From a virus, in IMG/VR virus record IMGVR_UViG_3300047554_000285, positions 1-33,807 of that record: a stretch of 33,807 nt of DNA. One strand, given 5' to 3'. The notes below the pieces were generated by a model. That model was not told the DNA's origin, ran no database searches, and was given only the letters and a program-made list of their open reading frames with translations. The stretch's first letter is position 1, and each line of letters opens with the position of its first letter. The position numbers and the translations under genes were made by a program. This document shows, one piece after another, positions 1 to 33,807 of the stretch.

Positions 1-100
1 GGGGAGGGTGGGGCTGAGAGAAAATTTTTGTTGGACCCTCCTCTGTACAAAAAAAGCAAAATTAGAAAAAACGAAAAGAAACGAAAGGAAATGAAAAAAA
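1..100. other. Left-end non-coding region upstream of small terminase
   Basis: No gene is visible. A 7-bp inverted repeat (GGAGGGT at 3-9, ACCCTCC at 35-41) could form a hairpin. An A-rich tract follows, with ACGAA at 71 and 81 and the variant ATGAA at 91, spaced exactly 10 bp. The AGGAA at about 86-90 may also serve as the ribosome binding site of the gene at 101. Similar ACGAA repeats lie near the right end of the window, so the two ends may be adjacent in a circular or terminally redundant genome. The role as a packaging site is inferred only from the neighbouring terminase gene. Confidence 0.4.
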
Positions 101-478
101 ATGGAAACTACCCCCAAAAAACGTGGCCGTCCCGAAAAGCTAACAATCCAAAAGTTCGCTGCCAACCCTCCGGCCACCTTACCGAAAACTGACAACCAGC
201 GAATTAAGGAGCTGAAAGAAATAATCATCCGCTCCTCCGGCAAGGACGTGGTGGAAAAGGTTGTCCAGATCGCCTTGACCGATGGCCACCCTGGTCAAAT
301 GGCGGCGATCAAGATGTGCATGGACAGAGCCTTGCCTATCAGCTTGTTTGAGAAAGGTAATTCTCAGAGAAGTGCCGTAACGATTAACATCACTGGCTTG
401 GGGGGTGAGCCACTAATCATTGGCCAGAACCAAGAGCCAGAACTAGACTCCGATAAAAATACTATTGATATGGAGTAA
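101..478 (+). CDS. terS: Putative small terminase subunit
   Basis: A 125-residue protein that ends 4 bp before the large terminase gene, the usual place for the small subunit that recognises phage DNA and hands it to the large subunit. The N-terminus carries a basic KKRGRPEK segment resembling an AT-hook core (GRP). The middle contains a helical stretch ending in GQMAAIKMCMDRALP, which resembles a segment I associate with small phage DNA-binding proteins placed before TerL. The C-terminal third is acidic. ATG at 101 has an AGGAA about 10 bases upstream within an A-rich leader. The assignment rests mainly on position, size and the basic motif. An unrelated DNA-binding protein is the alternative. 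Confidence 0.6.
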   Translation: METTPKKRGRPEKLTIQKFAANPPATLPKTDNQRIKELKEIIIRSSGKDVVEKVVQIALTDGHPGQMAAIKMCMDRALPISLFEKGNSQRSAVTINITGLGGEPLIIGQNQEPELDSDKNTIDME

Positions 479-482
479 ATAG

Positions 483-1742
483 ATGGCCGACCTTAATTTC
501 CAACTCCTCCCTTGGCAGCAAGAAGTCTTCGCCGACACCCACCGCTTCAAAGTGGTGGCCGCTGGTCGTCGGTGTGGCAAATCTCGATTGGCGGCAACGA
601 CCCTATTGATCGAGGGACTGCGCTGCCCAGCTGGCTCCGCTGTTTTATACGTCGCCCCCACCAACGGCCAAGCGCGCCAGATTATTTGGAATGTCTTAAT
701 GGAGTTGGGGCGGGAAGTCATTGCCAACAGCCACATCAATAATCAGGACATCACCCTTATCAATGGCGCGGCGATCTACGTGCGTGGTGCTGACCGACCT
801 GATACGCTGCGCGGTGTGTCCCTAACCTATGCGGTGCTAGATGAGGTGGCCGACATTAAGCCGGAAACGTGGGAGCAAGTCATTCGTGCGTCCCTGTCGG
901 ATAAAAAAGGTCGCGCCATGTTTATCGGTACGCCCAAAGGCAGGAATTGGTTTTTTGATCTGTACAACTTGGGCGAGAACGATTCCGACCCCGATTGGAA
1001 GTCGTGGCACTTCACCACCAAAGACAACCCGCTGATTGACCCCGACGAAATTGAATCGGCCAAGAAAACATTAAGTTCGTTCGCCTTTAAACAGGAGTAC
1101 ATGGCGTCGTTCTCTAACGCTGGCTCCGACATATTCAAAGAGGAATGGGTCAAGTACGGTGTCGAGCCGTCGCATGGCAGTTACTTCATTGCGGTCGATC
1201 TGGCGGGGTTTGAAGAAGTGGCTAAGCAAGCGGCAAATTCGAAGAAAAGGCTGGATGAGTCGGCCATTGCGGTAGTAAAAGTAACGGACGAGGGCAAATG
1301 GTGGGTTAAAAAAATCGAGCATGGCCGTTGGGATATCCGTGAGACGGCGGCTAAGATTTTGATGGCGATGCGCGACTATCGCCCAACATCGATCGGAATT
1401 GAGCGTGGAGCGCTAAAAAACGCTGTTTTGCCGTATTTGAGTGACTTAATGCGCAAGAATAATGTATATTCGCACATAGTTGACCTAACGCACGGCAACC
1501 GGAAAAAGGCCGACCGGATTATCTGGAGCCTCCAAGGGCGTTTTGAGCATGGCAGGATTGTGCTTAACTCAGACGAGGATTGGGATATATTCCTAGACCA
1601 GCTTCTCATGTTCCCTGCACAGGGGGTACACGATGATTTGCCTGATGCCTTGTCCTATATAGACCAATTGGCCGTGACATCCTACATGCAAGAGGATGAA
1701 TCCGACGATTGGGAACCGGTGGACATTATTTCGGGTGTGTAA
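483..1742 (+). CDS. terL: Terminase large subunit
   Basis: The ATPase-nuclease motor that cuts concatemeric DNA and pumps it into the prohead through the portal. The N-terminal ATPase shows a Walker A motif AGRRCGKS (residues 27-34), a Walker B YAVLDE with D120 and E121, and the coupling-motif-like GTPKGRNWF at about 149-157. The C-terminal RNase H-like nuclease shows acidic residues in the expected order: D239 in FIAVDL, E307 in GIERGA, and D384, D385 and D388 in HDDLPDAL. At 419 residues it is full length for a compact terminase. The stop codon abuts the portal ATG directly. This is one of the most secure calls in the window. Confidence 0.96.
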   Translation: MADLNFQLLPWQQEVFADTHRFKVVAAGRRCGKSRLAATTLLIEGLRCPAGSAVLYVAPTNGQARQIIWNVLMELGREVIANSHINNQDITLINGAAIYVRGADRPDTLRGVSLTYAVLDEVADIKPETWEQVIRASLSDKKGRAMFIGTPKGRNWFFDLYNLGENDSDPDWKSWHFTTKDNPLIDPDEIESAKKTLSSFAFKQEYMASFSNAGSDIFKEEWVKYGVEPSHGSYFIAVDLAGFEEVAKQAANSKKRLDESAIAVVKVTDEGKWWVKKIEHGRWDIRETAAKILMAMRDYRPTSIGIERGALKNAVLPYLSDLMRKNNVYSHIVDLTHGNRKKADRIIWSLQGRFEHGRIVLNSDEDWDIFLDQLLMFPAQGVHDDLPDALSYIDQLAVTSYMQEDESDDWEPVDIISGV

Positions 1743-3785
1743 ATGGAAGAACGATTGGAAACTAGTGAGTTTGATCAACCCACAGAGAATGACAAAGAAC
1801 TAGTCAGCTTCGTTGTGGATCACTGCGATAGGTGGAGAACCTACCGCGATATTAACTTCTTGCCGCAATGGGAAGAATACGAGCGCATCTTTCGTGGCCA
1901 ATGGGCGTCGGAAGATAAGACGAGAGAGTCAGAGCGCTCACGCATCGTAACACCAGCCACCCAACAAGCTGTTGAAACCAGACACGCCGAGATTATTGAG
2001 GCGATCTTTGGCTCTGGCGAATTCTTTGACATCAAAGACGATATCAAGGATGTGGACGGCAACCCCTTAGATGTTGAGATGCTGAAACTCCAGATGATGG
2101 AGGATTTCAAGCGCGACAAGTTGCGCAAGCACGTCGATCAAGTGGTGCTGTTGGCCGAGATTTACGGCACGGGCATTGCTGAGATCACGACATCGATGGA
2201 AAAGGAACTAGTTCCAGCGACCATGCCAATGCCTGGCCAGTCACAGGCAGCGATTGGTACGGTGGAAAAAGCGCGTGTATCGGTGAAACCCATGCCGGTC
2301 AACCCTAAGAATTTCCTGTGGGATCCAAACGGCACAACCGTAGATGATTGCATGGGTGTGGCCATTGAGAAATACGTATCGATTCACAAGGTGGTGCGGG
2401 GTATCGAGCGCGGTATCTACCGCAAGGTCAACATCACACCGACCTACGAAGACACGGATTTAGAGCCAACGCAGGAAGTTAGTCAGTATCAGGATGAGAA
2501 AGTCTTACTGCTAACTTACTACGGTCTGGTGCCGCGTGAGTACCTGCAGAAAGTTGACGAAGACGAGATCGTCGAGCTGTTCCCTGACGATTCAGCGGCT
2601 GAAGACTATCAAGATATGGTCGAGGCGATCATTGTGATTGCTAATGACGGCCTGTTATTGAAGGCTGAAGAGAGTCCGTACATGATGAAGGATCGTCCTG
2701 TACTGACCTATCAGGCTGATACTGTCCCTAATAGATTGCCAGGCCGTGGGACGATTGAAAAAGCCTACAACATGCAGAAATCCATTGATGCGCAGGTAAG
2801 AACGCATCTGGATTCGCTGGCGCTAACTGCTTCGCCAATGATGGCGGTTGATGCGACACGTTTGCCTCGCGGTGCGAAGCTGACAGTGCAGCCAGGCAAA
2901 GCTATCTACACCAACGGCAACCCGAACGAGATTTTGTATCCGTTCAAGTTTGGCCAAACAGACGGCTCAAGTATTACAACAGCCGAGAAATTCCAGCAAA
3001 TGCTCTTGCAAGCGACCGGCACATTAGATAGTAATGGCATGGTGTCAGCGGTAGGACGTGATGCGGCGGGTACTGGCATGTCGATGGCAGTCGCCTCGAT
3101 CATCAAGAAGTACAAGCGCACACTAGTGAACTTCCAAGAAGACTTTTTGATTCCGTTCATCAACAAAGCAGCGTATCGCTTCATGCAGTTTGACCCTGAG
3201 CGCTATCCGTCGGTCGATATGGTGTTCATTCCAACGGCAACCTTGGGAATCATTGCGCGTGAGTACGAACAGGCTCAATTTATCAGTTTGTTGCAGACCC
3301 TTGGCCCTGATACGCCGGTGCTGCCAATCATTCTGAAAGGCATTGTCGCTAATAGTTCGCTCTCGAACCGTGCTGAATTGATGTCTCGCTTAGATCAGAT
3401 GGGTCAAGTTGATCCAGCGGCACAAGAAAAGCAGATAATTCAGGAACAATTGGCCTTGCAAGCAGCGCAAGCGCAGATTGCAGTCAATACGACGCAAGCC
3501 GAGCAGAATCGTGCTGAAGCAACTAAGACAATTATTGAGACGAAGCTAAAACCGCTGGAAGTTCAAGCCAAGATTCAGCAAGGTTTGACGGCTAACCTGC
3601 CCAATCAGGCTGATATGGCCTCCAAAGAGTTTGACAAGCGCGTCAAGGTCGCTGAATTGATGTTGAAAGAGGCTGACATCAAGAATAAGTCCAAGATTGT
3701 CGAGCTACAAATGTCAAAAGCCAAGGATAATGTCGTTGATGCTGAAAACGACTTCCTTGATGAACTGAAAAAGGGAATGCAATAA
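1743..3785 (+). CDS. Portal (head-tail connector) protein
   Basis: The ring protein at the capsid vertex through which DNA is packaged and ejected. It follows TerL without a gap and, at 680 residues, fits the large portals of podoviruses. The N-terminal block with ESERSRIVTPATQQAVETRH followed by AIFGSGEFFDI is of the type seen in such portals. The centre holds the conserved-looking PVLTYQADTVPNRLPGRGT and an acidic 'VDEDEIVELF' stretch. From about residue 555 the protein is rich in Q, A and K and looks like a long coiled coil, as expected for a barrel or crown extension. The stop codon shares one base with the next start (TAATG at 3783-3787). Confidence 0.88.
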   Translation: MEERLETSEFDQPTENDKELVSFVVDHCDRWRTYRDINFLPQWEEYERIFRGQWASEDKTRESERSRIVTPATQQAVETRHAEIIEAIFGSGEFFDIKDDIKDVDGNPLDVEMLKLQMMEDFKRDKLRKHVDQVVLLAEIYGTGIAEITTSMEKELVPATMPMPGQSQAAIGTVEKARVSVKPMPVNPKNFLWDPNGTTVDDCMGVAIEKYVSIHKVVRGIERGIYRKVNITPTYEDTDLEPTQEVSQYQDEKVLLLTYYGLVPREYLQKVDEDEIVELFPDDSAAEDYQDMVEAIIVIANDGLLLKAEESPYMMKDRPVLTYQADTVPNRLPGRGTIEKAYNMQKSIDAQVRTHLDSLALTASPMMAVDATRLPRGAKLTVQPGKAIYTNGNPNEILYPFKFGQTDGSSITTAEKFQQMLLQATGTLDSNGMVSAVGRDAAGTGMSMAVASIIKKYKRTLVNFQEDFLIPFINKAAYRFMQFDPERYPSVDMVFIPTATLGIIAREYEQAQFISLLQTLGPDTPVLPIILKGIVANSSLSNRAELMSRLDQMGQVDPAAQEKQIIQEQLALQAAQAQIAVNTTQAEQNRAEATKTIIETKLKPLEVQAKIQQGLTANLPNQADMASKEFDKRVKVAELMLKEADIKNKSKIVELQMSKAKDNVVDAENDFLDELKKGMQ

Positions 3786-5230
3786 TGGATATCGATAAAC
3801 TGTTTAACGTCGATCAGGTTCCCGACAGCCTTTTTGACTCTGTAAACAACACGGTTTCAGAAGCACGAGCAATGCAGAAGAAAAAAGCTGCTGAAAACGC
3901 TCAAGCGGTCATTCAAGCGCTTCAAAAGATGAAGGGCGACTTGGAAGGCAAATACGACGGTATCTATTCGATGCTGGAATCGCGCATTGCCAGCATTCAG
4001 GATGGTCGCGATGGTATTGATGGTCGTGATGGCCGCAACGGTCGTGACGGTAAGGATGGAAAAGACGGCGTTGCAGGTCGTGATGGTCGTGATGGCGTGG
4101 ATGGTATCAACGGTTTGGACGGCGCGGATGGTATATCAATCGCTGATATACGTCTAGACTTTGACAACAGCCTCGTCATCACGCTATCGAATGGCCGTGA
4201 GATCAATGCGGGTGAAATCCTGCCGCCGGACATCTCGGATCGTCTGAAAGTTATCATCAACCAAGGCGCAAGCGGTGGCGGTGGTAGCGGCGGTAGCTTG
4301 CCAGACCAGACAGGTAATGCAGGTAAATTCCTAACGACTGACGGCACCGAAGCGTCGTGGGGTACACCCGCCGGATCAGGCGATGTGGTTGGCCCTGCAT
4401 CGGCGACTGACAATGCCGTAGCGCGATTTAATACAACGACCGGCAAACTGATTCAAAATTCGGCAGTCACCATTAGCGACACGGGCGATATGTCGGGTGT
4501 GGCATCCTTGGGCATAGCTAATTACGTTGATTTTGATATTACGCCAACGGTCACCAATGCAGTGGGGCGTTTGTATTGGAATGACGCACAAAGCACCTTA
4601 GCTGTCGGTTTGACGTCGGCCATATCGGCAGATATTGGTCAAACACTTTACGCTAGAGCAACTAATGCGGAAGCAACGACGATTAGCAAAGGTCAAGCGG
4701 TCTATATGTTCTCCGCAACCGGCAATCGCGTATCCGTTAAGTTGGCCGACAACACAGGCGACGCGACATCGGCCAAAACCTTTGGTTTAGCGGCTGAAAA
4801 CATCACCGCTGGATCAACCGGCATGATTATCTGCCAAGGCGTATTGGATGGTTTAGATACTAGCGCCTATACAGCGGGCGATTCGCTATACCTTGGCGCA
4901 ACAGCTGGCGCTTTAACGGCAACCAAACCTTACGCACCCAATCATTTGGTGTATATCGGAACGGTTGAACGCGCTAATGCTGGCAATGGTCAGATTTATG
5001 TGCGCGTTCAAAACGGTTACGAAATGGACGAGCTGCATAACGTGTCGGCTCAGAATCCAACCAATGGCCAAGTGTTGATTTACAACGAAACGACTAGCTT
5101 GTGGGAGAAAGCCAATCTCACAGCAGGAACAAATGTAACGATTACGAATGCTGCTGGGTCAATTACAATTGCGGCGTCCGGCGGCGGGGGCTCTGGCGAC
5201 GGTGGAGCATATGCCTGGTTCTTATCTTAA
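3785..5230 (+). CDS. Collagen-like virion fibre protein
   Basis: A 481-residue protein. The N-terminal 70 residues are predicted helical (alanine, lysine and glutamine rich). Fourteen consecutive Gly-X-Y triplets follow (residues 74-115), mostly of the GRDG/GKDG type, which would form a collagen-like triple-helical stalk. A Ser/Gly linker (GASGGGGSGGS) leads to a beta-rich C-terminal part with repeats typical of phage fibres (FLTTDGTEASWGTPA, AVARFNTTTGKLIQNS, NPTNGQVLIYNETTSLWEK). It probably decorates the virion or contributes to host binding. The start is set by TAATG coupling to the portal gene. Its place directly after the portal, ahead of scaffold and capsid genes, is unusual. Whether it is a tail fibre or a capsid fibre cannot be told from sequence. 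Confidence 0.75.
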   Translation: MDIDKLFNVDQVPDSLFDSVNNTVSEARAMQKKKAAENAQAVIQALQKMKGDLEGKYDGIYSMLESRIASIQDGRDGIDGRDGRNGRDGKDGKDGVAGRDGRDGVDGINGLDGADGISIADIRLDFDNSLVITLSNGREINAGEILPPDISDRLKVIINQGASGGGGSGGSLPDQTGNAGKFLTTDGTEASWGTPAGSGDVVGPASATDNAVARFNTTTGKLIQNSAVTISDTGDMSGVASLGIANYVDFDITPTVTNAVGRLYWNDAQSTLAVGLTSAISADIGQTLYARATNAEATTISKGQAVYMFSATGNRVSVKLADNTGDATSAKTFGLAAENITAGSTGMIICQGVLDGLDTSAYTAGDSLYLGATAGALTATKPYAPNHLVYIGTVERANAGNGQIYVRVQNGYEMDELHNVSAQNPTNGQVLIYNETTSLWEKANLTAGTNVTITNAAGSITIAASGGGGSGDGGAYAWFLS

Positions 5231-5240
5231 GAGGTAAATA

Positions 5241-6218
5241 ATGAAAACTTTAGTTTTAGATGCGACCACCATCAGCATTCAAGTGGCCATGTCAACGTCG
5301 GCGGCCACGACCAACCCGACATTTGTTGCCACCTATGCTGACAATGCAGGGTCGGGCATCACCGAAGGCGCAACGGACGGCGAATTGAATGGTTCAACGG
5401 ATGTCACGGTAGTTCCTGCACCGTCAGGATCAAACCGCCGTGTCATTAAAGACATCACGATTTATAACGGCGACACCGCAGCGGTTACCGTATTTGTTAA
5501 GTACGACAATAATGCGACCCAACGCACGGTTGCCAAAGTGACCTTGGCTGTCGGTGACACATGGACAACCGACGGCACATTTGATTCCAATGGCCAGTTA
5601 AAAACGGTCGCCGGCGTGGTGAGTTTGACTAGCCAAGTCAGCGGCACATTACCTGTTGGTAATGGTGGTACAGGTGCAACGACATTGACCGGCGTGTTGA
5701 AGGGCAATGGAACGAGCGCGTTTACTGCGGCCACAGCAGGAACGGATTATTTAGCGCCGCCAAGCGGCACGGCGATTTTGAAGGCCAACAGCGGCGGGGC
5801 GTTGGCTAATGCGACTGCTGGTACGGATTATGTAACGCCAACAGGTTCTGAAACATTAACCAATAAAACTCTGACTAACCCATCGGTAAATAACTACACC
5901 GAAGGTGTGGTTGCTATTGGTACAGTTACTAGCTCAAATACGATTGCGCTGACTAACGGTACAGTACAGACAGCTACATTGACGGCTTCGACTGCTTGTA
6001 CATTCACAATGCCTACTGCGACTGCTGGTAAGTCATTCATTCTATTGTTAAAGCAAGCAGCATCGACTGGCAATGGTACTGCTACGTTTACTGGTGTTAA
6101 GTGGGGTACTGCTGGTGCGCCTACGATTACGGCTACGGCTGGCAAGATGGATATTCTGACATTTGTTGCTGACGGTACTAACTGGTACGGCTCTATCGCT
6201 CAAGGTTACACACCATAA
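5241..6218 (+). CDS. Repeat-containing tail fibre or virion structural protein
   Basis: A 325-residue Thr/Ala/Gly-rich protein without charged clusters, typical of extended beta-structured fibres. The N-terminal 130 residues look like a compact beta domain (RRVIKDITIYNGDTAAVTVF). Residues 135-200 contain short repeats of a common phage-fibre type (LPVGNGGTGATTLTGVLKGN, then TAGTDYLAP and TAGTDYVTP, then TLTNKTLTNPSVNN). The C-terminal 110 residues form a second beta-rich domain (TFTMPTATAGKSFILLLKQ). It follows the collagen-like gene by 10 bp, with the ribosome binding site AGAGG just upstream, so the two are probably co-translated. The exact location in the virion is inferred. Confidence 0.7.
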   Translation: MKTLVLDATTISIQVAMSTSAATTNPTFVATYADNAGSGITEGATDGELNGSTDVTVVPAPSGSNRRVIKDITIYNGDTAAVTVFVKYDNNATQRTVAKVTLAVGDTWTTDGTFDSNGQLKTVAGVVSLTSQVSGTLPVGNGGTGATTLTGVLKGNGTSAFTAATAGTDYLAPPSGTAILKANSGGALANATAGTDYVTPTGSETLTNKTLTNPSVNNYTEGVVAIGTVTSSNTIALTNGTVQTATLTASTACTFTMPTATAGKSFILLLKQAASTGNGTATFTGVKWGTAGAPTITATAGKMDILTFVADGTNWYGSIAQGYTP

Positions 6219-6227
6219 GGAGTCAGG

Positions 6228-7121
6228 ATGTTTGCTTTTACTAAATTAATGCAAGCGTTAGGTAGTGGTTTGCCTAGCCCAACATCTGTAAGTTATTTAG
6301 TTGTTGCAGGTGGTGGAGGTGGTGGGTATGGGTTTGGTGGCGCTGGTGGCGCGGGGGGATTTAGAACCAATACTGGATTTTCTGTTAGCTCCGGAACTTC
6401 ATACACAGTTACAGTAGGGGCTGGTGGTGCAGGATCAACTACTAATACGCAAGCCCCAAATGGAGGTAACTCTACATTTAGCACCATTACGTCTGCTGGC
6501 GGTGGTGGTGGTTCTGGTTTTGATGCTGCATCGGTGGGTTCAAGTGGCGGCTCTGGCGGTGGTAGTGGTGTTGGGCCTTCTGGAACAAGCGGGAATACTG
6601 GAGGTGCAGCAGGTGCTGGTAATACTCCATCTACAAGCCCATCACAAGGAAATAATGGTGGATTAGCATGGCAGCAAAATACCATTGCTGGGAATTCTGG
6701 CGGTGGTGGTGGTGGTGCGTCTGCTGTTGGAGCTAATGCGTCTAATGGCGTTGGTGGTAATGGAGGTGCTGGTACTGCTTCATCAATTTCAGGAAGTTCC
6801 GTGACCTACAGCGGCGGTGGAGGCGCGGGTTCCGGTACTACTGTAGGTTCTGGTGGTGCTGGTGGTGGTGGAAATGGAGCAAACGTAAGTTCTCCTGCGG
6901 CTACTGCTGGCACAGCAAACACTGGTGGCGGTGGCGGTGGTGGTGGTGGTGGCTCAACAGTAGTAGGTGCTGCTGGCGGCTCCGGCGTTGTGATTATTTC
7001 TTATCCATCTACAAATGCTGATTTAGTGTCTATTGGTGGCGGTTTAACTTATACAAAAACTACGTCTGGCGGTAATACTATTTATAAATTTACGGCTGGA
7101 ACTGGTTCTATTTCATGGTGA
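6228..7121 (+). CDS. Glycine-rich adhesin-like tail protein
   Basis: A 297-residue protein with an extreme glycine content. The pattern LVVAGGGGGGYGFGGAGGAG near the N-terminus and later glycine runs (up to ten in a row near residue 240) match the glycine-rich domain family found at phage fibre tips. Some phage adhesins of this kind fold as stacked polyglycine helices. The C-terminal 55 residues return to ordinary beta-rich sequence (SGVVIISYPSTNADLVSIGG). The GGAGTC ribosome site lies 6 bases upstream of ATG. The stop codon overlaps the start of the following oxygenase gene by 7 bp. A receptor-binding role is inferred from family resemblance and the neighbouring fibre genes. Confidence 0.65.
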   Translation: MFAFTKLMQALGSGLPSPTSVSYLVVAGGGGGGYGFGGAGGAGGFRTNTGFSVSSGTSYTVTVGAGGAGSTTNTQAPNGGNSTFSTITSAGGGGGSGFDAASVGSSGGSGGGSGVGPSGTSGNTGGAAGAGNTPSTSPSQGNNGGLAWQQNTIAGNSGGGGGGASAVGANASNGVGGNGGAGTASSISGSSVTYSGGGGAGSGTTVGSGGAGGGGNGANVSSPAATAGTANTGGGGGGGGGGSTVVGAAGGSGVVIISYPSTNADLVSIGGGLTYTKTTSGGNTIYKFTAGTGSISW

Positions 7122-7720
7122 TAAATAATTTATTTCCTACTCCGGTAGCGTTCTTTAAATTTCGCAATCTAACTAGAGTTGAACTAGAATTTATTAAAGG
7201 TCAAGAGCATTATGCTAACGAAGGAAATACAACTAGCAAGGATCGTAAGATTCTAAAGAGTAAAGAACTGACAGAGCTGCGTGACTTTATTGAAGATTCC
7301 ATGATGGAATACTTTAAAGCTATTCATGCTCCTAAGTTTGATGTGAGTTTGTATCTAACGCAGAGTTGGGCAAATTACACAGAAAAAGGACAGCATCATC
7401 ATAAACACGCGCATCCAAATAGCGTAGTGTCTGGCGTGTTTTATCCACAGGCAAGCAAAGAAGTAGATAAGATTTATTTTTATAAGGATGGGTATGAGCG
7501 CATCAAGGTTCCTGCTGCTGAATATAATCCTTATAACAGCGAATCTTGGTGGTTTGAAGTTGGCGCTGGTGATTTGATTTTATTTCCATCGCACTTGACC
7601 CACATGGTACAGACCAAAGAAGATGACAATACACGTATTAGCATAGCGTTTAATACATTCTTAAAAGGTTATATAGGTTCAGACGAAAGTCTTACCGGTT
7701 TGAATTTGAGGGAAGAATAA
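7115..7720 (+). CDS. Putative 2-oxoglutarate/Fe(II)-dependent oxygenase
   Basis: A 201-residue protein resembling the phage 2OG-Fe(II) oxygenase family (Pfam 2OG-FeII_Oxy_5). The iron ligands are likely in HKHAHPNS (H98 and H100 are candidates) followed by SGVFY, then the distal histidine in FPSHLTHMV (H163). A 2OG-binding arginine follows in TRISIAFN (R174). The short jelly-roll-sized length fits. Such enzymes hydroxylate protein or small-molecule substrates; the substrate here is unknown. It sits between fibre-type genes, so modification of a virion protein is possible but unproven. The start is chosen by the 7-bp overlap with the upstream gene. Confidence 0.82.
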   Translation: MVINNLFPTPVAFFKFRNLTRVELEFIKGQEHYANEGNTTSKDRKILKSKELTELRDFIEDSMMEYFKAIHAPKFDVSLYLTQSWANYTEKGQHHHKHAHPNSVVSGVFYPQASKEVDKIYFYKDGYERIKVPAAEYNPYNSESWWFEVGAGDLILFPSHLTHMVQTKEDDNTRISIAFNTFLKGYIGSDESLTGLNLREE

Positions 7721-8088
7721 TGGCTCACTACGCATTTCTTGACGAAAACAATATTGTTACTGAGGTCATCGTTGGTAAAAACGAAGGCGAGGATGGTATT
7801 GATTGGGAACAATGGTATGGTGACTTCCGTGGTCAAGTTTGTAAACGTACTAGCTACAATACTATTGGCAATACGCACAGTAATGGTGGAACTCCGTATC
7901 GTGGAAACTATGCTGGAATTGGCTACACTTATCGCGCAGACATTGATGCTTTTGTTCCACCACAACCTTATGCAAGCTGGACGCTAGATGCTAATGCTCA
8001 ATGGCAAGCTCCCACAGCCATGCCTACTGATGGCAAGATGTATTCATGGGATGAAGCCACTACCTCTTGGGTCTTAAATGAATCCTGA
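7720..8088 (+). CDS. Conserved phage protein, tail-fibre-associated type
   Basis: A 122-residue protein of a type I recognise from marine and freshwater phages: MAHYAFLDENNIVTEVIVG at the start, SYNTIGNTHSNGG and RGNYAGIGYTY in the middle, and WDEATTSWVLNES at the end. It often accompanies 2OG oxygenases or fibre genes, as it does here. No enzymatic motif is visible. It may be a fibre assembly factor or small virion protein, but the function is not established. The ATG shares its A with the preceding TAA (TAATG), and the last codons overlap the next gene by 11 bp. Confidence 0.6.
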   Translation: MAHYAFLDENNIVTEVIVGKNEGEDGIDWEQWYGDFRGQVCKRTSYNTIGNTHSNGGTPYRGNYAGIGYTYRADIDAFVPPQPYASWTLDANAQWQAPTAMPTDGKMYSWDEATTSWVLNES

Positions 8089-8317
8089 GCTACAAAAATA
8101 CTACGAAGAGCGTTTTTCCATGATGGTCACACCAGGCTGGGGTGATTTGATGGAAGACGTTAACGGAATGATAAATGCATTGAATAATCTTTCTGCAATT
8201 GAGGATGAAAAAAGCCTACAATTCAAGAAAGGCGAGCTTTCTATTTTGCTATGGCTGAAAAACTTGCGACAAGTCAGCTCAGATGCTTATGAGGATTTAA
8301 ATGCGCCGAATGTTTGA
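8078..8317 (+). CDS. Hypothetical small acidic protein
   Basis: A 79-residue protein I do not recognise. It is mostly helical in character (MNPELQKYYEERF, then DLMEDVNGMINALNNLSAI). A W-containing helix (ILLWLKNLRQVSSDAYEDL) lies near the C-terminus. There is no signal peptide, membrane segment or cysteine motif. It overlaps the gene before it by 11 bp and the zinc-ribbon gene after it by 17 bp, which supports it as a real translated member of the operon. Position just before the scaffold and capsid genes suggests a structural or assembly accessory role, but this is only inference. Confidence 0.55.
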   Translation: MNPELQKYYEERFSMMVTPGWGDLMEDVNGMINALNNLSAIEDEKSLQFKKGELSILLWLKNLRQVSSDAYEDLNAPNV

Positions 8318-8528
8318 ATTTGCCTGTGAAAATGGGCATCGTATTGAGAAATTGGTCAGTTATGAGATGGCTCAAGTTCAATGCGAATGCGGTGGGGTAG
8401 CCAACCGCATGATATCCGCTCCAAATTTCAGATTGGAGGGCTGGTCAGGAGCATTCCCGACCGCCGCAGCCCAATTTGATCGAAAGCACCGAGAAAAACT
8501 CGCTGCGGAGCAAAAAGCGAACAGATAA
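8301..8528 (+). CDS. FmdB-like small zinc-ribbon protein
   Basis: A 75-residue protein whose first half resembles the FmdB-type putative zinc ribbon: FEFACENGHRIEKLV gives a Cys and His (C..GH), followed by VQCECGGVANRMISAP with CxC. This is an incomplete or variant four-ligand set (C, H, C, C). The second half is basic and helical (FDRKHREKLAAEQKANR). Similar short proteins occur near phage head genes. ATG at 8301 is used here, but the internal ATG at 8310 is possible. A transcriptional or assembly role is unproven. Confidence 0.6.
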   Translation: MRRMFEFACENGHRIEKLVSYEMAQVQCECGGVANRMISAPNFRLEGWSGAFPTAAAQFDRKHREKLAAEQKANR

Positions 8529-8590
8529 CCAGATTCTGGCCTGTTTATTACTATCCTGGAAACCAAAGTGGCAGGAAAAGGAAACCTAAT

Positions 8591-9349
8591 ATGTTGATTG
8601 ACAAAGAAGATGAGATGCCTAGTGAGCTAGAGGCAGAAGAAGCCAAGCTGGAATCAGCGGTTGGAAATGACAAGCCAGAACTTCCTGAGCGCTATCGGAA
8701 TAAGTCTCTTGAAGACATTATGAAGATGCACCAAGAAGCGGAAAAAGTCATTGGACGCCAAGCGCAAGAAGTCGGCGAAGTGCGGAAACTAGCGGATGAG
8801 CTTATTAAGCAGAATCTCAGTTCTAGGCAGCAACCTATTGCAGAGGTAGAGCCGGAAGTAGACTTCTATGAAGACCCACAAAAGGCAGTTCGTAATACGA
8901 TTGATAAGCACCCTGACATCATTGAGGCTCGCAAGGCCGCAGCGGAATTAAGGGCGCTACAGACTCAGCAAAAGCTGGCTCAAGCACATCCCGATTTTGA
9001 GCAAGTAGTGCGCGATGAAGGTTTTGTGAATTGGGTTAAATCGTCAACTATTCGCTTGGATTTATTCAAGCGCGCTGACGCAGAGTTTGATTTTGATTCG
9101 GCTAACGAATTGCTGTCCACCTACAAAGAATTGCGCGGTATTCAGACGAAGCAAGCGACCCAACAAGCATCAACGGATCGCCAGAAAACGATGAAATCTG
9201 TACAAGTCGATGCCGGTGGAACAGGTGAGAGTTCAAAAAGAGTTTACCGCCGTGCTGACCTAATTCGGCTAAAAATGAATGATCCAGCCCGATATGACGC
9301 ATTGTCTGATGAGATTATGGCGGCGTATCAAGAGGGACGGGTCAAGTAA
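8591..9349 (+). CDS. Putative capsid scaffolding protein
   Basis: A 252-residue, highly charged, mostly helical protein directly upstream of the major capsid gene, the standard position of a scaffold. The N-terminus is very acidic (EDEMPSELEAEEAKLESA). A long coiled-coil-like stretch follows (MKMHQEAEKVIGRQAQEVGE). The C-terminal part is basic (SSKRVYRRADLIRLKMND), as expected for the segment that binds coat protein. It would direct prohead assembly and leave before or during packaging. The AAGGAAA ribosome site lies about 8 bases before ATG. The 62-bp gap upstream holds only a weak 4-bp hairpin. No protease gene is seen nearby. Confidence 0.8.
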   Translation: MLIDKEDEMPSELEAEEAKLESAVGNDKPELPERYRNKSLEDIMKMHQEAEKVIGRQAQEVGEVRKLADELIKQNLSSRQQPIAEVEPEVDFYEDPQKAVRNTIDKHPDIIEARKAAAELRALQTQQKLAQAHPDFEQVVRDEGFVNWVKSSTIRLDLFKRADAEFDFDSANELLSTYKELRGIQTKQATQQASTDRQKTMKSVQVDAGGTGESSKRVYRRADLIRLKMNDPARYDALSDEIMAAYQEGRVK

Positions 9350-9376
9350 ATACTTTTGATCTAGGAGTAATAAATT

Positions 9377-10351
9377 ATGGCAAATACAGCATTTTCCCCA
9401 AGTAACAGCGTAACCGTATCAAGCGCCGGTACCTTTGTTCCAGAGATTTGGAGTGATGAGATTGTTGCGTCTTACAAGAAGAACCTCGTTTTGGCCAATC
9501 TGGTCATGAAGATGAACTTCAAAGGCAAAAAAGGCGACACAATCCACATCCCAGCGCCAACACGCGGTTCGGCCAACGCTAAAGCGGCAACGGATGCAGT
9601 AACTTTGATTGCTGCCAGCAACACTGAAGTGCAAGTCGCTATCGACAAGCACTATGAGTACAGCCGTCTGATCGAGGACATCGCTGAAGTTCAGGCTTTA
9701 AACTCAATGCGTCAGTTCTATACTCAAGACGCAGGTTATGCTCTCGCCCGTCGTGTTGATACCGATCTGGTTCAATTGGGTCGTTATTTCAACGGCGCAA
9801 CAGTCGGCACCGATGACTATGCAACATCCGCATCGTCAACCAAAGCTTATGTTGGTTCAGACGGCACAACAGCGTACAACTCAGCATCGACAAACGCTGC
9901 TGCTCTGACTGACGCTGCTATCCGTCGCACAATCCAGCGTCTGGATGACAACGACACCCCAATGGATGGTCGCTTCTTTGTTATTCCTCCATCAAGCCGC
10001 AACACGCTGATGGGCCTGGCTCGTTACACTGAGCAAGCATTCGTTGGTGACGGCAATGCTATCCGCAACGGCGAAATCGGCAATCTGTACGGTATCCCAG
10101 TGTTTGTTTCTTCAAATGCTGACTTTGGTGCTGGTAGTTCGGGCACTGACCGTATCTGCTTAATGGGTCATCGCGATGCAATGGTTCTGGTTGAGCAGTT
10201 GGGCGTTCGTTCGCAGACTCAGTACAAGCAGGAATATCTCGGTACTCTGTTTACTGCTGACACGATCTACGGTGTGAAGGCTATGCGCACTGCGGCAACT
10301 ACTGGCGCAGCTCTATCGTCTTCGGCATTTGCCTTGGCCGTACCTGCCTAA
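9377..10351 (+). CDS. Major capsid protein
   Basis: A 324-residue protein following the scaffold gene, of the size and composition of an HK97-fold coat protein. The N-terminus (TFVPEIWSDEIVASYKKNLVLA) and the central KKGDTIHIPAPTRG are features common to podovirus major capsid proteins. Another such feature is the C-terminal GIPVFVSSNADFGAG followed by RDAMVLVEQLGVRSQ. The codon choice and the strong terminator immediately after the stop (10358-10382) fit a highly expressed virion protein. The ribosome site AGGAG lies 8 bases upstream of ATG. Confidence is high from gene order and sequence character. Confidence 0.93.
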   Translation: MANTAFSPSNSVTVSSAGTFVPEIWSDEIVASYKKNLVLANLVMKMNFKGKKGDTIHIPAPTRGSANAKAATDAVTLIAASNTEVQVAIDKHYEYSRLIEDIAEVQALNSMRQFYTQDAGYALARRVDTDLVQLGRYFNGATVGTDDYATSASSTKAYVGSDGTTAYNSASTNAAALTDAAIRRTIQRLDDNDTPMDGRFFVIPPSSRNTLMGLARYTEQAFVGDGNAIRNGEIGNLYGIPVFVSSNADFGAGSSGTDRICLMGHRDAMVLVEQLGVRSQTQYKQEYLGTLFTADTIYGVKAMRTAATTGAALSSSAFALAVPA

Positions 10352-10357
10352 TTAAGC

Positions 10358-10382
10358 TCCCCGCCTTCGGGCGGGGGTTTTT
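10358..10382 (+). terminator. Intrinsic terminator after major capsid gene
   Basis: A GC-rich hairpin, CCCCGCC (10359-10365) pairing with GGCGGGG (10370-10376) around a TTCG tetraloop, with an extra T-G pair outside, followed by five T residues. It lies 7 bp after the capsid stop codon. It probably lowers transcription of the genes downstream relative to the capsid gene. Confidence 0.93.
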
Positions 10383-10403
10383 AACCTAATTGGGAGGATT
10401 ATT

Positions 10404-10730
10404 ATGGCAACAGCTTCAGCAGTAACAGTACGTGCAGGTACGGATCAATTCCGTGGCTTGTTTTCCAATACGTGGCTCGTCAAAGCCACACTTGACGCCG
10501 GTTCGCTGGTTGATGGTGCTGGCGAAACTGATGATGTAACCGTCCCAGGCGTAGCCTTGGGTGATATGGTTATTGGCGCATCGTTGGGTGTGGATTTGGT
10601 TGGTTTGACTGTTACTGGCTACGTCAGTGCAGCCAATACTGTTAAATTCCGTATTCAAAATGAGTCGGGTTCGACTGTTGACTTAGCATCGTCAACATTG
10701 CGCATCGTTGTAGCTCGTTCTTTAGCGTAA
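10404..10730 (+). CDS. Putative capsid decoration or head-associated protein
   Basis: A 108-residue beta-rich protein (LDAGSLVDGAGETDDVTVPG, then VDLVGLTVTGYVSAANTVKF, then STLRIVVARS) with no cysteine, no membrane segment and few charges. Such small proteins immediately after the coat gene often sit on the capsid surface. It is set off by an intrinsic terminator on each side, which supports separate dosage control and a structural role. GGGAGG lies about 8 bases before the ATG. The function is inferred from position and fold character; I do not recognise the family. Confidence 0.6.
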   Translation: MATASAVTVRAGTDQFRGLFSNTWLVKATLDAGSLVDGAGETDDVTVPGVALGDMVIGASLGVDLVGLTVTGYVSAANTVKFRIQNESGSTVDLASSTLRIVVARSLA

Positions 10731-10731
10731 G

Positions 10732-10757
10732 AATCGGGGGCTTCGGCCCCTGATTTT
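10732..10757 (+). terminator. Intrinsic terminator after decoration-like gene
   Basis: A ten-pair stem (10732-10741 with 10746-10755, two G-U or A-T pairs at the base) around a TTCG loop, merging into TTTT at 10754-10757. It begins one base after the stop codon of the preceding gene. It is the second TTCG-loop terminator within 400 bp. Confidence 0.88.
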
Positions 10758-10769
10758 CATAGAGGTTTT

Positions 10770-10979
10770 ATGGCTATATTTAAGTGTCTTCAAAGCGGTC
10801 AAACGGTTGAATTTACACAACAGCACGACATTGACAGCATGAAAGGCCATTCCGGTTATATTCGCATTGATGAGCCTGAAACTTCGGGTGATAATGACGA
10901 ACATCAAGTAATTATGCGGCCACCAGAGGCGCAAAAACGGCCTGGAAGGCCAAGGAAAATCGGTCATGTCGGACATTGA
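10770..10979 (+). CDS. Hypothetical protein with AT-hook-like C-terminus
   Basis: A 69-residue protein. The first 45 residues look like a small globular beta domain (MAIFKCLQSGQTVEFTQQHD, then HSGYIRIDEPE). The C-terminus is basic and proline-rich, QKRPGRPRKIG, with the GRP core of an AT-hook, so it could bind DNA inside or near the capsid. It follows the terminator by 12 bp, has AGAGG upstream of the ATG, and overlaps the next gene by 14 bp. I do not recognise a family. Small proteins of similar layout occur between capsid and adaptor genes in other phages. Confidence 0.55.
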   Translation: MAIFKCLQSGQTVEFTQQHDIDSMKGHSGYIRIDEPETSGDNDEHQVIMRPPEAQKRPGRPRKIGHVGH

Positions 10980-11172
10980 TTTGCGCGAATTTGGCAAGCT
11001 GGAAGCCCAGGTAGAGGTGCTTCAGGTTGAAGTTACGGCGTTGCGTGATGACGTCAAAAAACTGTTGGCTATGGCCAACAAGTCAAAAGGCGGTTTTTGG
11101 GTCGGTATGGCCATCGCGTCGGCCATTAGCGGAATTTGTGCGTTTATCTTGGATAGGGTCTTTTTCAGATGA
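10966..11172 (+). CDS. Small coiled-coil plus membrane-anchor protein (XhlA-like, holin candidate)
   Basis: A 68-residue protein with an N-terminal heptad-like helix (FGKLEAQVEVLQVEVTALRD, about residues 9-38). A single membrane segment follows (WVGMAIASAISGICAFIL, about residues 45-62), ending with basic residues. This layout matches the XhlA/haemolysin-XhlA type of phage membrane protein, some of which help lysis. It lies far from the lysis cassette at 19.8-21.6 kb, so it may serve another virion or membrane role. It overlaps its neighbours by 14 bp and 4 bp (ATGA), which points to coupled translation. Confidence 0.6.
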   Translation: MSDIDLREFGKLEAQVEVLQVEVTALRDDVKKLLAMANKSKGGFWVGMAIASAISGICAFILDRVFFR

Positions 11173-11354
11173 AAAAATCAACTGGCGCAAAGAAAATCGG
11201 CAAGGTAATGGGCGAATACAAAGCTGGGACGCTGCATAGCGGCAAAGGTGGCCCTGTAGTAACGAACCGCAAGCAAGCAGTCGCGATTGCCATGAGCGAG
11301 GCCAAAATGCCTATGCGCGGTCAGCGAACAGCAAAAAATCGCATGAAAAAGTAA
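11169..11354 (+). CDS. DUF6496-like small basic protein
   Basis: A 61-residue, strongly basic protein with the recognisable run KVMGEYKAGTLHSGKGGPVV followed by TNRKQAVAIAMSEA, which resembles the DUF6496 family found in many phages. The C-terminus is lysine and arginine rich (RGQRTAKNRMKK). The composition suggests nucleic-acid contact, perhaps packaging with the DNA, but no function is established. The start overlaps the upstream stop as ATGA. The reading frame ends 83 bp before the adaptor gene. Confidence 0.7.
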   Translation: MKKSTGAKKIGKVMGEYKAGTLHSGKGGPVVTNRKQAVAIAMSEAKMPMRGQRTAKNRMKK

Positions 11355-11370
11355 CTTTTTACCTATAATA

Positions 11371-11437
11371 GGGGCAAAGGCTTCTTCCCGTTGGGGATAG
11401 GCAAAAGCTGGCTCTGTTAAGTATTGCGGGGAAGCGG
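11371..11437 (+). promoter_or_regulatory. Candidate structured leader that can hide the adaptor ribosome site
   Basis: The 83-bp gap before the adaptor gene contains GCTTCTTC (11380-11387). It can pair over eight positions, two of them G-U, with GGGGAAGC (11428-11435), which is the ribosome binding site of the next gene. Inside this stem GCAA (11401-11404) can pair with TTGC (11424-11427). A competing small hairpin TCCC-GTTG-GGGA lies at 11386-11397. A TATAAT hexamer at 11364-11369 has no convincing -35 box. Pairing is seen in the sequence; a regulatory effect is inference. Confidence 0.4.
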
Positions 11438-12088
11438 ATGACCTATCTTGAAATTGTAAATTCTATTTTAGTACGGCTACGTGAGCCGACGGTATCGACC
11501 GTCGCTTTGAGCGCGTACTCCAGCCTTATTGGTAAGTTTGTCAACGATGCCAAACGTCAAGTCGAAGACGCGTACGATTGGAATGTTCTCGGCCAAGAAA
11601 AGACGATCACCACAGTTGCTGACACATATATCTATTCGTTGACCGGCGCAGGTCAAAAATTCCGTGTATCAAGCGATCCGCTAAACACAACTAGCAATGT
11701 TGTGATGAAAAATATCAGTGTGGCTGCTATGCGTCAAAAACAGAATTTCACACCGATTGTCACCAACATACCCGCCGAGTATTGCTTTGAAGGCGTTGAC
11801 GGTAGTGGCGATGCGCAAGTTCAGCTCTATGGCCGCCCCAATGGCGTCTATACGATTAAGTTTTTTCTGACTATCCCACAAGCAGCATTAACGTCTGACG
11901 GCACATCGGTGTTGGTGCCTGACGTATTGGTTGAACAAAATGCGTATGCCAGAGCGTTGGTTGAGCGCGGCGAAGACGGTGGATTGAATTCGTCAGAGGC
12001 TTACAATTTATATCGTTCCATGTTGGCTGACTACATTTCGTTGGAAGCTACGCGCTTCCCTGAGACGCAGGAGTTTGTTTCGGTATGA
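11438..12088 (+). CDS. Head-tail adaptor protein (SU10-adaptor-like)
   Basis: A 216-residue protein placed after the capsid region and directly before the tail nozzle gene. The start MTYLEIVNSILVRLREP with STVALSAYSSLIGKFVNDAK and VEDAYDWN is the pattern of the phage adaptor family that docks below the portal in short-tailed phages. The central part is beta-rich and the C-terminus helical (EAYNLYRSMLADYISLEA). It would join portal and nozzle and help to seal packaged DNA. The stop overlaps the following start (ATGA at 12085-12088). The ribosome site GGGGAAG sits 3 bases before ATG and may be sequestered by the leader. Confidence 0.8.
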   Translation: MTYLEIVNSILVRLREPTVSTVALSAYSSLIGKFVNDAKRQVEDAYDWNVLGQEKTITTVADTYIYSLTGAGQKFRVSSDPLNTTSNVVMKNISVAAMRQKQNFTPIVTNIPAEYCFEGVDGSGDAQVQLYGRPNGVYTIKFFLTIPQAALTSDGTSVLVPDVLVEQNAYARALVERGEDGGLNSSEAYNLYRSMLADYISLEATRFPETQEFVSV

Positions 12089-13641
12089 GCCAGACACTTG
12101 AACGGTTCAGCATTAGCGCACCAGGCTTTTACGGCCTGAATACGCAAGACTCGCCGCTTGATTTGGCGGCTGGTTTTGCGTTGACTGCGACCAACTGCAT
12201 TTTGGACAAGTACGGTCGGATGGGCGCACGTAAAGGCTGGACGAAGGTCAATACCAGTTCAGGCAACCTTGGTGCTAATGATGTCGGAGTCATTCATGAA
12301 TTGGTGCGTACCGATGGGTCTGTTACTACGCTATTCGCAGGAAACAATAAGTTATTCAAATTAAGCGGCACAACGGTTACTGAATTAACGTATGGCGGTG
12401 GCGGTACAGCGCCAACCATTACCGCTAGTAATTGGCATTGCGCATCGCTTAATGGAATAACTTATTTTTTCCAACTAGGTCATGACCCATTGATTTATGA
12501 TCCAGCGGTTAGCACGACAACGTATCGCCGAGTAAGTGAAAAGTCTGGCTACGCTGGGACAGTTCCACAAGGAAATATCTGTATATCGGCGTATGGCCGT
12601 TTGTGGATTGCTGGCAGCGCGACAGACAAAACAACGCTCACGTTTTCTGATTTGATTGCTGGCCAAATATATACCGGTGGCACGTCCGGCACGTTGAACG
12701 TCAATAACGTGTGGGCGAATGGTGCTGACGAAATAACTGGTTTAGCAGCGCATAACGGATTTCTGTTTATCTTTGGTAAGCGCCAGATTCTGGTGTACCA
12801 AGGAGCGACAACTCCTAGCACGATGTCGCTATACGACACGGTGGTCGGTATCGGTTGCCAATGGCGCGATTCGATTCAGAGTACAAACACCGATGTGGTG
12901 TTTTTATCTAACTCTGGTGTGCGCTCAGTATTAAGAACAATTCAGGAAAAGTCAGCACCGTTTCGCGACTTGAGCAAGAATGTCCGTAATGACTTAATGC
13001 AGTTGGTGGCTGGTGAAACGGCGTCAAATATTAAAGCAGTCTATTCGGAAGTTGATGCGTTTTATTTGCTGACGTTCCCAACCGCAAAACAAGTGTACGT
13101 ATTCGACACGCGCAATGTTATGCAGGATGGTTCGTCAAGGGTGACGAACTGGAATCACATTGAGCCAACCGCGATGTATGCGCTGCGCAATGGTGATTTA
13201 TTGATCGGCAAAAACGGATACATTGGCAAATATACAGGCTACTTAGATAACACCGAAACGTATCGAATGTCGTATTACACCAATCACGCTGATTTAGGTG
13301 ATGTGACGGTAACATCAATTGTCAAACGAATTTCTATTGTGGCTATTGGTGGTTCCGATCAAGTAGTGACAATTAAATGGGGATACGATTTCTCTGAGAA
13401 CTATTTGTCAGAGAACGTCACTATCCCAACGCAAGGCATCTCTGAATACGGCGTTGCTGAATACGGTGCTAATGGTGTGCCTGTTGCGCAGTATGCCGGT
13501 GGTATTGTGATTCAAACTTTAACCTCGCAAGCGACAGGTTCTGGAAAAGTAGTTCAGACAGGTTATGAGGCAGAAGTGAATGGTTTTGAGTTATCGATTC
13601 AAAAGATTGAAATTTTGGCCAAGCATGGCCGTATAAGTTAA
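12085..13641 (+). CDS. Tail nozzle / tail tubular protein B-like
   Basis: A 518-residue protein overlapping the adaptor gene by 4 bp. The opening (FYGLNTQDSPLDLAAGFALT, then ATNCILDKYGRMGARKGWTK) is typical of the nozzle proteins of short-tailed phages, functionally like P22 gp10 or T7 gp12. The rest is a beta-propeller-like series of sheets (GNICISAYGRLWIAGSATDK, then LAAHNGFLFIFGKRQILVYQ). It would form the distal tail tube that contacts the host surface. The gene order adaptor-nozzle-fibre supports the call strongly. Confidence 0.85.
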   Translation: MSQTLERFSISAPGFYGLNTQDSPLDLAAGFALTATNCILDKYGRMGARKGWTKVNTSSGNLGANDVGVIHELVRTDGSVTTLFAGNNKLFKLSGTTVTELTYGGGGTAPTITASNWHCASLNGITYFFQLGHDPLIYDPAVSTTTYRRVSEKSGYAGTVPQGNICISAYGRLWIAGSATDKTTLTFSDLIAGQIYTGGTSGTLNVNNVWANGADEITGLAAHNGFLFIFGKRQILVYQGATTPSTMSLYDTVVGIGCQWRDSIQSTNTDVVFLSNSGVRSVLRTIQEKSAPFRDLSKNVRNDLMQLVAGETASNIKAVYSEVDAFYLLTFPTAKQVYVFDTRNVMQDGSSRVTNWNHIEPTAMYALRNGDLLIGKNGYIGKYTGYLDNTETYRMSYYTNHADLGDVTVTSIVKRISIVAIGGSDQVVTIKWGYDFSENYLSENVTIPTQGISEYGVAEYGANGVPVAQYAGGIVIQTLTSQATGSGKVVQTGYEAEVNGFELSIQKIEILAKHGRIS

Positions 13642-13651
13642 GGGGCGGCAT

Positions 13652-14332
13652 ATGTCTGACTATACCAAATCGACCGACTTTGCATCTAAGGATTCGTTGC
13701 CATCTGGCGACGCAGCCAAGATTGTAAAAGGTACGGAGATCGATACAGAGTTTAACAATATTGCTGTAGCGATTGCGACTAAAGCCGACTTAGCAAGTCC
13801 AGGCTTTTCAGGCAGCCCAACAGCACCGACGCAATCAACTGGCGATAGTTCGACCAAGTTGGCGACAACAGCGTTTGTACAAGCCGCATTAAGTGCAATG
13901 TACCCTGTTGGTTCGATCTATACCAATGCCGCTGTTAGCACTAACCCAGCCACGTTACTTGGATTTGGTACATGGTCAGCGTTTGCGGCAGGGCGTGTCA
14001 TGGTTGGCCTTGACGCAGGAAATGCAGCGTTTGATACCGCACAAGAAACTGGTGGTTCAGCTGATGCGATTGTGGTTAGCCATACTCACTCGGCAAGTTC
14101 AAGTGTTAGCGACCCTGGCCATAGCCACAGCATTACTATGGCTAGTTCGCAAAATACGAACAATCAAGTTCCTTCTCAATTATCTACTAATCAAACGCCA
14201 AGAGAAGCAAATACTAATTCGGCAGATACAGGAATTAGCGTTAGCACCACTATTAGCTCAACAGGTTCAAGCGGAACTAACGCTAACTTGCCGCCGTACA
14301 TCGTCGTATATATGTGGCGTCGCACGGCATGA
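13652..14332 (+). CDS. Short tail fibre / tail tip protein
   Basis: A 226-residue protein. The N-terminal region has a segment common in phage fibres (TDFASKDSLPSGDAAKIVKG then TEIDTEFNNIAVAIATKADL). A spacer follows (GSPTAPTQSTGDSSTKLATT then AFVQAAL). The C-terminal half is the collar-type domain: MYPVGSIYTNAAVSTNPATL, LGFGTWSAFAAGRVMVGLD, ETGG, then HTH and HSH motifs that may bind metal. It ends with NLPPYIVVYMWRRTA. It probably binds the host surface. The gene lies directly after the nozzle. GGGGCGGC is upstream of ATG. Confidence 0.85.
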   Translation: MSDYTKSTDFASKDSLPSGDAAKIVKGTEIDTEFNNIAVAIATKADLASPGFSGSPTAPTQSTGDSSTKLATTAFVQAALSAMYPVGSIYTNAAVSTNPATLLGFGTWSAFAAGRVMVGLDAGNAAFDTAQETGGSADAIVVSHTHSASSSVSDPGHSHSITMASSQNTNNQVPSQLSTNQTPREANTNSADTGISVSTTISSTGSSGTNANLPPYIVVYMWRRTA

Positions 14333-14664
14333 GTGCTGTTGAAAAACAACTTGAGAATTTGGGTGGTGATATTACTCACCACTTCTCTGACGGCTTGTAT
14401 GCCAAAGAGGCGTTTGTACCAGCTGGAACGGCGATATTGAAACACACGCATGACTTTAGCCATCTATCTATTTTGGCCAAAGGTCGTGTAGCAGTAATGA
14501 AGGGCGATTTGATTGAGATAGTTGAAGCGCCAGCGTGTATAGAGATTAAAGCAAATGTGGTTCACGGCATTAAGGCCATGAGCGATTGTGTATGGTTTTG
14601 TATCCATGCGACGGATGAAAAAGACCCGTCTAAGGTGGATGAAGTTTTAATTAGAGGGGATTGA
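14329..14664 (+). CDS. Cupin-fold protein
   Basis: A 111-residue protein with cupin-like histidines: KHTHDFSHLSILAKGRVAVM (residues about 41-60) and the later VVHGIKAMSDCVWFCIH. The HTH...H layout with a following Gly-rich strand suggests a small metal-binding beta barrel. The ATG at 14329 is chosen because it forms an ATGA overlap with the fibre stop; a GTG at 14314 would add five residues. Small cupin proteins occur beside fibre genes in other phages, perhaps in virion assembly or sugar recognition. The substrate is unknown. The next gene starts one base after the stop. Confidence 0.65.
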   Translation: MSAVEKQLENLGGDITHHFSDGLYAKEAFVPAGTAILKHTHDFSHLSILAKGRVAVMKGDLIEIVEAPACIEIKANVVHGIKAMSDCVWFCIHATDEKDPSKVDEVLIRGD

Positions 14665-14665
14665 T

Positions 14666-15775
14666 ATGTCATTTTGGGGCGCAGCCATTGGTGGCGGGTT
14701 AAATTTACTCGGCGGCATAATGGGCGGCAATGCCGCCCGCGATGCGGCGCAAACGTCGGCAGATGCGCAAGAGCGCGCAGCACGAATTGCTGCTGAAGAG
14801 TCACGTTTTAGGCCGGTTGGCGTTACTACGCGATTCGGTACTAGTCAATTTACTACTGGCCCCGATGGCCGCGTAAGCGGTGCTGGCTATACGGTTAGTC
14901 CCGAACTAAAAGCCTATCAAGATCGCTTAATGGCCTTAAGTGGCCAAGGATTGACGCAAGCTGAAGCGGCTCAAGGTATGTATCAGCCGCTAACTGGAGC
15001 AGCAACTAATCTATTTAACCTTGGTGGACAATACTTAGCGCAATCTCCTGAAGCAGTTGCGGCTGAATATATGCAGCGCCAGCAAGACTTATTGGCGCCA
15101 AGTCGTGAACGTCAATATGCGCAACTGCAAAATCAATTGTTTAATACTGGCCGCGGTGGTTTGTCAGTTGGCGCTACTGGTATTCGCCCAGGCGGCGGTG
15201 CTGGTCTTAGCGCAGCTAATCCAGAATTAGAAGCGTATTACAACGCGATAGCTCAACAAGACGCTGCATTAGCTGGTCAAGCACAACAAGCTGGCCAACA
15301 ACAAGTAGCCTTTGGTACCGGTTTGTTTGGCCAAGGCGCTAATTTATTAGGTCAATTCCAAGCTGGCCAAGTTGGCGCTCTGTCTCCATTTACTACAGCT
15401 CTTGGTGGCGTAAGTACATTGGAGAGTTTAGGTCAGCAACCATTAGATATTGGTGCGCAATTAGGCGGTAGAAATGTAAATACGGTAGGCGCAAATGCTT
15501 TATTGCAAGGCGGTCTTGCAGCATCGCAAACTATGCAACAAGCTAATGCGTGGAGTCCTTGGGGGGCTGCATTACAAGGAGTTGCAAGTAATCCTTATGT
15601 TCAGCAAGGCGCACGCAGTTTGTTTGGTAGCGCAAGCTCGCCAACTGGCTCATTTGATCTGGCATCAGTTGAGCCAGCTAGAACTTATGCACCATCCCCA
15701 ATGACTTCACCAGATATGTACCGACGCAGCGCGTTTGATTATTACCCTGGCGGCGATTACGCTGGCGCAATATAA
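14666..15775 (+). CDS. Putative ejection / internal virion protein 1
   Basis: A 369-residue Ala/Gln/Gly-rich protein. The N-terminus is a hydrophobic glycine-rich helix (FWGAAIGGGLNLLGGIMGGN), followed by a charged helix (QTSADAQERAARIAAEESRF). Most of the remainder is Gln/Ala helix with glycine breaks. The composition and position, first of three long genes after the tail and before lysis, match the internal proteins that podoviruses inject ahead of DNA to span the cell envelope. No enzymatic motif is visible. The assignment is by position and composition, not by a diagnostic domain. Confidence 0.65.
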   Translation: MSFWGAAIGGGLNLLGGIMGGNAARDAAQTSADAQERAARIAAEESRFRPVGVTTRFGTSQFTTGPDGRVSGAGYTVSPELKAYQDRLMALSGQGLTQAEAAQGMYQPLTGAATNLFNLGGQYLAQSPEAVAAEYMQRQQDLLAPSRERQYAQLQNQLFNTGRGGLSVGATGIRPGGGAGLSAANPELEAYYNAIAQQDAALAGQAQQAGQQQVAFGTGLFGQGANLLGQFQAGQVGALSPFTTALGGVSTLESLGQQPLDIGAQLGGRNVNTVGANALLQGGLAASQTMQQANAWSPWGAALQGVASNPYVQQGARSLFGSASSPTGSFDLASVEPARTYAPSPMTSPDMYRRSAFDYYPGGDYAGAI

Positions 15776-15794
15776 AACATAAAGGACAATAATC

Positions 15795-17144
15795 ATGGCA
15801 AGCGAAATTCTAGGTTTGTTTACATCGCCAGAACAATACAGAGCGATGCAAGATCAGCAAACACAAAGGGAGGCGATTCAATACGCTGGCCTTAATCCAT
15901 TTCAACGCGCTGACGTTAGTTTATATACTGGTGGCAAACAGCTAGGCCAAGCTATTGGCGGCCTCTTTGGCATGGAAGACCCACAACTGCGCAAAATATC
16001 TATGCGCCAACAAATGCTGACCGGAGCTGGTGGTGCGCCACGCATCAATCTAAATGACCCAGGCTCGATGCTTCGTGCGGCTAATTTAGCGCAGGAGCAA
16101 GGCGATCCAGAGTTCGCTCAGTACCTTATTGGCGCAGCCAACGATCTGGCCAAGAACATTGCTGATATGCGCGCAAAGTCAGCCACCGCAGCCAAAACAG
16201 AATTAAGCATTGCTCAAGAGGAAAAGCTGCGCGAAGAACTAGGTAACCTTGGCCCAACGCCAACTAATGAACAAGTGTTGGCGGTTGTGTCTAAGTACGG
16301 CTCACCTGAAAAAATCATGGGTGTGTTGCAAGCTACTCAGACAGCGCAAGCTAATAGAGAGGCGCGCAAAGAAGAAACACAATTAAAAATCGAAAGCAAA
16401 AAAGAAGATTTGCAAGCAAAGATTGCTGCTGATGCTCAAGCGCGTCAAGAAGCATACGACAGACAATTGGCGTTAGCGCGTGAAAATAATGCCTCTCGCG
16501 CAGAGCAAGCTAAATTGCAGCGTGATTTTATTGCTAATGAAAACAGGCAAAAAGCCGAAGATAGAAAAGCATTGGCTGATTTAACAGCGGCAGCTAAACC
16601 ATTACCTGCTGGCATTCAAAAAGCTGAAGATGCTGATTATGATTCGGCTCAATTAGCAATTAATCTTGCTAATGATGCTGACAAATATTTGTCAAATATT
16701 AAATCAGGCAATATCAAATTTGGCATAAAAGACAAAATTAGTATTGCCGCTCGTAGTGCTATTGGGTCAAATGATCCTGATGTGGTAGCGCGTAATGATT
16801 TTGAGCGTTTTAAGACAACGCTAATTAATGAATCATTGCGATTAAATAAAGGCCCTCAAACTGAGGGAGACGCTATTCGTGCCACGAATGAATTAAGAGC
16901 GGCTGAATCTGCTGCGGATGCAGGAAAAGCTATTCAGACATTGCGTGATTTAAATGCGCGTCGCGCAAAAGATTTGGAAGAATCAATTAAGCGCCGTCGC
17001 ACTAACTCAAAATTACCAATGCCTGAGATGATATTTGAGTCACCTAAGTTTGAGCCGCACGTATTTACCAATGCTGACTATGCAGCATTGCCAAAGGGTA
17101 CGGTATTCATTGATGACAAGGGCGTTAGAAGGAGAAAACCATAA
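15795..17144 (+). CDS. Putative ejection / internal virion protein 2
   Basis: A 449-residue protein. Residues about 180-265 form a very long charged coiled coil (EARKEETQLKIESKKEDLQA and following). The N-terminus is moderately hydrophobic with GGKQLGQAIGGLFGMEDPQL. The C-terminal domain (FERFKTTLINESLRLNKGPQ and TEGDAIRATNELRAAESAAD) resembles helical internal virion proteins. It ends with a short basic tail (KGVRRRKP). The next gene is coupled by TAATG. The role in DNA ejection is inferred from the gene cluster. No lytic transglycosylase motif was found. Confidence 0.65.
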   Translation: MASEILGLFTSPEQYRAMQDQQTQREAIQYAGLNPFQRADVSLYTGGKQLGQAIGGLFGMEDPQLRKISMRQQMLTGAGGAPRINLNDPGSMLRAANLAQEQGDPEFAQYLIGAANDLAKNIADMRAKSATAAKTELSIAQEEKLREELGNLGPTPTNEQVLAVVSKYGSPEKIMGVLQATQTAQANREARKEETQLKIESKKEDLQAKIAADAQARQEAYDRQLALARENNASRAEQAKLQRDFIANENRQKAEDRKALADLTAAAKPLPAGIQKAEDADYDSAQLAINLANDADKYLSNIKSGNIKFGIKDKISIAARSAIGSNDPDVVARNDFERFKTTLINESLRLNKGPQTEGDAIRATNELRAAESAADAGKAIQTLRDLNARRAKDLEESIKRRRTNSKLPMPEMIFESPKFEPHVFTNADYAALPKGTVFIDDKGVRRRKP

Positions 17145-19006
17145 TGGCTAAAAACGCATGGGAAGACGCTCCGGTCGTTCAGGAAGAAGCGCCACAAGTA
17201 TCCACCTCAGTTTTCCAGCCTTCCGTGCCTTATTCTGGCGTGGCAGAGGCTGGTCGTGCTGTAGCGCAAGGCGCTACATTTGGCTTCGCTGATGAGCTAG
17301 AGGCGGCATTGCGCACCGGCAGAATTAGCGGCCCTGAATACGAAAAGCTGCGAAACCAATTACGCGCCCAGCAAGGTCAGTTCGGCCAAGATTATCCGAA
17401 CGTCAAAACGCCATTGGAATTGGCAGGTGGCATGATTGTGCCAGTTGGTGGATTTCAGGCTGCAAAACGCGCTGAAACAGGCACACAGACGATGTTGGCT
17501 GGCCAAGGATTACGTGGCCAAATGGCGCGTGGCGCTGGCGTGGGAGCCGCTACAGGCGCTCTATCTGGCGCTGGCTATGCTACCCAAGACACCGGCGAAG
17601 AAGCTGTCAAAGGCTCTATTTTTGGCGGTGTATTAGGCGGTACAGTTCCTGTTGCGCTTAAAGGCGCTGGTGGCGTTATTCGTAACGTCCTAAATGCTTC
17701 AGGCATTGGCGATCAGCAAGTGGCGGCCTCCAAGATGTTGGCCAACTACCTGCAAAAAGACAATTTAACACCTAACGAAGCAATGGCCGCATTGGATGAG
17801 TTGCGCCGCATTGGCGTACCTAATGCAACCCTAGCTGACCTTGGCGAGAATCTGCGTGGCTTGGCTTATAGCGCTTATGTGGTGCCATCTAAGGCTAAGA
17901 CAGGCACTCAGAACTTTTTGGAAAACCGCATCATTGACCAAAAGAATGATGTCGTTAAGGCGTTGGCCGACAAGGCTGGTTTAGATATAAATGTTAATGG
18001 CTACGAAAAACTTAATTCATTAATTGAGCAACAAAGCGATGCTGCAAAAAAAGCCTATCCAGCCGCTTATTCAAAGGAAGTGTATGCCAAAGACTTCCGT
18101 CAATTTATGGATCGCAATGTCTTTAAAAATGCGTACAAAGAAGCGGTTGCATTGGCTGACGTAAAAGGTCAAAAATTGCCGCCATTGGATGTGCTGTTAA
18201 GCGATCGTCGTGTTGCAACGGATGTGCTGCATCAACTAAAAATTGGCCTTGATCGTGTTATTGAAGGACACACCGTTAATGGCAAGACTGATAAGTATGG
18301 TCAAGCTGTTATAACCGTAAAAAATGAATTTAATGATTTGCTAAAGCAAAAAAATAAACTGTACGAAAAAGCCAACGAAGAATTTGCCGACTCAGCAAGA
18401 ATTCAACGTGCTTTAGAGTTGGGTCAGGATTATCAAAAGCTAGATGTTAAACAAGCTGCCGCAGAACTTAAAAAGTTTAACCCTGCCGAAAAAGAAGCAT
18501 TCCGAATGGGCATGATGGCTGACATTAACAATCGCCTTGGTGATTTCAAAGGCGGTGACTTTACTCGTCAGATATTCAAAAGCGATAACCAAAAAGCATT
18601 GGCTCGATTGGCTTTTGAAGATCAAAACAAATACAACGAATTTTCGCAGTTTATTAAAGGAATTGATGAGCAAGGAAAAACCGCCAAAAAAGTTATTGGT
18701 GGTTCACCAACCGGCGAACGCTTGGCTACTCAGCAAAATGTTGGTGAGATTGCGCAAATTGCTCAAAACGCTGCGCGTGGCGATCTGCTTGGTACAACTA
18801 GAGCATTGGCTAGTACATTGTTTTCTAGAGCAAAAGGCATTAGTTCTGAAACGTCTGAGGCATTGCAAAAGCGTTTATTTACGTCTAACCCTGATGAGCA
18901 GCGCGCCATTTTGAAAGAATTGCAGACAAGGACTCAGCGCCGACCAGTTGGCCTTTTGTCCGGTGCGGCTGCGACAGGTACGGCTACAGGAATATTAGGC
19001 GACTAA
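17144..19006 (+). CDS. Putative ejection / internal virion protein 3
   Basis: A 620-residue protein, the largest of the three. It shows AVAQGATFGFADELEAAL near residue 40, a sequence I associate with large phage internal virion proteins. A hydrophobic glycine-rich region follows (GAGVGAATGALSGAGYA and GGVLGGTVPVALKGAGG, residues about 125-180) that could insert in membranes. The remainder is helical with many charged residues. It ends in another glycine/alanine segment (LLSGAAATGTATGILGD). No peptidoglycan hydrolase motif is visible. The start overlaps the preceding stop by one base, and the next gene begins immediately after its stop. Confidence 0.65.
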   Translation: MAKNAWEDAPVVQEEAPQVSTSVFQPSVPYSGVAEAGRAVAQGATFGFADELEAALRTGRISGPEYEKLRNQLRAQQGQFGQDYPNVKTPLELAGGMIVPVGGFQAAKRAETGTQTMLAGQGLRGQMARGAGVGAATGALSGAGYATQDTGEEAVKGSIFGGVLGGTVPVALKGAGGVIRNVLNASGIGDQQVAASKMLANYLQKDNLTPNEAMAALDELRRIGVPNATLADLGENLRGLAYSAYVVPSKAKTGTQNFLENRIIDQKNDVVKALADKAGLDINVNGYEKLNSLIEQQSDAAKKAYPAAYSKEVYAKDFRQFMDRNVFKNAYKEAVALADVKGQKLPPLDVLLSDRRVATDVLHQLKIGLDRVIEGHTVNGKTDKYGQAVITVKNEFNDLLKQKNKLYEKANEEFADSARIQRALELGQDYQKLDVKQAAAELKKFNPAEKEAFRMGMMADINNRLGDFKGGDFTRQIFKSDNQKALARLAFEDQNKYNEFSQFIKGIDEQGKTAKKVIGGSPTGERLATQQNVGEIAQIAQNAARGDLLGTTRALASTLFSRAKGISSETSEALQKRLFTSNPDEQRAILKELQTRTQRRPVGLLSGAAATGTATGILGD

Positions 19007-19687
19007 ATGCCATTTGCGCTGATCGCAGCGGCAAATACGGCTATTGCAGCAGCTAAAGCCGGATGCAAACTTTATAAAGACATCAAGAATGCAGCCGGTG
19101 ATGTCAAAGAGGTGTTGGATGATCTGAAATCGCAATTCAGTAAGATTCAGAATCCAACACCAGAGCAAAAGATTCAGTTCAATGAAGAAGTACAGAAGGT
19201 TCAAAAGATAGCAAAGACTGACCCGAATGATGCGCTTGGCGAGATTGGCGAACATTTAGGTAAGTTCTTAGATGCGTTTGATATGATTGAGAAACTCTTT
19301 TTGCAGGAAGAGCGTGATTCAAAAAAGGTTTACAAGGGCGAAGAATCAATCGGGCGACGCGCTTTGCGCAGAGTGTTAATCCGAAGTCGATTGAACTCTA
19401 TGTACGCCGATATCCGCACCGAAATGACGTACAACGCACCGGCTGAATTGGGTGACTTGTATACCCGCTTTGAGAAAATGTGGGGACAGATTCAGGAAGA
19501 ACAGCGGATTGCTAACGCCGAAGAAATGCGAACGATACAAATGGCCGCAGCGAAACGCCGAAGAGCTATTAGAAAGATCAAGGAAAATGCGACATGGTTT
19601 GGCGCGGTTCTGTTCGTGACCCTATGGTTAATAAGTCTCCTACTACTGATAAGGACGAGCAAGACAATATCCCTTGGGTATTATTAA
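19007..19687 (+). CDS. Coiled-coil protein with C-terminal membrane anchor
   Basis: A 226-residue protein. An alanine-rich hydrophobic N-terminus (ALIAAANTAIAAAKAGCKLY) precedes long charged helices. A basic segment (AAAKRRRAIRKIKE) then leads to one clear membrane span (WFGAVLFVTLWLISLLLLI, about residues 197-215). The 'positive inside' rule suggests the bulk stays cytoplasmic or intravirion. It sits between the ejection genes and lysis genes and could belong to either group. It begins directly after the previous stop and shares its 3' 94 bp with the next gene in another frame. I do not recognise the family beyond similar phage membrane proteins. Confidence 0.6.
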   Translation: MPFALIAAANTAIAAAKAGCKLYKDIKNAAGDVKEVLDDLKSQFSKIQNPTPEQKIQFNEEVQKVQKIAKTDPNDALGEIGEHLGKFLDAFDMIEKLFLQEERDSKKVYKGEESIGRRALRRVLIRSRLNSMYADIRTEMTYNAPAELGDLYTRFEKMWGQIQEEQRIANAEEMRTIQMAAAKRRRAIRKIKENATWFGAVLFVTLWLISLLLLIRTSKTISLGYY

Positions 19688-19887
19688 TCTGCTTAGTCAC
19701 GATGGTGTTGACGCTGGCTATTGCGCTGCCACTAGTTGGTTTAGCGATTATGGACGCTAACAATGCAACGAATGCGGCCATCATTGAAGTTGATAGAATG
19801 CGCAGGATACGCAAATTGATGATGAAGGAACTAGAGGAAAAAAATGCTAACTCTGAGCCAACTGAAGCAGTTACTCCCAAGGAATAA
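19594..19887 (+). CDS. Small membrane protein overlapping its neighbours (possible holin or antiholin)
   Basis: A 97-residue protein with one hydrophobic span (VLLICLVTMVLTLAIALPLV and GLAIM, about residues 29-53), a charged N-terminus and a charged helix after the span. ATG at 19594 has AAGGA about 10 bases upstream; an internal ATG at 19624 lacks a ribosome site. It overlaps the preceding gene by 94 bp and the endolysin gene by 44 bp, which is heavy overlap even for this genome. The place just before the endolysin suits a holin or accessory lysis membrane protein, but the evidence is only topology and position. Confidence 0.55.
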   Translation: MVWRGSVRDPMVNKSPTTDKDEQDNIPWVLLICLVTMVLTLAIALPLVGLAIMDANNATNAAIIEVDRMRRIRKLMMKELEEKNANSEPTEAVTPKE

Positions 19888-20479
19888 ATATGTCGAACAT
19901 TGGCATAATGCTTTGCATCAACTGCTTCCTGACTATGACATTAATACCCCTCATCGTATTGCTGCTTTTGTAGCGCAATGCAGCCATGAATCTGGCGGTT
20001 TTACGACGCTAAAAGAAAACCTGAATTACAAACCCCAATCCCTTCGACGACTTTTCCCTAAATATTTTCCAGATGACGCTATCGCTAACCAGTATTGTGC
20101 GCGCCCTAACAAGCAAGAGGCTATCGCAAACCGTGTTTATTCTAACCGCATGGGCAACGGTGATGAGTCTAGCGGTGATGGCTACCGCTTTTGTGGCCGT
20201 GGTCTTATCCAGCTTACTGGTCGGTCAAACTATCAATCCTTTGCAGATTCTATTGAGGTGGATGGTCGCCCACTAAAGATCGACGAAGTGCCAGAATATT
20301 TGGCCACGTTTGAGGGCGCAGCGCAGAGCGCGTGCTGGTTTTGGGAGACAAATGGCTTGAATCAGTGGGCAGATAAATCTGACCTAGTTACATTAACTAA
20401 GCGCATAAATGGAGGCACCATTGGACTCGAAGATCGCAAAAAGCATTATGAGCATGCTCTTCATGTGCTTGGTGCTTAA
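19844..20479 (+). CDS. Endolysin, GH19 chitinase-like muramidase
   Basis: A 211-residue peptidoglycan hydrolase of glycoside hydrolase family 19. The first catalytic glutamate lies in QCSHESGGF (E49) and the second in GNGDESSGDGYRF (E108), followed by the family signature GRGLIQLTGRSNY. The protein has no signal peptide or membrane anchor, so it needs a holin to reach the cell wall. The length is normal for single-domain phage endolysins. GAGGAAAAAA precedes the ATG. It overlaps the preceding small membrane gene by 44 bp and contains the TTG start of the next lipoprotein gene within its 3' end. Confidence 0.93.
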   Translation: MLTLSQLKQLLPRNKYVEHWHNALHQLLPDYDINTPHRIAAFVAQCSHESGGFTTLKENLNYKPQSLRRLFPKYFPDDAIANQYCARPNKQEAIANRVYSNRMGNGDESSGDGYRFCGRGLIQLTGRSNYQSFADSIEVDGRPLKIDEVPEYLATFEGAAQSACWFWETNGLNQWADKSDLVTLTKRINGGTIGLEDRKKHYEHALHVLGA

Positions 20480-20615
20480 TGCTTGTCAAGACCGTTTTAG
20501 GTATCCTTGCCAAGACCCTAAGAATTGGGATACGCCCGAATGTAAGCCGCCCATTTGCACTGCAACTGGTACGTGCCCTGAAGATGTCACGCAACCGGAA
20601 AAGGTGACTAAATGA
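20421..20615 (+). CDS. Small phage lipoprotein in lysis cassette (TTG start)
   Basis: A 64-residue protein starting at TTG 20421. A perfect GGAGG (20411-20415) lies 5 bases upstream. The predicted N-terminus MDSKIAKSIMSMLFMCLVLN has a short basic part, a hydrophobic core and a lipobox ending LNAC, so the cysteine at about residue 22 would be lipidated. The mature part is cysteine and proline rich (QDRFRYPCQDPKNWDTPECK, then PPICTATGTCPED). I recognise this style of lipoprotein from other aquatic phages, but its role is unknown. Alternative starts are ATG 20409 and ATG 20448; neither has as good a ribosome site and signal peptide. It overlaps the endolysin by 59 bp. Confidence 0.7.
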   Translation: MDSKIAKSIMSMLFMCLVLNACQDRFRYPCQDPKNWDTPECKPPICTATGTCPEDVTQPEKVTK

Positions 20616-21028
20616 CCGAAGAAAATCTAAATGCCTGGCTAAAGTTTGCCATTGGTATCTGTTTCTGTCTTATCTTGATGATGATGGCGTCGCTTTCCAT
20701 GTATTCGGTCGTGTTTGTGACCCAGCCAATGAGCGGCATGGCTCCAGCGGATAAGCAGTTTTTCTTACTGCTTTCTGACATGTCGAAGTACATTCTAGGC
20801 GCGCTGGCGACCTTGATTGCTGTTAAAGGCAAAGATCAATTCGTGCCGCCTGGCTTGTCTACTGCCAAGGAGCGCGAAGAGGCGATGAAACCTACGCCAC
20901 CAACTACGCCAACACCAACTAAGCGAACAGAGCCAACGATTGAGCCTGTAGCAGCGGCTGCGCCTGTTGTTTTAGGATTCAATGGTAAACCTGCCCCACC
21001 ACCTGCACCACAACCGGAGATCGAATGA
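20612..21028 (+). CDS. Holin-like membrane protein with proline-rich tail
   Basis: A 138-residue protein with two hydrophobic spans: about residues 10-36 (WLKFAIGICFCLILMMMASL and following) and about 58-72 (YILGALATLIAVKG). The second half is a proline/threonine-rich tail (KPTPPTTPTPTKRTEP and PAPPPAPQPEIE). Two spans beside an endolysin and spanins make it the best holin candidate, although the long proline-rich tail is not typical of holins. It overlaps the lipoprotein gene before it by 4 bp (ATGA) and the small secreted protein after it by 4 bp. Confidence 0.6.
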   Translation: MTEENLNAWLKFAIGICFCLILMMMASLSMYSVVFVTQPMSGMAPADKQFFLLLSDMSKYILGALATLIAVKGKDQFVPPGLSTAKEREEAMKPTPPTTPTPTKRTEPTIEPVAAAAPVVLGFNGKPAPPPAPQPEIE

Positions 21029-21186
21029 TGAAATCATTTATTGCACTTATTGCGTTTGTTCCACTTATTGCGTTTGCCGGTGGTGAAATGAAGAAGGTTT
21101 GTCACGACGAAAAAGGCAAGCAGGTCTGTAAGACGATTAAAGTTCACAAGAAGCTAGAAGGCGCGACGAAAGTACCGCCTAAATGA
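21025..21186 (+). CDS. Small secreted protein of 53 residues
   Basis: A short gene coupled on both sides by ATGA overlaps. The N-terminus (MMKSFIALIAFVPLIAFAGG) is a clear signal peptide with a likely cleavage site after AFA. The mature part is small, basic and has two cysteines (MKKVCHDEKGKQVCKTIKVH then KKLEGATKVPPK), which could form a disulfide in the periplasm. I recognise similar short proteins in lysis regions of other phages, but the function is not known. Length, signal peptide and tight coupling make it a real gene despite its size. Confidence 0.72.
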   Translation: MMKSFIALIAFVPLIAFAGGEMKKVCHDEKGKQVCKTIKVHKKLEGATKVPPK

Positions 21187-21641
21187 ATCCATATTTCATT
21201 GCTGGCAGTGTCTTAGCCGTGGTATTTGCTTATGGCGCTGGGCATTGGCAGGGCGACTCGGCTGGGCAAGCTAAAGTCCAAGCGCAATGGGACAAAGAAA
21301 AAGCCAAACAAATGGCCGAGTACGCTGAAAATATGCGCATCGCTCGAGAGAAAGAACAAGCATTGCAGGAAGGCGCAAATAATTTACGCGAGGAAAAAGA
21401 CCGTGAGCTTAAAAAAGTGGCCGATACTAACCGTATTCTTCTTGGCAGCTTGCGCAACCGGCCAGAGCGCCCCGCCGAAGGCAGTCCCTTGTCCAGTACC
21501 GCCGGCGCTTGTGTTGGAGCCACCGGCGCGCAACTGGCAAAAGGAGATGCAGAATTTCTTGCAGGGTACAGTGCCGACGCAGCCAGTCTCAAAGCAGCCT
21601 TAGACCAGTGCGTCAAGCAGTACGAATCGCTTCGCCATTAA
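21183..21641 (+). CDS. Rz: Inner-membrane spanin subunit (Rz-like)
   Basis: A 152-residue protein with an uncleaved N-terminal signal-anchor (YFIAGSVLAVVFAYGAGHW, about residues 4-22). A long charged coiled coil follows (AKVQAQWDKEKAKQMAEYAE onward, about 30-90). The C-terminal periplasmic part has two cysteines. This is the classic i-spanin plan. Together with the embedded lipoprotein gene at 21403-21603 it would fuse inner and outer membranes in the last step of lysis. The gene is the last of the rightward operon. Its stop overlaps the stop region of the convergent gene on the other strand by 4 bp. Confidence 0.85.
   Translation: MNPYFIAGSVLAVVFAYGAGHWQGDSAGQAKVQAQWDKEKAKQMAEYAENMRIAREKEQALQEGANNLREEKDRELKKVADTNRILLGSLRNRPERPAEGSPLSSTAGACVGATGAQLAKGDAEFLAGYSADAASLKAALDQCVKQYESLRH
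21403..21603 (+). CDS. Rz1: Outer-membrane spanin lipoprotein (Rz1-like), embedded in Rz
   Basis: A 66-residue reading frame lying wholly inside the Rz gene in another frame. GTG at 21403 has GAGG 9 bases upstream. The predicted start MSLKKWPILTVFFLAACATG has a basic n-region, a hydrophobic core and the lipobox LAAC, so the cysteine at about 17 would be lipidated. The mature part is proline-rich (QSAPPKAVPCPVPPALVLEP), as expected for o-spanins. The fully nested arrangement is the same as lambda Rz/Rz1. The frame extends upstream to 21226, but the GTG with its ribosome site best explains the signal peptide. Confidence 0.82.
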   Translation: MSLKKWPILTVFFLAACATGQSAPPKAVPCPVPPALVLEPPARNWQKEMQNFLQGTVPTQPVSKQP

Positions 21642-21880
21642 TAATACGACGGTCGCGGCGCACAGGTAACGTCAACCACCACATCCGATGTGCGCCCTGA
21701 AATCTTGCGTTTGGCTAGTATCATCACGGCTCTGGTGCGATTAGATTCGCAATCTTGAATGGCCATGATGACCTCGTTGCGGCTCATGGGTTGAATATCT
21801 TTTTCCACCGTCAATGCGGTGTTTGGCATATCGAATGCTGCGCATCCGGTTAGAAAAATAAGTGGTAGTAGTTTTTTCAT
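21638..21880 (-). CDS. Small lipoprotein, last gene of the leftward operon
   Basis: An 80-residue protein with a lipoprotein signal peptide: MKKLLPLIFLTGCAAF with the lipobox LTGC, so the cysteine at residue 13 would be lipidated. The mature part (MSRNEVIMAIQDCESNRTRA then VMILAKRKISGRT) resembles small lipoproteins I have seen near spanin genes in podoviruses. It faces the lysis cassette from the other strand, sharing 4 bp with the Rz stop. GAGAG lies about 7 bases upstream of the ATG. It may affect the envelope or superinfection, but that is speculation. Confidence 0.65.
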   Translation of the reverse strand: MKKLLPLIFLTGCAAFDMPNTALTVEKDIQPMSRNEVIMAIQDCESNRTRAVMILAKRKISGRTSDVVVDVTCAPRPSYY

Positions 21881-21893
21881 GATTTCTCTCTTT

Positions 21894-22082
21894 TTAGTGT
21901 TCGACTATTTGCTCGATGCCTTGAGCGCAACGCATACGAAATTCAGCCCATTTTCTGATAAATTTTGGGTCTTCTGATGGTGGTATCCAGCGATGATTGG
22001 CGCGCCATCGAATAGTTACATCCGTAGTTGATGGTGTATAAACATAATGGTCGCCCATATTCATATCGTTACGTTTCCTCAT
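21894..22082 (-). CDS. Hypothetical small basic protein
   Basis: A 62-residue protein I do not recognise, tryptophan and arginine rich (DVTIRWRANHRWIPPSEDPK, then FIRKWAEFRMRC). There is no membrane span. The start at 22082 is chosen because a perfect GGAGG lies 7 bases upstream (22090-22094); the ATG at 22103 with a weaker AGGA would add seven residues. The start lies inside the 3' end of the upstream gene by 14 bp, so translation is probably coupled. Confidence 0.55.
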   Translation of the reverse strand: MRKRNDMNMGDHYVYTPSTTDVTIRWRANHRWIPPSEDPKFIRKWAEFRMRCAQGIEQIVEH

Positions 22083-22326
22083 TTTTTTTCCTCCGGTCTT
22101 CATTTTTCCTTCTGGTTAAAACTTCTTTCTTGTTTGCTAATGCAACCTCCGCTTTAGTATAGATAGGTTTTGGTTCCGGTGGTGGCAACAGAGCCAGCCA
22201 GACTTCGCCGGTATAGGCAGAAAAACCGCATTTGTGGCATTTACGCAACCGTCTAACGCCGCCTGGTTGCTTTTGCGTCCACGTTACATTTGTTTTACCA
22301 CCGCAATCTTTACAGTTCATTATCAT
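22069..22326 (-). CDS. Small zinc-ribbon protein
   Basis: An 85-residue protein with two CxxC knuckles: NCKDCGGKTNVTW near the N-terminus and RKCHKCGFSAYTGEVW about 25 residues later. Together they would bind one zinc in a ribbon fold, common in small phage nucleic-acid-binding proteins. The C-terminal half is a highly charged helix (LTRRKNEDRRKKNEET). Either ATG at 22326 or 22320 may be used; neither has a strong ribosome site, and the start lies within the 3' end of the upstream membrane miniprotein gene, so coupling is likely. The specific role is unknown. Confidence 0.62.
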   Translation of the reverse strand: MIMNCKDCGGKTNVTWTQKQPGGVRRLRKCHKCGFSAYTGEVWLALLPPPEPKPIYTKAEVALANKKEVLTRRKNEDRRKKNEET

Positions 22327-22414
22327 CCATCATTAAGTAAGCAATTAATCCAGCTACACCAACAGTAACGCCAGCACCTATTAACATCGCTCCAATGGCT
22401 GCAACGGCAATCAT
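22310..22414 (-). CDS. 34-residue single-span membrane miniprotein
   Basis: A very short gene supported by context. ATG at 22414 forms ATGA with the upstream stop and has AAGGGG 6 bases upstream. The product is almost entirely one hydrophobic span rich in glycine and alanine (IAVAAIGAMLIGAGVTVGVA then GLIAYLMM), followed by an acidic tail DDNEL. Its end overlaps the start of the zinc-ribbon gene by 17 bp. Small membrane peptides like this occur in early phage operons. The function is unknown; it could modulate a host membrane protein. Confidence 0.55.
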   Translation of the reverse strand: MIAVAAIGAMLIGAGVTVGVAGLIAYLMMDDNEL

Positions 22415-22707
22415 TTTTTCCCCTTCCATTGAATCATTTCAACAGATTTCAATTCATTGGTTCCTGCATCAAATACCAACGAAATATTTGGAAATCGTGC
22501 GCCAACATCAATAAACAATTCGCCGTTCAAAACGTGCGCATTTAATTCAATCACGTAGTCAGGCTTAATACGCAAACGGTATTCTGTATCTTCATTCCAT
22601 GTTGGATTGGGTGACTCTTCCCATGCTTGAGTGCGCTTAGAAAACTTTTGAATCTTTGCGCCTTCAGCCCATGCTTTGATTAATTTTGCGTGTTTGTGTT
22701 CAGTCAT
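22411..22707 (-). CDS. Conserved small phage protein (HKHAKLIKAWAEGAKIQ type)
   Basis: A 98-residue protein. The N-terminal MTEHKHAKLIKAWAEGAKIQ followed by WEESPNPTWNEDTEYRLRIK resembles a common accessory phage protein. Its members carry a small beta domain recognising or mimicking a modified 'W.D...P.W.....YR' pattern, and no function is established. The C-terminal part is beta-rich. ATG at 22707 is chosen because AAGGGG lies about 8 bases upstream; an earlier ATG would add only a poor-looking extension. It overlaps both neighbours by a few bases. Confidence 0.62.
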   Translation of the reverse strand: MTEHKHAKLIKAWAEGAKIQKFSKRTQAWEESPNPTWNEDTEYRLRIKPDYVIELNAHVLNGELFIDVGARFPNISLVFDAGTNELKSVEMIQWKGKK

Positions 22708-22897
22708 TTTTCTTCCCCTTAATAAGATCAACTAATTCCGCATAAGCTGATTTACTGTGAGTATATGTTTTGGCTACTACGACCTCTCTGGCAACAGACG
22801 CTATATCATCCAATCGACGAATCATTGCAGCCGCTTCGTTGTGGCGCTCGTCGGTGGCCGTTTCATCAAGCCATGCGGCCATTAATTTTGGATTCAT
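22700..22897 (-). CDS. Hypothetical small helical protein
   Basis: A 65-residue protein, mostly helical and charged (MNPKLMAAWLDETATDERHN, then EAAAMIRRLDDIASVAREVV). It resembles short phage proteins with an 'EAA.MIRRLD' helix, which appear in early operons of many phages without known function. ATG at 22897 has AAGGAG 7 bases upstream and forms ATGA with the upstream stop. It has no cysteine motif or membrane span. Confidence 0.58.
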   Translation of the reverse strand: MNPKLMAAWLDETATDERHNEAAAMIRRLDDIASVAREVVVAKTYTHSKSAYAELVDLIKGKKND

Positions 22898-23085
22898 TGT
22901 TTCTCCTTCAATGATCTTGGTATCTTTGGTTTTGGACACCAACCAATACACGTGTCATCCCACACACCAATAACGCATACAAAGCCCGGATTCAATAACA
23001 ACATGCTCGTGCCCCTTGGTGGTGGGTCAACATCAGGATCACGGAAGTACAGTTGATCTGTTGTGGCTTGTTGGAACTTATCCAT
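22894..23085 (-). CDS. Hypothetical small protein, aromatic and proline rich
   Basis: A 63-residue protein. The pattern YFRDPDVDPPPRGTSMLLLN followed by PGFVCVIGVWDDTCIGWCPK resembles a widespread small phage domain, possibly DUF551-like, in which a proline-rich turn precedes a beta hairpin with W and D residues. The assignment to that family is tentative. The start lacks a strong ribosome site but overlaps the upstream gene by 8 bp, consistent with coupling. The end overlaps the next start as ATGA. Confidence 0.55.
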   Translation of the reverse strand: MDKFQQATTDQLYFRDPDVDPPPRGTSMLLLNPGFVCVIGVWDDTCIGWCPKPKIPRSLKEKQ

Positions 23086-23470
23086 TCTTTTCTTTCAGCT
23101 TGGCTTCAATGGCGCGGGCAAAAGGCTTTAAACGATACAGAACATCCCCTTTGCTTTGACTCCATGCCGCAGCCATTTCCTCATCCGTCAGTCCTACCCA
23201 TTCGCGCTGTGGTGGGGCGGTGTAGAGTGGTGTCACAGGCCAACCCTTTTCTTTCCAACGCTCTGACATTTTCTTACTGTATGTAGTCGCTGATTTATCT
23301 TCCCTATGATCTTCCGTGAACCACGCCACCGGCTCCGGTTCAGGTTCGCTTAGTTTGGCGCGTAGGGTTTCAATTGCTGTTTCTGTGTCCGGTTCTTCTT
23401 GCTCATCTAGCCACAGTATCAACAAGTTCAAAACATTCTGCGCTTCTCCGCGTGTAAGTGTGATGGTCAT
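23078..23470 (-). CDS. Modular small phage protein with PVAWF / PLYTAPPQREW motif
   Basis: A 130-residue protein in two parts. The N-terminus (MTITLTRGEAQNVLNLLILW) is helical. The central segment EPEPVAWFTEDH...WPVTPLYTAPPQREWVGLTD is a module I recognise in many phage accessory proteins, often attached to different partners, with no assigned function. The C-terminal helix ends FARAIEAKLKEKNG. ATG at 23470 has GAGGC at 5-9 bases upstream; an ATG at 23512 would overlap the neighbour more heavily. Confidence 0.6.
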   Translation of the reverse strand: MTITLTRGEAQNVLNLLILWLDEQEEPDTETAIETLRAKLSEPEPEPVAWFTEDHREDKSATTYSKKMSERWKEKGWPVTPLYTAPPQREWVGLTDEEMAAAWSQSKGDVLYRLKPFARAIEAKLKEKNG

Positions 23471-23477
23471 GGTTGCC

Positions 23478-23678
23478 TCACAGATCAGGGTCAATCCAAA
23501 ATCCTGAGCCAAAGATTAGCGGGATCGGATCATAGTCATCGCCCTCGGCTTCCATTAACTGACTTTGCAGCGTGAGGCACTGAGAGTGAAGGAACATTAC
23601 CTTGGCATATAACTCTTGACCGTCTTCCATCAAGCGGTTGTGCTCTTTCTTTAACTCGTTGATTTCTTTTGGTGTCAT
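23478..23678 (-). CDS. Hypothetical coiled-coil protein
   Basis: A 66-residue protein whose first 45 residues form a long amphipathic helix with heptad spacing (EINELKKEHNRLMEDGQELY then AKVMFLHSQCLTLQSQLMEA). It ends in a short acidic and aromatic tail (GDDYDPIPLIFGSGFWIDPD). It probably forms an oligomer. The family is not recognised. The start overlaps the upstream stop as ATGA, and a 7-bp gap separates it from the next gene. Confidence 0.52.
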   Translation of the reverse strand: MTPKEINELKKEHNRLMEDGQELYAKVMFLHSQCLTLQSQLMEAEGDDYDPIPLIFGSGFWIDPDL

Positions 23679-23821
23679 TGTGTGGTTTCCTCATCATTAA
23701 ATTTCATGTTAGCGGGGTGCGGTACATCATCATGCACAATTACTCCGTTTTCTAAAGGTAAAAACTTGCCGCAAACTACACAGTAATATCCATCAGCTTC
23801 TTCGCGTGTAAGAGTAATCAT
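23675..23821 (-). CDS. 48-residue CxxC small protein
   Basis: A short gene joined to both neighbours by ATGA overlaps. The product reads MITLTREEADGYYCVVCGKF, then LPLENGVIVHDDVPHPANMK, and ends acidic. One CxxC pair and two histidines (H30 and H35) give a possible four-ligand zinc site. Similar tiny proteins occur in early phage operons. The function is unknown. The exact coupling on both sides is the main evidence that it is translated. Confidence 0.55.
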   Translation of the reverse strand: MITLTREEADGYYCVVCGKFLPLENGVIVHDDVPHPANMKFNDEETTQ

Positions 23822-24018
23822 ATTGCCGCCTTTCTATACAACTTCGCCATGATCGTTTTAACGTCAGCAATCTTGCCTGTTCGGTTCATGTAAATGCTTT
23901 GAGTCTTATGCTCAAGGCATGGTTGGCAAATCCAGCGACCGCTCCCTCTGGTTTTGCGAAACTCACCGCCAGCTAAGTCGCGAGTGCTTTGGCAACTGGT
24001 GCAGAATTTAGTCTCCAT
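23818..24018 (-). CDS. Small zinc-finger protein
   Basis: A 66-residue basic protein with two CxxC pairs: TKFCTSCQSTRDLAGGEF near the N-terminus and RWICQPCLEHKTQS about 20 residues later. This layout is typical of small treble-clef or HNH-adjacent zinc fingers in phages, but no HNH catalytic motif is present. ATG at 24018 is chosen because AGGGGG lies 7 bases upstream, within a repeated ribosome-site cassette. A start at 24048 would add ten residues. It may bind nucleic acid or host protein. Confidence 0.6.
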   Translation of the reverse strand: METKFCTSCQSTRDLAGGEFRKTRGSGRWICQPCLEHKTQSIYMNRTGKIADVKTIMAKLYRKAAI

Positions 24019-24130
24019 GCTGCCCCCTTGCGCGGATAGCTTCAACAATTCGGTCGCCTGTTTTCATAATGGCGATTGCAATAATCATTAATGAAACAAA
24101 AATTACTCCTTCTCCAAATGTCATAATCAT
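24008..24130 (-). CDS. 40-residue single-span membrane miniprotein
   Basis: A short gene starting at ATG 24130, which forms ATGA with the upstream stop and has AGGGGG 5 bases upstream. The product has a hydrophobic span (VIFVSLMIIAIAIM, about residues 9-22) and then a charged tail DRIVEAIRARGQHGD. The tail repeats the C-terminal AIRARGQ of the upstream gene because the underlying DNA is duplicated. It overlaps the next gene by 11 bp. The function is unknown. A longer overlapping frame on the same strand (24042-24293) is judged a shadow. Confidence 0.52.
   Translation of the reverse strand: MIMTFGEGVIFVSLMIIAIAIMKTGDRIVEAIRARGQHGD
24020..24040 (-). repeat. Ribosome-site repeat, copy 2
   Basis: A 21-bp segment identical at 20 of 21 positions to the one at 24133-24153. 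It encodes the C-terminal AIRARG part of the 40-residue miniprotein and contains the AGGGGG used by the zinc-finger gene starting at 24018. Confidence 0.75.
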
Positions 24131-24333
24131 CCCTGCCCCCTTGCACGGATAGCATTAGCAGCCACTTTAAAATAATTGGTGTACAAATCTTTTTCAGCAA
24201 GTAAATCCATTGCTTTGGCACACTCCTCACGCTCCAACCAAACCAAATTTTCAAACGCTGGCAGTTTGGCCATAATGTCTGGAGTAAAGTCAAACCCTGC
24301 TTCGTTTAACATTCGTAAAAGTTTGTGGTTCAT
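24127..24333 (-). CDS. Hypothetical small phage protein (ANAIRARG type)
   Basis: A 68-residue protein. The N-terminal half (MNHKLLRMLNEAGFDFTPDI) and the C-terminal EREECAKAMDLLAEKDLYTN then ANAIRARGQG resemble small phage proteins with an 'ECAK...ANAIRARG' ending that occur in many early operons. No function is known. The start has a perfect GGAGGGG 4 bases upstream and overlaps the upstream stop as ATGA. It is preferred over the overlapping frame 24042-24293 because of its ribosome site, start coupling and family resemblance. Confidence 0.6.
   Translation of the reverse strand: MNHKLLRMLNEAGFDFTPDIMAKLPAFENLVWLEREECAKAMDLLAEKDLYTNYFKVAANAIRARGQG
24133..24153 (-). repeat. Ribosome-site repeat, copy 1
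   Basis: A 21-bp segment differing at one position from 24020-24040. It encodes the C-terminal AIRARG of the 68-residue protein and supplies the AGGGGG ribosome site of the miniprotein starting at 24130. The duplication suggests that the miniprotein arose, or was inserted, together with a copy of the ribosome site. Confidence 0.75.
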
Positions 24334-24674
24334 TTCCCCTCCCTAAATTTTATTATTTGCTCTTTTGCTTCTTCAGCGCCTTTACATACCAGCACGGTAT
24401 CGCCAATGCTGCGCAAGTAGTTGTGCCAATCTTTTTGATGTGGGCTGACCGTACCGCCTTTGATGCGCTTCATTTCAATCCACAGTTTCCACTCTGGTGC
24501 GTACAGGTCTGGAACGCCTGGACTAACTCCCTCGACCTTTAACCGTGCGGCCACCGTAATGGATCGCTTCTCGCCATTAGCAATGGCAAAAATTCTTACC
24601 TCTTTATACGTCTGGCGAAACCATTTAACGACTTCTCGTTGCTCTTCATGTTCGGTGGGGATTCGTTCAGTCAT
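24330..24674 (-). CDS. VRR-NUC domain nuclease
   Basis: A 114-residue protein with the virus-type replication-repair nuclease pattern: E near the N-terminus (HEEQREVVKWFRQ), then GVSPGVPDLYAPEWKLWIEM followed by K as the PD...ExK core, and SPHQKDWHNYLRSIGDTVLV as the conserved Q and following strand. Such domains cut branched or flap DNA and accompany phage helicases, as here. ATG at 24674 is chosen (AAGGAAATGG upstream, 8-bp overlap with the helicase stop). The position immediately after the SF2 helicase suggests they act together on recombination intermediates. Confidence 0.85.
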   Translation of the reverse strand: MTERIPTEHEEQREVVKWFRQTYKEVRIFAIANGEKRSITVAARLKVEGVSPGVPDLYAPEWKLWIEMKRIKGGTVSPHQKDWHNYLRSIGDTVLVCKGAEEAKEQIIKFREGK

Positions 24675-26268
24675 TCCATTTCCTTGATAGGACGCGATAA
24701 AACTTGCCTTCTTTTTTATACGCAATCGTGGCCGGTGGTTTGCCGTGGTTCATGTACGTGGCAATTTGGTCTAACTTCGTCACACCAACAGCAAACAATT
24801 CACGGCTACCCACACCGGACGAATTAGCCATCTTGGCTAACTCTCTAACCGCTCTGTCGCCAGCATAGCCATCGTGGCGAAGTGGCAGGTACTCAGTAAT
24901 TGATGGGTCGGACAAATTCTTTGAATAATAACTGACGGCCAACATTTCTTTACCACTAGCATTGCTGATGTGCTTGCGCCAGTTCCATCCGGTAATAATC
25001 ATGTCTTTGGCATCCATGCCCATAATATCGTCGTGACGTAGCGTCAATGGTTTCGACACGGACGGCGGGAATTCATGGCCACACGATGGACATATTTTCA
25101 TGGATATGGCGCAGAGTTCATGGCACTCGGTGCAAACCTTGACCGGCATTTCACCGTTTCCAGACCCTGCTTTATTGGGCGGCTGCACGTTGGTAATCGG
25201 GCCATGCGTTTCAACCACTCCCGCAAAATCCAACACCAAGCAATGGTCGATGTGATCTTTAATGCGCATACCGCGACCAGCCATTTGCACGTACAGGCTG
25301 GCGCTCATAGTTGGGCGCAGCATGGCGATTAGATCAATATTAGGAGCATCAAAACCAGTAGTAAGTACGTTAGCATTTGTTAGTGCCCTTATTTTTCCAG
25401 ATTTAAATTCATGGATGATTCGCTCTCGGTCTGTCTTTGATGTCTCGCCAGTGATGCAAGCCGACTTGATGCCTTGGTCGCGCAGCTCAATCGATACGTT
25501 TTTTGCGTGATTGATACCTGCACAAAAGAATAGCCACGACTTTCTATCGCCAGCCAAGCGAATGACTTCGGCCACAACGCTCTCATTATTCTTTCTTGTA
25601 TCGACTGCTTTCTGTAGTTCGGCCTCAATGAACTCGCCGCCACGTTTTTTAACGTCACTAGTATCTAGCTTGGCCGTGGTGGTCTTTGATCGTAGCGTGG
25701 ATAAATAACCTTTATAAATTAACTCCTCGATGCTGACCGGCTCAATCAAATCATCAAATATGGCTGGTTTGTCGGTAATAAGGCCATGGCCCATTCTGTA
25801 AGGGCTAGCTGTTAAACCAATAATGCGCAACTCTGGATTGATTACCTTCAATTGAGTCAATAAATCACGATAGCCACCCTCGTTTTTGTGACTAACCAGA
25901 TGGCATTCATCAATAATGACCAGATCAATATGGCCAAGATAGTCAGCCTTAGTGCGCACCGATTGAATGCCAGCGAAGGTTATCGGCTCACCTAAGTCGC
26001 GCTTACCAATACCAGCTGAATAAATGCCAAGCGGAGCGCCTGGCCAATGTTGGCGCATCTTTTCGGCGTTTTGCTCGATCAATTCTTTAACGTGCGTAAG
26101 CATCAGGATTTTTGTCTCTGGCCATTTCTGCACGGCATCCTTGCATAACGCAGCAACAATGTGGCTCTTGCCCGAACCGGTTGGCAGCACTAAACACGGA
26201 TTGCCTTTGTTTTTTTCGAGCCAATCGTATAGCTGATTGATGGTTCGCTGTTGGTAGTCACGGAGCAT
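24667..26268 (-). CDS. SF2 DEAD/DEAH-type helicase with zinc knuckle
   Basis: A 533-residue helicase. Motif I PTGSGKS (residues 29-35), motif II DECH (120-123), motif III TAS (153-155), motif V TTGFDAPNID (303-312) and motif VI QMAGRGMR (328-335) are all present. A four-cysteine knuckle follows: C379, C382, C393, C396 in VCTECHEL...CPSCGHEF. The C-terminal 130 residues form an extra domain. It resembles phage homologues of the RecG/UvsW-like SF2 helicases involved in branch migration and replication restart. The ATG at 26268 has no clear ribosome binding site and follows a 175-bp leader with a conserved element. Confidence 0.92.
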   Translation of the reverse strand: MLRDYQQRTINQLYDWLEKNKGNPCLVLPTGSGKSHIVAALCKDAVQKWPETKILMLTHVKELIEQNAEKMRQHWPGAPLGIYSAGIGKRDLGEPITFAGIQSVRTKADYLGHIDLVIIDECHLVSHKNEGGYRDLLTQLKVINPELRIIGLTASPYRMGHGLITDKPAIFDDLIEPVSIEELIYKGYLSTLRSKTTTAKLDTSDVKKRGGEFIEAELQKAVDTRKNNESVVAEVIRLAGDRKSWLFFCAGINHAKNVSIELRDQGIKSACITGETSKTDRERIIHEFKSGKIRALTNANVLTTGFDAPNIDLIAMLRPTMSASLYVQMAGRGMRIKDHIDHCLVLDFAGVVETHGPITNVQPPNKAGSGNGEMPVKVCTECHELCAISMKICPSCGHEFPPSVSKPLTLRHDDIMGMDAKDMIITGWNWRKHISNASGKEMLAVSYYSKNLSDPSITEYLPLRHDGYAGDRAVRELAKMANSSGVGSRELFAVGVTKLDQIATYMNHGKPPATIAYKKEGKFYRVLSRKWND

Positions 26269-26367
26269 AAATTTTTATCAATAATGGCGAGGTACTTGCC
26301 GCCCTAGCTATTTCTCGTCGCCGGTGGTGCAATCCGGCATTCACTAGTTTGGCTTTCCCTCAAAATG
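26269..26367 (-). other. Helicase leader with two hairpins and no ribosome site
   Basis: Non-coding stretch between box B of the conserved element and the helicase ATG. On the minus strand GCCGG-ATTGCACCA-CCGGC and GGCG...CGCC can form hairpins. The 15 bases before the ATG (A/T-rich) hold no Shine-Dalgarno match. A 10-codon frame MPDCTTGDEK lies within but has no ribosome site. Box C of the element (26343-26353) is included. Unusual in an operon where nearly every gene is coupled. Confidence 0.5.
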
Positions 26368-26443
26368 GGTGGGGTACTCATGGTGCTGGACAAAACAAAG
26401 TATCTCCGCTCCACTATGCCTAGTTCCACTTTCCCCCATAAAC
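26368..26443 (-). repeat. Conserved three-box intergenic element, copy 1 (boxes A and B)
   Basis: On the minus strand the gap after the Cas4/RecB-like gene starts with box A, GTTTATGGGGGAAA (26430-26443), directly after the stop. Box B, GAGTACCCCACC, lies at 26368-26379, and box C, GCCAAACTAGT, follows at 26343-26353. The same boxes in the same order occur in the other large gap of the operon (27495-27624). TGGGG of box A can pair with CCCCA of box B. A 31-codon frame starting in box A (MGESG...) is open but lacks a ribosome site, and box B is read in a different frame from copy 2, so an RNA or DNA element is more likely than a peptide. Confidence 0.6.
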
Positions 26444-27472
26444 TTAACCGACCAACCTCGCATTAAACTCACGACGAAACTCTGTCGAAAATTCGTCAGG
26501 GTTGGCGCAGACTGCTGGATTGGCCAGTATCTCCTTTGATCCAAACACATTGACATCAGGCTCACCGTTAATAACATCTTTGTTATTAATGACGTAAATG
26601 GCTTGCCATTCGTTCTCGCTTTCCTTGCGCTGATACGGCACTAGATCAGGATGCAGTACGTGCGAATCGCAGCCTTCACGCTGCCACTCCACTGGTATCT
26701 CGTTGGCATCATGACGCTCACACCGCCACGTTGAATTCTCTAAGGCGGTGGAATGCGCGCACGTTCTGCAATTAACGTGTTTGGTGATCTTGGACTCAAA
26801 ACAAAAGTCATGCGCAGCACACCATTTACATTGATACCACGTTGGATCGGCTGACAATGGCTCCGGCATCCGGTCAGACAAAGCAATACGCTTTCCTCGC
26901 GCAATCGCTTTCTCTGCCACCTCTTTATCAAACTTGACCCGCTCGGTGTAGATGCGGTCATCATCCTTGCAAACAGCCACGTACAGCGCACGATCAATCT
27001 TGGTTCCTGCCATGTAGGTTTGCATCTGGATGAAATGCTCTGGCTTGGATTCTTCGACACCCTTTTTTTCCACATCGTTAAACGACTTGGCGCTATGGGT
27101 TTTGAATTCGGCGACGTGTTCGGTCTTTGGTGCGCCTGGCACACCAGATTTGATTACGCCGTCCAAACTTCCCGATACGTGGGAGCCAAAGTCAACTCTG
27201 GATTGGTTGCCGGTCGTGCGCTGAATATCGATGCCAATCGCACGAAGGTCGCTAACGATCTGCGCCTCTTCTAGATTGCCGCGACGAAATACGCGCAAAA
27301 TTCGACCGTCAAAGGCTTGTTGTACTGCCCAACGAAACGACAGCCACAACCAACGGTCGCAAGGGTGACCCAAAGTCGATGCGCCAAGGTGTGGCCGTGG
27401 CGGCTCTTGGCGGCTTTCGTGGTGCTTGTCAATCAGGTTAGCAATGCTGTATTCTGGTTCTGGAATTTTCAT
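26444..27472 (-). CDS. Cas4/RecB-like PD-(D/E)xK exonuclease with Fe-S cysteines
   Basis: A 342-residue nuclease. The N-terminal GASTLGHPCDRWLWLSFRW carries the H and first cysteine. The catalytic core reads GSLDGVIKSG...HVAEFKTHSAKSF (D and E-x-K) followed by FIQMQTYMAG (Q..Y). Then CKWCAAHDFC gives CX2CX5C, so with the earlier cysteine four ligands for a 4Fe-4S cluster are present, as in Cas4 and AddB-type nucleases. A second cysteine group (CRTCAHST...CERHD...CDSH) forms a likely zinc site. It probably acts as a 5'-3' exonuclease feeding single-stranded DNA to the Sak4-like annealing system. ATG at 27472 has GAAGGAG upstream. Confidence 0.85.
   Translation of the reverse strand: MKIPEPEYSIANLIDKHHESRQEPPRPHLGASTLGHPCDRWLWLSFRWAVQQAFDGRILRVFRRGNLEEAQIVSDLRAIGIDIQRTTGNQSRVDFGSHVSGSLDGVIKSGVPGAPKTEHVAEFKTHSAKSFNDVEKKGVEESKPEHFIQMQTYMAGTKIDRALYVAVCKDDDRIYTERVKFDKEVAEKAIARGKRIALSDRMPEPLSADPTWYQCKWCAAHDFCFESKITKHVNCRTCAHSTALENSTWRCERHDANEIPVEWQREGCDSHVLHPDLVPYQRKESENEWQAIYVINNKDVINGEPDVNVFGSKEILANPAVCANPDEFSTEFRREFNARLVG
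27426..27455 (+). promoter_or_regulatory. Candidate antisense promoter
   Basis: On the plus strand TTGTCA (27426-27431, five of six consensus positions) is followed after 18 bp by TATTCT (27450-27455). An alternative reading gives TGTATT (27448-27453) preceded by TGC, an extended -10. A transcript would start near 27462 and run through the terminator at 27502-27529. The match is moderate and unproven. Confidence 0.35.
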
Positions 27473-27494
27473 GATTCCATTCTCCTTCGTGTGG

Positions 27495-27624
27495 ACTAGT
27501 TGGGCAGGGATCAAACCCTGCCCTTTTTTATTGGTGGGGTACTCGCTGCGTCTGGCGCAAAGCATCAACCGGCGAACCGATCTGTATCTTCACTTGTAAC
27601 CAGTAGCCGTTTTCCCCCATAAAC
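27495..27624 (-). repeat. Conserved three-box intergenic element, copy 2
   Basis: Box A, GTTTATGGGGGAAA, lies at 27611-27624, a few bases after the DUF669 gene stop. Box B, GAGTACCCCACC, lies at 27533-27544. Box C, GCCCAACTAGT, lies at 27495-27505 and overlaps the hairpin at 27502-27523. Between A and B (66 bases, versus 50 in copy 1) two hairpins are possible: AUCGG-UUCG-CCGGU and UGCG-CCAGA-CGCA. Two copies with identical outer boxes but different spacers argue for a functional element or a shared recombination boundary rather than chance. Confidence 0.6.
27502..27529 (+). terminator. Perfect plus-strand intrinsic terminator inside the leftward operon
   Basis: GGGCAGGG (27502-27509) and CCCTGCCC (27516-27523) form an 8-bp perfect stem with a 6-base loop, followed by six T residues on the plus strand. 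All flanking genes are on the minus strand, where the hairpin has no T tail after it (A residues precede it). It would therefore stop antisense transcription, either from readthrough or from a dedicated short RNA. Confidence 0.85.
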
Positions 27625-27627
27625 TCA

Positions 27628-28101
27628 TTACTTCTTCTGCCAAGGTGGCGCAGCTTTACCACTCGCTGCCGCTTTCGCCACCGGTGCGGGTGGTGTTGAG
27701 CCAGCAATAGCTTTGAAACCTTTGACTTCGTTCTGGTCGCCGTACTGATCGCTCGCTTTAATAGCAATCTTGATAGAAAGTTGGCCACCGATCAGCTCAT
27801 CTGTGTCTTGCACCTTAGCAATGCCAATGGCGCGCATGATTTCACCTAATTGCTGGCGTCCAATTCCCTCAGCTGTTGCGTTAGGGTTACGAATGTTCAG
27901 GTTACCAAAGACAATGCGCCCCTGATGCGTTGGCCCGATAATGTCGTAGCGGATCGCAATGTACTGACCAGTACCTGCTTTGGTATTCTTCAATTCAGCG
28001 CCAGTAATACTGGCCGTGTACCAACCGGCTGGCAGCGGTTCATACGATTTTTCTGATACCGGCATATCTTCAGCCGAAAATGTTTGGTCTAAAAAAGCCA
28101 T
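27628..28101 (-). CDS. DUF669 protein, putative ssDNA-binding role
   Basis: A 157-residue protein of the DUF669 type: YEPLPAGWYTASITGAELKN then TKAGTGQYIAIRYDIIGPTH form an OB-like beta domain, followed by GRQQLGEIMRAIGI. The C-terminus is proline and alanine rich and ends PPWQKK, lacking the acidic tip of cellular SSB proteins. Members commonly sit beside phage single-strand annealing or Sak-type genes, as here, so a role in binding single-stranded DNA is likely but not shown. The start shares one base with the preceding stop (TAATG). Confidence 0.78.
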   Translation of the reverse strand: MAFLDQTFSAEDMPVSEKSYEPLPAGWYTASITGAELKNTKAGTGQYIAIRYDIIGPTHQGRIVFGNLNIRNPNATAEGIGRQQLGEIMRAIGIAKVQDTDELIGGQLSIKIAIKASDQYGDQNEVKGFKAIAGSTPPAPVAKAAASGKAAPPWQKK

Positions 28102-28493
28102 TATTCTTCTCCGATCATGGTGATTGTGAAAGTTGGGCGACCTGGCGTGGTCGTAATTGCACCCAACAAAGGTTTGGTGATGCTCTCATCTGCTGCCTTC
28201 CAAGCGGCCGCAGCAATCTCAGGTTTCCAACGAAACAAACTATTCAAATGTTCTTCGAGTCCGTGAGCAGCCGCCAACTCCTGCAACTTGTCGGCGTTGA
28301 CCTTGCGGTTCATGCGGCCTTCGACCTTAACCACGTACTGGCCAACCTCGCGGTTTTGCGTACCCTCAAAGGCTTCAGGCACTTTGAAATGCTTGACCAA
28401 TTTGTCTTCGATCTGGCGACGGTAGTTTGTCGCTGCCGCTTCTTCCATCTTGGCGATAGTCCATTCCTTGGACAGCGTTTCGATTTCGTTCAT
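28101..28493 (-). CDS. Conserved phage protein near Sak4 (DUF7173-like)
   Basis: A 130-residue protein, charged and mostly helical. The start MNEIETLSKEWTIAKMEEAA then ATNYRRQIEDKLVKHFKVPE forms a helical hairpin. The middle has REVGQYVVKVEGRMNRKVNA and the C-terminus is beta-like (RPTFTITMIGEE). It resembles a family found in the recombination cluster of other phages with DUF669 and Sak4-like genes. The family name is tentative. A nuclease or recombination accessory role is possible, but no catalytic motif is clear. ATG at 28493 forms ATGA with the upstream miniprotein gene. Confidence 0.6.
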   Translation of the reverse strand: MNEIETLSKEWTIAKMEEAAATNYRRQIEDKLVKHFKVPEAFEGTQNREVGQYVVKVEGRMNRKVNADKLQELAAAHGLEEHLNSLFRWKPEIAAAAWKAADESITKPLLGAITTTPGRPTFTITMIGEE

Positions 28494-28561
28494 AGAATCC
28501 ACTCCACGATGGTTTCAGCGAAGATGGCCAAGGCCATGACGATGGCGATGTTGATGTTCAT
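28490..28561 (-). CDS. 23-residue membrane miniprotein in the recombination cluster
   Basis: An exceptionally short gene. ATG at 28561 has AGGAG 8 bases upstream and forms ATGA with the stop before it; its own stop forms ATGA with the start after it. The product is almost wholly hydrophobic (MNINIAIVMALAIFAETIVE then WIL), enough for one membrane span. Removing it would break the otherwise continuous coupling between the genes at 28758 and 28493. The alternative is that it is only a translational bridge and the peptide has no function. Confidence 0.55.
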   Translation of the reverse strand: MNINIAIVMALAIFAETIVEWIL

Positions 28562-28758
28562 GTATGTATCTCCTGAATTCTAATTTCCATCATCATGTCG
28601 GCATACTCATACGCAGCAATTGCAACATCCTCTTTTGAATCTAAATGCGCATCAGGATTCCAAAGCAATGATTGCAACGCTTTTGCTGCAAAGTAATCAC
28701 GCAAATCCATGCCAGGCTCATCATCAAACGCACTATTATTTATTGGAAATGCTTTCAT
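28558..28758 (-). CDS. Conserved small phage protein (GMDLRDYFAAKALQ type)
   Basis: A 66-residue protein with GMDLRDYFAAKALQSLLWNP followed by EDVAIAAYEYADMMMEIRIQ. I recognise this pattern from many phages, where it reads 'G.tLRDYFAaKAmQ...a...AY..AdaMl'. It is a small helical protein of unknown role, commonly in early or replication regions. ATG at 28758 forms ATGA with the stop of the Sak4-like gene, and its end couples to the 23-residue miniprotein gene. Confidence 0.7.
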   Translation of the reverse strand: MKAFPINNSAFDDEPGMDLRDYFAAKALQSLLWNPDAHLDSKEDVAIAAYEYADMMMEIRIQEIHT

Positions 28759-29432
28759 TTCTTTGCTCCAATCTTAGAAATAATGACACCAAGGTCTGCC
28801 GTCTCCCACGATTCGAGCTTGCCAGAGCGATCCTTGGCCAACCAGAGGCCATCGGAATCGCACATCAAAGCGCGTTGGCTATTGCCTTCGGCATCGCGCT
28901 CAACACGCAAGGCTAGAACTTCGTCGAAGAAATACGGCAAACTCTGGCCGGTCTTGTTGCCAGGCATACTTGGCGCATACAAAACACGCCCCATTTCATC
29001 CTGCGTTTTTTCCAACTTTGCGCTCATATAAACGTGCTTTGCTGGCAGGTCGCGGAAGACGCGAATAATATCGGCCATCTGTTCCTGCATCGCGCCGTAT
29101 GCAGCGCGTGGGTCTTTGTTGACCTTTTTTTCGTAGTTCAACACGACCTCGGCGATTTCGCTGATGCTGTCAATGGCCACCGATTCAAAGTGTTTCGCTT
29201 CCGCAGATTCAGCCAGCCATTTGTAGGCTTCTTGCAGCTCGGCCATCGTGGTGATTTCGAGGTACGGCAGTTCGGCATCCTGAATCGATAGAAGGCCGCC
29301 TTCGGCGCTCAGAACGATTGGGTTAGGCAGCGTTGGGATCAGGCTAGTCTTACCTGCACCGGCTTGGCCATAGACCAAGAGCTTCACACCATTGCCGGCT
29401 AGATTGCCGGTGGATTTGAGATTAATGGCCAC
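28755..29432 (-). CDS. Sak4-like P-loop ATPase
   Basis: A 225-residue RecA-fold ATPase with Walker A GQAGAGKT (residues 22-29) and Walker B ESVAIDSI with D88. Then DPRAAYGAMQEQMADIIRVF and HVYMSAKLEKTQDEMGRVLY follow, and the C-terminal half is beta-rich. This matches the phage AAA_24/Sak4 family, short relatives of RecA/Rad51 that promote single-strand annealing together with an SSB-like partner. Here the DUF669 protein could be that partner. The start is GTG with a perfect GGAGGTGA ribosome site 4 bases upstream, overlapping the preceding gene by 11 bp. Confidence 0.82.
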   Translation of the reverse strand: MAINLKSTGNLAGNGVKLLVYGQAGAGKTSLIPTLPNPIVLSAEGGLLSIQDAELPYLEITTMAELQEAYKWLAESAEAKHFESVAIDSISEIAEVVLNYEKKVNKDPRAAYGAMQEQMADIIRVFRDLPAKHVYMSAKLEKTQDEMGRVLYAPSMPGNKTGQSLPYFFDEVLALRVERDAEGNSQRALMCDSDGLWLAKDRSGKLESWETADLGVIISKIGAKK

Positions 29433-29625
29433 GGGTCACCTCCGCATAACTCAAGTCGGGATTGTTGTTCTCAGCCGCCGCCCAAATGTGTGCCCACTCT
29501 TGTGCCGTTTTGCTGCTGCTAATAGATTGGGTGTTGCAGTTATGCGCCACCAATACAGCGTCAACGTCATCCAAGAAGATGTCGTATTCAGCGTAGATGG
29601 CTTTTGCATCCTTTGAAATAATCAT
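29422..29625 (-). CDS. Hypothetical small acidic protein
   Basis: A 67-residue protein. The N-terminal part (MIISKDAKAIYAEYDIFLDD then VDAVLVAHNCNTQSIS) is followed by a tryptophan-containing helix (AQEWAHIWAAAENNNPDL). It is acidic overall, without membrane segment or metal motif. AAGGAAA lies just before the ATG, and the 3' end overlaps the Sak4-like gene, supplying its ribosome site. The family is not recognised. Confidence 0.55.
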   Translation of the reverse strand: MIISKDAKAIYAEYDIFLDDVDAVLVAHNCNTQSISSSKTAQEWAHIWAAAENNNPDLSYAEVTRGH

Positions 29626-29638
29626 TTTCCTTCTCCTA

Positions 29639-29860
29639 TTAATATTTGATGCCGACTTTTGCTGGGTCTAAACCCGCATCAGCTAAACGCTGGCCAACTG
29701 ATGAATGAAAAGAGCGAATCATTGCTGAGTAAAATTCCTCTGATCCATCATTTATGTGTCCACAATTCTCAGCATCAACGCATTCGTCAGTGAAAATACA
29801 AGCTCCAAAAGTCTCATCAACGAGCTTGGTCATTTCTTCGTACTGTTTGCGATTTTTCAT
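29639..29860 (-). CDS. First gene of the leftward early operon, hypothetical
   Basis: A 73-residue protein read first from the strong promoter at 29916-29944. It has an acidic cysteine-containing centre (FGACIFTDECVDAENCGHIN, with three cysteines and a histidine, possibly a metal site) and a helical C-terminus (FHSSVGQRLADAGLDPAKVG). It does not match a family I know. As the promoter-proximal gene it may act soon after infection, perhaps on the host. AAGGGGAAG precedes the ATG by about 4 bases. Confidence 0.6.
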   Translation of the reverse strand: MKNRKQYEEMTKLVDETFGACIFTDECVDAENCGHINDGSEEFYSAMIRSFHSSVGQRLADAGLDPAKVGIKY

Positions 29861-29905
29861 TTTCTTCCCCTTCGTTTACTCGCCGGTCAGGGTATCTGGT
29901 TGGCG

Positions 29906-29917
29906 ATTGCTTGCAAT
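29906..29917. promoter_or_regulatory. Operator-like inverted repeat
   Basis: ATTGC (29906-29910) and GCAAT (29913-29917) form a 5-bp inverted repeat around TT. It covers the expected start site of the leftward promoter and the -35 of the rightward one. A small HTH gene lies just downstream, so this is a plausible operator, but it is only one short match. Confidence 0.35.
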
Positions 29918-29939
29918 ATTAGCGAATACAAAGTAGTAT
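29911..29939 (+). promoter_or_regulatory. Candidate rightward promoter for the HTH gene
   Basis: TTGCAA (29911-29916) and TAGTAT (29934-29939) are separated by 17 bp, each matching four of six consensus positions. It is weaker than the opposing promoter with which it shares bases: its -35 overlaps the other's -10 and the reverse. Transcription would start about 29946 and lead to the gene at 29980. Confidence 0.4.
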
Positions 29940-29944
29940 GTCAA
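29916..29944 (-). promoter_or_regulatory. Strong sigma70 promoter of the leftward operon
   Basis: Read on the minus strand, TTGACA (29944-29939) is a perfect -35 box, followed after exactly 17 bp by TAATAT (29921-29916), five of six consensus positions. The predicted start near 29909 is about 50 bp before the first leftward gene. No phage RNA polymerase was found, so host RNA polymerase is the likely user. Confidence 0.85.
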
Positions 29945-29979
29945 CACTTTATTGTGCAAAAACAACGGAGAATTATAAA

Positions 29980-30162
29980 ATGCTAACTTTAGAGCAAATT
30001 AGGGCTAAATTACAGGACAGGCGCTTGAATTTAATTTCCAAGGCCACCGGCATTCACGCCAATACATTGCGTGAAGTACGTGACAATTCTCAGGCTAATC
30101 CCACCTACAAAGTTATTAAATTGCTAAATGATTATTTCTCTGGGACTCTGAGCAATGGCTGA
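29980..30162 (+). CDS. Small HTH DNA-binding protein (Cro-like candidate)
   Basis: A 60-residue protein with a helix-turn-helix: LQDRRLNLISKATGIHANTL followed by REVRDNSQANPTYKVIKLLN (recognition helix about residues 26-36). It resembles short phage HTH proteins with the 'LtleqIr..L.DRRL....atGl....lR..rd....nPty' pattern. It is read divergently from the early operon and may bind between the two promoters. The ATG at 29980 has GGAG 9 bases upstream and is preferred to an ATG at 29938 that lies inside the promoter. The stop overlaps the next start by 8 bp. Whether it represses or activates is unknown. Confidence 0.75.
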   Translation: MLTLEQIRAKLQDRRLNLISKATGIHANTLREVRDNSQANPTYKVIKLLNDYFSGTLSNG

Positions 30163-30982
30163 TCCCTTCAAAATAATCGAGCCAACCTGCATTAGCTTTT
30201 CTGGCGGCAGGACGAGCGCTTATATGCTTTGGCGCGTACTGCAATCAAATAACGGCTTACCCGACGATGCGATTGTTTGCTTTGCTAATACTGGCAAGGA
30301 AGACGAGGCGACGCTTAGGTTTGTCCAGGCTTGTTCGGATAATTGGGACGTTAAAATCCATTGGCTTGAATGGAGAGCCGAGCCGCCAAAGTTTGAAGTC
30401 GTTAATTTTGATACGGCATCAAGAAATGGTGAGCCATTTGAAGAATGCATCAAATACTACAAAAAACTACCCAATCCGGCGCAACGCTGGTGTACTGGAC
30501 AGCTAAAAATAAGGACAATCCATCGATTTTTGCGTAGTTTGGGCTGGAAACACGACGAATCAGACAATAATGATTTTGTTGGCATACGAGCAGACGAGCC
30601 ACGCCGTGCGGCAAAAATGTCCAAAAACAAAGTCCCTTTGTTTGTTGATGGCGTTACCAAAGAAACCATCAATAATTTTTGGCGTGAGCAATCATTTGGT
30701 TTAGATTTAAAAATATTTCTTGGCGAAAGTTTGCTTGGTAACTGCGACCTTTGCTTTTTAAAAAGCATGGATAAAAAAATGAATATTGTCAGGCAGAGTC
30801 CAGAAAAAACGATTTGGTGGGCAAAAATGGAAAAGATGGTTTCCGAAATGACTCCAGAACATCAAGGTACTGGTAATTTATTTCGCAAAGACCAACCTTC
30901 GTATGCTGAGATGGGTGATTTTGTAAAAAATCAACAAAACCTATTTAATGACGAATCCATCGATTGCTTTTGCGGAGACTGA
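30155..30982 (+). CDS. PAPS-reductase-like PP-loop protein
   Basis: A 275-residue protein of the adenine nucleotide alpha-hydrolase superfamily. The PP-loop SFSGGRTSAYML (residues about 14-25) binds ATP or PAPS, followed by the conserved FANTGKEDEATL. Cysteines lie at RWCTGQLKI (C113), GNCDLCF (C197, C200) and the C-terminal CFCGD, suggesting a metal or Fe-S site. It lacks an obvious thioredoxin-type ECGLH tail of true PAPS reductases. Related phage proteins are common in replication regions; they might modify nucleic acid or a protein by sulfur or nucleotide transfer. The substrate is unknown. It lies between the HTH and primase genes. Confidence 0.8.
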   Translation: MADPFKIIEPTCISFSGGRTSAYMLWRVLQSNNGLPDDAIVCFANTGKEDEATLRFVQACSDNWDVKIHWLEWRAEPPKFEVVNFDTASRNGEPFEECIKYYKKLPNPAQRWCTGQLKIRTIHRFLRSLGWKHDESDNNDFVGIRADEPRRAAKMSKNKVPLFVDGVTKETINNFWREQSFGLDLKIFLGESLLGNCDLCFLKSMDKKMNIVRQSPEKTIWWAKMEKMVSEMTPEHQGTGNLFRKDQPSYAEMGDFVKNQQNLFNDESIDCFCGD

Positions 30983-30984
30983 AA

Positions 30985-32997
30985 ATGGCTGACCTATCGA
31001 ACATCTTTGGTGGCGCTTGGTCACCACCGCCGGAAAAAGTATTAGCCTCTCCAGAACAGCAATTAATCGATGCGATGGTGGCTCTTGGCCTTGAGCCGCC
31101 CAACGAGATACGGATGGATGGCAAAATCCACCGTTTTAAGTCCGGCACAAAAGGCTCTGGCAATCATGGCGACAAGCCTGGTTGGTATTTGATCTTTGGC
31201 GACGGCATTCCCGCCGGTCGGTTTGGTTGCTGGCGCATGGGCATCGAGCAGACTTTTCGCGCTGACGTTGGCCGCAAATTAACCGACAGCGAGGAAATGG
31301 CGCACGTTCGGCGCTTAACCGAGGCCAAGACCCTGCGCGACGCTGAAATTCAGCGCAAGCACGAAGTCGCCGCCGATACGGTTGAGAAAATATGGGTGGG
31401 TGGTGGCTTGGCCTCGCCAGATCATCCGTATTTGCAGCGCAAGGGCATCAAGCCGCATGGCGCACGGATTACCGGCGACGGTCGCTTGATGGTTCCTTTG
31501 TACGGCAGCGATGGCGTGTTATCGAGCATCCAGTACATCGATGGCGATGGGAATAAGCTATACCACCCAGGCGGCCAGACAGGCGGCAAATACCTGATGA
31601 TCGGCACGATGGACGAGCCTGGCGTTTTGTATTTGGCCGAAGGATTCGCTACCGCTGCAACGATTCACGAAACCACGAACCGCCCTTGCGTGGTGGCTTA
31701 CTCAGCCTCCAACCTTGTGCCGGTGACTGGCCTTTTGCGCGATACCTATGGAAACCAGCAAAGTATCGTGATTGTGGCTGACAACGATGCCTCTGGCGTT
31801 GGCCAGCGCTACGCCGAGCAATCCTGCGCCAAGTACGGCGTGGAAATGATCTTGCCACCGATCCAAGGCGACGCGAACGATTATGTCAAAGATGGCCACG
31901 ACCTTCTCGCCTTGCTCAACCCGCCCATCGAAGGCTGGTTAGTACCGATTGACGAGTTCTGTTCCAAACCTGCACCCATATCATGGCTGGTCAAGCGTTG
32001 GGTGCAATCAAATGCCTTGGTGATGGTGCATGGCCCATCTGGTGGCGGCAAAACCTTCGTCGTTTTGGATTGGTGCTTGCGCATGGCCAGTTCCGTCCCT
32101 GAATGGTGCGGCAATAAGGTCAAGGCCGGCAACGTGGTCTATTTAGCCGGCGAAGGTCACCACGGCTTGCGCGGTCGCGTGGCCGCTTGGAAACAACACC
32201 ACCAAATCACCACCCCCATCAATATGTGGCTATCAAAAGACGGCTGCGACTTGAATACACCAGCCGGTTATCTAAAGGTGGTGCAGCAAATCCGTGGCAT
32301 TAAACAACCCACCGTTATCGTGGTCGATACCCTGCACCGCTTTCTATCAGGGGACGAGAACAGCGCCCAAGATGCCAAGACCATGCTCGATTCGTGCAAT
32401 AACCTAATGAACGAGTTCGATTGCTCCGTCATATTGGTGCATCACACCGGCGTGTCCGAAGAGGCGCAGCACCGAGCTCGTGGCTCATCAGCATGGCGCG
32501 GAGCCTTGGATATTGAGATATCGGTGGTTCCAAGCACGGACAGCACACCAATGAAGCTGGTGCAAAGGAAGTCAAAAGACGCCGAAATGACCGAGCCAGT
32601 ATGGTTGGAGTTGCAATCCGTGGCGATTACCGGCTGGACTGACGAGGATTCTCAGCAAGTAACCAGCGCCATCGTAGTGGAATCTAAAGCACCAGCCAAA
32701 GCGGATAAGAAGGATTCCAAGACCGAAGGCTTTCGGAAAATGTTCGAAAATGCATGGTGGAGCAGCGGAGCCGAGGTTATTAACGGCCAGCCGTACCTCT
32801 CCAGATCGGCGTTAAAAGATAAATTGGCCAAAGATGGGAACGCCGAACGGACGATCAGGAACATGATTAATCCGAGTTACACCGATAAATTGATCGGGTA
32901 TTTGATGCAGTCGGGGATGATTGAAGCCAGTGAACATGGGTGGATAATGGTTAATGAAGTGGAAACAAACTCCATGATGTTGAGGAAAAATTCGTGA
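30985..32997 (+). CDS. Primase-helicase: Toprim domain fused to RepA-like ATPase
   Basis: A 670-residue replication protein. The Toprim core shows E219 in LYLAEGFA and D266/D268 in VADNDASG, the metal-binding residues. The ATPase has Walker A HGPSGGGKT (about 349-357), Walker B VVDTL (D448), the VHHTG motif (about 485-489) and the arginine-bearing RGSSAWRGALD (499-509), as in RepA/AAA_25 helicases. The C-terminal 90 residues look like a winged-helix DNA-binding domain. No N-terminal zinc-binding cysteine set is present, unlike T7 gp4. It would prime and unwind phage DNA at the iteron region just downstream. ATG at 30985 follows GGAG by 9 bases. Confidence 0.9.
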   Translation: MADLSNIFGGAWSPPPEKVLASPEQQLIDAMVALGLEPPNEIRMDGKIHRFKSGTKGSGNHGDKPGWYLIFGDGIPAGRFGCWRMGIEQTFRADVGRKLTDSEEMAHVRRLTEAKTLRDAEIQRKHEVAADTVEKIWVGGGLASPDHPYLQRKGIKPHGARITGDGRLMVPLYGSDGVLSSIQYIDGDGNKLYHPGGQTGGKYLMIGTMDEPGVLYLAEGFATAATIHETTNRPCVVAYSASNLVPVTGLLRDTYGNQQSIVIVADNDASGVGQRYAEQSCAKYGVEMILPPIQGDANDYVKDGHDLLALLNPPIEGWLVPIDEFCSKPAPISWLVKRWVQSNALVMVHGPSGGGKTFVVLDWCLRMASSVPEWCGNKVKAGNVVYLAGEGHHGLRGRVAAWKQHHQITTPINMWLSKDGCDLNTPAGYLKVVQQIRGIKQPTVIVVDTLHRFLSGDENSAQDAKTMLDSCNNLMNEFDCSVILVHHTGVSEEAQHRARGSSAWRGALDIEISVVPSTDSTPMKLVQRKSKDAEMTEPVWLELQSVAITGWTDEDSQQVTSAIVVESKAPAKADKKDSKTEGFRKMFENAWWSSGAEVINGQPYLSRSALKDKLAKDGNAERTIRNMINPSYTDKLIGYLMQSGMIEASEHGWIMVNEVETNSMMLRKNS

Positions 32998-33051
32998 CGT
33001 TATTTATCGACTTTTATTATCGATTTATTATCAAATCTTTACTATTTGCTA

Positions 33052-33185
33052 TGACCCTAAATGACCCTAGGGTCATGACCCTGGTTAGGGTCAAAAAGGG
33101 GCAAAAAGCGGCAAAAGTTGACCCTCCCTGACCCCTAACCCTTTAGGGTTAGGGTCAAGGGTCAATGCCGGCAGGGTCAGGGTTG
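33052..33185. repeat. TGACCCT iteron cluster, candidate replication origin
   Basis: Nine exact copies of TGACCCT or its complement occur in about 130 bp: forward at 33052, 33062, 33076 and 33119; reverse at 33069, 33087, 33151, 33158 and 33173. Near copies lie at 33129, 33136, 33145 and 33179. ATGACCCTAGGGTCAT (33061-33076) is a perfect 16-bp palindrome. CCCTAACCCT (33133-33142) and AGGGTTAGGG (33145-33154) form a 10-bp inverted repeat. A/T-rich stretches flank it (about 32998-33050 and 33186-33240). This dense array directly after the primase-helicase fits an origin, though a regulator-binding site is the alternative. Confidence 0.75.
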
Positions 33186-33257
33186 GTTATTTTGGTGTTA
33201 GTTATTTGTTACTAATTTATTGTTAATTATTTGTTATTAGTTTTTGAGGGAAAAATA

Positions 33258-33470
33258 ATGCCAGGTGGACGGCCATCGAGCATCAAAAGCAAATGGTTCA
33301 ACCGGCAGTTATCCGATACCGATAAGTTGATACTGGCGGCAGCGGGTGATGGCGATTTGTCCAAAGGGTTTAAAAACTTGCTAGAAATTTATCAAGTTCT
33401 TTGGAGCCGTGGATACCGCCCTAGAATCGATTTTGAAGAATTCCTATGCGGAGATACTAACGAGCGATAA
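33258..33470 (+). CDS. Hypothetical small protein after the iteron region
   Basis: A 70-residue protein starting MPGGRPSSIKSKWFNRQLSD with a basic, GRP-containing N-terminus. It is followed by a helix and aromatic residues (ILAAAGDGDLSKGFKNLLEI, then YQVLWSRGYRPRIDFEEFLC). It could bind nucleic acid, and its place next to the iterons suits an initiation accessory or regulator, but no family is certain. The ATG at 33258 follows GAGGG by 7 bases. It is the last gene before the right-end non-coding region. Confidence 0.6.
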   Translation: MPGGRPSSIKSKWFNRQLSDTDKLILAAAGDGDLSKGFKNLLEIYQVLWSRGYRPRIDFEEFLCGDTNER

Positions 33471-33560
33471 AGATTGAATATAGAGCGATCTGGAGCGTTT
33501 TGGAGGGTGTTTGAGATGGTGTTCTTTAAGATTTTATTCCGGTCGGTGAAATGAAACAAA
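33471..33560. other. Non-coding stretch before right-end repeats
   Basis: No gene or clear terminator is visible. Short GGAG-containing repeats occur (CTGGAGCG, TTGGAGGG). The antisense reading frame across 33392-33655 has no ribosome site and overlaps the repeats, so it is not counted as a gene. Confidence 0.4.
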
Positions 33561-33636
33561 ACGAACAGAAACGAAAGCAAACGAATATGAAACGAACACG
33601 AACGAACAATTGGGTCGATTGTTCTGTTTTGTTCGT
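33561..33636. repeat. Helically phased ACGAA repeats with large inverted repeat
   Basis: ACGAA starts at 33561, 33571, 33581, 33592 and 33602, that is, spaced 10, 10, 11 and 10 bp, on one face of the helix. A sixth copy at 33598 is out of phase. The last part also forms a 19-bp inverted repeat (33592-33610 with 33618-33636, 15 of 19 positions matching) around a 7-base loop, including a perfect GAACAAT/ATTGTTC. A phased array next to a terminase gene (if the ends are joined) suits a terminase binding site. Confidence 0.65.
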
Positions 33637-33807
33637 ATGTACCCCGAGGATGCACCTCCCGCCATTCTCATTTATTTTTTCTATCCCCCCTTGATTTTTC
33701 ATAGATTTTAACTACCGAGATGCCGGAATGATAACGAAATGCACACCCCGCTATAGCTTTTGCCTAACGTAATGTTTGAACGTCGCGTAACCAGCGTTAT
33801 GTAAAAT
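33637..33807. other. Right-end non-coding region
   Basis: No gene, promoter or terminator that I can support. There are pyrimidine-rich tracts near 33680-33700 and a pair of ATGCAC-containing segments at about 33649 and 33739. No direct repeat of the first bases of the window is visible at the last bases, so terminal redundancy cannot be shown from this sequence. Confidence 0.35.

Follow-up and report, generated by a model that had tools for sequence, protein, structure and literature searches.

Hairpin elements at two junctions of a minus-strand gene cluster

The window analysed here is the whole of the virus record IMGVR_UViG_3300047554_000285 (33.8 kb; 33,807 nt, positions 1 to 33,807). 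On its minus strand, a gene for a DUF669, single-strand-DNA-binding-like protein (27628-28101(-); PF05037, phrog_2300, phrog_6015) is followed by a gene for a Cas4-domain, RecB-like exonuclease (26444-27472(-); phrog_1990, E 6e-101) and then by a DNA helicase gene (24667-26268(-); Pfam ResIII and Helicase_C, phrog_16), with the elements described below in the junctions on either side of the nuclease gene. The earlier note had read these junctions as two copies of a unit of three boxes, A, B and C. Box A, GTTTATGGGGGAAA, occurs exactly at 26430-26443(-) and 27611-27624(-), with a stop codon within a few bases of its start, and box B, GAGTACCCCACC, exactly at 26368-26379(-) and 27533-27544(-); neither has a further copy in the window, and the spacers are those given previously (50 and 66 nt between A and B, 14 and 27 nt between B and C). 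In predicted folds the TGGGG of box A pairs with the CCCCA of box B, as had been suggested, and the UUCG loop assigned to copy 2 is present. Boxes A and B pair with each other as the two strands of a single RNA hairpin. Box C was not confirmed as a third shared box: it matches twice in the window but belongs to a different part in each copy. The copy 1 match (GCCAAACTAGT, 26343-26353) forms the 5′ strand, on the inner side, of another element arranged in tandem (26288-26362); the copy 2 match makes up the foot of a hairpin distinct from the element, CCCTGCCCAACTAGT; and the family scan showed box C to be missing from the other elements found. The window thus holds three elements and not two copies of a three-box unit.

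Element 1a (26370-26438(-)) was recognised from the box matches and predicted folds and scores 24.4 bits (E 3.5e-5) with R1, a covariance model trained on the core type of the family, whose E-values are rough. Its base helix, P1, pairs (T)GGGG at 26438-26434 with CCCC(A) at 26374-26370 and is followed inward by an internal loop of GAAA (26433-26430) opposite AGTA (26378-26375) and by a variable cap. Element 1b (26288-26362(-)), identified by a descriptor match and a predicted fold with z -2.0, is a second tandem copy with its own P1 (GAGG/CCTC), after which comes GCC (26286-26288). The tandem pair recurs in two other loci (L054 and L106), and R1 is weak on the 1b type, giving the L054 relative of 1b 16.8 bits (E 0.055). 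Element 2 (27535-27619(-); R1 31.7 bits, E 2.1e-7; predicted folds) is a core-type, or type I, element that forms a long capped hairpin with the UUCG loop; it is possibly decaying, given two G-to-A changes in its core (GAAAAC and CTAC instead of GAAAGC and ATGC). The trinucleotide ACC, resembling positions 73-75 of tRNA, lies directly 3′ of the base helix both in element 1a (26368-26370(-); ACC and helix-end statistics) and in element 2 (27533-27535(-); box B match and ACC statistics).

The separate hairpin at the second junction, GGGCAGGG...CCCTGCCC, includes the copy 2 box C (27495-27527(-)), lies outside the element and is kept in close relatives that lack it. Over 27495-27534 it is terminator-like on the plus strand only, with a TTTTTT tail, and all nearby genes are on the minus strand. 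An intrinsic terminator on the coding strand was ruled out for elements 1a and 2, where the T run is absent; apart from a strong match on the plus strand, a terminator scan picked up no more than a weak one of 5 pairs, located at the 3′ foot of 1b. Folded as a single sequence, the first gap gave z -0.5; such folds carry little weight for these elements, and the argument for a structured RNA is built on covariation.

Related elements in environmental viruses

A pattern scan with TATGGGGGAAA-N40-70-GTACCCCAC matched 67 viral contigs with 48 distinct sequences, a recurrence far beyond chance. Leaving two base pairs free in a second scan (TATGGNNGAAAGC...GAGTANNCCA) yielded 55 distinct elements, and a third scan, in which the core alone was fixed and all of P1 was free (GAAAGCGGATGC-N22-52-GCAGCGAGTA), matched at least 120 contigs. 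All scans pooled, the collection comprises 229 distinct elements from viral contigs, 157 of them of the core type; as the scans relied on exact cores, the diversity of the family is under-sampled. The source contigs are uncultured viruses, mostly aquatic, and element carriers number in the hundreds.

Searching cultured phages by blastn with the elements and their neighbouring genes returned as carriers only assembled Manatee Spring viruses (MW202462, MW202520 and MW202879). In 84,980 bacterial and archaeal genomes the TATGGGGG variant matched once (L070), with the wrong core, and this match was judged to be due to chance. No Rfam 15 family reached its gathering threshold in the window, and permissive Rfam searches of the elements gave scores far below gathering throughout. 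The sole element-overlapping match with E < 1 was rpsL_pseudo (18 of 70 bits, E 0.74, plus strand); it sits on the junction hairpin and on the strand opposite to the elements. A literature search for the sequence or a comparable phage RNA found nothing relevant.

Covariation defines a conserved RNA architecture

In the second scan, both unconstrained base pairs are formed in 51 of the 55 distinct elements, as GG/CC in 29, GC/GC in 14, CC/GG in three, AG/CT in two and of wobble types in three. When all of P1 was free, its pairs 1-4 held in 128, 127, 127 and 120 of 129 distinct core-type elements among the matches listed, the pair types being GC, CG, UA, AU and UG, and pairing fades beyond the helix. 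For 50 sequences the P1 covariation score was 0.300 as compared to 0.077 in shuffles, where none of 500 reached 0.300, and to at most 0.102 in slid alignments, with two-sided changes at all five P1 pairs. P4 covaries as well, pair 1 in 154 of 154 elements and pair 3 in 114 of 146 (60 expected). The idea of an RNA element is thus strongly supported by many copies between early genes and by compensatory changes at free positions, the evidence that the earlier note had called for.

P1 is a base helix of 4-6 bp whose sequence is locus-specific and whose pairing is kept. It encloses an invariant GAAA // R-AGUA internal loop (GAAAG...AGUA), and the A ahead of GTA is invariant in the elements listed even though the first scan left that position free. 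Inward of the loop, type I elements have GC/GC and then UGC/GCA, with a GGA bulge between the two; a 3′-side bulge of GU or GAC follows, and beyond it come the covarying P4 and the cap. The GCGGAUGC/GCAGC core of this main type is invariant by search design and turned up in hundreds of contigs. In the other types P1 and the loop are retained and the inner domains differ. The cap is hypervariable, with interior lengths from 8 to 52 nt or more, and short-cap forms close with the tetraloops C-GAAA-G, C-GCAA-G or C-GUAA-G. The plan common to the family is 5′-UUAY, P1, the GAAA // R-AGUA loop, P2, the core and P4 in type I, an exchangeable cap, P1′ and ACC-3′. Three loci (L385, L386 and L414) carry a variant, GAAAGTTTGACAAG...CTTGTCATTCCGGTA, with GGTA replacing AGTA and with position, P1 and ACC unchanged.

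AGUA/GAA is the consensus of the sarcin-ricin or bulged-G (loop E) RNA module. The elements resemble it in having 5′-GAA(A) opposite (R)AGUA, with the A of AGUA invariant, and their two strands are flanked by Watson-Crick helices, the covarying P1 outside and a G-C/U pair inside. Sarcin-ricin is a module, not a family, and the match is one of primary sequence only. A leader peptide or conserved reading frame, an idea that the earlier note had considered less likely, is excluded by cap lengths that fall in all residues modulo 3, the caps ranging from more than 52 nt down to bare 8-nt GNRA loops. We consider it near-certain that the elements constitute a genuine, uncatalogued family of structured RNAs in phage early operons.

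Position between genes, gain, loss and exchange of caps

The flanking genes are both in sense orientation for 129 of the 229 elements and both antisense for 6. Elements usually lie 3-10 nt past a stop codon on the coding strand, the start being at most 10 nt past the upstream stop in 109 of the 182 with a sense upstream gene, and many end 17-22 nt ahead of the next start, with the Shine-Dalgarno sequence of the next gene typically following. At least 35 of 135 upstream genes encode SSB-like tails, and others belong to RecT-like, Gp2.5-like, SSB-like or nuclease families. Downstream genes are diverse, which rules out a common downstream target gene; for the same reason, and because close relatives have the same two genes without the element, the control of the helicase and nuclease genes proposed previously finds no support as such. 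A genome (33-65 kb) usually has one element or one tandem cluster, with 1-2 copies per genome, and this low copy number and the sense-strand location rule out a multi-copy mobile repeat of the REP, IS200/605 or MITE type.

A conserved intergenic sequence, CCCAGCCGGAGGTGGCGC...AACACCGGCAGCGGGGGCTG, lies downstream of the junction in L001, L011, L013, L395, L439 and L445; it comes after many elements, is also found where elements are missing, and is possibly another structured RNA. An AT-rich subtype, GAAAGCACTTTATTTATATG...TTAACCGCGAGTA (L071, L078, L079, L084, L088, L097 and L103), follows a small protein ending in ..LLILSTL, possibly a membrane protein, and often precedes a gene starting with MQLVTLDFETYYDV that probably encodes DNA polymerase.

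Among relatives of the nuclease gene, most of those at 91-99% identity share the junctions but have no element there; the upstream junction is occupied by an element in the window, L057 and L022/L128 only. In 15 locus pairs, including L228 and L320 as well as L229 and L277, the flanks match and the caps differ, and identical caps are also found in unrelated flanks. As L228 has a long capped hairpin where L320, with unchanged flanks, has a GNRA tetraloop, the content of the cap is dispensable. The alternative offered previously, a conserved boundary at which genes are exchanged, is partly right: between fixed flanks, elements come and go and exchange their caps, and the nuclease-helicase junction takes different genes in relatives. 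The elements are not merely a recombination linker, since P1 covariation, strand bias and RNA tetraloops show that the structure itself is selected. In relatives (L107-L157), the nuclease-helicase junction (equivalent to 26269-26443 in the window) is an insertion hot spot with varied genes (methylases, HNH-like and others) or a gapless TAATG overlap.

The base helix ends at an ACC trinucleotide

Of 225 elements, 169 have ACC directly after P1′ (background frequency, 0.9% per position), and the helix, whether of 4, 5 or 6 bp, stops exactly where the ACC begins. An RCC directly follows the helix in 118 of 155 type I elements, and 8 of 158 control hairpins have one at this place. Opposite the A of ACC, 86 of the 105 type I elements with ACC at offset 4-6 have C or U, in agreement with the pyrimidine preference of RNase P at position -1.

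The context of this ending was explored at the junction downstream of one recT-like gene in 75 relatives, where counts come from sequence reading and checking, as an automatic helix finder misclassified many loci. At least eight other large folds at this junction (L392, L396, L402, L406, L410, L427, L437 and L444), with base helices of 8-10 bp and without the GAAA/AGUA loop, likewise end in helix and ACC. The same junction also has a GCTAGG...CCTAGC type, with GCC or GCT after it, and simple UUCG hairpins with no ACC after the helix. At least nine unrelated-looking large structured RNAs occur there when L409 and L377 are considered together with these eight, most of them with a long base helix and ACC, and none of the large RNAs at this junction matches Rfam at threshold.

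One of these folds, L396, combines an acceptor-like helix with a canonical T-arm (GTGGG-TTCGATC-CCCAC) and is a sub-threshold match to tRNA-Sec (24.9 bits); it looks tRNA-like and has two T-arm hairpins. Across the collection T-arm motifs are rare, at 1 per 100 kb-strand, and the three found in junction segments, at two loci (L396 and L428), are suggestive only. The GAAA/AGUA elements contain none in 15.2 kb, ARAGORN found no tRNA in 17 recT-junction loci, and the Rfam tRNA model gave no match at the elements.

Discussion

We tentatively propose, with somewhat less than even confidence, that the elements are intercistronic processing sites for host RNase P. In bacterial RNase P RNA a GGU pairs with positions 73-75 of the substrate, the acceptor/T stack of 12 bp serves as a ruler, and the phage C4 RNA, M3 RNA and T4 gene 32 (ssb) mRNA are cut by the enzyme as well (PMC11143913); a U or C at -1 is described as contributing to cleavage (PMC3874170). 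It is the fit of the UUAY-helix-ACC ends to these rules that leads us to commit to an RNase P site. The element would imitate a precursor tRNA through an acceptor-plus-T-stem-like stack and its RCC end, P1, the loop and P2 amounting by inference to about 10-12 stacked layers with the T-arm itself absent. Host RNase P RNA would then pair its GGU with A73-C74-C75 and cut just 5′ of P1, which in the window predicts cuts at the T26438/G26437 boundary in element 1a and at the T27619/G27618 boundary in element 2. Such a cut would leave two messages, an upstream one that often comes from an ssb or recT-like gene and a downstream one starting with a protective 5′ hairpin near its ribosome-binding site, possibly allowing unequal expression of genes within one operon, and the cap would serve as a replaceable stacking lid. 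Several observations count against recognition by RNase P: about a quarter of type I elements have no RCC, position 76 varies between U, A and C, and this inconsistency of A76 means that the full CCA is absent. The anticodon, D-arm and T-loop are all absent from the GAAA/AGUA elements, an AGUA internal loop within an acceptor stack is unusual, and recombination between elements could be the source of the conserved ends.

A broader and rather doubtful idea is that phage early operons have a dedicated docking position that accepts interchangeable structured RNA modules, be they GAAA/AGUA-core elements, tRNA-like RNAs with T-arms or other folds. All would end in an acceptor-like helix and ACC for cutting or binding by a tRNA-handling host enzyme, and the caps would diversify under their own selection.

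An invariant loop and flanking ACC common to elements with different caps and inner domains, and in type I an invariant GCGGAUGC/GCAGC core (by search design) in hundreds of contigs, would also be expected of a binding site for a phage or host protein that reads the loop and the helix end and is indifferent to the cap, such as an autogenous or operon regulator or a processing factor distinct from RNase P. We regard this as unlikely, as neither a consistent downstream gene nor an obvious co-occurring RNA-binding gene was found and other RNAs at the same junction retain the ACC but not the loop. The location 3-10 nt past the stop and just ahead of the next Shine-Dalgarno sequence, and the simple UUCG hairpins of relatives at the same recT-like site, fit a passive insulator or mRNA stabiliser, in which a tight hairpin blocks reinitiation or 3′-to-5′ decay as REP or simple hairpins do. 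A passive hairpin needs no invariant loop, core or exact helix-end ACC, however, and the simple hairpins are without ACC, making this explanation distinctly unlikely in our judgement.

A recombination linker or mobile DNA cassette, with conserved short ends that let phages exchange the middle and an element that spreads between junctions, would account for the 15 flank-matched pairs with different caps, the many identical caps in different flanks, and the element-free sites in relatives whose nuclease is 91-99% identical. It is improbable in view of a P1 that varies by locus yet stays paired, which breaks the homology of the ends, as well as of the 1-2 copies per genome, the strand bias and the RNA tetraloops. 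Most improbable of all is a trans-acting decoy or small RNA freed by processing, acting either through a cap that an arms race has diversified or by sequestering a host enzyme or defence system as a tRNA-like sponge: hypervariable caps swapped at fixed flanks and roughly one element or tandem pair per genome speak for it, whereas the reduction of the cap to a GNRA tetraloop with unchanged flanks (L228 and L320) speaks against it.

The novelty lies in the RNA family itself; RNase P substrates, which the elements may resemble in their working, are already known. With the non-tRNA substrates (C4 antisense RNA of phages P1 and P7, M3 RNA, T4 gene 32 mRNA and 4.5S RNA) the elements share a helix end followed by RCC, a mostly pyrimidine -1 and a phage mRNA setting beside ssb-type genes (PMC11143913). 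They differ from these in the invariant GAAA/AGUA loop, the GCGGAUGC/GCAGC core, the exchangeable cap and the location between cistrons. An acceptor-like helix and ACC are shared with tRNA and tRNA-like structures, including tRNA-Sec, whereas the anticodon arm, D-arm, T-arm and CCA are not.

In T7-like phages, intercistronic RNase III sites are internal-loop hairpins between early genes, about one per junction. The elements are similar in form, position and number but have a strict sequence core and an ACC tail, and type I helices, being short and placed around bulges, would make a poor double-stranded RNA substrate. Integron attC sites and REP/BIME sequences are likewise folded, located after genes and swapped between genomes, but no attC or REP sequence signatures were seen in the elements, and no recombinase or RAYT partner was noticed.

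The untranslated RNA of environmental phages is almost unmapped, and the elements add to it an uncatalogued RNA family that is backed by covariation and so far found only in phages. Because whole RNA modules are swapped between fixed flanks, modular evolution at the RNA level becomes directly testable here. If the tRNA-acceptor reading is true, many phages would divide their early messages by means of the host enzyme that trims the 5′ ends of tRNAs, and the elements would represent natural minimal RNase P substrates and provide a mechanism for unequal expression in compact operons.
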